This document shows positions 1 to 64,000 of a stretch of DNA of 64,000 bases, in pieces (positions within the stretch are counted from its first letter, which is position 1; each line of letters starts with the position of its first letter). The stretch is from Deltaproteobacteria bacterium HGW-Deltaproteobacteria-8 (GTDB lineage Bacteria; Desulfobacterota; Desulfovibrionia; Desulfovibrionales; Desulfovibrionaceae): assembly GCA_002840405.1 (NCBI GenBank), contig PHAR01000001.1:138384-202383 (forward strand). The letters are read 5' to 3'. Below the pieces are notes generated by a model. The model was not told the DNA's origin. It was given only the letters and a program-made list of their open reading frames with translations, and made no database searches. Both the position numbers and the translations under genes were made by a program.

Positions 1-798
1 GAGGAAACCCAGGCCGTGGACGGCACCACGCACTTCAGCACCTACCTGGAGAACCACGAGGCCGGACTTGACGTGGCCAGGCGCATCAAGGAACTCTGGC
101 CGGACTCGGGCATCCGCACCGAGGAGAGCATGAGCCAGAACTGGGGCGAGAGCTGGCGCGAGTTCTTCACGCCCATCGAATGCGGCGGGCGTTTCGAAAT
201 CCTGCCGCCGTGGCTGTCCGAGGAGGGTCACGACAACCTGACGCCCATCATCATCGAGCCCAAGATGGCCTTCGGCACCGGGCACCACCCCACCACGGCC
301 CTGTGCCTGGCCTGCCTGGCCGACCTGTTCCGCGAAGGCCACCTGGCCAAGGGCATGGACTTTTTGGATCTGGGCACCGGCTCGGGCATCCTGGGCATCG
401 GACTGGCCAAGCTCGGGCTCACGGGCCTGGGCCTGGACATCGACCCCCAGGCCTCCTCCTGCGCCACGGAGAACGCCCAGATCAACAACGTGGCCGACAC
501 GTTCCGCGTGGCTGTGGGCGGCATCAACACCGTGCCCGAGGGCACCCGGTTTCAGGTGATCGTCGCCAACATTTTGTCCAAGCCGCTCATTTTTATGGCC
601 CCGGACATCGTGCGCCGCATCACTCCCGGCGGTTGCCTGGCCCTGTCCGGCATCCTGGTGGAGCAGGCCCCGGACGTGGTCCGGGCGTATGTGCGCCTGG
701 GCCTGCCCGAGCCGGAGCTGCGCGTGGACGGCGAGTGGTGCGCCCTGCTCTGGACTCAGCTGCCCGCGCTCCCCGCTCAGGGATCCCAGAGGGACTGA
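1..798 (+). CDS. prmA: Ribosomal protein L11 methyltransferase (5' partial)
   Basis: Probable SAM-dependent methyltransferase that methylates ribosomal protein L11 in the cytoplasm. The reading frame is open to base 1, so the true start lies upstream; the GTG at 16 is internal. Visible family marks are the GTGHHPTT segment ahead of the fold, the SAM-binding LDLGTGSGILGIGLAKLG motif and the motif IV region VIVANILSKPLI (the PrmA/HemK-like NxLxxPL signature). The C-terminal methyltransferase domain is complete, while most of the N-terminal L11-recognition domain is missing. The TGA stop shares an A with the ATG of the next gene, so translation of the two is probably coupled. Identity is sure at the family level. 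Confidence 0.9.
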   Translation, partial: EETQAVDGTTHFSTYLENHEAGLDVARRIKELWPDSGIRTEESMSQNWGESWREFFTPIECGGRFEILPPWLSEEGHDNLTPIIIEPKMAFGTGHHPTTALCLACLADLFREGHLAKGMDFLDLGTGSGILGIGLAKLGLTGLGLDIDPQASSCATENAQINNVADTFRVAVGGINTVPEGTRFQVIVANILSKPLIFMAPDIVRRITPGGCLALSGILVEQAPDVVRAYVRLGLPEPELRVDGEWCALLWTQLPALPAQGSQRD

Positions 799-1472
799 TG
801 GGCAGACGCGCCGACACCATCCAGGGACTCTACCGCGCCTTTTCCGGGGCGCTGGGTCCGAGCCATTGGTGGCCCGGCGACACGCCCTTCGAGGTGGCCG
901 TGGGGGCCATCCTGACCCAGAACACCAACTGGCAGAACGTCGAGAAGGCCATCGCCAACCTCAAGGCCGAGGGCGCGCTCACGGCTCGGGGCCTGCGCGC
1001 CCTGCCCCTGGCCAGGCTGGAGGAACTCATCCGCCCTGCCGGGTACTTTCGCGTCAAAACCCAGCGCCTGACGGATTTCCTGGACTTCCTCGAACAGGAA
1101 GCCGGACTTGAGATCGAGGCTCTGGCGGAGCAATCCCTGGAGCAATTGCGGCCAAAGCTCTTGTCCGTGCGCGGCATCGGCCCGGAAACCGCAGACTCCA
1201 TCCTCCTCTATGCCTTGGGCAAAACGACCTTTGTGGTGGACGCCTACACAGTGCGCATGTTCTCCCGCCACGGCCTCATCCCCGAGGTCACTGATTATTA
1301 CGAGGTGCAGGACATCGCCCAGTCCGCAATGGAACCAGAGGTGGCGGACTACAACGAGTTCCACGCGCTCATCGTGCGCGCGGCCAAACAGTGGTGCCGC
1401 AAGTCCAAGCCGCACTGCGCTCTCTGCCCGGCCCGCGCGCTTCTGCACAACCCGGACGAGCTGCCGTCATGA
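798..1472 (+). CDS. HhH-GPD DNA glycosylase, MagIII/endonuclease III-like
   Basis: A 224-residue base-excision-repair glycosylase of the HhH-GPD superfamily. The helix-hairpin-helix GIGPE lies at residues 126-130 and the catalytic Asp at 148 (VVDAY). The lysine that gives endonuclease III its lyase activity is replaced by Glu130, so a monofunctional glycosylase of the MagIII (3-methyladenine) type is likely; the N-terminal AILTQNTNWQNVEKA segment also looks MagIII-like. Only three of the four Fe-S cysteines are visible (Cys200, Cys207, Cys210); the fourth position holds Leu216. ATG at 798 overlaps the prmA stop. The frame extends further upstream, but that part is a shadow of prmA. The exact substrate is inferred. 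Confidence 0.8.
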   Translation: MGRRADTIQGLYRAFSGALGPSHWWPGDTPFEVAVGAILTQNTNWQNVEKAIANLKAEGALTARGLRALPLARLEELIRPAGYFRVKTQRLTDFLDFLEQEAGLEIEALAEQSLEQLRPKLLSVRGIGPETADSILLYALGKTTFVVDAYTVRMFSRHGLIPEVTDYYEVQDIAQSAMEPEVADYNEFHALIVRAAKQWCRKSKPHCALCPARALLHNPDELPS

Positions 1473-2575
1473 CCCGAAGCCTGCGAATTGCCCTTGCCCT
1501 GGCCCTGGCGGTCGGCCTCGCGTCTTCCGCACTTGCCCAGTCCGGCCAGATCGAGAAGGCCCTGCAGCGCGAACACCAGAAGGCCGCCGAGCACAAGGGC
1601 GTTGTGCGGCAATTGGCCGAACGCGAGAAGGCCCTGGCCAACCGCCTGAGCGTCATCGAGACGCGCATGCAGGCCGCCGAGGGCCGCATCGAGAAGCAGG
1701 AAGCCGCCCTTGAGGGAATCCGAAAGGAGGAGGCCCAGTACGCCCAGCTGCATGACGCCGTGCGCGCCAAGCGCGAGAAGGCCGTGCGCGAGCTCCGGCG
1801 CCTGCTCGACCTGCTCTGGCCCATCAACGCCCAAGGCATGCACGAGGGCGCCCGCTCGGCCGACAGCTGGGACTCGGCCGACCGCCGCTTCCAGTGGACC
1901 GGCGCGGTCTACGCCAAGACCCGCGCGGCGCTCGAGGTCGTGCGCCTGCAGGAGCAGGAGCTGGCCGGGGTGCTGGCGCACCAGAAGGAGTTGGAGGCCC
2001 AGGTTGATAAGCAGCTGGCTGTCATCAACGCCGACAAGGACGCGCTCTTGCGCGACCGCCTGGCCGTGAACGCGCGCATGGGCCAGGTCAGCAACCAGCG
2101 CCAGGACCTTGAGGGCGAGCTCCAGCTGATCCTCAAGACCATCCAGCAGCTCGACTACCAGCTCTCCAGCACGCGCAGCCGCAAGTTCGACGCATACAAG
2201 GCCATCCTGCCCTGGCCCGTGGCCGGCCGCGTGGTCGCAAACTTCAGCCCGGACGGGCGGCCCTCGCGCAGGGGCATCGGCATCGCCACGGGCGAGGGTT
2301 CCACAGTTCGCAGCGTGTTCTGGGGCAAGGTGGTGCACAACGATGTGCTGCGCGGCCTGGGCAAGGTAGTGATCGTGTTCCACGGCGGCAACTACTACAG
2401 CCTCTATGCCTACCTGTCAGACGTGACCGTCCAGTCCGGCCAGGAAGTCGAGAAGGACGAGGCCATCGGTCACGCGGGATATTATCCGGAAGCCCACGGC
2501 AATGGGGTTTATTTCGAATTGCGTTTCCACCAGAAACCGATTAATCCCCTGCTGTGGCTCATGCCCGCCCAGTAG
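1469..2575 (+). CDS. EnvC-like murein hydrolase activator (degenerate LytM domain)
   Basis: A 368-residue exported protein. A signal peptide (residues 1-23, ending ASSALA) is followed by a long charged coiled coil (about 25-235) and a C-terminal LytM/M23 domain (about 255-365). The zinc ligands of active M23 peptidases are not present: the first His/Asp region reads RRGIGIA and the HxH position reads YFELRF. This is the pattern of EnvC, which activates amidases at the septum rather than cutting peptidoglycan itself. The ATG overlaps the stop of the glycosylase gene (ATGA, 1469-1472). ctpA follows 41 nt downstream, a neighbour commonly seen for envC-type genes. Confidence 0.85.
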   Translation: MTRSLRIALALALAVGLASSALAQSGQIEKALQREHQKAAEHKGVVRQLAEREKALANRLSVIETRMQAAEGRIEKQEAALEGIRKEEAQYAQLHDAVRAKREKAVRELRRLLDLLWPINAQGMHEGARSADSWDSADRRFQWTGAVYAKTRAALEVVRLQEQELAGVLAHQKELEAQVDKQLAVINADKDALLRDRLAVNARMGQVSNQRQDLEGELQLILKTIQQLDYQLSSTRSRKFDAYKAILPWPVAGRVVANFSPDGRPSRRGIGIATGEGSTVRSVFWGKVVHNDVLRGLGKVVIVFHGGNYYSLYAYLSDVTVQSGQEVEKDEAIGHAGYYPEAHGNGVYFELRFHQKPINPLLWLMPAQ

Positions 2576-2616
2576 ACGTCAAATCCTAAGGCGTCTGCGG
2601 CTTCACGGAGGAATTT

Positions 2617-3924
2617 ATGCGCACTGGCATCTGGTTTGTCTGTTTTGTCATGCTGTTGACCTTGACCATCGCTCCCGCGCCGCTGGGGGCTGCTGCCGTC
2701 AAGGACGACCAGTTCGAAGCCCTGCGCCGGTTCAGCCAGGTCGTGGACATGGTGGAGACCAACTACGTCAAGAAGGTGACCAAGGCCGAGCTCATCCAGA
2801 ACTCCATCAAGGGCATGCTTGAGCAGCTCGACCCGCACTCAGCCTTCCTCTCGGCCGATGATTTCAAGGAACTGCAGGTCTCGTCCAGCGGGGCCTTCCA
2901 CGGCATCGGCATCGAGATCAGCTCCGAGAACGGGCGGCTCATCGTTGTCTCGCCCATTGAGGACACCCCGGCCTTCAAGGCTGGCCTCAAGAGCGGCGAC
3001 ATCATCATGGAGATCGACGGCGAGTCCACCATGGAGCTGGGCCTGAACGACGCGGTCAAGAAGATCCGCGGCGCGCTTGGCACCAACGTGACCCTGACCA
3101 TCCTGCACAAGGGCGCGCAGCAGCCCATTGACGTGGTCATCGCCCGCGGCACCATCCCCATCGTCAGCGTCAAGACCCAGGAGTTGGAAAGTGGCATCCT
3201 CATGTGCCGCATCACGCGCTTCAACGAGCACACCACCAAGGAGCTGCGCGACAAGCTGGCCGAGTACACCAAGAAGACGCCCATCAAGGGCATCGTGCTC
3301 GACCTGCGCAACAACCCCGGCGGGCTGCTGGACCAGGCCGTGAGCGTGTCCGACACCTTCCTGGCCGACGGCCTCATCGTCTACATCCAGGGCAGGGACC
3401 CGCAGTCGCGCCGCGACTTCAAGGGCATCAAGGAAGCCGGGGACCTGACCGATGTGCCCATCGTCACGCTCATCAACTCCGGTTCCGCCTCCGCTGCCGA
3501 GATCGTTGCTGGAGCCCTGCAGGACCGCAAGCGCTCGCTTTTGATCGGCGAGAAGACTTTTGGCAAGGGCTCTGTGCAGACCGTGGTCTCCCTGCCAGAC
3601 GGCTCCGGCATCAAGCTCACCACAGCGCTCTACTACACGCCCAACGGACGCTCCATCCAGGCCGAGGGCATCGTGCCGGACCTGGAGATCCCCTTTGTGG
3701 CCCCGCCCTCTGACGGCGACAAGACCTTGAAGGATCGCTTCACCTTCCGCGAGAAGGACCTCTCCCGCCATCTGGAGAACGGCAGCACCAAAAAGGGCAA
3801 GAAGGGCTCCAAGGCCCCCGCCGGCACGGATGAGGCGGCCCGGACCATGATCGAGAAGGACAACCAGATGCGTCTGGCCCTGGAAATGGTCAAGACGCTG
3901 CCCAAGATCAGGGAAATCCGCTAG
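2617..3924 (+). CDS. ctpA: Carboxy-terminal processing protease (S41 family)
   Basis: A 435-residue periplasmic serine protease. The signal peptide covers about residues 1-26, a PDZ domain about 93-175, and the S41 catalytic domain the rest. The Ser/Lys dyad is visible as Ser290 in NSGSASAAEIV and Lys317 in TFGKGSVQT; RNNPGGLLDQAV is another family block. The C-terminal tail (from about 385) is lysine-rich and low in complexity. A good ribosome site (GGAGGA, 2607-2612) sits ahead of the ATG. It follows the EnvC-like gene, which suggests a shared role in cell-wall remodelling. A strong terminator lies 39 nt after the stop, inside the next gene. Confidence 0.93.
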   Translation: MRTGIWFVCFVMLLTLTIAPAPLGAAAVKDDQFEALRRFSQVVDMVETNYVKKVTKAELIQNSIKGMLEQLDPHSAFLSADDFKELQVSSSGAFHGIGIEISSENGRLIVVSPIEDTPAFKAGLKSGDIIMEIDGESTMELGLNDAVKKIRGALGTNVTLTILHKGAQQPIDVVIARGTIPIVSVKTQELESGILMCRITRFNEHTTKELRDKLAEYTKKTPIKGIVLDLRNNPGGLLDQAVSVSDTFLADGLIVYIQGRDPQSRRDFKGIKEAGDLTDVPIVTLINSGSASAAEIVAGALQDRKRSLLIGEKTFGKGSVQTVVSLPDGSGIKLTTALYYTPNGRSIQAEGIVPDLEIPFVAPPSDGDKTLKDRFTFREKDLSRHLENGSTKKGKKGSKAPAGTDEAARTMIEKDNQMRLALEMVKTLPKIREIR

Positions 3925-3936
3925 CCAGGAATCCAC

Positions 3937-5169
3937 ATGTGCGCCAAGCAAACCGACGACGAGCGGGCCGGGTCACACCGGCCCGCTTTTTCATCCGTCC
4001 TGACGGACCTTTTCCGCAGCCTCCCGGTGGGCGTATGGATTGCGCTGGCCCTTGTCCTGGGTGTGCTCATCGGCGTCTTCGCCGCCCGCCAGCTTCCGGG
4101 CCGGGGCCCTACCCCGCCCCAGGCCCAGCAGGCCAACGCCACCTACGAGGAATATCGCGCCGGGGAGTTTGAGAACCGCATCAAGCTCGTCGACAGTGCC
4201 CTTTTCCGCAGCCTGCGTTCCGTCAAACCAGAGGTCGACCGGCTCCAGGTCCAGGCCGTGGAAGGCCGCGACCACCTGGGCCGCGAATACCTGCACCAGA
4301 TCATCCGCCTGCCCCTGACGCCTGCTGACAAGGTCGTCTTTGTCCGGCACCTGTCCAAGGAGCTGGCCATCCTCGTGCCGGGCGCGCAGTTCTCGCAGCC
4401 CTCGGCCACGCAATGGGATATCGCCATCGACGGCCTGCCCACCCACCGCCTGCTCGTGCCCGCCGAGGCGGAAAAAACGGCCAAGCCGGAACGACCGCAG
4501 GCAGGCAAGGGCCACCTGGCGTTTATCATCGACGACATGGGCGAGGACGTGGGCTTTGCCAAGAACCTTGCCGCCCTGGACGTGCCCGTGGCCTTTTCCA
4601 TCTGGCCGGACAGCGCAAACCGCGAAGCCGTGCTGAAGATCGCCAAGGCCCACAATCGCGAGATCCTCATCCACCTGCCCATGCAGCCCAAGGGCTATCC
4701 CAAGGTCGAGCCGGGCAAGCACGCCCTGCTCGTGACCATGACCGCCGAGCAGATCCAGGCCGACGTGCGCCGGGCTGTGGAGCGAGTGCCTGGGGCCATC
4801 GGCCTGAACAACCACATGGGTTCGCAGTTTACGGAAAACGTCTTCGGCATGCACGCAGCCTTATCCACGGTCAAGGACAAGGGCCTGTTTTTCCTGGACA
4901 GCCGCACCACGGCCGAGACCGTGGGCGAACGCGAGGCCAAGCGCCTTGGCCTGCGCTTCTACAAGCGCGACGTGTTCCTGGACAACGAGCAGAACGTGTC
5001 CGCCATCCTGCTGCAGCTGCGCAAGGCCGAGGCCCTGGCGCGATCCCGGGGTTATGCCATCGCCATCGGCCACCCGCACCACGAGACTCTGCTGGCACTC
5101 AGGCAGTGGCTGAAGGACAAGGACAACAGCGTCAGCGTCGTGCCTTTGACTTCGCTTCCCATTCGCTAG
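3937..5169 (+). CDS. Divergent polysaccharide deacetylase family protein
   Basis: A 410-residue membrane-anchored protein. One transmembrane helix lies at about residues 30-48 (VWIALALVLGVLIGVFAA), followed by a Pro/Ala linker and, from about residue 190, a NodB-like divergent deacetylase domain. Family blocks seen are LAFIIDDMGED, VAFSIWPDS, EILIHLPMQPKGYP, IGLNNHMGSQFT and GYAIAIGHPHHETL, with the metal-type Asp and His residues in place. These proteins often sit beside envC-ctpA and are thought to act on the envelope; the substrate is unknown. ATG 3937 has a weak AGGA site. An intrinsic terminator at 3963-3991 falls within its first codons. GTG 4027 is a possible later start, but it would remove the hydrophilic N-terminus and has no ribosome site. 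Confidence 0.82.
   Translation: MCAKQTDDERAGSHRPAFSSVLTDLFRSLPVGVWIALALVLGVLIGVFAARQLPGRGPTPPQAQQANATYEEYRAGEFENRIKLVDSALFRSLRSVKPEVDRLQVQAVEGRDHLGREYLHQIIRLPLTPADKVVFVRHLSKELAILVPGAQFSQPSATQWDIAIDGLPTHRLLVPAEAEKTAKPERPQAGKGHLAFIIDDMGEDVGFAKNLAALDVPVAFSIWPDSANREAVLKIAKAHNREILIHLPMQPKGYPKVEPGKHALLVTMTAEQIQADVRRAVERVPGAIGLNNHMGSQFTENVFGMHAALSTVKDKGLFFLDSRTTAETVGEREAKRLGLRFYKRDVFLDNEQNVSAILLQLRKAEALARSRGYAIAIGHPHHETLLALRQWLKDKDNSVSVVPLTSLPIR
3963..3991 (+). terminator. Intrinsic terminator inside the 5' end of the deacetylase gene
   Basis: A perfect 9-bp GC stem (GCGGGCCGG at 3963-3971 with CCGGCCCGC at 3978-3986, loop GTCACA) is followed directly by five Ts (3987-3991). It lies 39 nt after the ctpA stop and within codons 9-19 of the deacetylase frame. 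It should end most ctpA transcripts, or act as an attenuator that active translation of the leader codons can melt. Confidence 0.75.
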
Positions 5170-5259
5170 CGCCGTCAACGTCTCTCTTCAGCTTGCCAAG
5201 GGCCTGGCAATGGCTGTACTCTTCATCAAGCATCATGCGCACTAAAGCCCTGGCCGCTT

Positions 5260-5276
5260 CGGTCCGATTCTTGCTT
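5260..5276 (+). promoter_or_regulatory. Candidate sigma-54 (-24/-12) promoter for fliM
   Basis: GG at 5261-5262 and GC at 5273-5274 are separated by exactly 10 nt, and the -12 half reads TTGCT, the sigma-54 consensus. The -24 half (CGGTCCG) matches less well. It is 63 nt upstream of the fliM ATG, in a 169-nt gap that otherwise holds nothing I recognise. Flagellar genes are often sigma-54 dependent, and rpoN is in this window. Confidence 0.35.
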
Positions 5277-5338
5277 TAGGCACTGCGGACAGCGCAGTTG
5301 CGCCCTGGCGGACACATTTCTGGCGAGGAAACGCGGAC

Positions 5339-6316
5339 ATGAGCAAAATTCTTGAACAAGATGAAGTTGATGCGTTGTTGCGCGGGCTTTCCGGCGGCGA
5401 GGTGGAAACCACGCCGGACCTGCCGGAGGACGACTCCGGCATCGTGCCCTTTGACCTGACCAACCAGGACCGCATCATCCGGGGCCGCATGCCGGTCCTG
5501 GAAATCGTCAACGACCGCTTCGCACGGCTCTGCACCAACGCGCTCGCCAACACCATGCGCAAGCGCGTGGACATCAACCCCATCTCCATCGACATGAGCA
5601 AGTTCGGCGACTTCATGCGCTCGCTTCCCGTGCCCACCAGCATCTCCATCTTCAAGATGGAGCCCCTGCGCGGCAACGCGTTGCTCGTGGTCGACTCGCG
5701 CCTGGTCTTCGCCCTGGTGGAGAACTTCTTCGGAGGAGCCGGCACCCAGCCCAAGGTCGAAGGCCGCGACTTCACCCCCATCGAGCAGGCCATCGTGGAC
5801 AAGGTGGTCAAGATCTGCCTGTCCAACATGGAAGAGTCCTGGAAACCCGTGCACGAGGTGCACATCGAAGCGGTGCGCTCCGAGGTCAACCCGCAGTTCG
5901 CGGCCATCGTGCCCCCGAGCGACGTGGTCATCGTCATCACGTTTGAGGTGGAGCTGGAGAACGCCATCGGCTCGCTGATCTGCTGCCTGCCCTACGCCAC
6001 CATGGAGCCCATCCGTTCCAAACTGCACGCTTCCTTTCAGTCCGAGCGCCTGGAAGTGGACCATGTCTGGATCAACCGCTTCAAGGAGCGCCTGTTCGAG
6101 ACCCCCATAGAGTTCCTGGTGCGCCTGGGCAAGACTCGCATCACAGGCCGCCAGCTGCTGAATCTGGAGATCGGCGACATCATGCTGCTCGACACCGACG
6201 CCGAAGACCTGCTCGAGGTCGACATCGAGGGCGTGCGCAAGTTCTACGGCACCCCAGGCCGGGTCAAGGGCAACAAGAGCTTCAAGATCGTGAAGGACGA
6301 GCAGATCCACTTCTAG
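5339..6316 (+). CDS. fliM: Flagellar motor switch protein FliM
   Basis: A 325-residue component of the flagellar C-ring that binds phospho-CheY and FliG to set rotation direction. The N-terminal [14 protein letters not shown] matches the CheY-binding EIDALL helix (residues 4-17). The FFGGAG block (about 128-133) is the GGxG loop that contacts FliG. The C-terminal SpoA/FliN-like domain runs from about residue 240 ([20 protein letters not shown]). Length fits the family. The gene stands alone here, without fliL, fliN or other flagellar genes; a terminator follows it. The cheA-cheR-cheB genes lie at the far end of the window. Confidence 0.95.
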
Positions 6317-6340
6317 CCCCCTTTCTGCGAATCATTTCAT

Positions 6341-6363
6341 GGGCCGCCCTGCGCGGCCCTTTT
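6341..6363 (+). terminator. Intrinsic terminator after fliM
   Basis: Stem GGGCCGC (6341-6347) pairs with GCGGCCC (6353-6359) around a 5-nt loop, followed by TTTT (6360-6363). It separates fliM from ndk. Confidence 0.75.
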
Positions 6364-6474
6364 CGTTGTTGCCTCTTGACTTCGAGCCATTTTCAGGTGA
6401 TTTGCCGTGCACGCATGGAACTGCCGCCCTTACGCGACAAGCCGCGCGATCATACCTTTTGGAGGACAATACCA

Positions 6475-6894
6475 ATGAGCGAACGTACTTTTTCCATCAT
6501 CAAGCCCGACGCCGTGGCCGCCAAGCAGACTGGCGCCATTATTCAGATGATCCTGGACGCCGGCCTCTCCGTCAAGGCCATGAAGATGATCCGCCTGACC
6601 CGCGAGCAGGCCGAAGGCTTCTACGCAGTGCACAGCGCGCGCCCCTTCTTCAAGGATCTTGTGGAATACATGATCTCCGGCCCTGTGGTCGTCTCCTGCC
6701 TGGAAGGCAAGAACGCCATCGCCAGCTACCGCGACCTCATGGGCGCCACGGACCCGGCCAAGGCCGCAGAGGGCACCATCCGCAAGAACTTCGGCAAGAG
6801 CATCGAGGCCAACGCCTGCCACGGCTCGGACGGACCGGACACCGCCAAGGTCGAAATCTCCTACTTCTTCAGCAACCTCGAAATGGTGGGCTAA
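6475..6894 (+). CDS. ndk: Nucleoside diphosphate kinase
   Basis: A 139-residue enzyme that moves the gamma phosphate of ATP onto other (d)NDPs through a phosphohistidine. The active-site His116 is in the NACHGSD block; [12 protein letters not shown] at the N-terminus is also diagnostic. The start is ATG 6475, preceded by TGGAGGACAAT; the open frame goes further upstream (to 6376), but the extra residues lie outside the family fold. proC begins 4 nt after the stop, so the two are probably co-transcribed. Confidence 0.96.
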
Positions 6895-6898
6895 AACC

Positions 6899-7693
6899 AT
6901 GAACAACAGCGTCGGCTTCATCGGCGTGGGGAACATGGGCACGGCCATCATCAAGGGCCTTGCCGCACAGAAGCTTGAAGTCCACGGCTACGACCTGGAC
7001 AAAGCCAAACTGGAGTCCCTGGCCAAGGAAGTGGGCCTGAAGCCTGAGGCCTCGGCCAAGGACGTGGTGCGCAACTGCCGCTATGCCATCCTGGCCGTGA
7101 AGCCGCAGCATCTGGCCTCGGTGGTCGAGGGCATCGCCCCGGAGCTGACTCCCGGCCACTGCCTGATGTCCATTGCCGCAGGCGTGACCCAGGACAAGCT
7201 GCGCAGCCTCTCTGGCGGCCGCTGCCCGGTGGTGCGCATCATGCCCAACACTGCGGCCCTGGTGGGCGCTGGCGTGTTCGCCCTGTGCTTCGACGACCCC
7301 AGCCTGGACGACGAGCGCAAGAACTTCGTGCGCGCCATGCACGCCCCGCTGGGCCAGGTTCACGAGCTGCCCGAGAAGCTCTTTGACGCCTTCACGTCCG
7401 TTGCGGGCTGCGGCCCGGCCTACGTGTTCTATGTCATGGACGCCATTGTGGAGGCCGGGGTCAACCTGGGCCTGCCCAGGGCGCAGAGCACGCAGATCGT
7501 CAAGGCGCTGTTCAGCGGCTCGGCCAAGCTGGCCGAGGAATCCCCCCTGCACCTGTGCGAGCTGCGCGAGATGGTCTCCTCTCCCGCAGGCTCCACCATC
7601 CGGGCCATCATCCACATGGACCGCACGGCCGTGCGAGGCAGCATCATCGACGCCGTGTCCGAGGCCAACGACCGCAACATCGAGCTCGGCTAA
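6899..7693 (+). CDS. proC: Pyrroline-5-carboxylate reductase
   Basis: A 264-residue NAD(P)H-dependent enzyme for the last step of proline synthesis. The N-terminal Rossmann motif VGFIGVGNMGTAIIKGL is intact, as are LAVKPQ and the C-terminal signature block beginning REMVSSPAGSTIRAI (about residues 223-237). Length is normal. It lies 4 nt after ndk and is followed by a bidirectional terminator shared with the convergent cbiB. Confidence 0.95.
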   Translation: MNNSVGFIGVGNMGTAIIKGLAAQKLEVHGYDLDKAKLESLAKEVGLKPEASAKDVVRNCRYAILAVKPQHLASVVEGIAPELTPGHCLMSIAAGVTQDKLRSLSGGRCPVVRIMPNTAALVGAGVFALCFDDPSLDDERKNFVRAMHAPLGQVHELPEKLFDAFTSVAGCGPAYVFYVMDAIVEAGVNLGLPRAQSTQIVKALFSGSAKLAEESPLHLCELREMVSSPAGSTIRAIIHMDRTAVRGSIIDAVSEANDRNIELG

Positions 7694-7718
7694 CCCCCCT
7701 GCAAGGCACAAAAACAAA

Positions 7719-7758
7719 GGCCGCCTGGAGCTCTTCGAGCGCTCCGGGCGGCCTTTTT
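7719..7758. terminator. Bidirectional terminator between proC and cbiB
   Basis: A long imperfect stem (GGCCGCCTGGAGC at 7719-7731 against GCGCTCCGGGCGGCC at 7739-7753) is followed by TTTTT on the plus strand. On the minus strand the stem is followed by TTTGTTTTT. It fits two convergent genes ending at 7693 and 7788. Confidence 0.8.
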
Positions 7759-7787
7759 CGTTGCGCAATGCGCGAAGGTGCCTGGCC

Positions 7788-8735
7788 CTACAAGGTGGCG
7801 GCCACCTTCAGGCCCTGGAGCACCAGAATGCCCAGGAAGGCAGCAAACACCATCAGTCTAAATATTCTCGTGAGTTTCTCTATACTCCACTCCATGCCTT
7901 TCGGTCCAAGTTCGGGCTTCATCTTGGCCTCGCCGAAGTACACGGCCGCCCCGCCCATGCTGCCCTCAAGCAGCCAGGCGCAGGCGCTCATGGGCCAGCC
8001 TGCATTGGGGCTGTCCATGGTCCTGGCCTCGGCCGGAATGTGCCGGGCGGCCTCGCGCCAGGGCAGGCGCATGATGGCCCCGGCACCGAGCAGCAGCAAC
8101 GCCGTGAGCCGCGCCGGGATCCAGGCCAGGATGTCGTCGGCCTTGGCCGCGGCCCAGCCCAGGTCGCGGAAGCGCTCCGTGCGGTAGCCCCACATGGAGT
8201 CCATGGTGGAGACGGCCTTGTACGCCCACATGAGCGCCGGACCGCCGAGGACGAGGTAGAACAGCGGGGCCACGTAGCCGTCGCAGAGGTTCTCGCTCAA
8301 GGTCTCGGCCAGGGTCTTGCGCAGCTCGGGCTCGTCCATGGAGCTGGTGTCGCGGGTCACAAGCCCCCCAACGATCTCGCGGGCCTCGTCGAGGTTGCCC
8401 TCCTCCATGAGCTCCAGGGCGTCGCGGCCCTCGTCCAGGAGTTCGCCCAGGGCCAGCCCGGCATAGGCGAAGTACAGGGAGGCCAGCATGCCCAGGTAGT
8501 GCAGCCCGGTGAGGAATTCCACCACGACCCAGGCGCTCCCGGCGGTGAGCACCACGCACAGCGCGCCCGAGGCCTTGAGCCCAAGCACCCACTGCCGCGC
8601 GTGGACCTCCAGCCAGTCCAAAAAGCGCCCGATGAGGCGCACCGGATGCGGCAGCCGGCTCGGGTCGCCCAGGAAGAGGTCCAGGACAGTGGCGAGAACA
8701 GGCAGGCTGAACAGGGTCAGAACCAGGATTTTCAT
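7788..8735 (-). CDS. cbiB: Adenosylcobinamide-phosphate synthase (CbiB/CobD)
   Basis: A 315-residue inner-membrane protein that attaches the aminopropanol arm to adenosylcobyric acid in cobalamin synthesis. The family N-terminus LDLFLGDPSRLPHPVRLIG is clear, as is the block TLAETLSENLCDGYVAPLFY; several hydrophobic segments span the chain. I chose ATG 8735 because AGGAG lies 6 nt upstream; a start seven codons earlier (8756) would fall in the T-run of the rpoD terminator. No other cobalamin gene is nearby. It follows rpoD closely, so it may rely on read-through or on a promoter I cannot see. Confidence 0.9.
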   Translation of the reverse strand: MKILVLTLFSLPVLATVLDLFLGDPSRLPHPVRLIGRFLDWLEVHARQWVLGLKASGALCVVLTAGSAWVVVEFLTGLHYLGMLASLYFAYAGLALGELLDEGRDALELMEEGNLDEAREIVGGLVTRDTSSMDEPELRKTLAETLSENLCDGYVAPLFYLVLGGPALMWAYKAVSTMDSMWGYRTERFRDLGWAAAKADDILAWIPARLTALLLLGAGAIMRLPWREAARHIPAEARTMDSPNAGWPMSACAWLLEGSMGGAAVYFGEAKMKPELGPKGMEWSIEKLTRIFRLMVFAAFLGILVLQGLKVAATL

Positions 8736-8754
8736 GGGGCGCTCCTGACGGAAC

Positions 8755-8790
8755 AAAAAAGGCGGGGACAGCAGTGACGCCGTCCCCGCC
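8755..8790 (-). terminator. Intrinsic terminator after rpoD
   Basis: On the minus strand GGCGGGGAC (8790-8782) pairs with GTCCCCGCC (8769-8761), followed by six Ts (8760-8755). It closes the rpsU-rpoD operon just ahead of cbiB. Confidence 0.85.
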
Positions 8791-8804
8791 CAGGATGGGT
8801 TTGG

Positions 8805-10561
<1,757 letters not shown>

Positions 10562-10565
<4 letters not shown>

Positions 10566-12304
10566 TCTTCCTCCCTGCTGGGGGCAATGAGTGCCGATAT
10601 CGCCATCTGAACATTCTTTACTTCAACCGCGTCACCCGCCTTTGCGGCGGTGTCCAGTCTCTGCATCAGGTCTTTGCGCGCCATCTCCCTGTGCTGCTTG
10701 TCAATCCACGCGCACATGCTCTCCCAGTGCTCGGCCAAATCCTCGCCGAAGAACATGTGCGGATCGTCGAGAGTGGTCTGCCAAAATGCCTTTTCCTCAT
10801 CATTCAAACTCTGAAATATTTGCTCAAAATTCTGCAAGAACATTTTTTGCCAGAAGGCCTTGGCCCACTGCGTGGACAGAAAATTGTGCAATCCCTTCTT
10901 GGCAAGATGCGGGATGTAGTCCGGGTACAAGATACCGAATGCAATAAACTTCTTGTCAGAAATGTCATCCATGCCCATGGGCTTGCGCGACCGGACGGGC
11001 TGTTGCGCGATCTTGCGCACCTCCTGCCGCCCTGCCTGTGCGGCAAAGGAAGCACCCTGCCGCCGCAAATCCGCCTCGGACAGGTTCAGTCCGTCCGCAA
11101 GGCGGGGCAGATAATAGGCGCGCAAAGCATTATCGGACAATTGTCCCAAAAATCCAGTGGCCCAGGCCACAATTTCTCTCGGCGCAAAGCTTTTCTGTAT
11201 GGTCTCCAGGCAGTAGTCGAGTCCGTCCGCCGCCTTTTCAAAGAAGACCTCCAGGCCCTCTCGCCCCTGCTTGTGCAGCAGGCTGTCGACATCCTCGCCC
11301 TCGGGCATGTGCAGCACCCGGCAGGCCACGCCCTGGTGCAGGATCATCTCCGCGCTGCGCAGGGCAGCCTTGCGTCCTGCGCCATCGCCGTCAAAAATCA
11401 GGTCGATGCGCGAGCAGAACCCGGCCAGGCGCTTGATCTGGTCCTGGGTCAGCGCGGTTCCCAGCACGCCGCAGGAATCGCCGTAGCCAAACTGGGCCAG
11501 GGAAAGAACATCCATGTACCCTTCCGTCAGGATCGCCCTCTTGCTGCGCGTCATGGCCTGCCTGGCCTGATACAGTCCGTAGAGGTGCTCGCCCTTCTTG
11601 TATATGGGCGTGTCGCTGCTGTTGAGGTACTTGGGTTCACCCTCTGTAATTATTCTACCGCCAAAGGCAATGACCTGGCCTGAAATATTCTGTATTGGGA
11701 AGATCAATCTTCCACGGAACCTATCGTAGATCTTACCTTTTTCATTTTTAGAGAAAAGTCCTGCCAGGACCCCCTGCTCCGGGGTGAAGCCCCTGGCAAC
11801 CAGGTGATTCATGAGTCCGTGCCAGTCGTCGGGGCTTGCGCCCAGGCCAAAAGCCGCCACCATCTCCGGGCTCGTGCCGCGCTTGCGCAGGTAGCTCCGG
11901 GCCGCGTCGCCGGTGACCTGGTCCAGGTTGCGGCGGTAGTATTCCTGGGCCTGGGCGTGCATGTCCAAACACAGCTTCTTGAGCTTCTGGCGCTCGTCAT
12001 ACTCAGGATCGGGCCTGAACTCCTTGAGTTCGATGCCCGCCTCCTCGGCCAACTGCTGGAGCGCATCCTTGAACTCCAGGCCGTTGATGCGCATGTAGAA
12101 GTCCAGCACATCGCCGCCAGCCTGGCAGCCAAAACAATAGTAGAAGCCCTCGGCCTCGTTGACGCTGAAGGAAGCCGTCTTCTCCTGATGGAAGGGACAC
12201 AGGCCCATGTGCCGTCCAGAGGCCGGGCGCAGAGCGACGTAGCGGCGCACCACGTCGACGATGTTCACCCGCTGCTTGAGCGTCTGGATGACCTGGTTGT
12301 CCAT
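10562..12304 (-). CDS. dnaG: DNA primase DnaG
   Basis: A 580-residue primase that makes RNA primers at the replication fork. The CHC2 zinc finger is complete (Cys36, His39, Cys57, Cys60). The TOPRIM domain shows [16 protein letters not shown] and the acidic [13 protein letters not shown] block. The C-terminal part should bind the DnaB helicase. The GC content is slightly lower than in neighbours, with several AT-ending codons around 10800-10900 and 11640-11760. It sits between mutS2 (22 nt) and rpoD (4-nt overlap). Confidence 0.96.
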
Positions 12305-12326
12305 GAATCCCCTGCCGTTTTCCGGC

Positions 12327-14627
12327 TTACTTGAGCGTCACCTCGGTCATGCCGTCTCCGCCCCGGTCCTCATTGGCCAGGGTGAAAGAGGCCACCGAGG
12401 GCGCTGTGCGCAGGTAGGCGTGGATCTCCTTGCGCAGGGCGCCGGTGCCCCGGCCATGGATCACCTCAATCGTGCTTGCCCCGCGCAACAGCGAGGCATC
12501 GAGAAATCCTTCCAGCTCGGCCAAGGCCTCGTCGGCCCGGCGTCCACGCAGATCCAGGCGCACGGCATAGCCCAGGTCGCCAGCCCCGGCCTGGACCACC
12601 TTGTCCGGCCTGCGCGCTGCGCGGCCTTCCAGGGAAAGCTCCGTAAACGCCACCCACATGGCCACGCCGTCGAAATCCACCTTGACCTGACCGCGGCGCT
12701 CGTCCTTCTCAACCACGACCCCGGTCTTGTTCCAGGCCCGGTAGGCCACGCGCTGGCCTGGGCTGATCTCCGAGAAGTCAAGAGCCGGGGTCTCCGGCGC
12801 GGCCTCAGCGCCAGCCGCAGGCTCAAGACGCTCGCGGGCCTCCGAGAGTTTCTTCAGGGCCTGCTTGCGGCCCAGGCGCTCGCTCTTCCAGTCGCGCAAC
12901 ACGCTCTGGGCCAGCTCGCGCACCTCAGAGAGCACCTTCACCCGCTCCTTCTCGAAGCGGGCCTCAAGACCGTCACGCTTCTTGCGCAGGGCCTTGCGCT
13001 CCTCGTCCAGGGCATCGTTCTCCCGTTCGCGCTGCACGGCGAGCTCGTTCAATCGGTCGAGCACCGCGCTGGTGTCCGTGCCGTCAAGCAGCAGATACTG
13101 CTCGGCGCGCGAAAGGATGGCGCGCGGCAGCCCGTGCTCGCGGGCGACATCAAGGGCGATGCTCGCGCCCACCTGGTCGTAGGCCAGGCGGTACAGCGGC
13201 TTCTTGGTCTTGGGGTCAAAGAGCACGCTGGCGGCGCGGACCTTGTCCGTGGCCAGGGCGTAGGCCTTGAGCGCCGGGAAATGGGTGGCCGCAAAGGTGC
13301 AGGCTCCACGCTCCAGCAGGCCGTCAATGACAGCCTGGGCCAGGGCCGCGCCCTGAGTGGGGTCCGTGCCCGCGCCAAACTCGTCCAGCAGGAACAGGGT
13401 CTGCGTGTTCACGCGCTCCCAGACCCGTGAGAAATACTGGATCTGCGCGGTGAAGGTGCTGACATGCTCCTCGATGCTCTGCTCGTCGCCCAGGACCACG
13501 AATATCTCGGTCCACAGGGGGAGGCTGCTGCCCTCGGCAACAGGCACAGGCAGGCCGGAAAAGGCCATGAGCGCAATCAGGCCCATGGTCTTAAGGCACA
13601 CGGTCTTGCCGCCGGCGTTGCCGCCGCTGACGATGAGCGCCAGCTGGCCCTCGCGCAGCTTGATGTCCAGCGGCTGGGTGGCGTCGCCCTGCAGGGCGAG
13701 CAGCGGGTGCCGGGCCTGGATAAGCCGCGCGGGCAGGCCCGGGCCGACGTCCAGCGGCCGGGCCTGGGTGGCCTCGGCCAGACGCGCCTTGGCCATGAGC
13801 AGGTCCAACTGCACCAGGCCGCGATAGCTGGCCTCAATGCCCTCGCGCTCCTGGCGCACCAGGTCGGTGAGGTATTCAAGGACTTTGCGTTCCTCGACCC
13901 GCTCCTCGCGCTTGAGCTCCTGGAGGGTGTTGTTGATCTCCACCAAGAACATGGGCTCGAAATAGCAGGTCTCCCCGGTCTGGGAGTAGTCGTGGATGAT
14001 GCCCGGGAAGCGGTTCTTAAAGTTAACCTTGAGGGGAAGCACGTAACGGTCTGAAGAAACAGTGACAAAATCGTCCTGGAGGTAATGGGCGATGTTCTCG
14101 GACAGGACGAAGTCCTTGACGCGCTTGGTGCACTTCTGGTGGATGGCGCGGATCTCCTGGCGCACGGAGAACAGGCCGGGCGAGCTCTCGTCCTTCAGGT
14201 GGCCGTCCTGGTCCAGGCAGCGCTTGAGCGCCGCCCAGGTCATGGCGGGCCAAGGCGCGCCGCTCACTGCCGTGTGCAGCTCGTCCCAGCTGCGGTCGCC
14301 AAAGGGCTCCAACAGGTCGCGGGCGTTGCGGCCCTGCTCAAGGGTGGCGCGCAGGGCGAACAAAGCATCCAGATCGAGGACGCGGGTGGGAATGTCCAGC
14401 ACCGGGAAAAAACCGCCGAAATCCGGGAAGGCGTTGAGCCGGAACCCGGATTCGCGCACCCAGCGCAGGGCCTGGTCCAGCAGGGTGAGCTGCAGGCGAA
14501 CCGCCAGGGAGTCGGTGAAAGGACGCACCTCAAGACAGGCCGAGGCTCCGGGTTCGGAGACGGCGAATCCCGACAGTTCCTTAAGGACCTTCGGGAACTC
14601 CAGCAGATGCAGGGTTCTCGGTTCCAT
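12327..14627 (-). CDS. mutS2: MutS2 family protein (ATPase with Smr domain)
   Basis: A 766-residue MutS-family ATPase without the MutS mismatch-recognition domain. In known bacteria MutS2 acts on recombination intermediates or on collided ribosomes. The Walker A block SGGNAGGKTVCLKT, Walker B LFLLDEFGAGTDPTQGAA and a coiled-coil region follow in order. The C-terminal Smr domain shows LDLRGRRADEALAEL and EVIHGRGTGALR, its usual nuclease-type motifs. It is inserted between yqeY and dnaG in the rpsU-dnaG-rpoD operon, which is not the textbook arrangement. Which of the known roles applies here cannot be told from sequence. Confidence 0.93.
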   Translation of the reverse strand: MEPRTLHLLEFPKVLKELSGFAVSEPGASACLEVRPFTDSLAVRLQLTLLDQALRWVRESGFRLNAFPDFGGFFPVLDIPTRVLDLDALFALRATLEQGRNARDLLEPFGDRSWDELHTAVSGAPWPAMTWAALKRCLDQDGHLKDESSPGLFSVRQEIRAIHQKCTKRVKDFVLSENIAHYLQDDFVTVSSDRYVLPLKVNFKNRFPGIIHDYSQTGETCYFEPMFLVEINNTLQELKREERVEERKVLEYLTDLVRQEREGIEASYRGLVQLDLLMAKARLAEATQARPLDVGPGLPARLIQARHPLLALQGDATQPLDIKLREGQLALIVSGGNAGGKTVCLKTMGLIALMAFSGLPVPVAEGSSLPLWTEIFVVLGDEQSIEEHVSTFTAQIQYFSRVWERVNTQTLFLLDEFGAGTDPTQGAALAQAVIDGLLERGACTFAATHFPALKAYALATDKVRAASVLFDPKTKKPLYRLAYDQVGASIALDVAREHGLPRAILSRAEQYLLLDGTDTSAVLDRLNELAVQRERENDALDEERKALRKKRDGLEARFEKERVKVLSEVRELAQSVLRDWKSERLGRKQALKKLSEARERLEPAAGAEAAPETPALDFSEISPGQRVAYRAWNKTGVVVEKDERRGQVKVDFDGVAMWVAFTELSLEGRAARRPDKVVQAGAGDLGYAVRLDLRGRRADEALAELEGFLDASLLRGASTIEVIHGRGTGALRKEIHAYLRTAPSVASFTLANEDRGGDGMTEVTLK

Positions 14628-14640
14628 GAACTGCCGTTTG

Positions 14641-15087
14641 TTAGGAGGACAATTTGGAGCGGACAGCCTCGCTGGCCATTTTTCCGTCGTAACGCCCCTT
14701 GTACCCGAGGGTCAGGGCGGCCATGACCTTGCCCATGTCCTTTGGACCGCTTGCGCCGGTCTCGGCCACGAGCCGGTCGATGGCCTCGGCCAGTTCGGCC
14801 TCGGTGAGGGGGCTTGGCATGTAGTCGACAAGCACGGCCAGTTCAGCGATCTCAACGGCTGCGAGATCGCTGCGGCCATGCTTTTCGTACTGCTCGATGG
14901 ACTCCTTGCGCTGCTTGACCTGCCGGGAGATGAGGTCGAGCAGGTCATCGTCCGTAAGCGGGCGCAAGAGTTCAACCTCACGGTTTTTGGCTGCTGTCTT
15001 GAGGTGTCTCAAGACAGACAGCCGAACCGCGTCTTTGGCCTTGTAGGCCACAATGTAGTCGGACTCGATGCGTCCCTGGATGCTCAT
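14641..15087 (-). CDS. GatB/YqeY domain protein
   Basis: A 148-residue YqeY-like protein. It shares the helical tail domain of GatB, the amidotransferase subunit that acts on mischarged tRNA, but no catalytic residue is known and the role is uncertain. Family blocks seen are YKAKDAVRLSVLRHLKTA and the C-terminal GPKDMGKVMAAL. The ATG overlaps the rpsU stop (TAATG, 15085-15089). The rpsU-yqeY-dnaG-rpoD linkage is widespread in bacteria. Confidence 0.9.
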   Translation of the reverse strand: MSIQGRIESDYIVAYKAKDAVRLSVLRHLKTAAKNREVELLRPLTDDDLLDLISRQVKQRKESIEQYEKHGRSDLAAVEIAELAVLVDYMPSPLTEAELAEAIDRLVAETGASGPKDMGKVMAALTLGYKGRYDGKMASEAVRSKLSS

Positions 15088-15287
15088 TATTCGACCCTGG
15101 ACTTGCGCATCTTCTTGATGAGGCGCTTCTTGGCAGCTGCCTTCTTCTTTTTTTCCTGGACGCTGGGTTTCTCGTAGTGCTGACGCTTCTTCAGCTCGGA
15201 GAGGACCCCGGCTTTTTCGACCTGCTTCTTGAAACGACGCAGGGCGATTTCGAAGTTGTCACTTTCATCCAACAAAATACCGGGCAA
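15087..15287 (-). CDS. rpsU: 30S ribosomal protein S21
   Basis: A 66-residue basic ribosomal protein with the S21 block [16 protein letters not shown] and a Lys/Arg-rich tail. I place the start at TTG 15287: a strong GGAGGTGA lies 5 nt upstream and the resulting N-terminus MPGILLDES matches S21 proteins. The GTG at 15296 would give three more residues, but it lies within that ribosome-binding site. It is the first gene of the rpsU-yqeY-mutS2-dnaG-rpoD operon. The 96 nt upstream (15288-15383) hold no gene and no promoter I can call with confidence. Confidence 0.92.
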
Positions 15288-15375
15288 ATGAATCACCTCC
15301 CCCTCAATGAAATCCGCTAAATGGAAAAGGCTGCCTACCCCATGCGCCTGCGGATTGCAAGCAAGGAAGACAGAG

Positions 15376-15413
15376 AAAAATGGGGACCCACCCAGTTTTG
15401 ACCGGATGGGTCC
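15376..15413 (-). terminator. Intrinsic terminator after the 59-residue membrane protein gene
   Basis: On the minus strand GGACCCA (15413-15407) pairs with TGGGTCC (15390-15384) around a 16-nt loop, and an A followed by TTTTT (15380-15376) comes soon after. It separates the hup transcript from rpsU. Confidence 0.65.
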
Positions 15414-15446
15414 GCCGTGACCTTCTCTTAAGCGATAAATCCGAAA

Positions 15447-15626
15447 CTAGTGGCCTGCGTGCGAATCGCTGCGGCAGTCCCACCAAGACTTCATCACACA
15501 GTATCCCATGCCAATGCTGATGACGATCAGCACGATGTACAGCACACCAAAGAAGATGGCGTGATCAGCCTGAAACCAGGGCAGATCCTGTGGCAGGGGG
15601 CTATGGACTGTTTCGCCGTGCAACAT
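15447..15626 (-). CDS. Small single-span membrane protein (59 residues)
   Basis: A short open frame with a clear ribosome site (TGGAGG, 8 nt before ATG 15626) that starts 15 nt after the hup stop and ends before a terminator. The protein has a polar N-terminus, one strongly hydrophobic segment at about residues 24-45 (FFGVLYIVLIVISIGMGYCV) and a short tail with WWDC followed by a His-containing end. A single-pass inner-membrane protein is likely. I do not recognise a family. The ribosome site, operon position and clean membrane segment make it a real gene rather than chance. Confidence 0.72.
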   Translation of the reverse strand: MLHGETVHSPLPQDLPWFQADHAIFFGVLYIVLIVISIGMGYCVMKSWWDCRSDSHAGH

Positions 15627-15641
15627 GGGAAGCCTCCAGAT

Positions 15642-15914
15642 TTACTTTACGGCGTCCTTCAGGAGCTTGCCAGGACGGAACTTAACGACCTTGGTGGCCG
15701 GAATCTTGATCTCTTTGCCGGTGCGGGGGTTGCGGCCCACGCGCGCCTTGCGCTTCTCAACCTGGAAGGTTCCGAAGCCAGTAAGGGTGAGCTTGCCTTC
15801 CTTCACCAGGACGTCCTCAACAGCACCGATGAAAGCGTTCAGGGCGCGCTCAGCATTGGCCTTGGTCAGGTTGGCCTTTTCTGCGATTTTGACAACCAGC
15901 TCAGCCTTGGTCAT
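15642..15914 (-). CDS. hup: HU family DNA-binding protein
   Basis: A 90-residue histone-like protein that bends DNA. It carries the HU signature from [18 protein letters not shown], with the DNA-wrapping arm [13 protein letters not shown] (about residues 61-73) and the basic C-terminus. GGAGGAAGG precedes the ATG. A perfect palindrome lies 71-87 nt upstream (15985-16001). The 59-residue membrane protein follows in the same unit. A second, more IHF-like copy lies at 27371. Confidence 0.95.
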
Positions 15915-15984
15915 GTTTCCTTCCTCCTCATTGGTGAGTCACTGTTTGCTTCTCGGCCATCACAACCTTGCGATGAAATTCAGC

Positions 15985-16001
15985 CTTGCGAATATCGCAA
16001 G
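15985..16001. repeat. Perfect inverted repeat upstream of hup (possible operator)
   Basis: CTTGCGA at 15985-15991 and TCGCAAG at 15995-16001 form a perfect palindrome with a 3-nt centre. A further copy of CTTGCGA lies at 15967-15973, 18 nt apart start to start. The sites lie in the 207-nt gap between ksgA and hup, where the hup promoter should be. The regulator is unknown. Confidence 0.45.
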
Positions 16002-16121
16002 CAGACCGAATGAAGCTCTCCTGCCAGTACCCGCATCTGCGGTTTCATGGCGGCCCGGAAACCCTTCGAGGCCGCCTTGATCTGCAACTGAACCTCGATA
16101 AACACCAAAGCAAAACTCAAG

Positions 16122-16937
16122 TCAAGAGCCAAATTGGTTTCCCAGACGATTTGATAGTGCCTGAAACCGTTCCGGCTCAAGAGTCTCCGGCCTTTGAGCA
16201 GGCTGGATGCCAAGCCCCTGGAGCAGCTCTTCAGCGCCTACAATCCCCTTTGATTTCAGTATGGTACCCAGCTGCTTGCGGCGCTGCTGAAAGCACATGC
16301 GAAGCGTTGCAGCCAGGGCCTTTGCGGTGTCTTGATCCAGTTGCCGGGGCAGCAAAAAAAATCGCATGACGGCTGACGTCACCTTGGGCTGGGGATGAAA
16401 TACCTGCGGTGGCACCTTGAAAAGGAGTTCCACGCGGGCGTGGCTCTGCACCCAGACGCTCAATGCTCCATAGTCCTTGCCCCCATGCGGAGCCTTGAGC
16501 CTTTGACCGACTTCGAGCTGCACCATGAACACCGCCGCAGAAAGCGCCGCCTGGCTCACGATGTCCCAGATGAGCGGCGAGGCAATGTTATACGGCAGGT
16601 TGCCGACGATCTTCCAGCCAGCCTCAGGCTCCAGGGTCTGCCAGGGGAAGGCCAGGGCGTCTCCGGCCACCAGCTCAATGGAAGGATACTGAGCGGTCAG
16701 GGCCTGGGCAAGGTCGTCATCCTTCTCCAGCACCATGAACCGTCCCGGCCGCCGATTCAGGATATGCCTGGTCAGCGCGCCACGCCCCGGACCAATCTCC
16801 AGGACATTGTCCCCGGGCTGGATATCTAGGGAATCCACAATCTTGCGGGCGATATTGGCGTCCGCGAGAAAGTTCTGTCCCAAGCTGCGTTTGGCAGGCT
16901 TGTACTGCGCCCTGCCTTCGCCACCGTTCAGTGCCAT
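16122..16937 (-). CDS. rsmA: 16S rRNA (adenine1518-N6/adenine1519-N6)-dimethyltransferase
   Basis: A 271-residue enzyme (also named KsgA) that dimethylates two adenines near the 3' end of 16S rRNA late in 30S assembly. It shows SLGQNFLADANIARKIV, the SAM motif VLEIGPGRGALTRHIL and the catalytic NLPYNIASPLIW block. I chose ATG 16937; a TTG eleven codons earlier (16970) is open, but both have only weak ribosome sites and the shorter form fits the family length. It stands alone on this strand between apt (divergent) and hup. Confidence 0.94.
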   Translation of the reverse strand: MALNGGEGRAQYKPAKRSLGQNFLADANIARKIVDSLDIQPGDNVLEIGPGRGALTRHILNRRPGRFMVLEKDDDLAQALTAQYPSIELVAGDALAFPWQTLEPEAGWKIVGNLPYNIASPLIWDIVSQAALSAAVFMVQLEVGQRLKAPHGGKDYGALSVWVQSHARVELLFKVPPQVFHPQPKVTSAVMRFFLLPRQLDQDTAKALAATLRMCFQQRRKQLGTILKSKGIVGAEELLQGLGIQPAQRPETLEPERFQALSNRLGNQFGS

Positions 16938-16982
16938 ATGCTTTTTCTTTTCATATCTCGAGCCTAGCAACTGCCCTTGCGG

Positions 16983-17012
16983 TTGACAACTGCTTTGGTG
17001 AATCAGTAGAAC
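16983..17012 (+). promoter_or_regulatory. Candidate sigma-70 promoter for apt-mtnP
   Basis: A perfect -35 TTGACA (16983-16988) and a -10 TAGAAC (17007-17012) are 18 nt apart. The apt ATG is 30 nt further on, with AAGGAG at 17029-17034. Confidence 0.5.
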
Positions 17013-17042
17013 CTCAAATCATTTGAATAAGGAGCCGTACGT

Positions 17043-17552
17043 ATGGACCTGCGCAAATACATTCGCGATGTTCTCGATTTCAAGCCCGGCATCACCTTTT
17101 TCGACATCACACCGCTTCTAGCCGACCCCAAGGCCTTCAGCTACACAATCGACGCCCTGGCTGAACGCTACAAGGACTCCGGCGCGAACAAGATCGTGGG
17201 GGCCGAAGCACGCGGCTTCATCTTTGGCGCTCCCCTGGCCTACAAGATGAACATCGGCTTCATCCCGGTGCGCAAGCCCGGCAAGCTGCCCTACAAGACC
17301 ACTTCCGTCACGTACGACCTTGAATACGGCACGGACAGCTTGTGCATGCATGTGGACGCCGTCACTTCTGGGGACAAGGTGCTGATCATCGACGACCTGC
17401 TGGCCACTGGCGGCACCACGGGCGGCATGATCAAGCTGGTGAAGCAGGCCGGCGGCGCAGTCGTCGGCATCGGGTTCGTTCTCGAACTCGGCTTCCTCGA
17501 CGGACCGAGCAAGCTTGAGGGCATCCCTCACCAGTATCTTCTCAAGCTTTAG
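17043..17552 (+). CDS. apt: Adenine phosphoribosyltransferase
   Basis: A 169-residue purine-salvage enzyme that joins adenine to PRPP to give AMP. The PRPP-binding loop VLIIDDLLATGGTTGGM (about residues 114-130) and the type I PRTase block VGAEARGFIFGAPLA are clear. Length is typical. mtnP follows after 14 nt; that enzyme releases adenine from methylthioadenosine, so the pair forms a short adenine-salvage route. Confidence 0.96.
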   Translation: MDLRKYIRDVLDFKPGITFFDITPLLADPKAFSYTIDALAERYKDSGANKIVGAEARGFIFGAPLAYKMNIGFIPVRKPGKLPYKTTSVTYDLEYGTDSLCMHVDAVTSGDKVLIIDDLLATGGTTGGMIKLVKQAGGAVVGIGFVLELGFLDGPSKLEGIPHQYLLKL

Positions 17553-17566
17553 GAACGGTCAGAGAC

Positions 17567-18316
17567 ATGGCGAACATCGGCATCATCGGCGGAAGCGGCC
17601 TGGACAACCCGGACATCCTGCAGGATTCCAAGGACATCCAGGTCAGCACCCTTTACGGTTCCGCCACATCACCTGTGCGTACGGGCAAGATCGGCAAGCA
17701 CGACGTGTTCCTGCTGGCCCGGCATGGCCGCGAACACACGATCCCGCCCTCACAGGTCAATTACCGGGCCAAGATCGAGACCCTGAAGCAACTTGAATGC
17801 GACTACATCCTGACCACGACGGCCGTGGGCTCCCTGCGCGAGGAAATCGGCCGGGGCGACCTCGTGGTGCTGGACCAGTTCATCGACTTTACGAGGCACC
17901 GCGCGGTCACCTTCCATGAGAAGTTCGGCCCGCACGACCCGATTCATACGCCCATGGCCGATCCCTTTTCCGAAGAGCTGCGCGGACTGCTCAACGCCTC
18001 CTGCGAAGAGCTCGGCGTCCGGCACCACAAAACGGGCACGGTCATCACCATTGAAGGGCCGCGCTTCTCCAGCCGGGCGGAATCAAACATGTTCCGCATC
18101 TGGGGCGCGGACGTCATCAACATGAGCATCGCGCCCGAGGTCATCCTGGCCAACGAGGCTGGCATCCCCTACGCCTCGGTCGCCATGTCCACGGACTACG
18201 ACTGCTGGAAGACCGACGAGGCGCCGGTCACCTGGGAGGATATCCTGAAGATCTTCATGCAGAACGCCCAGAAGGTCACGGACGTTCTCATCCGGACCAT
18301 CAACAAGCTGGCCTGA
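17567..18316 (+). CDS. mtnP: S-methyl-5'-thioadenosine phosphorylase
   Basis: A 249-residue PNP/MTAP family 2 enzyme that splits methylthioadenosine into adenine and methylthioribose-1-phosphate. Seen are the N-terminal IGIIGGSGLDNPDI, the phosphate-loop region around TARHGREH-like LARHGREHTIPPSQVNYRA, GTVITIEGPRFSSRAES and NMSIAPEVILANEAGI. The base-binding block reads STDYDCW, the Asp-bearing form found in MTAP rather than guanosine-specific PNP. The gene partner apt upstream supports this reading. Confidence 0.92.
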   Translation: MANIGIIGGSGLDNPDILQDSKDIQVSTLYGSATSPVRTGKIGKHDVFLLARHGREHTIPPSQVNYRAKIETLKQLECDYILTTTAVGSLREEIGRGDLVVLDQFIDFTRHRAVTFHEKFGPHDPIHTPMADPFSEELRGLLNASCEELGVRHHKTGTVITIEGPRFSSRAESNMFRIWGADVINMSIAPEVILANEAGIPYASVAMSTDYDCWKTDEAPVTWEDILKIFMQNAQKVTDVLIRTINKLA

Positions 18317-18354
18317 GGTAGCCGGGCGATCGCTGGCCTCCGAAGCCAAGGCGC

Positions 18355-18384
18355 TTGACAAACCGGGACCGGTATGCCTAAAGA
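18355..18384 (+). promoter_or_regulatory. Possible promoter for the PxxKW protein gene
   Basis: A perfect -35 TTGACA sits at 18355-18360, but the best -10 candidates (CTAAAG or TAAAGA, around 18378-18384) are poor. It lies in the 136-nt gap between mtnP and the next gene. Confidence 0.25.
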
Positions 18385-18452
18385 GCCGCTCTCTAATTTC
18401 TACGATGACACCCTGACAGCGGCAACCGCGTCAGGCAAGGAGGAAGATTCTC

Positions 18453-18743
18453 ATGGCTGAAGATAAGAAGAAGGCAAGCGCCCTGGATGGCGCGGTCATG
18501 ACCGCTGAAGGCCTGTCCTTCAAGGGAGTCATCATGAACCCGGTGGTGGAGAACTGCATCGGTTGCGAACGCATCACCGAGTTCGAGGGCCTCACCTACT
18601 GCCCGAGCTACGCCCAGCCGGCAACCAAGTGGACGCGAGGCATTTGCAACTTTGCCACGCACATGAAGGGCACGCTGGACAAGCAGGGCAAGGCCAAGGT
18701 CAACCCTCTGAAGGCGTCCAAGCGCGCCGCCAGAGGCCGCTAG
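18453..18743 (+). CDS. PxxKW family cysteine-rich protein
   Basis: A 96-residue soluble protein with four cysteines at residues 34, 37, 50 and 68 (NCIGCERI, YCPSY, ICNF) and the PATKW motif that gives the family its name. The two spaced Cys pairs suggest a metal or redox site; no function has been established. The N- and C-termini are Lys-rich. A strong AAGGAGGAAG precedes the ATG and a compact terminator follows, so it is a single-gene unit. The family is, to my knowledge, mostly found in sulfate-reducing deltaproteobacteria. Confidence 0.82.
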   Translation: MAEDKKKASALDGAVMTAEGLSFKGVIMNPVVENCIGCERITEFEGLTYCPSYAQPATKWTRGICNFATHMKGTLDKQGKAKVNPLKASKRAARGR

Positions 18744-18757
18744 ACAGACGACACGAC

Positions 18758-18782
18758 AAGGCGGGGACAACCCCGCCTTTTT
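18758..18782 (+). terminator. Intrinsic terminator after the PxxKW gene
   Basis: AAGGCGGGG (18758-18766) pairs with CCCCGCCTT (18771-18779) around ACAA, followed by further Ts. Textbook shape. Confidence 0.88.
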
Positions 18783-18834
18783 GTTTCCGGCGCACGCCAC
18801 GCGTCCAACCTCATCCGTCAACACGGAGCCCGCC

Positions 18835-20058
18835 ATGCTTGCCGAGATCCACCGGCACCTCGAAGCGCAGTCCCAGATGGTCATCGACCTGCAACGCGCG
18901 CTGGTGGCCATACCGGCCCTCGGCCCCATGAACGGTGGTTCCGGCGAAAAAGACAAGACCGAGTACCTCAAGGGCTACCTGCGGGACATGGGCTTCACCT
19001 CGGTGCGCGAGTTGCGCGCCCCGGACCCGGCAGTGCCCTGCGGCTACCGGCCCAGCCTTGCCGCCGTGGTGCCTGGCGCGGACAGCACGAAGACCCTCTG
19101 GGTCATCTCGCACACAGACATCGTGCCCCCCGGCGACCTGGCCCTCTGGGACTCCGATCCGTACACTCTCAAGGTGGATGGCGACATCCTCATCGGCCGG
19201 GGCGTGGAGGACAACCACCAGGGCGTCGTCTGCTCGCTGCTGGTGGCCAAGGCTCTGTTCGACCTGGGCCAGACCCCTCCCATGAACTACGGGGTGCTCC
19301 TGGTGGCCGACGAAGAGACCGGCAGCAAGTACGGCCTGGACTATGTGGTCAAGAACCACGCGGAGCTCTTCGGGCCAAACGACCTGTTCCTGGTGCCGGA
19401 CTTCGGAGAGCCCACAAGCGAGATGATCGAGATCGCCGAGAAGAGCATGCTCTGGCTCAAGGTTGTGGTGGAAGGCAAGCAGTGCCACGCCTCCACGCCC
19501 GATGCCGGCATCAACTCGCTCACTGCCGCCTCGGCCCTCATCGTGCAGATCCCCAAGCTGCACCAGATCTTCGACCGCGCAGACCCGCTGTTCAACCCGC
19601 CCCACTCCACGTTTCAGCCCACCAAAAAAGAGGCCAACGTGGAGAACATCAACACCATTCCCGGGCGCGACGTGTTCTACGTGGACTGCCGGGTCATGCC
19701 CGGCTACGATCTGGACGAGGTTCTCGCCACCATCAAGGGCTTCGGCGACGAGGTGGAGCGCGATTACAGCGTGCGCATCAGCTACGAGTATGTGCAGAGC
19801 GAGCAGGCCGCCCCGCCCACCCCGGCGGACAGCGAGGTCGTGACCCGGCTCGTGCGCAGCGTCAAGGCCGTGTTCGGCAACCACCCGAAGCTCATGGGCA
19901 TCGGCGGCGGCACCGTGGCCGCCTACCTGCGCCGCGCCGGGCACAAGGCCGCGGTCTGGGGCACGCTGATGCACAACGCCCACCAGCCCAACGAGCGCTC
20001 ATCCATCAAGAACAGCATCAAGGACGCCAAGGTCATGGCGGCCATGCTCTTCGACTAG
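18835..20058 (+). CDS. M20 family metallo-hydrolase
   Basis: A 407-residue zinc-dependent peptidase/deacylase of the ArgE/DapE/CPG2 group. Metal-binding blocks are visible: VISHTDIVPPGD, RGVEDNHQG, ADEETGSKYG, VPDFGEP and, near the end, LMHNAHQPNE. A dimerisation-type domain interrupts the catalytic domain (about residues 205-320). The substrate cannot be told; with dapA and dapB at other loci a DapE-like role is possible but not shown. I chose ATG 18835, with GGAG 8 nt upstream; an in-frame start at 18781 lies in the tail of the preceding terminator. mnmG follows after 18 nt. Confidence 0.85.
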   Translation: MLAEIHRHLEAQSQMVIDLQRALVAIPALGPMNGGSGEKDKTEYLKGYLRDMGFTSVRELRAPDPAVPCGYRPSLAAVVPGADSTKTLWVISHTDIVPPGDLALWDSDPYTLKVDGDILIGRGVEDNHQGVVCSLLVAKALFDLGQTPPMNYGVLLVADEETGSKYGLDYVVKNHAELFGPNDLFLVPDFGEPTSEMIEIAEKSMLWLKVVVEGKQCHASTPDAGINSLTAASALIVQIPKLHQIFDRADPLFNPPHSTFQPTKKEANVENINTIPGRDVFYVDCRVMPGYDLDEVLATIKGFGDEVERDYSVRISYEYVQSEQAAPPTPADSEVVTRLVRSVKAVFGNHPKLMGIGGGTVAAYLRRAGHKAAVWGTLMHNAHQPNERSSIKNSIKDAKVMAAMLFD

Positions 20059-20076
20059 CGCAAGCGCGAGGCCTCC

Positions 20077-22005
<1,929 letters not shown>

Positions 22006-22039
22006 TCGCCAGGCCAGGGCCGACGGACCATACGCAGCC

Positions 22040-22068
22040 TTGACATTGCCCCAGGCGCGAAATATCTT
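22040..22068 (+). promoter_or_regulatory. Candidate sigma-70 promoter for corC-lnt-prfB
   Basis: Perfect -35 TTGACA (22040-22045), 17-nt spacer and -10 TATCTT (22063-22068), the best sigma-70 match I found in the window. It lies 66 nt before the TTG start of the CorC-like gene. Confidence 0.6.
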
Positions 22069-22133
22069 TAGAATTTACGTAGACAAACACAACATACACC
22101 GGCAGTCACGGCACCTCCGCAGGAGCAGACATC

Positions 22134-22949
22134 TTGGACGAAGGCTCAACAAGTAGTATTCTTTCGGCATTCCGCAACCTTTTCCGAAAATCCGACACGC
22201 CGATGGAGGAATGCCTCAGGGAGGCCCTGGACGAGGGCGACATCCCCCTTGAGGACATCCGCATCCTGACCAACGTCCTGGAGCTGGAAGACAAACTCGC
22301 CAGCGAGGTCATGGTGCCCCGGCCGGACATGGTCAGCATCGAAATGGACAGCACCCTGGCCGAGGCGGCGGAGCTCATCGTCCAGCACGGACATTCGCGC
22401 ATCCCGGTTTACCGCGAGAACCGCGACCACATCGTGGGCGTGCTGCACGCCAAGGACATCGTCGGCCCGCTGATGCTGCCACAGGAGGAGCACCCGGAGC
22501 TGTCGAGCCTCATCCGGCCCACCTACTTCGTGCCCGAGACGGCCAACCTGAAGACGCTTTTGCACGACATGCAGACCCGCAAGAGCCACCTGGTCATCGT
22601 CACCGACGAATACGGCGGCACCTCGGGCATGCTGACCCTGGAGGATGTGCTGGAGGAGATCGTCGGCGAGATCGGCGACGAGCACGACGCCATGCGCCCC
22701 GACGACGTGCAGGTGCTGCCCGACGGCAGCCAGCTCGTGTCCGGGCGGCTCTCCATCGACGAAATCAACGAACGCTTCGGCCTGGAGCTGGACTCGGACC
22801 AGGTGGAGACCATCGGCGGGCTCATCTGCGAGGTCGCCGGGAGCATCCCGCCCGAAGGCGAAGCCTTTGTGCTCGGCCCCTGGCGTTTCCTGGTCCACGA
22901 GGCCGACCCCAAGCACATCGAAACCCTGCGCGTGGAGCGCGCCGAGTAG
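22134..22949 (+). CDS. CBS-pair/CorC_HlyC domain protein (CorC-like)
   Basis: A 271-residue cytoplasmic protein of the CorC/hemolysin-C group, linked in other bacteria to Mg/Co efflux or membrane integrity. Order: short N-terminal region, two CBS domains (about 65-185, with VMVPRPDMVSIE, SRIPVYRENRDHIVGVLHAK and LVIVTDEYGGTSGMLTLED) and the transporter-associated CorC_HlyC domain (about 200-271). No membrane span is present. The start is TTG 22134 with AGGAG 8 nt upstream. lnt begins 6 nt after the stop; corC-lnt linkage is known from many Gram-negatives (ybeX-lnt in E. coli). Confidence 0.9.
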   Translation: MDEGSTSSILSAFRNLFRKSDTPMEECLREALDEGDIPLEDIRILTNVLELEDKLASEVMVPRPDMVSIEMDSTLAEAAELIVQHGHSRIPVYRENRDHIVGVLHAKDIVGPLMLPQEEHPELSSLIRPTYFVPETANLKTLLHDMQTRKSHLVIVTDEYGGTSGMLTLEDVLEEIVGEIGDEHDAMRPDDVQVLPDGSQLVSGRLSIDEINERFGLELDSDQVETIGGLICEVAGSIPPEGEAFVLGPWRFLVHEADPKHIETLRVERAE

Positions 22950-22955
22950 CCGCCG

Positions 22956-24479
22956 GTGCAGCCCAGACACCTCTTCATCCTGGCCACCGCGGCTGGCGCC
23001 TGGCTGGGCCACGCCAACCCGTTTGTCCAGCTGCCCCTGGCCGCCCTGCTGCTGCCCGCCGGACTCATGGTCCTTGGACAGAACGCCGAGTCTGCCCGCG
23101 AGGCCTTCAAGCAGGCCTGGCTGGCCGGGTCCCTGGCCGCCCTGGGCTGCCTGTACTGGGTCTACTGGCCGGTGGAGCACTTCGGCGGCGTGAACTGGCT
23201 TTTGGCCCTGCCCGTGCCCGTGCTCCTGAGCCTGGCCATGGGCGTATACTTTGGACTGTTCGGCCTGGGTGCGCACCTGGCCTCGCGACGGCTGACCGAG
23301 CTGACCGGGCTTTTCTTTCTCGGCGTCACCTGGACGCTCATGGAAATGGCCGTGGCCACGCTGCTCTCCGGGTTCCCCTGGCTGACCTTGAGCGCGGCCT
23401 TCGTGCCCTGGACCATCATTGTCCTGCCGGCGGCCTACATCGGTGCCTACGGCCTGTCCGGGGTGCTGGCGCTCATCGCCTGCGGGGCCTTGCTGGCCCG
23501 CGCTTCCCGGCCCTGCGCCCTGGTCTCTGGCCTGGCCGCGCTGCTTGTGCTTGGGGGCGGCTGGCTGCACCTGCGCGCCGATGCCGAGGACAGCCCGCCA
23601 CGCACCGTGGCCATCGTCCAGGGCAACATCGACCAGAGCGTCAAGTGGGACGCCTCCTACCAGATGTCCACGGTCGCCCGGTACGTGGACCTGAGCCGCA
23701 AGATCCAGATCTCGGCCAACCCGTCGCTCATCGTCTGGCCAGAGACGGCCATGCCCTTCTATTTCCAGGACGACTCCCCGCTGCGCAAGCCGGTGTTCGA
23801 CTTCCTGTCCAGCACCAACGCCACCCTGATTTTGGGAGCCCCGGCCTACAAGCGCGGCCTGGGCGACTACACCCTGTTCAACCGGGCGTATCTCCTGGAC
23901 GGCAGCGGAGCCGCCCCGACCTGGTACGACAAGGAGCATCTGGTGCCCTTTGGCGAGTACATGCCCCTGCCGAGCTGGCTGCCGCTGGACAAGCTGGTCA
24001 ACGGCGTGGGAGACTTTGCGCCGGGACACGACCAGAAGGCTTTGCTCTCAGGCGGCCTTGCGATGGGCATGCTCGTCTGCTATGAAGCTATCTTCCCGGG
24101 GCTGGCTCAGGAACGCGTGTCCCAGGGCGCGAACATTCTCGTCATCATCAGCAACGATGCTTGGTTCGGCGCCACCTCCGCGCCCATGCAGCACCTGAAC
24201 CTGACCGCGCTGCGGGCCATTGAGCAGGGCCGCTGGATTGTGCGCAGCACCAACACCGGCATCTCGGCCTTCATCGACCCGCTGGGCCGCATCCACCGAG
24301 CCGGGCCGCAGTTCGTGCCTCTGGCGGCCGCCTGGCAGGTGCACCCCAGGTCGCAGACCACGGTGTACCACAAGATCTACCGGCCGCTGCTCGCCTGCGC
24401 GGGCCTGCTCGCCCTCGTGTTCGCTGTCCTGCTTTTCCTGGGCGGCAAAACACCCTTTCGAAACCGTAACAAGACCTGA
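22956..24479 (+). CDS. lnt: Apolipoprotein N-acyltransferase
   Basis: A 507-residue inner-membrane enzyme that adds the third acyl chain to lipoproteins. About six N-terminal transmembrane segments are followed by a periplasmic nitrilase domain and a C-terminal membrane span near residue 480. The Glu-Lys-Cys triad can be placed in VWPETAMPF, WYDKEHLVPFGEY and LVCYEAIFPGL. Start is GTG 22956; no later start fits as well. It lies between the CorC-like gene and prfB, probably one operon. Confidence 0.94.
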   Translation: MQPRHLFILATAAGAWLGHANPFVQLPLAALLLPAGLMVLGQNAESAREAFKQAWLAGSLAALGCLYWVYWPVEHFGGVNWLLALPVPVLLSLAMGVYFGLFGLGAHLASRRLTELTGLFFLGVTWTLMEMAVATLLSGFPWLTLSAAFVPWTIIVLPAAYIGAYGLSGVLALIACGALLARASRPCALVSGLAALLVLGGGWLHLRADAEDSPPRTVAIVQGNIDQSVKWDASYQMSTVARYVDLSRKIQISANPSLIVWPETAMPFYFQDDSPLRKPVFDFLSSTNATLILGAPAYKRGLGDYTLFNRAYLLDGSGAAPTWYDKEHLVPFGEYMPLPSWLPLDKLVNGVGDFAPGHDQKALLSGGLAMGMLVCYEAIFPGLAQERVSQGANILVIISNDAWFGATSAPMQHLNLTALRAIEQGRWIVRSTNTGISAFIDPLGRIHRAGPQFVPLAAAWQVHPRSQTTVYHKIYRPLLACAGLLALVFAVLLFLGGKTPFRNRNKT

Positions 24480-24499
24480 ACCAAGAGAACCATATCCCC

Positions 24500-25619
24500 A
24501 TGCTGCAATTCGCCGATCTCAAGACCCTGGGCCTGGCCCTGCTGGAACAATACGCATCCCTCTGGGGGCGCCTTTGACTATGACGAGTCAAGCGAACGCC
24601 TGCGGGAGATCGAGAGCCTGCTCTCCAAGCCCGGCGCCTGGGACAAGCCTGAGCTTCTGACCCCTGTCCTGCGCGAGAAGAGCGCCCGGGAGTTCCGCCT
24701 GAACGCCTACGATGCCCTGGCCCAGGCCAAGGCCGATGTGGACGACTGCCTGGTGCTGGCACAGGAAGACCAGAGCCAGGAGGCCCTGGAGGCCCTGGAG
24801 GAGTATCTGGGCACCTTCCAGCTCCAGTTGGGCGAGACCGAGCTGTCCATCCTGCTCTCCGGCCCGGACGACGACAGCGCCGCCATCCTGGAGATCCACC
24901 CCGGCGCTGGCGGCGTCGACGCCCAGGACTGGGCCGAGATGCTGCTGCGCATGTACCTGCGCTGGGCCGAGTCACGCGGCTTTCAGGTGGTCGAGCTGGA
25001 CCGGCTCTACGGCGACGAGGCGGGCATCAAGAGCGTCACCCTGCAGATCACCGGACCCTACGCCTTTGGCCTGCTCAAGGGCGAGGCTGGCATCCACAGG
25101 CTGATCCGCATCTCGCCTTTTGACTCCTCGGGCCGCAGGCATACGGCCTTCGCCTCGGTGGACGTGTACCCGGACATCGACACGAACATCGAAATCGACG
25201 TCAAGGAGGAGGACCTGCGCATCGACGTGTTCCGCGCCAGCGGCCCCGGCGGCCAGCACGTGAACCGCACCAACTCCGCCGTGCGCATCACCCACAACCC
25301 TTCGGGCATCGTGGTCCAGTGCCAGAACGAGAAATCCCAGCTCAAGAACAAACAGCACGCCATGAAGGTCTTGAAGGCCCGGCTGTACGAACGCGAACTC
25401 AAGGAGCTGGAGGCCGGCAAGAAGGCCGACTACGCCAGCAAGGACGCCATCGCCTTTGGCAGCCAGATCCGCACCTACACCCTGCAGCCCTACCGGCAGG
25501 TCAAGGACCACCGCTCCGGGCATGAGAACAGCAACGTGGACGCCGTGCTCGACGGCCGCCTGGACGAATTCCTGCGCGCAACCCTGCTCTTCAGCCATGC
25601 CGAAAAGAAATCCGCATAA
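24500..25619 (+). CDS. prfB: Peptide chain release factor 2 (programmed +1 frameshift)
   Basis: RF2 reads UGA and UAA stops. The first 25 codons (24500-24574) end at an in-frame TGA (24575-24577); the rest continues in the +1 frame from 24576 to 25619, giving 372 residues when joined. The slip site CTT-TGA-C with an upstream GGGGG has the same spacing as in E. coli prfB. The peptide anticodon region reads RISPFDSSGRRHTAF (SPF, stop recognition) and the catalytic loop FRASGPGGQHVNRTNS (GGQ). The ribosome site ahead of ATG 24500 is weak. The next gene overlaps the 3' end by 23 nt. Confidence 0.95.
24563..24578 (+). promoter_or_regulatory. Programmed +1 frameshift site of prfB
   Basis: The sequence TGGGGGCGCCTTTGAC contains an internal Shine-Dalgarno-like GGGGG (24564-24568), 3 nt before the CTT slip codon (24572-24574) and the TGA stop followed by C. 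Low RF2 stalls the ribosome at TGA and favours the shift, so RF2 controls its own level. Confidence 0.92.
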
Positions 25620-26403
25620 CCTCAAGCCGTCGCCGCTGCTGGACGAGATCCGCAGCCTCGAGGCCTTTTTCCCGGAGGACCCCATGCGTGACGCCGAGTC
25701 CTTGTGCGTTTTGCGCGTGGTCTCTGGCCTGGATGGTCCGGCCTGGACCTCCCTGAGCCTGAGCCACGGCCTGGGCCACTGGTACGCAGTGCCCCTTAGC
25801 AGCCCCACGCCACGGGCCGAGATCCTGGCCCAGGCCATCAGCCAGCTGTCGTCTGGCGGGGCCAGGCCCGGCCTGCGCGCCTTCCTGCGCACGGAGATCG
25901 AGCGCTCGCGCGCCTGCAACGTGCCCCTGGCCCTGGCCCTCATACAACCGGATTCCAGCCAGGCGGATGTCAGCCAGCCGGAAACCGCGCTGCTGCACGG
26001 CCTGCTGGAGCTGGCCCAGGACCTCAAGCGCAGCTTCGACCACGCGGCCCTTCTGGGCGGCAAGCGCCTGGCCCTGGTGTTCTCCGGCGCGTCCCTCAAT
26101 GAGGCCGAGCGCATGGTCGGCGCAATCCTGCGGCGCATCCGCGCCCAGGGCGCAAGCGCATCACCAACGACGACGAGCCTGCTCTGCTCGGCCGGTCTGG
26201 CCGGCTATGGCGGGTGCGTGGAGCTTACCCCGGACGAGCTCATCGCCAGCGCGGAACTCGCCCTGGCCGATGCCCGCAACCTGGGCGGCAACCGGCTGGA
26301 GGTCGCAGCACCTGTGGACGTCTGCCTGGCTTCCCGGGACACCCTGGTGCACGCCAACGAAAAACATTTCCTCTTCACCGGCAAGAAGGTGGGCGACAAA
26401 TGA
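25597..26403 (+). CDS. Degenerate GGDEF-domain protein of unknown function
   Basis: A 268-residue soluble protein. Residues from about 95 look like a GGDEF fold: RAFLRTEIERSRACNVPLALALI at the front and LIASAELALADARNLGGNRLEV at the end. The signature itself reads GGKRL (154-158), so diguanylate cyclase activity is unlikely. The N-terminal 90 residues have no fold I recognise. ATG 25597 overlaps prfB by 23 nt. A better ribosome site (GGAGG) precedes ATG 25684, but the codons between the prfB stop and 25684 show the same G/C third-position bias as the rest, so I keep the longer form. The stop overlaps the next ATG. Confidence 0.7.
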   Translation: MPKRNPHNLKPSPLLDEIRSLEAFFPEDPMRDAESLCVLRVVSGLDGPAWTSLSLSHGLGHWYAVPLSSPTPRAEILAQAISQLSSGGARPGLRAFLRTEIERSRACNVPLALALIQPDSSQADVSQPETALLHGLLELAQDLKRSFDHAALLGGKRLALVFSGASLNEAERMVGAILRRIRAQGASASPTTTSLLCSAGLAGYGGCVELTPDELIASAELALADARNLGGNRLEVAAPVDVCLASRDTLVHANEKHFLFTGKKVGDK

Positions 26404-27269
26404 GCGACAGCACTTCCGAAAACAACGCAGGCAGCAACTCCGGAATCAATCCCGGCAGCACCGTGAGCCTGTGCATCATGAGCGGCAAGGGCGGCGTGGG
26501 CAAGACGAACCTGGCCCTGAACCTGGGGCTGACCCTGCGCGACATGGGCCACAAGCTGCTGCTCATGGACTGCGACCTGGGCCTGGCCAACCTGGACGTG
26601 CTGCTCGGCCTGACACCGGAAAAGAACCTGCAGGACCTGCTGGGCGGCGAGGTGCGGCCCGAGGACGTGCTGCTGCATGTGGAGGACGGCTTGGACATCC
26701 TGCCAGCCTCCAGCGGTGTGCCTGAGCTGGTGGAGATGGACCAGAACCAGCGCGACGGCCTCTTCGAGACGCTCACGGAGCTGATCAAGGAGTATGACTT
26801 CCTGCTGCTCGACCTGGGCGCTGGCATCAGCGGCACGGTGCTGGCCCTGGCGCGCATGGCCCAGATGCGGGTGGTGCTGGTGACGCCGGAGCCGACGTCC
26901 CTCACCGACGGCTACGCCATCATCAAGGTGATGCATGCCAAGTACGGGGTGCGCGACTTCTGCGTGGTGGTGAACCAGGCAACAGCCAAGGAAGCGGCTG
27001 AAACCTTCCAGCGTCTGAACATGGCCTGCAAGAATTTTCTTGGTTTTGAACTGGTAAACCTGGGGCATGTGCGTCTGGACCGCACCCTGACCCAGGCAGT
27101 TATCAACCAGACGCCCCTGGCTCGGTTCGCCCCGGAGTGCCCAGCCATCAAGGACATCCGTGTTCTGGCCGAACGCGTTTCCGTCTATCGGCGGCAGAAC
27201 ATGGAGGCCATCTCCGGGCGTAAGGCGCTCAAGGAATTTCTTCCTGGCGCAACCTCACGAAACACTTGA
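26400..27269 (+). CDS. MinD/ParA-family ATPase, FlhG-like
   Basis: A 289-residue P-loop ATPase. After a polar 20-residue N-terminus comes the deviant Walker A IMSGKGGVGKTNLALNLGL (Lys in SGKGG), then DCDLGLANLDVLLG, DFLLLDLGAGIS and TPEPTSLTDGYAIIK. This set resembles FlhG/YlxH, the protein that sets flagellar number with FlhF, more than MinD; no MinD-type C-terminal amphipathic helix is obvious. flhF is not in the window, so the motility link is inferred. It overlaps the GGDEF-like gene by 4 nt (ATGA), suggesting that the two act together. Confidence 0.8.
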   Translation: MSDSTSENNAGSNSGINPGSTVSLCIMSGKGGVGKTNLALNLGLTLRDMGHKLLLMDCDLGLANLDVLLGLTPEKNLQDLLGGEVRPEDVLLHVEDGLDILPASSGVPELVEMDQNQRDGLFETLTELIKEYDFLLLDLGAGISGTVLALARMAQMRVVLVTPEPTSLTDGYAIIKVMHAKYGVRDFCVVVNQATAKEAAETFQRLNMACKNFLGFELVNLGHVRLDRTLTQAVINQTPLARFAPECPAIKDIRVLAERVSVYRRQNMEAISGRKALKEFLPGATSRNT

Positions 27270-27278
27270 CGGAATGCC

Positions 27279-27306
27279 TTGATTTTCGGCATAGAAAGTT
27301 TATTAG
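27279..27306 (+). promoter_or_regulatory. Candidate promoter for the hup2-selenoprotein-dapA unit
   Basis: TTGATT (27279-27284), 16-nt spacer and TATTAG (27301-27306), in an AT-richer stretch of the 101-nt gap ahead of the second HU gene. A second -35-like TTGACG lies at 27266. Confidence 0.35.
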
Positions 27307-27370
27307 TGAGGAAGCCTATGCCATCGGCGGTGGGGATTGCCCACACAACAGGCCAACAAACGGAGCGGTC

Positions 27371-27646
27371 ATGAACAAGAGCGAGCTCATCAAGGCGCTG
27401 GCTGAAGAGAAAAAGCTGCACGTTGACGATGCCACCAAAATCGTTGGAGCATTCTTCGATTCCATCAAGGACGCCCTCGTCGCGGGCGACCGGGTCGAAG
27501 TGCGCGGATTCGGCAGCTTCAAGGTCAAGGACTACAACGGCTATACGGGCCGCAATCCCAAGACCGGAACCGTGGTTCAGGTTCAGCCCAAACGTCTGCC
27601 CTTCTTCCGTCCGGGCAAGGAACTCAAGGAATTCATCAACGACTGA
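27371..27646 (+). CDS. HU/IHF family DNA-binding protein (second copy)
   Basis: A 91-residue DNA-bending protein with the family block VEVRGFGSFKVKDYNGYTGRN and the arm RNPKTGTVVQVQPKRLPFF. The pattern is closer to IHF-beta than the hup product at 15642. ATG 27371 has GGAG 5 nt upstream; the frame extends further 5' without a family match. Its stop is one base before the ATG of the selenoprotein gene, so that gene is probably translated by coupling. Confidence 0.93.
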   Translation: MNKSELIKALAEEKKLHVDDATKIVGAFFDSIKDALVAGDRVEVRGFGSFKVKDYNGYTGRNPKTGTVVQVQPKRLPFFRPGKELKEFIND

Positions 27647-27647
27647 C

Positions 27648-28532
27648 ATGCTGCGCACCATCACGCTTCTGCTGTTTGCGGTTCTGGCCTTCGCGTCCAA
27701 TGTGTACGCGGGTTCGACCAAGCTCACCCTGCTCTTCAGCGGCAACACCGAGGCCGAGGTACGCCCCTGCCCCTCTTGAGGGGGCAAGACCGTAGGCGGA
27801 CTGGCCCGGCGGGCCACGTTTCAGAATGCGCTTCGCCAGAGCGCACCAAAGGGGGCTCCGGTACTCGTCCTGACCGGGGCCTATGATTTTGCCCAATACC
27901 AGGCGCAGAAGCCGCCCACGCGCAAGCGCCTCGAGTTCATGGCCAGGGCTTTTGACCTCCTGCGCAATGACCTGGTCTTCGTTTCACCCTATGAGCGCGC
28001 CGTCATGGCCAAGGCAGGAGTGCACCCGCACAGAAGCTGGCGGGGCTCGGAGCACCTGGAACAGCTTGTGCTCGGGCCGGATGCCGAGCATCGCATCGGC
28101 GTGCTCTTGCTTCCGCCGCTGCCCGATGGCGCCACCAGCCTGCCCCCGGATCTGGTACGCCAGGTCGAGGGCGCGGTGCGCTCCCTGCGCTCCAAAACGC
28201 GCCTTGTGGTGGCCATGAGCCCCTGGGGCTACAAGCGCGAGCAGGAACTGCTCAGCGCCCCTGGCCCCCTGCCGGACCTGCTGCTGGGCTCCGGCCTCGG
28301 CATCGGACTGGTGGGCAACATTGAAGCCAAGGGCAAGACCCTGTGGGTACGCGCCTTTGCCCAAGGCAAATCCATGAGCCGCATCGACATTCTGGCCTGG
28401 CCGGATCATGCGAACATCAATTTCAAATGGACGGAAGCGCAAAATATTCGTATGACCCTTTTCGGGTTGACGGATCAGTACCAGGAAGATTCGCACATGC
28501 TCTCGCTCATGCAAAGCCTGGGTACGGACTAG
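27648..28532 (+). CDS. UshA-like secreted selenoprotein with in-frame UGA (Sec44)
   Basis: The frame runs 294 residues if the TGA at 27777-27779 is read as selenocysteine. A signal peptide (1-21, ending SNVYA) leads into TKLTLLFSGNTEAEVRPCPS-Sec-GG, and the frame then stays open with strong G/C codon bias to 28532. The Sec pairs with Cys41 as a CxxU redox motif. Cysteine relatives of this UshA/metallophosphatase-like type carry a CxxC there; the metal ligands of active phosphatases (Asp and His of GDTHG) are replaced (GNTEA), so it is probably not a phosphatase. A SECIS-like hairpin follows the UGA. I recall a curated family named UshA-like (seleno)protein, not checked. A simple split or pseudogene is the alternative. 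Confidence 0.82.
27777..27817 (+). promoter_or_regulatory. UGA-Sec codon and SECIS-like hairpin
   Basis: UGA at 27777-27779 is followed by a hairpin at 27802-27816: TGGCCC pairs with GGGCCA around a GGC loop. The loop begins 31 nt after the UGA, within the range of bacterial SECIS elements, and has G at its first two positions, as SelB recognition usually needs. Confidence 0.65.
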
Positions 28533-28565
28533 CCTGGCCGCAAAAATCGGCCAGAGGAGGAAGCA

Positions 28566-29444
28566 ATGCAGCTGCGCGGCGCGTTTACCGCACTGGTGAC
28601 GCCGTTCAAGAACGGCGCCGTGGACGAGGAGGCATACAGGGCCTTCATCGAATGGCAGATCGAACAGGGAATCAACGGCTTGGTGCCCTGCGGCACCACC
28701 GGCGAGGCCGCGACCCTTTCCCACGCGGAACAGGGCCAGGTCATCCGCATCTGTGTCGATCAGGTCAAGGGTCGGGTTCCGGTCATCGCCGGGGCGGGCT
28801 CCAACAACACCATGGAAGCCATTGAGCTGACCGCAATGGCCAAAAAGGCCGGAGCCGACGCCGCGCTCATCATCACCCCCTACTACAACAAACCAACGCC
28901 GGACGGCCTGGTGGCGCACTTCAAGGCCATCGCCAACGAGGCGTCCATGCCCTTCATCCTGTACAACGTTCCCGGCCGCACGGGCCAGAACGTGCTGCCG
29001 AAGACCATCGCCCGCATCGCCAAAGAGGTGCCTGAGGTCATCGGCTGCAAGGAGGCCACGGGCGATGTCAGGCAGGGCTCCGAGGTCTGCGAGTTTTTGG
29101 GCAAGGACTTCATTGTCCTGTCCGGTGACGACTTCACGGTGCTGCCCCTGCTCACGGTCGGCGGCAACGGCACCATCTCGGTGACCTCAAACGTCATGCC
29201 CGCCAAAATGTCCGGCATGATCGACGCCTTCTTCAAGCGCGACATTGCCCGCGCCCAGGCTCTGCACATGGAGATGAACCCCGTGAACCGGGCCATGTTC
29301 CTTGAGGTCAACCCCATCCCCGTGAAGACCGCCCTGCACCTCATGGGCAAGATGGCTTTGGAGTTCAGGCTGCCCCTGGTGCCCATGGAGCCCGCCAACC
29401 TGGCCAAGCTCAAGGACACGCTGAAGGCCAGCGGCCTGATTTAG
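28566..29444 (+). CDS. dapA: 4-hydroxy-tetrahydrodipicolinate synthase
   Basis: A 292-residue aldolase that joins pyruvate and aspartate semialdehyde at the entry to lysine and diaminopimelate synthesis. The Schiff-base Lys162 is in IGCKEATGD, the catalytic Tyr134 in ILYNVPGRTG and the signature GTTGEAATL lies near residue 43. AGGAGGAAG precedes the ATG. It follows the selenoprotein gene by 33 nt and is closed by a strong terminator. dapB lies elsewhere (49315). Confidence 0.96.
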   Translation: MQLRGAFTALVTPFKNGAVDEEAYRAFIEWQIEQGINGLVPCGTTGEAATLSHAEQGQVIRICVDQVKGRVPVIAGAGSNNTMEAIELTAMAKKAGADAALIITPYYNKPTPDGLVAHFKAIANEASMPFILYNVPGRTGQNVLPKTIARIAKEVPEVIGCKEATGDVRQGSEVCEFLGKDFIVLSGDDFTVLPLLTVGGNGTISVTSNVMPAKMSGMIDAFFKRDIARAQALHMEMNPVNRAMFLEVNPIPVKTALHLMGKMALEFRLPLVPMEPANLAKLKDTLKASGLI

Positions 29445-29464
29445 CCAATTCCCCCGCCCCACTA

Positions 29465-29500
29465 CGCCCCGGCAGCCCATTCGGTTGCCGGGGCGTTTTT
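29465..29500 (+). terminator. Intrinsic terminator after dapA
   Basis: CGCCCCGGCA (29465-29474) pairs with TGCCGGGGCG (29486-29495), followed by TTTTT. Confidence 0.9.
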
Positions 29501-29521
29501 CGTGACGCTGCAAAAGGCCGC

Positions 29522-29552
29522 AAAAAAAGGCGGACCCCCGAAGGAGTCCGCC
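29522..29552 (-). terminator. Intrinsic terminator after ppaC
   Basis: On the minus strand GGCGGAC (29552-29546) pairs with GTCCGCC (29535-29529), followed by seven Ts (29528-29522). It lies back to back with the dapA terminator. Confidence 0.88.
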
Positions 29553-29587
29553 CGATGAGTCAAGTCAGATGGTCGGCGCGGCTGGAT

Positions 29588-30511
29588 TTAGGCGAAGGCC
29601 TTTTCCATGGGCGGAACGACCTGCTTCTTGCGGCTCATGCAGCCTTCAACCCACATGGAGTTGAGCGCGCCGCCGACCTTGCCGCCGAAGGCCTTCTCGA
29701 CCATGGAGGCGTCGCTGGAGACCACGAGGATCTCGGAGCCTTCCTTCATGATGTCGGTCAGGAGCAGCAGCACGGTGTGACGGCCGTCGGCCTGCAGCTT
29801 CTTGCACTCTTCAACCAGGGCCGGCTTGATCTTGTCCAGCAGGGCCAGATCCAGAACCTCGACCTGGCCGATGCCGACCTTCTTGCCGCCCATGTTGAAG
29901 TCCTTGTAGTCGCGGTTCATCAGGTCAACGGCGGGGATGCCCTCGACGGAACCCTTGATCTTCAGCATGTCCATGCCCAGCGCCTTGTAGTCGGCAACGC
30001 CGGCGATCTTGGCCAGGGCCTCGACGGCCTTCTTGTCGGCTTCGGTGCAGGTGGGGGACTTGAACAGCACGGTGTCGTTCAGGATGGCGAGCATCATGAT
30101 GCCGGCGATGGCCTTGGGAATCGCGATGCCGTAGAAATCGTACATGGACTTGATCACGGTGCCGGTGCAGCCCACGGGCCAAACCCACATCTCCAGCGGG
30201 TTGGAGGTGGTCACGTCGCCCAGCTTGTGGTGGTCAACGACGAACAGGACCTTGCCCTTGTCGAGGTTGTCCATGGACTGGGCCAGGTCGGAGTGGTCGA
30301 CCAGCGCAATGTCCTTGCCGGTGGCATCGGTGTCGATGGCCGGGGCGGCCAGACCGAAAGTCTTGAGCACAAAATCAGCGTCAGGAGTGACAGGGCCCTG
30401 CATGACAGGGGTGGCTTCCAGGCCGCGCTTGCTCAGCAGGTCGGCGACGGCGATGGCAGCGGTAACGGAATCAGCATCGGGATTTTTGTGACCAACAACG
30501 ATGATAGCCAT
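29588..30511 (-). CDS. ppaC: Manganese-dependent inorganic pyrophosphatase (family II)
   Basis: A 307-residue DHH-family pyrophosphatase that drives biosynthetic and sulfate-activating reactions by removing PPi. Metal and active-site blocks are GHKNPDADSV, VDHSDLAQS and VVDHHKLGDV; the C-terminal DHHA2 part includes the SRKKQVVPP substrate-binding segment. No CBS insert is present. In sulfate reducers PPi from ATP sulfurylase must be removed, which fits this host. Ribosome site GAGGAGG; single-gene unit with its own promoter and terminator. Confidence 0.96.
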   Translation of the reverse strand: MAIIVVGHKNPDADSVTAAIAVADLLSKRGLEATPVMQGPVTPDADFVLKTFGLAAPAIDTDATGKDIALVDHSDLAQSMDNLDKGKVLFVVDHHKLGDVTTSNPLEMWVWPVGCTGTVIKSMYDFYGIAIPKAIAGIMMLAILNDTVLFKSPTCTEADKKAVEALAKIAGVADYKALGMDMLKIKGSVEGIPAVDLMNRDYKDFNMGGKKVGIGQVEVLDLALLDKIKPALVEECKKLQADGRHTVLLLLTDIMKEGSEILVVSSDASMVEKAFGGKVGGALNSMWVEGCMSRKKQVVPPMEKAFA

Positions 30512-30575
30512 GAAAAGTCCTCCTCAAATTATTGTGATTGCCTAGGGTTGTCCTGTCCGCAAGGACGATTGTTCC

Positions 30576-30603
30576 ATTTATCACAAAGATCGCGTCTTGC
30601 CAA
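30576..30603 (-). promoter_or_regulatory. Candidate sigma-70 promoter for ppaC
   Basis: On the minus strand -35 TTGGCA (30603-30598), 16-nt spacer and -10 ATAAAT (30581-30576). It lies 65 nt before the ppaC ATG, just past the EIIC stop codon at 30605. Confidence 0.45.
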
Positions 30604-30604
30604 G

Positions 30605-31311
30605 CTAGAAGATGCCGGCAAGGCGGAAAAATCCGAGGGCCACGGCACCGACGCCTATGGAAAGATACAGGCTGCGCAGGCGCAGCGACAAAAGCCCGCC
30701 CAGGCTGGCGGCGATGAGGAACTGGTTCCAGCCAAGGTTGAGGTCAAAAAGGAACCAAGAATATTGATTGAGGAAAAAGCGCAGGAGCACGGCCAGCACC
30801 CCGGCGCCGAGGAGAAAGAACAGCCACGACACCAGGAGCTTGCCCATAAGGGTGCGCAGGATCAGCTTGGCGGGCACATCATCGCCCGCAGGCCTGCGGA
30901 CCCAGTGCAGAACGCTGCTGTAAGAGCGGTTCAGGCGGTCGCGCAGGTTGCGGTCCAGACGCGCCCCGAGCCAGGCCATGGGCAGGCCAAAAACGAGCGC
31001 CGCGAACACAAGCGGCGGCGAGTCCAGCCCGAAGTAGGTCGCCAAGGCCAGGCCGGTGAAGGCCGCAGCGGTCATGTGCGGGGGGATGAAGGTGCCCACC
31101 GGGATGAAGTCGAGCCAGAGCAGTTCGTAGAAGATGGAGATGTACAGGCAGGAGGTCATGTCCCCGAACACCAGCCCCCAGCAGAGGCCGATGACGAGCG
31201 GTCGTTCAATGAGTCCGAGGCTTACGGAAAAGCGGCACAGGGCGAACAGGGCAAAAAAAAACTTACTGCGGCGAACCACGCGGGTCCGCTCAGAGGCATG
31301 TCCAGCATCAT
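30605..31311 (-). CDS. PTS mannose-family EIIC component, split by a T9 run
   Basis: A membrane protein of about 235 residues with several hydrophobic helices and the EIIC-type block RFSVSLGLIERPLVIGL; FELLWLDFIPVGT is also typical. The expected start is ATG 31311 (overlapping the EIIB stop as ATGA) or 31308, giving MLDMPLSGPAWFAAVSFF. That frame must gain one base within nine Ts (31261-31253) to join the long frame that ends at 30605. Without a shift, only a GTG at 31279 with a charged VRRSK start and no clear ribosome site would serve. The split may be a sequencing error, a real mutation, slippage or phase variation. No EIID gene is seen here. Confidence 0.7.
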
Positions 31312-31769
31312 GCGAACCTCACATGCACGGGGTCGTTGGGAACGCATCGAAAGTCCAGCTCCACGCCCTTGCTCATCAGGAAGCGCAGGCAGGACTCGTC
31401 GTCCGGGCCGAGGGACACGCTGGGCGAGAGCTGGCGCTTGCCGTTGGCGTAGTGCAGGTTGCCCACGTTGAGGATATCCAGCGGCAGGCCCTTCTCATAG
31501 GCCCTGCGCACGTCCAGGCAGGAGGAGAAAAGCAAAAGCGTGGCCTCGCGGGAGGCCCCGGTCATGCGCGGATCGCGCACCAGCTGGTCGATGCTCAAAA
31601 AGATGCTGTCCACGGCCCGTGGAATGGCCAGGGCCATGATCTCCTGCTGCAGCTCGTCCTGGGCCAGGTCGTCGTTTGCCACAACGATGCTTCGCGCCCC
31701 GATGTGGGGGACCCATGCCTCCACCACCTGTCCGTGGATGAGCCTGTTGTCGACGCGTACCCAGAACAT
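31308..31769 (-). CDS. PTS mannose-family EIIB component
   Basis: A 153-residue cytoplasmic phosphocarrier. The phospho-accepting His12 lies in VRVDNRLIHGQVVEAW, the usual EIIB-man signature. It would take phosphate from the EIIA domain encoded upstream (31774) and pass it to sugar bound to EIIC/EIID. EIIA precedes it by 4 nt, and its stop overlaps the expected EIIC start. The substrate is unknown, and with EIID absent and EIIC split the system may be regulatory rather than a transporter. Confidence 0.88.
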   Translation of the reverse strand: MFWVRVDNRLIHGQVVEAWVPHIGARSIVVANDDLAQDELQQEIMALAIPRAVDSIFLSIDQLVRDPRMTGASREATLLLFSSCLDVRRAYEKGLPLDILNVGNLHYANGKRQLSPSVSLGPDDESCLRFLMSKGVELDFRCVPNDPVHVRFA

Positions 31770-31773
31770 GGCG

Positions 31774-32220
31774 CTAGCTCCCGACAGCCTTCTTGCGCAG
31801 CATCTCGCCAGGCACCACGATGCCCTGCTGCCCCGCCTCCTTGGCCCTGGCCGCCAGTTCGGAAAGCGGCAGCATGCGGTCCTGCAGAACCTTAATCAGC
31901 ATGGGCAGGTTCACTCCGGCCACCACCTCGAGGTTTCCGCCCTTGAACAGGGACAGACTGAGGGTCGTGGGCGTTCCGCCGAAAAGGTCCGTAAGCACGA
32001 CGACCCCGAGCCCGGTGTCCAGTTTGGACACCCCGGACTTCAGGGCCACCACGATCTCTTCGACTCCCCTGGACACCTGGATGCTCACGGCGGAGCAGCC
32101 CTGCTGCGGTCCGAGGATCATCTGCGCGGCGTCCAGCAAGGCTGCACCGACCTCCCCGTGGGTCACCACGAGGACGCCTACCTGCTTGGGTGGGGTCTGT
32201 GTCTCCGAATTCTCCGTCAT
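31774..32220 (-). CDS. PTS mannose-family EIIA component
   Basis: A 148-residue EIIA-man-type protein. The active His21 lies in VGVLVVTHGEVGAALLDAA, and VVLTDLFGGTPTTLSLSLF is the second family block. It would accept phosphate from HPr, which is not encoded in this window, as is EI. It is followed by EIIB after 4 nt and preceded by rapZ with a 54-nt gap. Confidence 0.88.
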   Translation of the reverse strand: MTENSETQTPPKQVGVLVVTHGEVGAALLDAAQMILGPQQGCSAVSIQVSRGVEEIVVALKSGVSKLDTGLGVVVLTDLFGGTPTTLSLSLFKGGNLEVVAGVNLPMLIKVLQDRMLPLSELAARAKEAGQQGIVVPGEMLRKKAVGS

Positions 32221-32274
32221 GTCCTCGCCTGCCGTGCGCGGCTTTGCCCCGCGCCTGGTTCTGGCACCTCCCGG

Positions 32275-33156
32275 TCAGCCGAGATCAAAGTGCCGATGCT
32301 CTAGAGTCACAGCGTAGCCCCTGTCGCGAAGGGTGGCAAGCAGATGCTCGGCCATGGCCACGGAACGGTGGCGTCCACCGGTGCAGCCCACGGCCAGCGC
32401 GATGCGGTAGCGCCCCTCGGCAGAGTACAGAGGCAAGAGATAGAGCAAGAAGTCCTGCAGTTTCTGCTGGAACGTCAGGCCGGGCTCGCTCTTGTACACA
32501 TAGTCGGCCACAGCCTGGTCCTTGCCGGACAGGGGCCGAAGCTCTGGCACGAAATACGGGTTGGGCAGAAAGCGCAGGTCAAAGACAAGGTCGGCCTCGG
32601 CCGGCACGCCGTACTTGAAGCCAAAGGAGATGACATGCACGCGCATGCCCTGCCCTGTGCTCACAGCCGAGGCGAAGCGCTCCTGGACCATGCGCCGCAG
32701 GTCGTGGATGGAATACTCGCTGGTGTCGATGACCAGCTCGGCGTCCTTGCGCAGGGGGGAAAGCATGGCCCGTTCCTTGGTCAGGGCCTGCTCCAAGCCG
32801 AGGCTCGTGCTCTCCAGCGGGTGCGGACGGCGCGTGGTGGCGTAGCGCCGCATCAGCGTGGCGTCCTTGGCCTCCACAAAGAGCACCCGCACGTAGATGC
32901 CACTGGCTGAAAGCGCCTGCAGGGCGTCGTTCCACTGGTCCAGGAAGTCGTGCTGGCGCAGGTCCATGCCCAGGGCCAGGCCGCGGTGCTTGGAGTCCTG
33001 GCCCAGGAACAAGGAGACGAGCTTGGGCAGCATGGCTGCGGGCAAGCCGTCCACGCAGAAATAGCCGAGGTCCTCAAAGACATTCAGAGCCGTGCTTTTC
33101 CCGGCGCCGGACAAGCCGGTCACCACGACCACGGGGAAGGCTTCGGGGGTGCTCAT
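32275..33156 (-). CDS. rapZ: RNase adapter protein RapZ
   Basis: A 293-residue P-loop protein. In enterobacteria RapZ binds small RNAs and guides RNase E to control glucosamine-6-phosphate synthase; in other groups its targets are unclear. Walker A is GLSGAGKST (14-22). The C-terminal domain shows LRFLPNPYFVPELRPLSG and the IALAVGCTGGRHRSVAMAEHL block, both typical. The rpoN-hpf-ptsN-rapZ order is the classic arrangement. Confidence 0.93.
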   Translation of the reverse strand: MSTPEAFPVVVVTGLSGAGKSTALNVFEDLGYFCVDGLPAAMLPKLVSLFLGQDSKHRGLALGMDLRQHDFLDQWNDALQALSASGIYVRVLFVEAKDATLMRRYATTRRPHPLESTSLGLEQALTKERAMLSPLRKDAELVIDTSEYSIHDLRRMVQERFASAVSTGQGMRVHVISFGFKYGVPAEADLVFDLRFLPNPYFVPELRPLSGKDQAVADYVYKSEPGLTFQQKLQDFLLYLLPLYSAEGRYRIALAVGCTGGRHRSVAMAEHLLATLRDRGYAVTLEHRHFDLG

Positions 33157-33170
33157 GGCGTCACCTGGAC

Positions 33171-33623
33171 CTAGTAACCCTGCAGCAATGCGAACAGGGC
33201 ATCGCGGTCCTTGGCTTCAAAGAAGTCCTTGCGGAAATGCTCATCTTTCAAAAGTCTGGAGATGTGCGCCAGGATGCGCAGGTGAATGCCGGTCATCTGC
33301 TCCGGGGCCAGGACCAGGAAGAAAATGGTGCAGGGCTTGAAGTCAAGGGCTTCAAAGTCCACACCTTTTCGGCTCCTTCCAACACAGAGGAAGATGCGCT
33401 CCAGGGAGGCCAACTTGCCGTGGGGAATGGCCACGCCGTCGCCGATGCCGGTGGTGCCCAGCCCCTCGCGGTCCAGAAGGACCGCGAGGGCGAGACCAGC
33501 GTCAACTCCGGGGTGGTGCGCGGCCAGAGCTTCAGTGAGTTCGCGCAACACCTCGGCCTTGCCTGTGGAGGCGAGGTCAGGGAGCACCAGCTCCTTGTCG
33601 ATGTATTCGCCTAGACGCATCAT
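33171..33623 (-). CDS. ptsN: PTS IIA-like nitrogen regulatory protein PtsN
   Basis: A 150-residue EIIA-Ntr/fructose-type domain. The phospho-accepting His68 is in GIGDGVAIPHGKLAS. In other bacteria PtsN has regulatory, not transport, roles in nitrogen, potassium or envelope control. The ATG overlaps the hpf stop (TAATG). The frame has no HPr domain attached. rapZ follows after 14 nt. Confidence 0.92.
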   Translation of the reverse strand: MMRLGEYIDKELVLPDLASTGKAEVLRELTEALAAHHPGVDAGLALAVLLDREGLGTTGIGDGVAIPHGKLASLERIFLCVGRSRKGVDFEALDFKPCTIFFLVLAPEQMTGIHLRILAHISRLLKDEHFRKDFFEAKDRDALFALLQGY

Positions 33624-34165
33624 TAGTTTCCAGGGTCGATGAGACCGAAGTCTCCGCTCTTGGTGCGGTACAGAACGTTCACCCGGTCCGTCTCGGCGTG
33701 GCGGAACACAAGGAACTCGAACTTGAGCGCGCCCAGCTGCATGGCGGCTTCGTCAACGCTCATGGGCTTGGGCTCGAAGAGATCGGACTCCTTGATGATG
33801 GGCAAGCGTTCGTCGGGGTCCTCGGAGAAGCTGATGACATCCATGCGTGCGTTGCGCGGGGTGCCGGCGCGGCGGCGCTCCTTGTGGCGCTCGCGCATGC
33901 GCTTGAGCTGGGATTCGAGCTTCTCCAGCACCAGGTCGATGGTGGAGTACATGTCCTCAGACTCTTCGTAGGCCGAAATGTGCAGATTGTCAGCGGTCAG
34001 GATGACCTCGGCCTGGTGGCGGAACTTCTCCACGGCCAGGTTGATCTGCAGCTCTGTTTCCATGGTGTCGCCGATGAACTTGCCCATCTTCTCGAAACGG
34101 GAAGCGGCATATTCCTTCAAGTGGTCGGAAGGATCAAAGTTCTTGAAGGCGTAAGTGATGTTCAT
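33623..34165 (-). CDS. hpf: Ribosome hibernation-promoting factor (long form)
   Basis: A 180-residue HPF. The N-terminal S30AE domain (about 1-100, starting MNITYAFKNFDPSDHLKEYA) binds the 30S subunit; a C-terminal domain (about 125-180, with KPMSVDEAAMQLGALKFEFLVFRHAETD) is the long-form dimerisation part that makes 100S ribosome pairs without RMF. ATG 34165 has AGGAGG 6 nt upstream; the TTG two codons earlier lies against that site. It is followed by ptsN with a 1-nt overlap. Confidence 0.95.
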   Translation of the reverse strand: MNITYAFKNFDPSDHLKEYAASRFEKMGKFIGDTMETELQINLAVEKFRHQAEVILTADNLHISAYEESEDMYSTIDLVLEKLESQLKRMRERHKERRRAGTPRNARMDVISFSEDPDERLPIIKESDLFEPKPMSVDEAAMQLGALKFEFLVFRHAETDRVNVLYRTKSGDFGLIDPGN

Positions 34166-34200
34166 TCGCAACCTCCTGGGATGTGGCGGGCGACGCCGGT

Positions 34201-35643
34201 TTAGAAGACCTGCTTGCGCTTGGAGGAGGACTCGATGTTCATGGCCGTACGATACTTGGCCACTGTGCGCCGTGCGATGTTCACCTCCAGCTTCTGCTTA
34301 AGGATCTCGCCGATCTGCTCATCGCTCAAGGGACGCTTGTCGTTCTCGTCGGCAATGAGCTGCTTGATGAGCGCCTTGACCGATTCGGAGCCGACCTGTG
34401 TCCCGTCGTCCAGGTCGAGCGCGCTGTTGAAAAAGAACTTGAGCTCGTAAATGCCGTGCGGGGTCGCCACATACTTGCTTGTCGTGATGCGGCTGACCGT
34501 GGACTCGTGCATGCTGATGTCCTCGGCCACCTCCTTGAGGATCAGCGGCTTCAGGCGGGACACGCCGTCTTCAAAGAACCCCCGCTGGAAACGGACAATG
34601 CTCTCCATGACCTTGTACAGGGTGCGCTGGCGCTGGTACAGGCTCTTCATGAGCCACTCCGCGCCGCGAATTTTCTCCTGGAAATAGTCCTTTTCAGCCG
34701 AAGTCTTGGCCTTGACGTTCTCCACGTAGAAGGAGTTCAGCTGCAGGCGCGGCAGGCCCTCCTCGTTCAGGACGATGACGAATTCCTCACCGTTCTTGAA
34801 CACGAACACGTCCGGGCTGACATACTGCGGCTCCCCGCTGAAGAAGTTTGCGCCAGGCATGGGCTCCAAGGTCTGCATCAGGTCCAGGTATTCCTTCAGG
34901 CCGTCCATGCTGATCTTGAACTTCTTGGTCAAGGGCTTGTAGCGGTGCTTCTCCAGGTCCTCCAGGTGATCGCGCACCAGGGACACCAGGATGGGGTCGT
35001 CGAGGCCCAGGACCTCCATCTGCACCAGCAGGCATTCCTGCACGGTGCGCGCCGCAACGCCCACCGGGTCCAGGCGCTGGATGCGCTGGATCACAGACTC
35101 CACGGCCTCCGCGCTGATGCCGTTCAGGAGGGTCTGAAGCTCCTCGACCGTGGCCTGAAGATAGCCACGGGAGTCCAGGTTGCCGATGATGGCGTCGCCG
35201 ATGTCCAGCTCTTCATCAGTGAAGCGCGACAGGCGCATCTGCCAGTTGAGGTGGCCTTCCAGGCTGGGGCGGCAGGTCAGCCGCGCCTCCAGCGAGAGGC
35301 CCTCCTCGGGCACTTCCAGTTCTCGGCCCATGGACTGCTTGGTGACGCTGGAGAATTCGCCGAGGTAATTCTCCCAGTCGGCGGTGCGCATGCTCTCTTC
35401 GTTGGCCTGGCTCTCGGCGGTGTTGTGCGCGCCCTCGTAGTCGTCCAGATTTTCGGTGCTTGGCGCCGTGTCCACGACATCGGGGTCCAGCTCCTCCAGG
35501 AAGGGGTTCTCCATCAACTCCATCTGGACAGACTCCACCAGCTCCAGCCGCGAGAGCTGCAGGAGCTTGATGGCCTGCTGCAGCTGTGGCGTCATGACCA
35601 GTTGCTGCGTCAGCTTGAGTTGTTGCCGGAGTTCCAAACCCAT
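34201..35643 (-). CDS. rpoN: RNA polymerase sigma-54 factor RpoN
   Basis: A 480-residue sigma-54 used with enhancer-binding activators. The N-terminal Gln-rich activator region (MGLELRQQLKLTQQLVMTPQ), the core-binding domain and the C-terminal RpoN box ARRTVAKYR are all present. I chose ATG 35643 because the family starts there; the frame opens at TTG 35679. A GGAGG lies 14 nt ahead of the ATG, a little far. It leads hpf-ptsN-rapZ and follows lptB, the order found across proteobacteria. Confidence 0.95.
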   Translation of the reverse strand: MGLELRQQLKLTQQLVMTPQLQQAIKLLQLSRLELVESVQMELMENPFLEELDPDVVDTAPSTENLDDYEGAHNTAESQANEESMRTADWENYLGEFSSVTKQSMGRELEVPEEGLSLEARLTCRPSLEGHLNWQMRLSRFTDEELDIGDAIIGNLDSRGYLQATVEELQTLLNGISAEAVESVIQRIQRLDPVGVAARTVQECLLVQMEVLGLDDPILVSLVRDHLEDLEKHRYKPLTKKFKISMDGLKEYLDLMQTLEPMPGANFFSGEPQYVSPDVFVFKNGEEFVIVLNEEGLPRLQLNSFYVENVKAKTSAEKDYFQEKIRGAEWLMKSLYQRQRTLYKVMESIVRFQRGFFEDGVSRLKPLILKEVAEDISMHESTVSRITTSKYVATPHGIYELKFFFNSALDLDDGTQVGSESVKALIKQLIADENDKRPLSDEQIGEILKQKLEVNIARRTVAKYRTAMNIESSSKRKQVF

Positions 35644-35924
35644 ACGAGAAACCGCTGCCTCCGAAATCTGTTGTGTCAAAAATTCGATATTCTAAATCAG
35701 TGTGCGCAACTTCGCGCACCTCCAGTCTGCCACAGGCGTTGTTCCTCTGCAAGAGAAAAAGGGTAACCCCTCAAGGATGCGTACTTTTTCCAAACGCCGA
35801 GGCGCGCATGAAAAAAGTGTACCAACCTTCATGGGCCGTGTAAATCCACAATTCTGCGGGTCTGGCTTGTCGGGATGCGGTGGTGTTGAGGATAGTTCTG
35901 TAAAGACGAATAGTTGCCTGCAAG
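35644..35924 (-). other. Gene-free leader between lptB and rpoN
   Basis: The 281 nt hold no plausible gene. A perfect inverted repeat GTGCGC/GCGCAC (35702-35707 and 35714-35719) lies about 60-75 nt ahead of the rpoN start. No convincing -35/-10 pair or terminator was found, although the region is AT-richer than its surroundings and probably holds the rpoN promoter. Confidence 0.4.
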
Positions 35925-36647
35925 CTAGAGGCTGAAGGACTCGCCCAGGTAGAGCTTGCGGGCCTTGCTGCTCTGCACGATCTCCGCAGGGCTGCCCTCA
36001 AGGATGACCATGCCTTCGTACACAAGGTAGGCGCGGTCGCAGATGTTCAGGGTCTCGCGCACGTTGTGGTCGGAGATGAGGATGCCGATGCCCATCTTCT
36101 TCAGGACCGCGATGATCTCCTGGATGTCGATGACAGCAATGGGGTCAATGCCGGCAAAGGGCTCGTCAAGCAGAATGAACTTGGGGTTCAGGATCAGCGC
36201 CCGGGCGATCTCCAGGCGTCTGCGCTCCCCGCCGGAGAGGAACATGGCGGGCTGGTGCGCCAGCTTGGTGATGTTGAACATCTCCATGAGCTCATGCGCC
36301 CTGTCCTGGCGCTCGGCGCGGGTCATGGGCGTGTTCTCCAGGATCACGTCCAGGTTCTTGCGCACCGAGAGCTTCTTGAAGATGGAGCTCTCCTGGGGCA
36401 GGTAGGAGAGCCCCCGCCGGGCGCGCTCGTGCAGGGGCAGCTCGGTGACGTCCACCCCGTCGAGGACCACGTTGCCCGTGGTGGGGCTGACCACGCCCAC
36501 GAGCATATAAAAGGTTGTGGTCTTGCCCGCGCCGTTGGGGCCGAGCAGGCCCACAACCTCGTGGTCGCGCAGGGTCACGTTGATGTGCCGTACGACCTCG
36601 CGGTCGCCGTAGCGCTTGGACAGGTTGGTGGCGATGAGCACAGCCAT
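35925..36647 (-). CDS. lptB: LPS export ABC transporter ATP-binding protein LptB
   Basis: A 240-residue ATPase that powers LPS extraction from the inner membrane with LptF/LptG. Walker A GPNGAGKTTTFYMLVG, signature LSGGERRRLEIARAL and Walker B FILLDEPFAGIDPIAV are complete, and the switch His follows in SDHNVRETL. It begins 3 nt after lptA and precedes rpoN. lptFG are not in the window. Confidence 0.96.
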   Translation of the reverse strand: MAVLIATNLSKRYGDREVVRHINVTLRDHEVVGLLGPNGAGKTTTFYMLVGVVSPTTGNVVLDGVDVTELPLHERARRGLSYLPQESSIFKKLSVRKNLDVILENTPMTRAERQDRAHELMEMFNITKLAHQPAMFLSGGERRRLEIARALILNPKFILLDEPFAGIDPIAVIDIQEIIAVLKKMGIGILISDHNVRETLNICDRAYLVYEGMVILEGSPAEIVQSSKARKLYLGESFSL

Positions 36648-36650
36648 GGA

Positions 36651-37892
36651 CTACTTGTCCCCCTTGGGCGTGTAGAAGATGGCCTCAACACGGCGCTGGT
36701 CACCGCTTAAAACCTCGCTTCGATTCTCGCGGATGTAGAATTTGATGCTGTCGCCGCGCACGGTGTTCTGGCCCTCACGCAGGATGGGGTTGCCGTCCAT
36801 GCGGATGACGCCCTCGGCGACCATGTAGGTGAGCTTGGCGCAGGCGCCCTCGTTCTTGTTGGCCACCAGGCGCACGTTGCCCTCGGCCACGATGCGCTCG
36901 ATGGTGTCGCCGAAGTCGCCGGGGCCTTTCTCCTGCTGCTTGGAGTCCTTGCCCTTCTTCTTTTCCGAGAAATGGGCGGTGATGCGCTCGGCCCAGATGG
37001 CCATGTCGGTGTGGGTGCCGTGCACGTTGCCCAGGAAAACAACGGAGTTCTCAGCCTGGTTGTAAACCATCTTGTCCGAGGTGATGCGCACCGGGGCCTG
37101 CTTGGAAAGCGCGGGTTGATTGCCCAGAAGCGCCGGGCTGCCCTTGACCGCGCCCTTGAGCTCCGGCGACGGGACGGAGCTGCCCTGGTGGCCGGCCGGG
37201 GCGGCAGGCCTGAGCTCCAAAGCGGCCGCAGGCGCGGGAGACTGCGTGGCCGGGACTGGCGCGGGCAGGGCCTTGACCATGCCCTGCGGCACATAGCCCA
37301 CGGCAGCGGCCTCGCTCACGGCCTGGTCACTCAGCCGGAATACGGCGAAAAAGCCGTCGCGCAGAAACCCGGTCTGAACCCGCTCGCCCGGGGCCAGCAC
37401 GGCAACTACCGGGGACCTGAGGGTGCGCTCCTTGTGGACCTCGGTGCGCGCTTCGACCTGGCGGATTTGGGCGGGCTCCGTGTGCCGGGACTGGGCGGGC
37501 GGGGCCTGGCCCATGGAACGCGACGACGCGGGCGCAATGGCGGAAGCGGCGGCAGGCGTCGCTGCGGGCTGCCCTGCCCCGTCCACGGGCTTGAGCAGAC
37601 GGACGTCGGCGAAGCCCAAAGCCTTGGACTCGTCGCGCTCGGTTGCGTCCAGCTCGAAAACCGTGCCCCAGCCCGAGGGGCGCAGGTTGTCCACGCGGAC
37701 CTTCTCGCCGGGCTGCAGAGTGCGCACAACGGACGACTTGGGATCGCGCTGCTGGCGGACGTTGGTGGGGGTCTCTACAACGCGCACCTCGCCCCAGCTT
37801 TCGGCCAGGGCCGCAGCAGCGGTCAGGACAACCAGGACCAGGCCCAGGATGAGGAGGGCGGCTGGTCGGAGCGGATGGCGCTCATGCCTCAC
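36651..37892 (-). CDS. lptA: LptA-like LPS transport protein with N-terminal SH3-like repeats
   Basis: A 413-residue exported protein, about twice the usual LptA size. A signal peptide (to about residue 30) is followed by two SH3-like regions: about 33-100 (VVETPTNVRQQRDPKSSVV, LQPGEKVRV) and about 145-210 (VEARTEVHKERTLRSPVVAV, LAPGERVQTGF). A Pro/Ala linker leads to the OstA/LptA domain (about 265-400; VRITSDKMVYNQAENSVVFLGNVHG). LptA bridges LPS from inner to outer membrane; the SH3-like parts may bind peptidoglycan. Its position between lptC and lptB supports the call. ATG overlaps the lptC stop. Confidence 0.85.
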   Translation of the reverse strand: MRHERHPLRPAALLILGLVLVVLTAAAALAESWGEVRVVETPTNVRQQRDPKSSVVRTLQPGEKVRVDNLRPSGWGTVFELDATERDESKALGFADVRLLKPVDGAGQPAATPAAASAIAPASSRSMGQAPPAQSRHTEPAQIRQVEARTEVHKERTLRSPVVAVLAPGERVQTGFLRDGFFAVFRLSDQAVSEAAAVGYVPQGMVKALPAPVPATQSPAPAAALELRPAAPAGHQGSSVPSPELKGAVKGSPALLGNQPALSKQAPVRITSDKMVYNQAENSVVFLGNVHGTHTDMAIWAERITAHFSEKKKGKDSKQQEKGPGDFGDTIERIVAEGNVRLVANKNEGACAKLTYMVAEGVIRMDGNPILREGQNTVRGDSIKFYIRENRSEVLSGDQRRVEAIFYTPKGDK

Positions 37893-38473
37893 TTCTGCTT
37901 CTCCTTATTGAAGGACTTCAGGGCGGACGGGATGAGTTCCGCTGTGACGCCGCCCGCTGCGGTGAGCTCGCGTGTCTCCAGGTTGATCTCAACCGTTGTG
38001 GCGTTGACCGAGAAATCCGGTCTGCTCACTCCCACGCGGCCCTTGAGATAGATCTTCTTCATGGCGCCGATGTAGTCGAACACGTCCGAGGTCAGCACAA
38101 AGGCGCCGTATCGGCCGGTGATATTGTCGCGCAGGGTCATGGTGTTGCTCTGCTGGTTGACCTCGCCGGTGTCGGACTTGATGAAGACCTCCTGGCGGTC
38201 TGCGCCAACATACGCGGTGAGTTGGGGCCGCAGAACCTGCACGATGCGCTGGTCCATGCTGTACTGGGCGCTTTTCGCCCGCACGCGCCAGAGGACCTTG
38301 CCGTCCGCGCCCTGGATGAGCTCCAGGTCCTCGGCCATGACATCAGGTTCGGGAGCCTTGGCGACGGGCTTCTCCAGGGCGGCGTTACGCCCGCTGCGCT
38401 GCTCGTTGACCACCAGACCGATGGCCAGGCCGAGCACGAAGATCAGCACCACAAACACCAAAGACTTGCGCAT
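37889..38473 (-). CDS. lptC: LPS export ABC transporter periplasmic protein LptC
   Basis: A 194-residue protein with one N-terminal membrane anchor (about residues 4-22, FVVLIFVLGLAIGLVV) and a periplasmic jellyroll of the LptC/OstA type (TAYVGADRQEVFIKSDTGEVNQQSNT region). It passes LPS from the LptB2FG pump to LptA. The call rests on the topology and on lying between kdsC and lptA. It starts directly after the kdsC stop. Confidence 0.9.
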   Translation of the reverse strand: MRKSLVFVVLIFVLGLAIGLVVNEQRSGRNAALEKPVAKAPEPDVMAEDLELIQGADGKVLWRVRAKSAQYSMDQRIVQVLRPQLTAYVGADRQEVFIKSDTGEVNQQSNTMTLRDNITGRYGAFVLTSDVFDYIGAMKKIYLKGRVGVSRPDFSVNATTVEINLETRELTAAGGVTAELIPSALKSFNKEKQK

Positions 38474-39019
38474 TCATCCGCTCCACTTCTCCCAGGCTGC
38501 GTCAAACTGACCACGACAGCGCAGGAGGAACATGATGGCCTCTCGGACCGCCCCCTGGCCGCCTTGCAACCTGGACACCCATTTCGCCAGCCGCAGTATC
38601 TCCGGCTGAGCGTTGGCCACGGCCATGGGCAGGCCAACGGCCTGCATCACGCCCGCGTCAACCCAGTCATCGCCCAGGTAGGCGATCTGGGCGCGTTCGC
38701 AGCCCAAGCGGCCACGAATCCCCTCCATCAAAGGCACCTTGTCCACGTGTCCTGCGTGGTACTCCTCGATGCCCAGCTCGCGCACCCGCTTCTCCACGGC
38801 CCCGTGTTTGAGGCCTGTGATGACGGCTATGCCAAGCCCAAGGGATTGTGCAATCTTTATTCCAAGTCCGTCCTGCACGTGGAACCGCTTGGAGACGTTG
38901 CCCTCGTGGTCGTAGGTGAGCCCGCCATCTGTGAGCACCCCGTCAACGTCGAGGATCAACAGCTTGACGTCGCGGCCCAGGGCCAACAGCGCAGGGTCGT
39001 ATGTGGACTCACTCGGCAC
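38474..39019 (-). CDS. kdsC: 3-deoxy-D-manno-octulosonate-8-phosphate phosphatase KdsC
   Basis: A 181-residue HAD phosphatase that makes free Kdo for the LPS inner core. The nucleophile motif is [15 protein letters not shown]; the later acidic motif is [12 protein letters not shown]. It has no cap domain, as usual for KdsC tetramers. The start overlaps the kdsA end by 11 nt. It stands between kdsA and lptC. Confidence 0.93.
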
Positions 39020-39827
39020 TGGGCACGCTCCACAGGGCCAGAAGCCGCGTCAGCAGGGCCTCGACCTTGGACAGGGGGATGGAGTTCGGGCCGTCGCACA
39101 GGGCGTTGTCCGGGTCCGGGTGGACCTCCAGGAACACGCCGCTTGCACCTGCGGCGACGGCTGCCGAGGCCAGGGACGGCACGAACTCGCGCTGCCCGCC
39201 GGACATTCCGCCCTGCCCGCCCGGCAGCTGCACGGAATGGGTTGCGTCAAAAACCACGGGCGCGCCAAGGCCGCGCATGATGGACAGGGAGCGCATGTCG
39301 ACCACGAGGTTGTTGTACCCAAAAGAAGAGCCGCGCTCGGTGAGCCAGAAGCGGCCGTTGCCCGCACTGCGCAGCTTGTCGGCGATGTTCTTCATGTCCC
39401 AGGGCGCGAGGAACTGGCCCTTCTTGACGTTGACGATGCGGCCGGTCTCGGCCGCGGCAACAAGCAGATCCGTCTGCCGGCAGAGAAACGCAGGAATTTG
39501 AAGCACATCAGCCACTTCGGCCACGCGCTCGGCCTGCTCCGGCAGGTGGATGTCCGTGACAACGGGCAGGCCCGTGGCCTCGCGCACCTCGGCCAGCCAG
39601 GCCAGGCCCATGTCCAGGCCCGGCCCCCGGAAGCTCGACGCCGAGGTCCGGTTGGCCTTGTCGTACGAGCTCTTGAAGACGAGGGTCAGGTCCAGGCGCT
39701 GGGCGATGGCCGCCAGCTCCCTTGCCACGTCGAGCGCCAGCTGCCTGCTCTCCAGCACGCACGGCCCGGCCAGGATGAATGGCCCTGTCAGGCTTTTGGC
39801 ATAGAGCTCGGCGGAGTCCATGACCAC
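39009..39827 (-). CDS. kdsA: 3-deoxy-8-phosphooctulonate synthase KdsA
   Basis: A 272-residue enzyme that condenses arabinose-5-phosphate with PEP to form Kdo-8-phosphate. Family blocks are [43 protein letters not shown] and [14 protein letters not shown] list the GTG start at 39827; ATG 39821 is equally possible, and both are placed against the pyrG stop with only weak ribosome sites. Whether the metal-dependent or independent form is present I did not resolve. Confidence 0.95.
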
Positions 39828-39828
39828 G

Positions 39829-41493
<1,665 letters not shown>

Positions 41494-41527
41494 TCAGGTT
41501 GAGTTGTCTTGCCTTTGATGTCGCGTG

Positions 41528-41556
41528 TTGACGCCGCACGCGGGCGCACGTATTCT
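41528..41556 (+). promoter_or_regulatory. Candidate sigma-70 promoter for purQ-tadA
   Basis: TTGACG (41528-41533), 17-nt spacer and TATTCT (41551-41556), 61 nt before the purQ ATG in the divergent pyrG-purQ gap. Confidence 0.5.
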
Positions 41557-41616
41557 CTCGTTTCTCGCGGGCCAAATCCGAACCGCCCGCATCGACAGTC
41601 GCAATGGAGGAAGTTC

Positions 41617-42426
41617 ATGGCCCGCGTCAAAGCACTAGTTCTTACCGGATACGGCACCAATTGTGAACAGGAATCAGCACACGCCGCCCGGGAATCCGGG
41701 GCCGACGAAGCCACAATAGCCTATTTTTCTGACATCGCCTCCGGCCATGTGCGCATGGAAAATTTTAACTTCCTCATCTTTCCCGGCGGGTTCCTTGACG
41801 GCGACGACCTGGGTTCGGCCCAGGCGGCGGCCTTGCGCTGGCGTTTTGCCAAAACAAACAGCGGCGAACACGTTCTGGACCAGCTCAAGGCCTTTTTCGA
41901 GGCCGGCGGGCTGATCCTGGGCATTTGCAACGGCTTCCAGCTTTTGGTGAAGCTGGGGCTGCTCCCGGCCCTCGGCGGCAAATACTTCGAGCGCCAGGTG
42001 TCCTTGTCGCACAACGACTCGGCCCGCTACGAGGACCGCTGGGTCACCCTGCGGGCCAACCCGGCCTCGCCCTGCGTCTTCACCAGGAACATCGACGTCC
42101 TGGAGGCCCCGGTGCGGCACGGCGAAGGCAAAATCGTGCCCCAGGACCAGGAGACGCTGGACGCGCTCGAGGCCGCCAATCTCGTGGCCCTGCGCTACAT
42201 CGACCCAGTTACGGGCGTGGCCACCATGCAGTTCCCGGAAAACCCCAACGGCTCGGCCAACGCCATCGCGGGCCTCACCGACCCTTCTGGCCGCATCCTG
42301 GGCCTAATGCCCCACCCCGAGGCTTACAACCACCCGTGCAACCACCCGGCCTGGACCCGTGGCGAAACCTCGCCGCTCGGCCTGACCCTGCTCGCGGGTG
42401 GGGTGCGCTACCTGAAAGCCCTTTAG
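41617..42426 (+). CDS. purQ: Phosphoribosylformylglycinamidine synthase glutaminase subunit PurQ
   Basis: A 269-residue class I glutamine amidotransferase that feeds ammonia to PurL in purine synthesis. Seen are ALVLTGYGTNCEQESAHAA at the N-terminus, the nucleophile Cys in LILGICNGFQLLVKLG and the His of GLMPHPEAYNH. It is somewhat longer than the common 220-230-residue PurQ. purL and purS are not in the window. The start is ATG 41617 with TGGAGGAAG upstream; tadA follows after 5 nt. Confidence 0.92.
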   Translation: MARVKALVLTGYGTNCEQESAHAARESGADEATIAYFSDIASGHVRMENFNFLIFPGGFLDGDDLGSAQAAALRWRFAKTNSGEHVLDQLKAFFEAGGLILGICNGFQLLVKLGLLPALGGKYFERQVSLSHNDSARYEDRWVTLRANPASPCVFTRNIDVLEAPVRHGEGKIVPQDQETLDALEAANLVALRYIDPVTGVATMQFPENPNGSANAIAGLTDPSGRILGLMPHPEAYNHPCNHPAWTRGETSPLGLTLLAGGVRYLKAL

Positions 42427-42431
42427 AGTCC

Positions 42432-42929
42432 ATGCGCAACGCCAATCCCCCTGAGCTCCCGCCCGGACACGAGTCTTGGCGGGCGCTCATGTCCCTGGCC
42501 TTTGACGAGGCCTGCATCGCCGCACGTGAGGACGAGGCCCCGGTGGGCGCGGTGCTCATCGCGGCCGACGGTGGCGTGCTGGCGCGCGCGCACAACCGCA
42601 ACATCACGCTGCACGACCCCACGGCCCACGCCGAGGTCCTGTGCCTGCGCGAGGCCGGGCAGAGGCTCGGCAACCACCGCCTCAACGGGTCCATCCTGGC
42701 CGTGACCCTCGAGCCCTGCCTCATGTGCGTGGGCGCGCTGGTGCACGCCCGGGTGGCGGGCATCGTCTTCGCGGCCAAGGATCCCAAGGCCGGGGCGCTG
42801 GTCTCCAACCTCGACGCCTGCGCCCTGCCCTTCCTGAACCACCGGCCCTGGGTTCTCCAGGGCGTCCTGGCCGAGGACTGCGGCGCACTCCTCAAGCGCT
42901 TCTTCCTGGCCCGCAGAAAGCCCCTCTAG
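42432..42929 (+). CDS. tadA: tRNA-specific adenosine deaminase TadA
   Basis: A 165-residue zinc deaminase that converts A34 to inosine in tRNA-Arg(ACG). The catalytic HAEV lies in DPTAHAEVLCLREAG and the zinc PCLMC in TLEPCLMCVGALVHARV. The N-terminal DEACIAAREDEAPVGAVLI is also typical. ATG 42432 follows the purQ stop by 5 nt and has no strong ribosome site, so coupling is likely. An AT-rich gene-free patch follows. Confidence 0.93.
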   Translation: MRNANPPELPPGHESWRALMSLAFDEACIAAREDEAPVGAVLIAADGGVLARAHNRNITLHDPTAHAEVLCLREAGQRLGNHRLNGSILAVTLEPCLMCVGALVHARVAGIVFAAKDPKAGALVSNLDACALPFLNHRPWVLQGVLAEDCGALLKRFFLARRKPL

Positions 42930-42986
42930 CCCCACAAACCGCCTTTCCTTTGCTTTCCTTTTGCCAAATTTCCAGTCGAATATGAT

Positions 42987-43012
42987 CTAGACAAAGTCAC
43001 GACTTTTTCTAG
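42987..43012. repeat. Near-perfect inverted repeat in an AT-rich gap
   Basis: CTAGACAAAGTC (42987-42998) and GACTTTTTCTAG (43001-43012) are inverted copies matching at 11 of 12 positions, with a 2-nt centre. The gap after tadA is far more AT-rich than the rest of the window. It may be a weak terminator for tadA, a protein site or a remnant of inserted DNA. Confidence 0.45.
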
Positions 43013-43013
43013 T

Positions 43014-43041
43014 ATTCAATTTTATGCATTAATTATTGAAT
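43014..43041. repeat. Second inverted repeat in the AT-rich gap
   Basis: ATTCAAT (43014-43020) and ATTGAAT (43035-43041) are perfect inverted copies around a 14-nt AT-rich centre. It follows the previous repeat directly. Confidence 0.35.
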
Positions 43042-43056
43042 TGGGTGGCTGTCCCC

Positions 43057-43097
43057 AAAAAACAGCGGCCCGGACGCCAGTTGGCGCACGAGCCGCA
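43057..43097 (-). terminator. Intrinsic terminator after the small zinc-ribbon gene
   Basis: On the minus strand an imperfect GC stem (GCGGCTCGTGCGCC with GGCGTCCGGGCCGC, loop AACT) is followed after two bases by TTTTTT (43062-43057). It ends the rsfS-gpmI-zinc-ribbon unit. Confidence 0.65.
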
Positions 43098-43121
43098 GGA
43101 TTCGGGTCAAAAAGTCCGGAA

Positions 43122-43355
43122 CTAGAGAAAATCCGGGTCGATGGCGGCCTTGCCGTTGTTCAGCATGATCTTGAAGTAGCGCAGGGTGCGGTCATCCACG
43201 GGCACGATGGGGAAGTTTTTGCGGCAGGCGTCGCACTGGGCCATGGTCGGCCGCGTGGGCGCGATGAGCGTGACCTCGCGGGCGCAATGCGGGCAGGGGT
43301 ACAGGAACACGATCTCCATGCCCATGGGGCGCACGGGTGTCAGCGGCTTGGTCAT
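43122..43355 (-). CDS. Small zinc-ribbon protein of unknown function
   Basis: A 77-residue soluble protein with two CxxC pairs (YPCPHCAREV and AQCDACRKNF, 17 residues between the inner cysteines), the pattern of a zinc ribbon. The C-terminal half (DDRTLRYFKIMLNNGKAAIDP) has no fold I recognise. It starts 4 nt after the gpmI stop and ends at a terminator, so it is co-transcribed with gpmI. The function is unknown. Confidence 0.72.
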   Translation of the reverse strand: MTKPLTPVRPMGMEIVFLYPCPHCAREVTLIAPTRPTMAQCDACRKNFPIVPVDDRTLRYFKIMLNNGKAAIDPDFL

Positions 43356-43359
43356 GCGG

Positions 43360-44913
43360 TCACCCCTCTGGCTGGTTTGCGTCGGCGAACAGGCTTGCGC
43401 CGGTCATGCTGTCTGGCTGGGTCTGGCCCCAGGAGGCCAGGATGGTCGGGGCGATGTCGCCCAGCTTGCCGGGTCTGAGCGCCCGCCCACCCTTGCCGTC
43501 AATGTGGATGAGCGGCACAGGATTGAGGCTGTGGGCGGTCTGCGTGTTGCCCTGCGCGTCGAGCATCTCCTCGGCGTTGCCGTGGTCGGCCGTGAGGAAG
43601 ACCTGCCCGCCGTCGGCCAGAAAGGCCGCGACGATCCGGCCCACGCACTCGTCCACGGTCTCGCAGGCCGTGATGACCGCCGGAATGATGCCGGTGTGGC
43701 CCACCATGTCCAGGTTGGCCAGGTTGCACACGCACAGGTCGAAATCGCGCCGCCGCGCCAGCAGCGTGTCCGTGACCTCACGTGCGCTCATCTCAGGCTT
43801 GAGGTCGTAAGTGGCCACCTCGCGCGGGGAGGGTATGAGCAGGCGTTCTTCGCCCGGCACCGGCTCTTCCAGCCCGCAGTTGAGGAAGTACGTCACGTGC
43901 GCATACTTCTCGGTCTCGGCGATGCGCAGCTGCTTCAGGCCCAGACCGCTGACCACCTCGCCCAGGAACCCGTCCAAAGACTGCGGTGGCGAGGCCACGG
44001 GCAGGGGGAAGCTGGACTCGTACCGGGTCATGCTGGCGAAGCCGGAGAGCTTGGGGCGCAAGGGCCGCTGGAATTCCTTAAAGTCATCGTCGAAGAACGC
44101 GCGGCTGATCTGCCGGGCGCGGTCCGCGCGGAAATTGAAGAAGAACAGCCCATCGCCGTCACCCATGGTGCCGATGGGCTTGCCATCCGGGCCAGTCACC
44201 AGGCAGGGCTTGACGAACTCGTCGGTCTCCCCGGCCGCGTAGGCGCTCGACACGGCCTCCGTGGCCGAGCCGACAGCCCTGCCCTGCCCGCAGGCCAGAG
44301 CCAGATACGCAGGCTCGTTGCGCTCGTAGTGCTTGTCGCGGTCCATGGCGTAGTAGCGACCCATGACCGTACTGATGCGCCCCAGGCCGAGCTCGGCCAG
44401 CTTGGCCTCAAGCTGCTGCACGTAGCCCAGGCCGCTCTTGGGCGGGGTGTCGCGGCCGTCCAGAAAGGCGTGGATGAAGACCTCGCGCACACCCTGGACT
44501 TTGGCCAGCTCGACAAGCGCGTGAATGTGGTTCTGGTGGCTGTGCACGCCGCCATCGGACACCAGGCCCATCAAGTGCAGCCTGCCGCTGCCCGCCTTTG
44601 CCCTGGCGCAGAGGTCCAGCAACGCGGGATTCATGGCGAAGCTCCCGTCCTCGATGCTAATGTCGATGCGGGTCATGTCCTGGTAGACGATTCGGCCAGC
44701 GCCGATGTTCATGTGCCCGACCTCGGAGTTGCCCATGAACCCGCCGGGCAGGCCCACGGCCCGACCCGAGCAGGCCAGCCGCGTGTGCGGATAGCGCGCG
44801 AACAGGGCGTCGAGGTTGGGCGTCTTGGCCAGGAAAGGCGCGTTGCCCGGACCATCCGGCGCAATGCCGAAGCCGTCCAGGATGAGCAAAAGGGTCGGGG
44901 TCACGGGTTTCAC
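43360..44913 (-). CDS. gpmI: 2,3-bisphosphoglycerate-independent phosphoglycerate mutase
   Basis: A 517-residue Mn-dependent mutase that interconverts 3- and 2-phosphoglycerate. The N-terminal LLLILDGFGIAPDGPGNA, the phosphoserine-site GFMGNSEVGHMNIGAGRIVYQD and the C-terminal LTADHGNAEEM blocks are intact. I chose GTG 44913, which overlaps the rsfS stop (GTGA); the frame extends upstream to 44964, but that part overlaps rsfS without family match. Confidence 0.94.
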   Translation of the reverse strand: MKPVTPTLLLILDGFGIAPDGPGNAPFLAKTPNLDALFARYPHTRLACSGRAVGLPGGFMGNSEVGHMNIGAGRIVYQDMTRIDISIEDGSFAMNPALLDLCARAKAGSGRLHLMGLVSDGGVHSHQNHIHALVELAKVQGVREVFIHAFLDGRDTPPKSGLGYVQQLEAKLAELGLGRISTVMGRYYAMDRDKHYERNEPAYLALACGQGRAVGSATEAVSSAYAAGETDEFVKPCLVTGPDGKPIGTMGDGDGLFFFNFRADRARQISRAFFDDDFKEFQRPLRPKLSGFASMTRYESSFPLPVASPPQSLDGFLGEVVSGLGLKQLRIAETEKYAHVTYFLNCGLEEPVPGEERLLIPSPREVATYDLKPEMSAREVTDTLLARRRDFDLCVCNLANLDMVGHTGIIPAVITACETVDECVGRIVAAFLADGGQVFLTADHGNAEEMLDAQGNTQTAHSLNPVPLIHIDGKGGRALRPGKLGDIAPTILASWGQTQPDSMTGASLFADANQPEG

Positions 44914-45308
44914 TCGGCGTCCTGGGAAACAGTGCTCCAGTTCACGCGCCTGCCCTCGGACCACAGGCCCTCGATGTTGTAGAAGCCGCGCAGTTCTTCC
45001 TGGAAGATGTGCACGATGATGTCGTTGAAATCGAGCAGGACCCAGGTGCCGGTCTGGTAGCCTTCCAGGCCCAGGGAAGCGATGTTGCGCTCCTTGGCCA
45101 GGTGCAGCAGGGCGTCGGCCAAGGCCTGGGCATGGCGCTGGCCCTTGGCCGTGACCATGATGATCTGCTCAGCGATGGGGCACACCCCGGCCACGTCCAG
45201 CAGAACGATCTCCTCGCCCTGCTTCTCGTCCAGCGTACGGGCCAAAAGCAGGCCCTTTTCTTCGGTCGGGACGCCAGGCGTCCTCGGCAATTGTTGATTC
45301 TTCTTCAT
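44910..45308 (-). CDS. rsfS: Ribosomal silencing factor RsfS
   Basis: A 132-residue protein of the RsfS/DUF143 family, which binds L14 and blocks subunit joining when nutrients are low. It shows the family blocks EIVLLDVAGVCPIAEQIIMVT, GYQTGTWVLLDFNDIIVHIF and FYNIEGLWSEGRRV. ATG 45308 is preceded by GGGGGAA; the open frame starts earlier (45374) but lacks a match there. gpmI overlaps its stop. Confidence 0.92.
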   Translation of the reverse strand: MKKNQQLPRTPGVPTEEKGLLLARTLDEKQGEEIVLLDVAGVCPIAEQIIMVTAKGQRHAQALADALLHLAKERNIASLGLEGYQTGTWVLLDFNDIIVHIFQEELRGFYNIEGLWSEGRRVNWSTVSQDAE

Positions 45309-45383
45309 GTTCCCCCGTTCACGCCGGATACTGCGTGCTGTTGGCCTTGTACTGGAAACAACGGGCATACGCAATGAGCGGGC

Positions 45384-46628
45384 TTATGGCCGCGCCGCCA
45401 CGAGAAGTCCGCCCCAGGAGATCCACAACCACAGTGCGGTCACGGCGAAGGTGGCGAGCGTCACCGGCAGGCCCAGGCGCAGGTGCCTGCGCCAGGTGAT
45501 ATACACCCCGAGCCGGGCGGCCTGCTCGGCCACGATGAGGTTGGCGATGCTGCCCAGCAGGAAAAGGTTCCCGGCCAGCGTGCTGGACAGGGCCAGCAGC
45601 AGCCGGTCCTGGGGCAAGGGCGCCGCAGGCAGCAGCAACATCACGGCGGGCACGTTGGAGATGACGTTGGACAACAGCGCCGAAGCCGCGAACAGCCAGC
45701 CCGGCTGCGCCATGTCGATGCCCAGGCCGCGCACCGAGGCATACATGGCCTCCAGCAGCCCGGTGGCGGCCAGGGCGTGGTTGACCACGAACAGACCCAG
45801 GAACAGGAGCAGGAGCTCCCAGTCCACCAGCTCGAAGATCCTGCGTGACTGCGTGCGGCGGCTTACCAGCACCAGGGCTCCCGCGCCCAGGGCCAGCACC
45901 TCGCGCGGGATGGACGTGAACACAAAGCCCAGGAGAGCGCCCAGCAGCAGCAGGCAGCCCTTGAGCGTGGGCCAGAGGCAGTGCTCCACAGCCGCAACCG
46001 GAGCCACACTGCGTTCGAGCAGCCAGTCGCGGCGGGACAAGGCCACGATGATGGCCCAGGACACCAGCAACCCGCCCACGACAGGAGGCAGCGCGTCCAG
46101 GGTGAAGGCCGCGAAAGGCAGGCCGCCGACCTGGCCGATGAGCATGTTCTGCGGGTTGCCGATGAGGGTGGCGGCGGAGCCGATGTTGGCCGCGCAGGCC
46201 AGGCCGATGAGGAAGGGCACGGGGTTGAGGCCCCGGCGCAGGCAGCCCTCGGCCAGGATGGGCGTCATGGCCAGGCACACGATGTCGTTGACGAGCAAAG
46301 CGGACAGCCCGGCCCCTGCGGCCATGACCAGCAGGAGCAGACGCTCGGGCCGGGCCTGGGCAGCGGCGATGCGCCGGGCCAGCAGGTCGTAGAAGCCGCT
46401 CAGGCGCAGCTGGGCCGACACGAGCATGAGTCCGAAGAGCAGGCTCATGGTGGGCATGTCCACGGCCGCCCAGGCCTGGCGTGCGTCAAGCACGCCCCCG
46501 GCCAACAGCGCGATGGCCCCGAGCAGGGCCACAGCCGTGCGGTTCAGGGCCAGCCCCGGCAGGCCGCCGAAGATCATCCCCAGGTACACCAGGGCGAACA
46601 CCCCGGCCACGTATTGCTGCATGCCCAT
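45384..46628 (-). CDS. SLC13/ArsB-superfamily anion permease (YbiR-like)
   Basis: A 414-residue integral membrane protein with about ten to twelve hydrophobic helices. SALLVNDIVCLAMTPIL and the mirrored SNVISNVPAVMLLLP are the paired re-entrant motifs of the ion transporter superfamily (CitM/ArsB/NhaD/SLC13), and GNPQNMLIG is a further match. The substrate cannot be told. The start is 46628, or ATG 46622, which has the better spacing to GGAGGAGG. It lies 75 nt upstream of rsfS on the same strand. Confidence 0.8.
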   Translation of the reverse strand: MGMQQYVAGVFALVYLGMIFGGLPGLALNRTAVALLGAIALLAGGVLDARQAWAAVDMPTMSLLFGLMLVSAQLRLSGFYDLLARRIAAAQARPERLLLLVMAAGAGLSALLVNDIVCLAMTPILAEGCLRRGLNPVPFLIGLACAANIGSAATLIGNPQNMLIGQVGGLPFAAFTLDALPPVVGGLLVSWAIIVALSRRDWLLERSVAPVAAVEHCLWPTLKGCLLLLGALLGFVFTSIPREVLALGAGALVLVSRRTQSRRIFELVDWELLLLFLGLFVVNHALAATGLLEAMYASVRGLGIDMAQPGWLFAASALLSNVISNVPAVMLLLPAAPLPQDRLLLALSSTLAGNLFLLGSIANLIVAEQAARLGVYITWRRHLRLGLPVTLATFAVTALWLWISWGGLLVAARP

Positions 46629-46927
46629 GCCCTCCTCCGCCTGGCAGCGTTACGCCCGTAGGCAGCCAATGACAAGAACCGCCGCCAAACCTTGACGCAA
46701 CGCCGGGCTTCGGGCATGGACGACACATGCTGCGCGACTCCCGACACGACCAAAGCCTTGGGGCTGCCCAAAGGGCGGCAGAGGGGCCAGGGAGCCACTT
46801 CAGCACATGGTGATCCGGCATTTTCTGAGCCACGGCCCAGGCGAGTGGCCGTTTACTTGCGGGCAACAGCCCGCCCCAATGGTCCGCCACCAGCATCCGC
46901 TTCGCACCATCCCCAGGAGGAATGACC
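46629..46927. other. Divergent gene-free region between the permease and paaK
   Basis: About 300 nt between two divergent genes, with no coding frame I can support. Two hairpins on the plus strand are visible: CTGCC/GGCAG around 46769-46784 and GCGGGC-AACA-GCCCGC at 46859-46874, neither followed by a T-run. A TTGACG (46694) is the only promoter-like element noted. It may hold a leader RNA for paaK. Confidence 0.35.
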
Positions 46928-48235
46928 ATGATATTTGACGTTGAAAACGAGACAATGCCCAGGGAGGAGCTGAAACAGCTCCAGCTGCGCAGGCTCCAGG
47001 ACCTCGTGGCGCGCGTTTACGAGAACGTGCCCTTCTACCGCAAGAAGCTCGACGAACGCGGGGTCAAGCCGGAACACATCCAGCAGCTCTCCGACGTCTC
47101 GCTCTTGCCCTTCACCGAGAAGCAGGACCTGCGCAACCACTATCCCTTCGGGCTGTTCGCGGTCTCGCGCGAGAACATCGTGCGCATCCACTCCTCCTCC
47201 GGCACCACGGGCAAGGCCACGGTGGTGGGCTACACCCGGCGCGACATCAAGAACTGGGGCCAGATGGTCGCCCGCTGCCTGGCCGCGGCCGGCGCGCACG
47301 GCGGAGACTTCGTCCACAACGCTTACGGCTACGGCCTGTTCACCGGTGGCTTGGGCGTGCACTACGGGGCCGAGGAGCTGGGCGCCACGGTGATCCCCAT
47401 CTCCGGCGGCGGCACCCGTCGCCAGGCCATGCTCCTGCGCGACTTCGGGGCCACGGTGCTCACCTGCACGCCCTCCTACGCCCTGCACTTGTGCGAAGCC
47501 GCGAAAGAGATGGGCATCGACATCCGCGAGCTGCCGCTGCGCATCGGCATCTTCGGGGCCGAGCCCTGGACCGACTCCATGCGCACGGAGATCGAAAACA
47601 AGCTCGGCATCACCGCCATCGACATCTACGGCCTGTCCGAGATCATGGGACCGGGCGTGGCCATCGAGTGCGCCAAGGTCAAGAAGGGCCTGCACATCCA
47701 GGAGGACCACTTCCTGGCCGAGATCATCGACCCCGACACCGGCGACCAGATGAAGCCGGGCGAGGTCGGCGAGCTGGTCTTCACCACGCTGACCAAGGAA
47801 GGCATTCCGCTTCTGCGCTACCGCACCCGCGACCTGAGCCGGCTCAACACCGCGCCCTGCCGCTGCGGCCGGACAACGGCGCGCATGGAGCGGGTCACGG
47901 GCCGCAGCGACGACATGCTCATCATCCGCGGGGTCAACGTGTTCCCCTCGCAGATCGAGACCATCCTGCTGGAGACCGAGGGCCTGACCCCGCACTACCA
48001 GCTCATCGTCACCCGCGCCGGCAACCTGGACAACATGGAAGTGCGCGTGGAAGTGGACGAGAACGTCTTCTCCGACCAGGTCAAGAATTTACAACGTCTC
48101 GAATCCAAGATAGAAAAGAACATCAAGGAGTTCCTGGGCGTCACCGCCAAGTGCAAACTGGTGGAGCCCAAGGGCATCGAACGCAGCGAAGGCAAGGCCA
48201 AGCGCATCATCGACATGCGCAAGGAACAGGCCTGA
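46928..48235 (+). CDS. Phenylacetate-CoA ligase family protein
   Basis: A 435-residue AMP-forming ligase of the PaaK type, which activates aryl acids such as phenylacetate to the CoA thioester. The ATP-binding loop is [17 protein letters not shown]; later blocks are [18 protein letters not shown] and [24 protein letters not shown] chose ATG 46928, 8 nt after AGGAGG; ATG 46922 is too close to that site. The next gene is an ACT protein, a pairing typical of anaerobes, where the substrate is often an indole- or aryl-acetate from amino acids. Exact substrate unknown. Confidence 0.9.
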
Positions 48236-48275
48236 TGCGACTAACCCTGTGCCACCATAGCAAGCGAGGAGCGTC

Positions 48276-48707
48276 ATGAAGGTCGACCAACTCTCCATCT
48301 TCCTGGAAAACCGCGCCGGTAGACTGGCCGAGGTCACCCGCATCCTGGCCGAGTCCGGCGTGAACATCCGCGCCCTGTCCCTGGCCGACACCTCGGACTT
48401 CGGCATCCTGCGCCTCATCGTCTCGGACTTCGACAAGGCCAAGGAAAACCTCAAGGCCGGCGGCTTCACCGTTGGCCGCACCACGGTCGTGGCCGTGGAG
48501 GTCCCGGACAAGCCGGGCGGGCTGCACAGCATCCTGGACATGCTGCGCAACGCCAAGATCAACGTGGAGTACATGTACGCCTTCGTGAACCAGAGCGGAG
48601 CCCACGCCATCATCATCTTCCGCTTTGACCGCACGGACCAGGCCATCGAACTGCTCCAGCAGAACAAGATCGACATCGTTCCCGGCGAGAGGCTGTACAA
48701 GATGTAG
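48276..48707 (+). CDS. Tandem ACT-domain protein
   Basis: A 143-residue soluble protein made of two ACT domains: about 1-68 ([20 protein letters not shown]) and about 70-140 ([21 protein letters not shown]). ACT domains bind amino acids, so it is probably a sensor for an aromatic amino acid that tunes the upstream PaaK-type ligase, an inference from gene order. GAGGAG precedes the ATG; 40 nt separate it from the ligase gene. Confidence 0.88.
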
Positions 48708-48839
48708 CGCCCCTTCCGATGGGGGGAGGCTCGATTGGGCCTCTCCCCGCCGGGATGTCTCCCCACCTTCCTGCAGCGCCTGGCTCTCCCGGACTGCGAC
48801 ACCGGCTGTGGCGCCAGGACCCTCTACCCGGAGCCTGCC

Positions 48840-49232
48840 GTGACCGATTCGACCGACACCAGCCCCGCCGACGCCACTCCGACAACCGACACCCGGCCGC
48901 CAATCAACGCGGCCTGGCTCACGCGCATGCGCACGCTCAAGCCGGAGTTCCTGACCACACTCTTTACGGTGTTCCTGGAGGACGAGCCGAAACGCATCAC
49001 CGCCCTGGGCGACGCCGTGTGCCGGGTCGACCTGGACACGGTGCGCTACCTGGCGCACTCCATCAAGGGCGCGGCGGCGACTCTTGGCATGGAGCGCCTG
49101 TGCGAGGCCGCGCGCGACCTGGAGCACGCGGCCAAGGACGGCCAGGCCGAGGCCCTGGCGGAACAATACACCAAAGTGCTGGGCGAAATGGAGGCGGTGT
49201 TCGAGGTGATGCGGGGCGAACCGGAACTCTGA
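48840..49232 (+). CDS. Hpt-domain phosphotransfer protein
   Basis: A 130-residue protein with a polar Thr/Asp/Pro-rich start and one histidine phosphotransfer domain. The phospho-accepting His lies in VRYLAHSIKGAAATLGMERL, a textbook Hpt motif. It should relay phosphate between a hybrid kinase and a response regulator, neither of which is encoded nearby. I chose GTG 48840, with GGAG 6 nt upstream; an earlier TTG (48735) would add a Cys/Pro-rich leader with no match. A terminator shared with dapB follows. Confidence 0.82.
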   Translation: MTDSTDTSPADATPTTDTRPPINAAWLTRMRTLKPEFLTTLFTVFLEDEPKRITALGDAVCRVDLDTVRYLAHSIKGAAATLGMERLCEAARDLEHAAKDGQAEALAEQYTKVLGEMEAVFEVMRGEPEL

Positions 49233-49258
49233 CCAGCCTTTTCCTGTTTTCCTAACCG

Positions 49259-49297
49259 AAAAACGCCGGACCCTTGCGAGCCCGGCGTTTCGTTTTT
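49259..49297. terminator. Bidirectional terminator between the Hpt gene and dapB
   Basis: AAACGCCGG (49261-49269) pairs with CCGGCGTTT (49282-49290); TTTTT follows on the plus strand (49293-49297) and TTTTT spans the stem end on the minus strand. Confidence 0.82.
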
Positions 49298-49314
49298 CCT
49301 AAGACCAGGAGCGG

Positions 49315-50094
49315 CTACAAGGTGTCGCCAACGCTGTAGAGCCTGCCAGGCTGCTGCTTGAACAACCACTTGGCGGCGCGGAGCGCGCCCTGGGCAAAGT
49401 TCTCGCGCGAATGCGCCCGGTGCGTCACCTCGATGCGTTCGCCCGGGCCGAAGAAGTAGGCCGTGTGGTCGCCCACCACATCACCGCCGCGCAGGGCCAC
49501 AACGCCCACCTCGTTCTCCTTGCGCTCGCCGATGATGCCGTCGCGGCAGTGGCGCTTGACCTCGTCGTACACCAATCCGCGCGCCTCGGCCATGCACTGG
49601 GCCAGCTTGAGCGCTGTGCCGCTGGGCGCGTCCTTCTTGCGGCCGTGGTGGATCTCCATCATCTCCATGTCGTAGGCCGGGCCGAGCATCTGCACCAGCT
49701 GCGGCAGGATTTTCAGCAGCACGTTGATGCCCACGCTCATGTTCGGGGCCAGGAGCAGCGGGATGTCCTGGGCCGCGGCTTCCACGATCTCCAGCTGATC
49801 GGGCTTCAAGCCCGTGGTGCCGATGACCATGGGGTTGCCGTGCTTGCGGCAGATGCGCACATGTTCCAGCGTGGCTTCCGGTGAGGTGAACTCCACCACC
49901 ACGGCGCGCGGGGTTTTGGCCAGCACCTCGTCCAGGTCGTGGGACACGACACAGTCCAGGTTCTCCAGGTCGTCCAGGCGCTCGGCGCGCTCGATGACGG
50001 CCTTGACCGTAAGCTCGGAGTCCTGCTGAGCCAGGCGGATCAGGGTTCCGCCCATGCGGCCGCAGCCGCCCATGATGACAACGTCACAGTTCAT
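49315..50094 (-). CDS. dapB: 4-hydroxy-tetrahydrodipicolinate reductase
   Basis: A 259-residue NAD(P)H reductase, the step after DapA in lysine/diaminopimelate synthesis. The dinucleotide motif is [18 protein letters not shown]; the catalytic signature [19 protein letters not shown] is complete. ATG 50094 has GGAG 6 nt upstream; the frame opens at 50127, but without a family match. It follows ligA by 44 nt on the same strand. Confidence 0.95.
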
Positions 50095-50138
50095 AACTTT
50101 CTCCGATTGTAAGAGGCCGCGTTTCAAAGGCCACTTTT

Positions 50139-53585
<3,447 letters not shown>

Positions 53586-53589
<4 letters not shown>

Positions 53590-55592
53590 GCTCCCCCCAG
53601 TTGCAGCAGCCGGTCGCGCAGGGACAGCACCCTGTCGCGCAGGGCCGCCGCGCGCTCAAACTCCAGCTCTTTGGCCGCCTCGCGCATCTCGCGCTCCAGA
53701 GCGGCGATCTCTTTCTTCAGCCGTTTCGGGTCCAGCTCACGCAAAAGCTCGTCCGGCGTCAAGTCTTCGGCGTCCGGGACAACGTGGGCGGCCAGCGCCC
53801 CCAGCAGGTTGTCCAGGCCCTTCTTGATGGTCTCGGGAACAATGCCGTTTAACTCGTTGTACTGCAACTGCTTCTCGCGTCTGCGGGCAGTCTCGTCAAG
53901 TGCCGCGCGCATGGACGGGGTCTCGCGGTCGGCATAGAGCACCACCCGGCCCCCGGCGTTGCGCGCGGCGCGGCCAAAGGTCTGGATGAGCGAACGGGCG
54001 CTTCTGAGGAAGCCCTCCTTGTCCGCGTCCAGGATGGCCACCAGCGACACCTCCGGGATGTCCAGGCCCTCGCGCAGCAAGTTGATGCCCACCAGCACGC
54101 TGAACTCCCCGGCCCGCAAGGCCTGGATGATGGCCATGCGCTCAAGCGTCTCGATGTCCGAGTGCAGGTAGCGCGCAGGAACGCCCATCTGGTTCAGGTA
54201 GTCGGTCAGGTCCTCGGCCATGCGCTTGGTGAGCGTGGTCACCAGCACGCGCTCGTCGCGCGCCACCCGGACCTTGCACTGGCCGAGCAGGTCGTCCACC
54301 TGGCCCTTCACCGGCCGGATGTCGATCTCCGGGTCCACCAGGCCTGTGGGCCGGATGACCTGCTCCACCACCAGCCCCTGGGCCTGGTCCAGCTCCCACG
54401 GTCCCGGAGTGGCCGAAACATACACCACCTGGCCGAGGCGGGTCTTGAACTCCTCGAAATTGAGCGGCCGGTTGTCCAGCGCGCTGGGCAGGCGGAAGCC
54501 GAAATCCACCAGGGTGCTCTTGCGCGAGAAGTCGCCGCTGGACATGCCGCCCACCTGGGGGATGGTGATGTGGCTCTCGTCGATGAAGAACAAAAAATCC
54601 TCGGGAAAGTAGTCGATGAGCGTGGCGGGCGGGGCGCCGGGGGTGCGACCATCCAGGTGGCGCGAGTAGTTCTCGATGCCGTTGCAGTAGCCCAGCTCGT
54701 CGATGGTCTCCAGGTCGTACATGGTGCGCTGCTCCAGGCGCTGGGCCTCCACGAGCTTGCCCTGGGCCTTGAACTCGGCCAGGCGCTCCTGCAGCTCCTG
54801 GCGGATGGCGTCCGTGGCGCGCTTCAGGTTGTCCTGGTCCGAGACATAGTGGCTGCCGGGATAGATGACAGTCTTCTGCATGCTCGCCAGCACCTGGCCG
54901 GTGAGCGGATCGGTCTCCTGGATGCTCTCGATCTCGTCGCCAAAGAAGTTCAGGCGCAGGGCCTTCTCGCGGCTGTAGGCCGGGATGAGCTCCAGCGCGT
55001 CGCCGCGCACGCGGAAGGTGCCGCGATGAAAATCCACGTCATTGCGCTCGTAGTGGACCTCCACCAGGCGGCGCATGAGGGCTTCCAGACTGAGCGTCTG
55101 GCCCACCTCCACCGGGATGATCATCTTGGCGTAGTATTCCGGCGAGCCCAGGCCATAGATGCAGGACACCGAGGCCACGATGATGACGTCGCGCCGGGTC
55201 AAGAGGGCGTGGGTGGCGGCATGGCGCAGCTTGTCGATGTCGTCGTTGATGCTGGAGTCTTTCTCGATATACGTGTCCGAGTGCGGCAGGTAGGCTTCAG
55301 GCTGGTAGTAATCGTAATAGCTGACGAAATATTCCACGGCATTGTGCGGAAACAGGCCCTTGAACTCGTTGAAGAGCTGAGCGGCCAAGGTCTTGTTGGG
55401 GGCCAGCACCAGGGCGGGCCGGTTCAGTTCCGCCACAAGGTTGGCCACCGTGAAGGTCTTGCCCGAACCGGTGACGCCGAGCAGCACCTGGTGGCGCACC
55501 CCGGCGCGCAGGTTGGCGCAAAGTTCCTCAATGGCCTGGGGCTGGTCGCCCTTGGGCGTAAAGTCGCTAACGATCTCAAACGGTCTGGTCAT
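53586..55592 (-). CDS. uvrB: UvrABC excinuclease subunit B
   Basis: A 668-residue helicase-like subunit that verifies DNA damage and loads UvrC. Walker A is [13 protein letters not shown], motif [14 protein letters not shown], and the beta-hairpin region [10 protein letters not shown] is present; the C-terminal UVR domain ([21 protein letters not shown]) is complete. I chose ATG 55592 (MTRPFEIV), with the ATG one codon earlier equally possible. It leads the uvrB-channel-ligA-dapB run. Confidence 0.96.
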
Positions 55593-55614
55593 CATCCCCG
55601 CCCTGCCGCCCCCC

Positions 55615-55643
55615 TTGAATACGGGGAGCAAACCATCTACATT
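55615..55643 (+). promoter_or_regulatory. Candidate promoter for the 55673 gene
   Basis: TTGAAT (55615-55620), 17-nt spacer and TACATT (55638-55643), 29 nt before the GTG start, in the divergent uvrB gap. Confidence 0.45.
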
Positions 55644-55672
55644 GAAAGTATGAACGACATCCGGAGGCCCAT

Positions 55673-56164
55673 GTGAACATCGAGATCATCCAAGCTGGCA
55701 AGGACCTGCCCATCGACCGCGCCTTGGCCCTCAGCATGACCATAAAAAGCTTCAAGGGCCGCCGCGACGTGGAGGTACACCTCTTCCGCCACTCCTGGGA
55801 CCCCGAGGAGGAAGAGGCCATCGACTGGGACAAGCTGCTGGCCACCCAGGGCATGTCCGGGGCCGAGGAAGCCGCAGGCAGCCGCCATGTCGTCCTGGAG
55901 GCCCTGACGAGCGAGGAACGCGACCGCATCGTCGACTACCTGAAGCAGCACTACGCAGGAAGGCTTGCGGCCATCAGCTCAATGCCCATCCCCTTTCCGG
56001 TGCCCATCGGGCTGGTCGCCCTCTCGGACATGAGCGAAGGCAAGACCATCGGCTTCATCCACTTCGAACGCATCCCGCACTTCGACCTGGGCATCGCCCT
56101 GCGCGGCTTCTACGACCTGAGTCAGCACCCGCCCATCGTCGAGACCGAGGGCAACCCGAACTAG
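55673..56164 (+). CDS. Conserved-looking protein of unknown function
   Basis: A 163-residue acidic soluble protein. I recognise no domain. Visible parts are [20 protein letters not shown], an acidic [13 protein letters not shown] stretch and a C-terminal half with [20 protein letters not shown] and [14 protein letters not shown]. It lacks a signal peptide, membrane span or Cys. GTG 55673 has CGGAGG upstream. The G/C codon bias matches its neighbours, so it is a real gene. It stands between divergent uvrB and the CYTH gene. Confidence 0.7.
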
Positions 56165-56322
56165 GTCGCCCGGCCCGCAACGGCCGCTGCGACCCTGGCA
56201 AGGCTGGCGAGGTTCGGCCGAAAAAAGTGCGCATCTGCCACGAGCGAAGCCCAGGCGCGCCGTGGCGAGCCAAACGCGATGTAGGCACCCTAGCAGCACC
56301 ACCAACAGGAGAAAAGCGGAAA

Positions 56323-56961
56323 ATGTCCCTGGAAATCGAGGTCAAATACCTGGATGTGGACCACGCCGCCCTGCGTGAACGGCTTGAAACCCTGCAGGCG
56401 CAGTTCATCGGCCGCTGGTTCGAGTCCAACATCGTCTTTGACGACGCCGCAGGCAGCCTGAAGGCCAGCGGAACCCTGTTGCGCCTGCGCGAGAGGTCCG
56501 GACGCTTCATCCTGACCCTCAAGCACGCGGTGCGCGGCGCGGATAGCAGCGACGTGAAGGTCTGCGAGGAGACGGAGACCGACATCGCCGACACCAAGGC
56601 CATGCTCGCGATACTGGCCGGGCTTGGCTACCTGCCGGCCCTGCGCTACGAGAAGATCCGCGAAAAATGGAGCCTTTCGGGCTGCGATGTCTGCCTGGAC
56701 ACCCTGCCCTTCGGCTCGTTCCTGGAGATAGAGGGCGGCGAAGCCGACATCAAGGATTGCGCGGGCAAGCTCAACCTGCCCAGGGACACGTCCTCCACAG
56801 CCACCTACCATGACCTGAACCGGCTGAGCCGCGAGGCCAGGGGCCTGCCGCCCGACGACTCCTTTGTCTTCGACCCCGCGCTCAAGGCCCGCCTCCTGGC
56901 GCGGCGCGCCACGGACCAGAATGACGCCCCCCCCCTCGACATGCGCCTCGGGAATGCCTAA
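56323..56961 (+). CDS. CYTH-domain protein (class IV adenylate cyclase-like)
   Basis: A 212-residue CYTH tunnel-fold protein. The ExExK motif at the start (MSLEIEVKY), then LLRLRERSGRFILTLK, the paired YEKIREKW and the acidic FLEIEGGE strand are characteristic. Members include CyaB adenylate cyclases and thiamine- or triphosphate hydrolases; which applies cannot be told from sequence. ATG 56323 is chosen by the family start; its ribosome site (AGGAG, 13 nt away) is poor, so the frame was checked upstream without a better option. Confidence 0.82.
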   Translation: MSLEIEVKYLDVDHAALRERLETLQAQFIGRWFESNIVFDDAAGSLKASGTLLRLRERSGRFILTLKHAVRGADSSDVKVCEETETDIADTKAMLAILAGLGYLPALRYEKIREKWSLSGCDVCLDTLPFGSFLEIEGGEADIKDCAGKLNLPRDTSSTATYHDLNRLSREARGLPPDDSFVFDPALKARLLARRATDQNDAPPLDMRLGNA

Positions 56962-56968
56962 TATGCCT

Positions 56969-56992
56969 AGGATGGACATGTGTCGGCATCCT
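56969..56992 (+). repeat. Inverted repeat ahead of clpS
   Basis: AGGATG (56969-56974) and CATCCT (56987-56992) flank an inner GACATGTGTC, itself a short palindrome. It lies 14 nt before the clpS ATG and could be an operator or a leader hairpin. Confidence 0.35.
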
Positions 56993-57006
56993 GAGAGCGT
57001 ACAGAC

Positions 57007-57318
57007 ATGAGTGAACAAACCGGCACCCGCTTCGCGCCCGGGCTCTTCGACGAGAACGAGACCAGGGAGCCCCGGCGCTTCAAGGTGCTGCTGCACAACG
57101 ACGACTACACCAGCATGGAGTTCGTGGTGCACGTGCTGCGCAAGGTGTTCCAGAAGCCCGAGCATGAGGCCATGCGCATCATGCTGGCCGTACACCAGCA
57201 GGGCCTGGGCGAATGCGGAGTATACACCGCCGAGATGGCGGAAACAAAGGTGGACACGGTCCACGCCATGGCCAAGGCCGCAGGATTTCCCCTGCGCGCC
57301 AGCATGGAGGAGGTCTAA
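57007..57318 (+). CDS. clpS: ATP-dependent Clp protease adaptor ClpS
   Basis: A 103-residue adaptor that hands N-degron proteins to ClpAP. The core FKVLLHNDDYTSMEFVVHVL and the binding-site His in AVHQQGLGECGVY are present, as is the flexible acidic N-terminus. clpA starts 4 nt downstream. Confidence 0.95.
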   Translation: MSEQTGTRFAPGLFDENETREPRRFKVLLHNDDYTSMEFVVHVLRKVFQKPEHEAMRIMLAVHQQGLGECGVYTAEMAETKVDTVHAMAKAAGFPLRASMEEV

Positions 57319-57322
57319 GAAG

Positions 57323-59779
57323 ATGTTGAGCAAGGAACTGGAAGCCGTCCTGACCGGCGCGTTCCATGAGGTGCGCAAGCGCAGGCACGAATATCTGACT
57401 CTGGAGCACCTACTCTACGCCATGACCCGCGAGGCCGCCAGCTCGGACCTCCTCGACGCCTGCGGCGCGGACGTGGACAAGCTGCGCATCCAGCTGGAAA
57501 GCTTCTTCAGCGAGCACCTGGACCCGATGCCCGCAGACACCGAGAGCGAGGTCGTGCAGACCCTGAGCGTGCGCCGGGTCATGCAGCGCGCCGTGTGGCA
57601 GAAGCAGTCCTCGGGCAAGGACCTCGTCGAGGTGGGCGACGTCATCGCCGCCATGTTCGAGGAGGAGGACTCCTTTGCCGTGTATTTCCTCACCGGGCAT
57701 GGGATCACGCGCCTGGACGTGCTGGAATACATCTCCCACGGCCTGCCCCACGAGGCCGGGCCGCCGGATGAGGATGGCCGCGAGGGGCACGAGAGACGTG
57801 AGCGCCAGGGCGGCAAGCCCGACGCGCAGCGCAAGAACCCGCTGGAGGAATTCACCCGTGAGCTGACCGCCAAGGCCAGATCCGGGGGCATCGACCCGCT
57901 CATCGGCCGCGCGGCGGAGTTGGAGCGCACCATTCAGGTGCTGGCCCGCAGGCGCAAGAACAACCCCATCCTGGTGGGCGACCCCGGCGTGGGCAAGACC
58001 GCCATGGCCGAGGGCCTGGCCCTGCACATCGCGCTCGGGCGCGTGCCCGAGCAGTTCGCCGAGTCCAAGGTCTTCGCGCTGGACATGGGCGCGCTCTTGG
58101 CCGGAACCAAGTACCGCGGCGACTTCGAGGCCCGGCTCAAGGGCGTGCTGGCGGAGCTCAAGAAGATCCCCAACGCCATCCTTTTCGTGGACGAGATCCA
58201 TACCATCGTGGGCGCGGGCGCGGTTTCCGGCGGCAGCCTGGACGCCTCAAACATCCTCAAGCCCTTCCTGGCCGCAGGCGAGATACGCTGCATCGGCTCC
58301 ACCACCTTTGAGGAATACCGAAACCATTTCGAGAAGGACCGCGCCCTGTCGCGCCGCTTCCAGAAGATCGACATCCTGGAGCCCAGCGTGGAGGAGACCG
58401 TGGAGATCTTGAAGGGGCTGAAGCCCTACTACGAGGAATTCCACGGCGTGACCTACACGCCTCCAGCCATCAAGGCTGCGGCCCAGCTGTCCGCGCGCTA
58501 CATCACCGAGCGCTTCCTGCCGGACAAGGCCATCGACGTGCTGGACGAGGCCGGGGCGCAGTTCAAGCTCTCGGCCAGCGCGGCCTTCGCCAAGCTTGGC
58601 GCCAAGCTCGGCACCAAGCTTGGCTCGAAGGACGGCACGAAGGACGACTCGAAGAACAGCCCGAAGGATGACATGAAGAGTGGGCGCAAGAACGCACGCA
58701 TCACGGCCCAGGACGTGGAGCGGGTCATCGCACGCATGGCCCGGATTCCGGCCAAGCGCCTGTCCGGCTCGGACAAGGACCGCTTGCGCGACCTGGAGGA
58801 CGAGATCAGAAAGGCCGTGTACGGCCAGGACGAGGCCGTGGCCGTGCTGGCCAAGGCCATCCGCCGCTCCAGCGCGGGCATGAAGCAGCCGGGTCGACCC
58901 CTGGGGGCCTTTCTGCTCACCGGCCCCACCGGCGTGGGCAAGACCGAACTTGCGCGCCAGCTGGCCCAGGTCATGGGCGTGCAGTTTTTGCGTTACGACA
59001 TGAGCGAGTATATGGAGAAGCACGCGGTCAGTCGTCTGATCGGCGCGCCTCCGGGGTATGTGGGCTTCGACCAGGGCGGCCTCTTGACCGAGTCTGTGCG
59101 CAAGAGCCCGCACTGCGTGGTGCTCTTCGACGAAATCGAGAAGGCCCACCCGGACGTGTTCAACATTTTGCTGCAGGTCATGGACTACGCTACGCTGACC
59201 GACAACACCGGCCGCAAGGCCGACTTCCGGCAGACCATCCTGCTCATGACCTCCAACGCCGGGGCCGAAACCCTGGCCAAGGGCGGGCTGGGCTTTACGC
59301 GCAACGACGAAAAAAGCGCCCAGAGCGACCGCAAGAGCGGCTCCTTGAAGGCCATCGAGCGCCTGTTCAGTCCGGAGTTCCGCAACCGGCTCGACGCCAT
59401 CGTGCCCTTTGACGCGCTCTCGCGCGAGACCATGCTCAAGGTGGTGGACAAGAACGTGCGCGAACTGACCGACCAGCTCAAGAGCCGCCGCGTGACCGTA
59501 CGCCTGACCGAGGCCGCGCGCACGCATCTGGCCGTGCTGGGCCATGACCCGGCATACGGCGCCCGCCCCATGGCGCGCGTGGTCCAGGTGGAGATCAAGG
59601 ACGCCATCGCACCGGAGCTCTTGTTCGGCAGCCTGCAAAAGGGCGGCGAGGTGCTGGTGGATGTGGCCCAGGGGGTGGACCCCGAGGTCAAGCCCGCCTG
59701 CTCCAAGAACTCAAGCGGGGCCTGCTCCGGGGACTTCACCTTCACCTACACCCCGGCGCAGCATCACACGGGCAAGTAG
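57323..59779 (+). CDS. clpA: ATP-dependent Clp protease ATP-binding subunit ClpA
   Basis: An 818-residue AAA+ unfoldase that feeds ClpP. Order: N-domain (1-145), D1 with Walker A GDPGVGKT (219-226), D2 with Walker A GPTGVGKT (534-541) and Walker B VVLFDEIEKAHPDV. There is no ClpB-type middle domain. It is about 60 residues longer than E. coli ClpA, mainly through a Lys/Gly/Asp-rich linker at about 424-456 with repeated KLGxKLG and KDD units, and a Ser/Thr-rich C-terminal tail. ATG 57323 lies 4 nt after the clpS stop with GGAGGAGG upstream. Confidence 0.95.
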   Translation: MLSKELEAVLTGAFHEVRKRRHEYLTLEHLLYAMTREAASSDLLDACGADVDKLRIQLESFFSEHLDPMPADTESEVVQTLSVRRVMQRAVWQKQSSGKDLVEVGDVIAAMFEEEDSFAVYFLTGHGITRLDVLEYISHGLPHEAGPPDEDGREGHERRERQGGKPDAQRKNPLEEFTRELTAKARSGGIDPLIGRAAELERTIQVLARRRKNNPILVGDPGVGKTAMAEGLALHIALGRVPEQFAESKVFALDMGALLAGTKYRGDFEARLKGVLAELKKIPNAILFVDEIHTIVGAGAVSGGSLDASNILKPFLAAGEIRCIGSTTFEEYRNHFEKDRALSRRFQKIDILEPSVEETVEILKGLKPYYEEFHGVTYTPPAIKAAAQLSARYITERFLPDKAIDVLDEAGAQFKLSASAAFAKLGAKLGTKLGSKDGTKDDSKNSPKDDMKSGRKNARITAQDVERVIARMARIPAKRLSGSDKDRLRDLEDEIRKAVYGQDEAVAVLAKAIRRSSAGMKQPGRPLGAFLLTGPTGVGKTELARQLAQVMGVQFLRYDMSEYMEKHAVSRLIGAPPGYVGFDQGGLLTESVRKSPHCVVLFDEIEKAHPDVFNILLQVMDYATLTDNTGRKADFRQTILLMTSNAGAETLAKGGLGFTRNDEKSAQSDRKSGSLKAIERLFSPEFRNRLDAIVPFDALSRETMLKVVDKNVRELTDQLKSRRVTVRLTEAARTHLAVLGHDPAYGARPMARVVQVEIKDAIAPELLFGSLQKGGEVLVDVAQGVDPEVKPACSKNSSGACSGDFTFTYTPAQHHTGK

Positions 59780-59793
59780 CCGGGCGCAGCCGC

Positions 59794-60489
59794 ATGACCA
59801 TCTACCGCCTCTTTGACGAGCCCATGTTCCCGGACCCGTCAGAGGCGGACCCGGACGGCCTGCTGGCCATCGGCGGCGACCTCTCGCCCAAACGTCTGAT
59901 CGCAGCCTATGCCGGCGGCATCTTCCCGTGGTATTCCGAAAACTCACCCATCCTCTGGTGGTCGCCGGACCCGCGCCTGGTGCTTGAGCCAGGCAGCCTG
60001 CACGTGCCCGCGAGCCTCAAGCGCGTGCTCAATTCCGGCCGCTACCGCTTCAGCCTGGATACGGCCTTTGCCCAGGTCATCCGCTCCTGCGCGCGCGCCC
60101 CACGCCCGGGACAAACCGGCACCTGGATCGTGCCGGAGATGATCGACGCATACGAAGGGCTGCACGCCCTGGGGCTGGCCCACTCGGCCGAGGTCTGGAA
60201 CGGAGAGCGACTGGCGGGCGGAGTCTACGGCGTGTCCATGGGCAGCATCTTTTTCGGCGAGTCCATGTTTTTTGTGGAGCCTGACGCCTCCAAGGCCGCC
60301 CTCGTACTCCTGGCACGCTGGCTTTTTACCCAGGGCTGCACGCTCATCGACTGCCAGCAGACCACTGAGCACATGCTCCGCTTCGGCGCACGCGAAATCT
60401 CGCGCCTGGAGTTCCTGCGGCGCGTGGCCCTGGGCCTGGAAAGCCCTGCCCTGTCGGGATCGTGGATGCTGGGACCAAACAGCGCCTAA
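59794..60489 (+). CDS. aat: Leucyl/phenylalanyl-tRNA--protein transferase
   Basis: A 231-residue transferase that adds Leu or Phe to proteins with N-terminal Lys or Arg, making N-degrons. The family blocks [40 protein letters not shown] and [18 protein letters not shown] are clear. With clpS and clpA upstream (15 nt) the whole bacterial N-end-rule route is coded in one unit. Its TAA overlaps the convergent cheB stop. Confidence 0.95.
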
Positions 60490-61562
60490 TCCTTGCAGAA
60501 ACGCACGACCTCGGGGGCGATGGCCGTGAGCGTCATGACCTTGTCCACGCCGCCGGCCTTGATGGCCTCCTGGGGCATGCCGAAGACCACGCAGCTGGCC
60601 TCGTCCTGGGCGATGGTATAGGCCCCGGCGTCGTGCATCTCGCGCATGCCCTTGGCCCCGTCGTCGCCCATGCCCGTCATGATGACGCCCACCGCGTTCT
60701 TGCCAGCGTACCGCGCGCCCGAGCGGAACAGGACGTCCACCGAAGGCCGATGGCGAGACACGAGAGGTCCGTCCTTGACCTCCACGTGGTAGCGCGCGCC
60801 GCTGCGCTTGAGCAGCATGTGCATGCTGCCCGGGGCGATGAGGGCCTGGCCGCGCAGGAGCGTGTCGTTGTCCTTGGCTTCCTTCACGGTGATGCGGCAG
60901 ATGCTGTCCAGGCGCTTGGCAAAGGCGGCGGTGAAGTTCTCGGGCATGTGCTGGACAACGGCGATGCCCGGACAGTTCATGGGCAGGGCTGTGAGGAACT
61001 TCTGCAGGGCTTCGGTGCCGCCCGTGGAGGCCCCCACCAGCACGACCTTTTCCGTGGTGCGGAAGTTCATGGGCGCCGGGCCGGCCTTGGAGAGCATGAC
61101 GTCGGCGTCAAGCTTCGGGGCAACCCTCATGGGCATGGTGGCCGAGATGGGCCTGAGCTTGGACTGGGCGGCGGCGCGGACGGCATCGCAGATGCGCACC
61201 CGCGACTCCTCCAAAAACTGCTTGGTGCCGAGCTTGGGCTTGGTAATGATCTCCACCGCCCCGTACTCAAAGGCGCGGAAGGTGGTCTCGTCGCCATCCA
61301 CGGTCAGGGAGGAGCAGATGACCACCGGGATGGGGTGCTGGGTCATGAGCTTGCGCAGGAAGGTCAGGCCGTCCATGCGCGGCATCTCGATGTCCAGGGT
61401 GATGACGTCCGGGACAAGCTCGCGCATCTTCTCGGCGGCCGCGATGGGGTCCACGGCGGAGCCAATGACCTTGATGTCCGGCACGGACTCCAGGATCTCG
61501 ATGAGCGTCTGACGCACCAGGGCGGAGTCATCGATGACGAAGACGCGAATTTGCCGGGTCAT
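60486..61562 (-). CDS. cheB: Chemotaxis protein-glutamate methylesterase CheB
   Basis: A 358-residue response regulator and esterase that removes methyl groups from chemoreceptors. The receiver phosphoryl site is Asp57 ([15 protein letters not shown]). The catalytic triad is visible as Ser in [13 protein letters not shown], His in [13 protein letters not shown] and Asp in [15 protein letters not shown] 61562 has AGGAG 6 nt upstream; the longer frame upstream is a shadow of cheR. It is the last of cheA-cheR-cheB, and its stop overlaps that of aat with no terminator between. Confidence 0.96.
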
Positions 61563-61578
61563 ATGGGACTCCTGGTGC

Positions 61579-62466
61579 CTAAATGCGTCTGTAGACTGTT
61601 GGGGCGACAAGCTCCAAGGGAAGATCCATGCCGGCCAGGCTCTCGGAATGGCCGATGAACAGGTAGCCGCCGGGCGAGAGCTTGCGGCAGAAACGGCTGA
61701 AGAGCGTCTCCTGCGTCTGGCGGTCGAAATAGATGACCACGTTGCGGCAGAAGATGATGTCCAGCTGGCCGTCGAAGGAGAACTCCTCCATGAAGTTGAG
61801 GCGCCTGAACCGCACATGGCTGCGCGTTTCCTGGCTGATGCGCACCATCTTTTTCGAGCGGTCCTTGCTGCGCAGGAGATAGCGCTTGCGGCACTCCACC
61901 GGGATCGGAGCGATCTTGGCCTCAGGGTAGATGGCGCGCACGGCCATGCGCAGCACCTGGGTGGAGATGTCTGTGGCCAGGATGCTGAAGGAGAAGCCGG
62001 GGCTCACGCGGCCGAACTCGCTTAAGACCATGGACAGGGTGTAGGGCTCCTCGCCGGAGGAGCAGCCAGCGCTCCAGATGTTCACGCTGCGTGAAGAGCC
62101 CTTGCGGGCATGGAGGTCCGGCAGGACAGTGCTTGAGAGCAGATCGAAGTGCTTTGGCTCGCGGAAGAAATCCGTCGTATTGGTTGTCACCACGTCCACC
62201 AGGTTCGGCAACTCCTCCTCCATGCCGGAGGGGCTGAAGAGATACTCGCAGTATTCTTCGTGGGAGCCCATGCACAGGTCGCGCAGACGCTTCTGCAGAC
62301 GGGCCTCGAGCAGGGTCTTCTTGGAGGCGGGCATCTTGATGCCCAGTTCCGCCTTGATGAACTCGCTGAAACGCTCAAAGATGCGGTCATTCATGCGCAT
62401 CAGGTGCAGGGCATCCTGGGGCGCGCCCTGCTTGCGGACAACCGGACGTTTCTTGTTTTCGGTCAT
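61579..62466 (-). CDS. cheR: Chemotaxis protein methyltransferase CheR
   Basis: A 295-residue SAM-dependent enzyme that methylates receptor glutamates. The N-terminal helical domain is followed by [14 protein letters not shown], the SAM motif [17 protein letters not shown] and [14 protein letters not shown]. The start ATG 62466 comes 11 nt after the cheA stop; cheB begins 16 nt after its own stop. Confidence 0.95.
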
Positions 62467-62477
62467 GTCGTGTGCTG

Positions 62478-64000
62478 TCAGTTCGCGATTGCTGCCACGA
62501 CGGAGCGCACCAGGCGCGGCACGTCGAGGATCAGGGCCAGGGTGCCATCGCCCTTGATGGTGGCGCCGGAGATGCCTTCCACGTCGCGGTACACGCGGCC
62601 GAGGCTTTTTATGACGGTCTGATGCTCGCCCACGACCCGGTCGACCACGATGCCCACGCGCTTGCCCTCCACGCCGGTGATGACGATCTGCTCAATGGCT
62701 GGCGGCTCGCCGTCAATCTCAAACCAGCGGCGCAGGTGGATGTAGGGCACAAGCTCGTTGCGCAGGTTGATGATCTGCTGCTTGCGAGTGGGGTCCACAT
62801 CCTTGCTGTGCAGCTCCACGCATTCCTCCACCAGGGACAGGGGAATGACGAAGAAGGATCCCGCAACCTCGACCTGCAGGCCCTCAATGATGGCGAGCGT
62901 CAGGGGCAGGCGGATGGTGATGGTGGTGCCCTGGCCAAGCGTGCTCTTGATCTCGATGACCCCGCGCAGTGAGTCGATGGCCCGTTGGACCACATCCATG
63001 CCCACGCCACGGCCGGAGATGTTCGTGACCTTGGCCGCAGTGGAGAATCCCGGCAGGAAGATGAGCTTCAGGCACTCCTGTTCGCTCAGTTCCGAATCCG
63101 CCTGGATGAGCCCCTTTTCCACGGCCTTCTGGCGGATGAGGTCGGAGTTCATGCCCTTGCCGTCGTCTGTGATGCGGATGAGCACCTCGCTGCCGGAGTG
63201 CTCAGCTTCAAGCAGGATCTGGCCCTCTGGGCGCTTCCCTGCGAGCTTACGCTCCTCGGGCGAATCAATGCCGTGGTCGATGCTGTTGCGGATGAGGTGC
63301 ACCAGCGGGTCGCCCAGGCGCTCCAGCACGGTCTTGTCCAGCTCCGTCTCCTCACCATGCGTCACCAGCTCGATCTCCTTGCCGAGTTCAGAAGACAGGT
63401 CACGCACCAGGCGGCGAAACTTGCTGAAGGTGGTGCCAATGGGCAGCATGCGGATGCCCAGCGTGCTGTCGCGCAGGTCGCTGCTCAGGCGCTCCAGTTG
63501 TTCGGAAAGTATTGTGAGGATGGGGTCGGAGCGTTCTGTGACGACCTGGGAGATCTGCGCCTGCACGATGACCAGCTCGCCCACGAGGTCAACCAGCAGG
63601 TCCAGCTTGTCTGCGGCCACGCGCAGGCTGGACCCGACGTCCTTCTGTTGCCTGGAGGCCGAGGCATCACGCGACTGCTGCTGGGCGATGGCGTCCCGCG
63701 TCTGCTGCTGACGGGCCACGGCCTTCTCGACCTGCTCCCCGGAGACCAGGCCGGATTCGGTGAGGATCTGGCCGATGGGCTTCTGCTGGCCCAGGGCCCT
63801 CTCGAGTTCGTCGGCCTTGATGGCCCCGTCCTGGACAAGAATCTCGCCCAGCCTGGGCACAACGGACAACTCAGGCTCTTCCAGAATGATGGGGCGTTCG
63901 TCTTGCGCGGCTTCCACGCCGGTCGTCTGGGCCAGGTTCTGCGGAAACGGCTTCAAGCCCGGTGCGGGAATGGTTGTGGGCGCGCCCGGAAGAACCACCT
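62478..64000 (-). CDS. cheA: Chemotaxis histidine kinase CheA (5' partial)
   Basis: The frame is open past the window edge, so the N-terminal Hpt and CheY-binding parts are outside. Seen in order are a linker, a region with two similar units (GEILVQDGAIKADELERALG and GQILTESGLVSGEQVEKAVA), the dimerisation helices (LRVAADKLDLLVDLVGELVI), the ATPase with N box HLIRNSIDHGID, G1 ITDDGKGM, F box FLPGFST and G2 GRGVGMDVV, and the C-terminal CheW-like domain. The paired units resemble the N-terminal domain of type II secretion ATPases and are not part of standard CheA. Confidence 0.94.
   Translation of the reverse strand, partial: VVLPGAPTTIPAPGLKPFPQNLAQTTGVEAAQDERPIILEEPELSVVPRLGEILVQDGAIKADELERALGQQKPIGQILTESGLVSGEQVEKAVARQQQTRDAIAQQQSRDASASRQQKDVGSSLRVAADKLDLLVDLVGELVIVQAQISQVVTERSDPILTILSEQLERLSSDLRDSTLGIRMLPIGTTFSKFRRLVRDLSSELGKEIELVTHGEETELDKTVLERLGDPLVHLIRNSIDHGIDSPEERKLAGKRPEGQILLEAEHSGSEVLIRITDDGKGMNSDLIRQKAVEKGLIQADSELSEQECLKLIFLPGFSTAAKVTNISGRGVGMDVVQRAIDSLRGVIEIKSTLGQGTTITIRLPLTLAIIEGLQVEVAGSFFVIPLSLVEECVELHSKDVDPTRKQQIINLRNELVPYIHLRRWFEIDGEPPAIEQIVITGVEGKRVGIVVDRVVGEHQTVIKSLGRVYRDVEGISGATIKGDGTLALILDVPRLVRSVVAAIAN

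What the first reader, a model, noticed from the sequence alone, without database searches (positions are those of the whole stretch)
27648..28532. UshA-like secreted protein with an in-frame UGA read as selenocysteine
A single TGA (27777) interrupts an otherwise open 294-codon frame. G/C third-position bias is the same on both sides, a signal peptide precedes it, and the context is Cys-Pro-Ser-UGA-Gly-Gly, i.e. a CxxU redox motif. A hairpin TGGCCC/GGGCCA with a GGC loop starts 25 nt after the UGA, fitting a bacterial SECIS. The metal ligands expected in UshA-like phosphatases are changed (GNTEA for GDTHG), so the protein may be a periplasmic selenoredox protein rather than a phosphatase. It sits between an IHF-like gene and dapA, an unexplained grouping. 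Standard gene calling would split it or start it at 27939.
Basis: partly seen in the sequence, partly recalled or inferred. Interest (0 to 1): 0.85.

Follow-up and report, generated by a model that had tools for sequence, protein, structure and literature searches.

The report
Known-family secreted selenoprotein gene, function unknown
The in-frame stop is very probably read as the rare amino acid selenocysteine in a secreted bacterial protein, but this protein family is already catalogued, so the site is a well-supported ordinary member whose job is still unknown.

Summary
The read-through protein matches NCBIfam NF049981 'UshA-like (seleno)protein family 2' (294 bits, cut-off 140), listed with motif CxxU in a 2026 review (PMC13188914). 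The genome has selA, selB, selD and tRNA-Sec. In 149 gene copies from 125 genomes of the same family, the residue is UGA in 121 and a Cys codon in 28. A 6-bp hairpin, mostly with a GGC or GGA loop, keeps at least five pairs in 109 of 119 distinct Sec genes and 6 of 27 distinct Cys genes, with compensatory third-base changes. Genomes with only Cys copies mostly lack selA (7 of 10, against 9 of 115 Sec-bearing). The protein resembles a 5'-nucleotidase/SoxB-type domain without its metal ligands, so a periplasmic CxxU redox protein is the likeliest function; that step is inference. The 'unexplained grouping' behind an HU/IHF gene is conserved: 77 of 88 loci. Added here: SECIS covariation, HU linkage, Cys+Sec tandem pairs.

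The parts
27648..28532 (+). UshA-like selenoprotein family 2 gene, 294 aa with Sec at residue 44, stop TAG
   Evidence: NF049981 7.1e-88, 294.4 bits, cut-off 140
27648..27710 (+). signal-peptide-like N-terminus (21 residues, AYA before Gly-22)
   Evidence: read; a hydrophobic 12-mer was found upstream of the motif in 136 of 149 copies; cleavage site by eye, not by a predictor
27768..27779 (+). CPSU motif (Cys-41, Sec-44)
   Evidence: Cys-41 and Cys/Sec-44 invariant in 51 of 51 aligned members (UGA read as C)
27777..27779 (+). UGA codon read as selenocysteine
   Evidence: 121 TGA, 27 TGC, 1 TGT in 149 copies
27802..27816 (+). bacterial SECIS hairpin, 6 bp, loop GGC
27371..27646 (+). HU/IHF-family DNA-binding protein gene; one base lies between its stop and the selenoprotein start codon
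   Evidence: PF00216 9.4e-32; IHF-beta model 101 bits, below its cut-off 115; conserved neighbour
28566..29444 (+). dapA, 4-hydroxy-tetrahydrodipicolinate synthase
   Evidence: TIGR00674 347 bits, cut-off 206; within 200 nt downstream in 45 of 87 loci

Best explanation
A selenoprotein gene of the catalogued family 'UshA-like (seleno)protein family 2' (NF049981); the confidence given is for this. Supported by comparison: UGA 27777-27779 encodes selenocysteine, with a SECIS hairpin at 27802-27816 that SelB would recognise while tRNA-Sec is delivered; the genome carries the whole machinery. Likely: the protein is exported by its signal peptide and folds as a UshA/5'-nucleotidase/SoxB-type domain that has lost its metal ligands. 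Inferred (about 0.55): the Cys-41/Sec-44 pair, placed just after the first strand where active relatives carry metal ligands, cycles between thiol/selenol and a selenenylsulfide, so the protein is a periplasmic redox protein or reductase; metal or metalloid binding by the same pair is the main alternative (about 0.25). It is probably made from the same message as an HU/IHF-like protein (one base apart; inference), for reasons unknown.
For: Family match well over the curated cut-off; 51 of 51 aligned members match the same model at E 0.001 or better. 149 copies: 121 UGA, 28 Cys codons. selA, selB, selD, tRNA-Sec, all over cut-off (tRNA-SeC also by ARAGORN). At least five contiguous stem pairs in 109 of 119 distinct Sec genes against 6 of 27 Cys genes, Fisher 6.6e-13, not corrected for kinship. 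Stem pairs average 5.52 of 6 against 2.01 in synonymous recodings, for Cys genes 2.55 against 1.80. The third bases of codons +8 and +12, which face each other in the stem, pair in 118 of 119 Sec genes with six pair types, and in 16 of 27 Cys genes. On 81 Sec sequences four of five covariation measures exceed all 500 shuffles, the fifth (pairs changed on both sides, 2) is reached by 9 of 500, and slid versions pair in 31-55% against 96.9%. Of genomes with only Cys copies 7 of 10 lack selA, of Sec-bearing genomes 9 of 115 (at least 90% complete: 4 of 6 against 2 of 95). Metal ligands replaced in alignments to solved enzymes.
Against: No experiment shows selenium in the protein. On the tree the Sec/Cys label needs only 5 changes (3 forced by starred branches; one lies where two long branches meet and may be false), so the Fisher values overstate independence; the kinship-aware test has at most 3 independent pairs on supported branches and cannot reach significance, though the differences seen all go the expected way. 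Shuffles as can be exceeded by related sequences without structure (tool's own note). Taken one gene at a time, only 8 of 79 Sec genes and 0 of 22 Cys genes reach p 0.05 for the stem, and the window's gene does not. The energy of 54 nt from the codon on does not separate Sec from Cys genes (p 0.098), and in this window the longer stretch prefers another fold. Nine Sec-bearing genomes lack a selA match, two of them rated 96% and 93% complete but in 220 and 820 contigs; 3 of 10 Cys-only genomes have selA. The UshA-type fold rests on weak profile matches (E 0.006 to 0.025) and an hhalign match to one sequence with probability 22.5%; the structure prediction failed, pLDDT 35.5. The redox function has no direct evidence.
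Confidence: 0.93

Rival explanations
1. The CxxU pair is a metal or metalloid (or selenite/sulphane-sulphur) binding site rather than a redox couple, so the protein is a periplasmic binding or detoxification protein on a dead phosphatase scaffold. (A rival on function only; it shares the Sec reading.)
For: Soft ligands in a CPxU motif; no other invariant Cys among 51 aligned members, and 51 of 149 copies have no other Cys at all in the matched stretch; the UshA-type fold is a metal-binding fold (recalled).
Against: Nothing decisive. Sec is replaced by Cys with Cys-41 kept, which fits both readings; the review's authors expect most uncharacterised selenoproteins, many with UxxC or CxxU, to serve redox functions (PMC13188914, passage seen).
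Confidence: 0.25
2. The protein keeps a hydrolase activity (nucleotidase or SoxB-like sulphur-ester hydrolysis) with the Cys/Sec pair standing in for the lost metal ligands. (A rival on function only.)
For: Weak profile similarity to 5'-nucleotidases and SoxB; 2 of 51 members match the SoxB model, best 5.9e-06.
Against: The alignments put Asn, Tyr, Pro and Pro where the solved enzymes have Asp, Asp, His and His (that these are the ligands is recalled); no Pfam phosphatase model matches any of 51 members at E 0.01.
Confidence: 0.12
3. A pseudogene or a sequencing error: UGA is a true stop and the downstream ORF from 27939 is a separate or dead gene.
For: A standard ORF finder ends the frame at 27779 and restarts at ATG 27939.
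Against: 121 of 149 copies keep UGA at the same codon with the reading frame kept on both sides, down to 25% identity with the window protein; the substitute is always Cys.
Confidence: 0.01
4. UGA is read through as Trp or by near-cognate suppression, without selenium.
For: None found; UGA reassignment is known in other bacteria (recalled).
Against: The only replacement seen is Cys, never Trp; the hairpin is kept in UGA genes; UGA loss tends to go with selA loss; prfB, whose product ends translation at UGA, matches its model over the cut-off in the window.
Confidence: 0.01

Closest known systems
UshA-like (seleno)protein family 2, NCBIfam NF049981
   Same: Match of residues 26-289 to profile 1-262 of 262, 294 bits against a cut-off of 140; CxxU motif as in the review's Table 1.
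   Different: Nothing tested sets this gene apart from the family.
UshA-like (seleno)protein family 1, NCBIfam NF041198 (COG0737, CxU), reported from ocean metagenomes in PMC2398784 (passages seen)
   Same: Distant similarity, best stretch residues 5-96 including the Cys/Sec loop, 1.1e-11.
   Different: 44 bits against a cut-off of 275; CxU instead of CxxU; profile of 519 positions against 262 for family 2.
UshA, 5'-nucleotidases and SoxB (metallophosphatase fold)
   Same: Weak profile alignments along strand 1, the GGLARR stretch, SPWG and SGPG motifs; hhalign to E. coli UshA 24-290 with 32-353.
   Different: Recognisable metal ligands absent in the alignments; 294 aa against 550 for E. coli UshA; carries CxxU.

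Membership tests
NCBIfam NF049981 UshA-like (seleno)protein family 2 | whole-protein score over the curated cut-off of 140 bits | tested here: met
   294.4 bits
NCBIfam NF049981 UshA-like (seleno)protein family 2 | CxxU (or CxxC) motif | tested here: met
   CPSU; CxxU as listed in PMC13188914 Table 1
bacterial selenoprotein gene | UGA aligned with Cys in homologues | tested here: met
   28 of 149 copies have a Cys codon there, 121 UGA
bacterial selenoprotein gene | selA, selB, selD and tRNA-Sec in the genome | tested here: met
   582, 381, 323 and 81 bits, all over cut-off; ARAGORN tRNA-SeC, anticodon tca
bacterial SECIS model (constraints quoted in PMC13188914) | 3-9 nt loop, 4-16 bp stem, G in first two loop positions, 16-37 nt from UGA to loop, energy at most -7.5 kcal/mol | tested here: met
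   3 nt GGC, 6 bp, 28 nt, -9.5 kcal/mol for the hairpin alone; it is not the best fold of the longer 46-nt stretch
bacterial selenoprotein | selenium present in the protein | not testable with these tools
   needs mass spectrometry or 75Se labelling
NCBIfam NF041198 UshA-like family 1 | score over the curated cut-off of 275 bits | tested here: not met
   44.1 bits
UshA/5'-nucleotidase metallophosphatase (active enzyme) | conserved Asp/His/Asn metal ligands | tested here: not met
   replaced in weak alignments with 2z1a and SoxB; which residues are ligands is recalled
UshA/5'-nucleotidase metallophosphatase | four-layer alpha/beta fold | tested here: inconclusive
   profile hits E 0.0059-0.025, hhalign probability 22.5, structure model pLDDT 35.5

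The most novel reading that the evidence does not exclude
The HU/IHF-like gene and the selenoprotein form one functional unit, and the Cys and Sec paralogues that stand in tandem in one genus work as a pair: a periplasmic redox sensor or reductase for sulphur species, built on a dead SoxB-type scaffold, whose synthesis is coupled to a nucleoid protein.
Probability: 0.07. Interest if true: 0.6.

Novelty: new member of a known kind. Interest (0 to 1): 0.3.

Why it matters
It confirms a selenoprotein that ordinary gene calling would cut short, and gives the catalogued but uncharacterised family what I did not find in the papers searched: a SECIS element supported by compensatory third-base changes, several switches between Sec and Cys that tend to go with loss of selA, a conserved HU/IHF-gene linkage, and Cys+Sec tandem pairs. 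These make the family a convenient test case for why bacteria keep Sec rather than Cys, and give a first handle on function. It does not open a new kind of system.

Tried and rejected
Pseudogene, sequencing error and Trp read-through were considered and rejected. Local folding of 54 nt from the codon on against synonymous recodings did not separate Sec from Cys genes (mean z -0.50 against -0.14, p 0.098): other pairings dominate the energy, so the specific hairpin was counted instead. That hairpin's register was read from the window gene, so the counts test a structure fixed beforehand on one of the sequences, and control (b) leans to it for that reason. The AlphaFold model from three close sequences was useless (pLDDT 35.5), and no fold search was run on it. 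Pfam gave no family for the window protein and one irrelevant match among 51 members. A single-sequence PDB search gave only a chance hit. The Rfam scan of the window at gathering scores gave nothing. A first synteny count used the HU gene in a wrong frame; it is discarded and replaced. One search read minus-strand loci on the wrong strand and was redone.

Rows dropped before counts: two noise domain hits (-2.0 and 0.2 bits) before the count of 104 copies; L171 (genome G159, cut by the contig end) lacks the motif region. Of 132 genomes with a match, 125 gave a readable residue; the other 7 are G159 and six whose matches fell below the printed list. Further copies of multi-copy genomes that fell below that list were not read. 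The synteny counts use the 90 loci L014-L043 and L055-L114; the 46 loci fetched later have short flanks and were left out. The 36 genomes without selA are the 20 printed and 16 found by elimination from its list of 163 with a match.

Hairpin exceptions among the 119 distinct Sec genes: 10. Six (L079, L080, L085, L086, L088, L092) can form a different register with a GG-containing loop; one search prints that fold for five of them, L092 has the same letters there as L085. L178 has the hairpin displaced by a two-codon insertion. Three (L089, L153, L156) have one internal mismatch.

Paper searches with nothing on this family: 28 papers hold the terms, 10 listed, judged by title; none.

Full report
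What is there. The window frame 27648-28532 is open for 294 residues but for one TGA at 27777-27779. It starts with a signal-peptide-like segment, has Cys-Pro-Ser-UGA-Gly-Gly at residues 41-46, and ends with TAG. One base separates its start codon from the stop of an HU/IHF-family gene (27371-27646; PF00216), and dapA follows at 28566.

It is a known family. Read through, the protein matches NCBIfam NF049981.1, 'UshA-like (seleno)protein family 2', with 294.4 bits against a curated cut-off of 140, over the whole profile. Family 1 (NF041198) matches best over residues 5-96 only, far below its cut-off. Table 1 of a 2026 review (PMC13188914; abstract, passages and section 5 seen) lists 'UshA-like selenoprotein family 2, NF049981, CxxU, WP_420705249.1', marked as GenBank annotated. 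It was the only paper naming NF049981 in the library searched. Family 1 was reported as 'COG0737, UshA-like, CxU' in ocean metagenomes (PMC2398784, passages seen) and is listed in an earlier review (PMC9312934, passage seen). So the finding is not a new selenoprotein family.

Machinery. The window's own genome (3.51 Mb, 13 contigs) has selA (582 bits), selB (381 bits), selD (323 bits, with one in-frame TGA of its own) and tRNA-Sec (81 bits; ARAGORN tRNA-SeC, anticodon tca). Relatives named by record are Humidesulfovibrio sp., a Desulfovibrionales bin and an uncultured delta proteobacterium bin.

Relatives. 132 of 199 genomes of the same family carry a match. I read 149 copies from 125 of these genomes: 104 and 45. 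The residue at the site is TGA in 121, TGC in 27 and TGT in 1. Of 51 members aligned, Cys-41 and the Cys/Sec at 44 are invariant, with G50, G51, R54, R55, P156, G216 and G240. On a tree of 104 copies with the site masked, Sec and Cys change place at least 5 times (3 forced by starred branches; quick method; one change lies where two long branches meet, L113 with L072). In one genus 14 loci from 13 genomes carry a Cys copy and a Sec copy in tandem (L055-L066, L073, L074).

SECIS. In the stem 27802-27807 / 27811-27816 with loop GGC, at least five contiguous pairs from the loop are kept in 72 of 79 distinct Sec genes and 6 of 22 Cys genes of the first set, and in 109 of 119 and 6 of 27 of the whole set. 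Both groups encode nearly the same GGLARR peptide, so much of the difference is in silent sites. Observed stem length averages 5.52 pairs against 2.01 in synonymous recodings for Sec genes, 2.55 against 1.80 for Cys genes. The third bases of the codons 8 and 12 places after the UGA face each other in the stem; they pair in 118 of 119 Sec genes, as G-C 88, G-U 21, U-G 4, U-A 3, A-U 1, C-G 1, and in 16 of 27 Cys genes. Most of these changes are silent (Leu CTG/CTT, Ala GCC/GCT/GCG/GCA), a few are not. On 81 Sec sequences the covariation score, the percentage paired, the cells changed on both sides and the pair types exceed all 500 shuffles, the number of pairs changed on both sides (2) is reached by 9 of 500, and sliding the partner by 1-3 bases drops pairing from 96.9% to 31-55%. 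The hairpin meets the review's bacterial SECIS constraints. Caveats: one gene at a time only 8 of 79 Sec genes reach p 0.05 and the window's does not (p 0.135), the longer stretch prefers another fold, the total folding energy does not tell Sec from Cys genes, and the sequences are related, so with at most 3 independent pairs on supported branches the kinship-aware test cannot reach significance.

Loss with selA. Among the 125 genomes, 9 of 115 Sec-bearing ones lack a selA match, against 7 of 10 with Cys copies only; among genomes at least 90% complete, 2 of 95 against 4 of 6 (Fisher 1.4e-5 and 5e-5, not corrected for kinship). The two well-rated exceptions, G174 and G124, are assemblies of 220 and 820 contigs. 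The three Cys-only genomes with selA belong to one genus.

Fold and function. A profile of 51 members finds two venom 5'-nucleotidases, a bacterial 5'-nucleotidase (2z1a) and SoxB at E 0.006-0.025, and hhalign lines it up with E. coli UshA over nearly its whole length, weakly. In these alignments NDTHA of 2z1a lies on (A/G)NTxG, DAGDVF on AGAYEF, LSHLG on LSPWG, and SGHTH of SoxB on SGPGV; that these hold the metal ligands is recalled knowledge of the fold. The Cys/Sec loop follows strand 1, beside the place of the first ligand pair. An active metal-dependent phosphatase is therefore unlikely, and a periplasmic thiol/selenol protein is the best reading. A hydrophobic segment was found before the motif in 136 of 149 copies. 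The AlphaFold model was too poor to use.

Context. An HU/IHF-family gene lies on the same strand within 150 nt upstream of the matched domain in 77 of 88 loci with at least 400 nt of upstream flank, dapA within 200 nt downstream in 45 of 87 loci with at least 1000 nt of downstream flank, both in 44 of 85. Second, diverged copies in five genomes (L103, L104, L108, L111, L112) have no HU gene in the flank held (L108 has only 176 nt).

Range. In 297 genomes of the phylum, 122 match NF049981 at E 0.001 or better, but only 4 exceed the cut-off, all from the window's own family; the many weak matches with one TGA are probably other UshA-like selenoproteins (not followed up). None of the 59 nearest genomes searched has a family 1 protein over the cut-off.

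Verdict.

Noticed in passing
window 24500-25619, shift site 24572-24578: prfB (release factor 2) looks as if it has the classic programmed +1 frameshift: the short ORF from ATG 24500 ends in CTT TGA C (codon 26 is UGA) and the body continues in the +1 frame. The window would then hold two recoded UGA codons 3.2 kb apart; that the site is the classic one is recalled.
   Followed up: partly
L011 1501-2427 (own genome, selD): The genome's selD itself has an in-frame TGA in its N-terminal part (context AAGUAAK), so it is probably a Sec-containing selenophosphate synthetase.
   Followed up: partly
L055-L066, L073, L074: Tandem pair of paralogues in one genus, one with CPxC and one with CPxU; the 14 Cys copies form one starred clade and the 14 Sec copies another, so the pair seems older than the split of these species.
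   Followed up: partly
L103, L104, L108, L111, L112: A second, diverged family 2 gene, UGA-bearing, in four genomes of the same genus and one of another genus, with no HU gene in the flank held; the window's genome has a single match.
   Followed up: no
phylum-wide genomes: Many weak NF049981 matches with exactly one TGA inside open frames, often of 300-600 codons: probably other UshA-like selenoproteins (family 1 or uncatalogued) below the cut-off.
   Followed up: no
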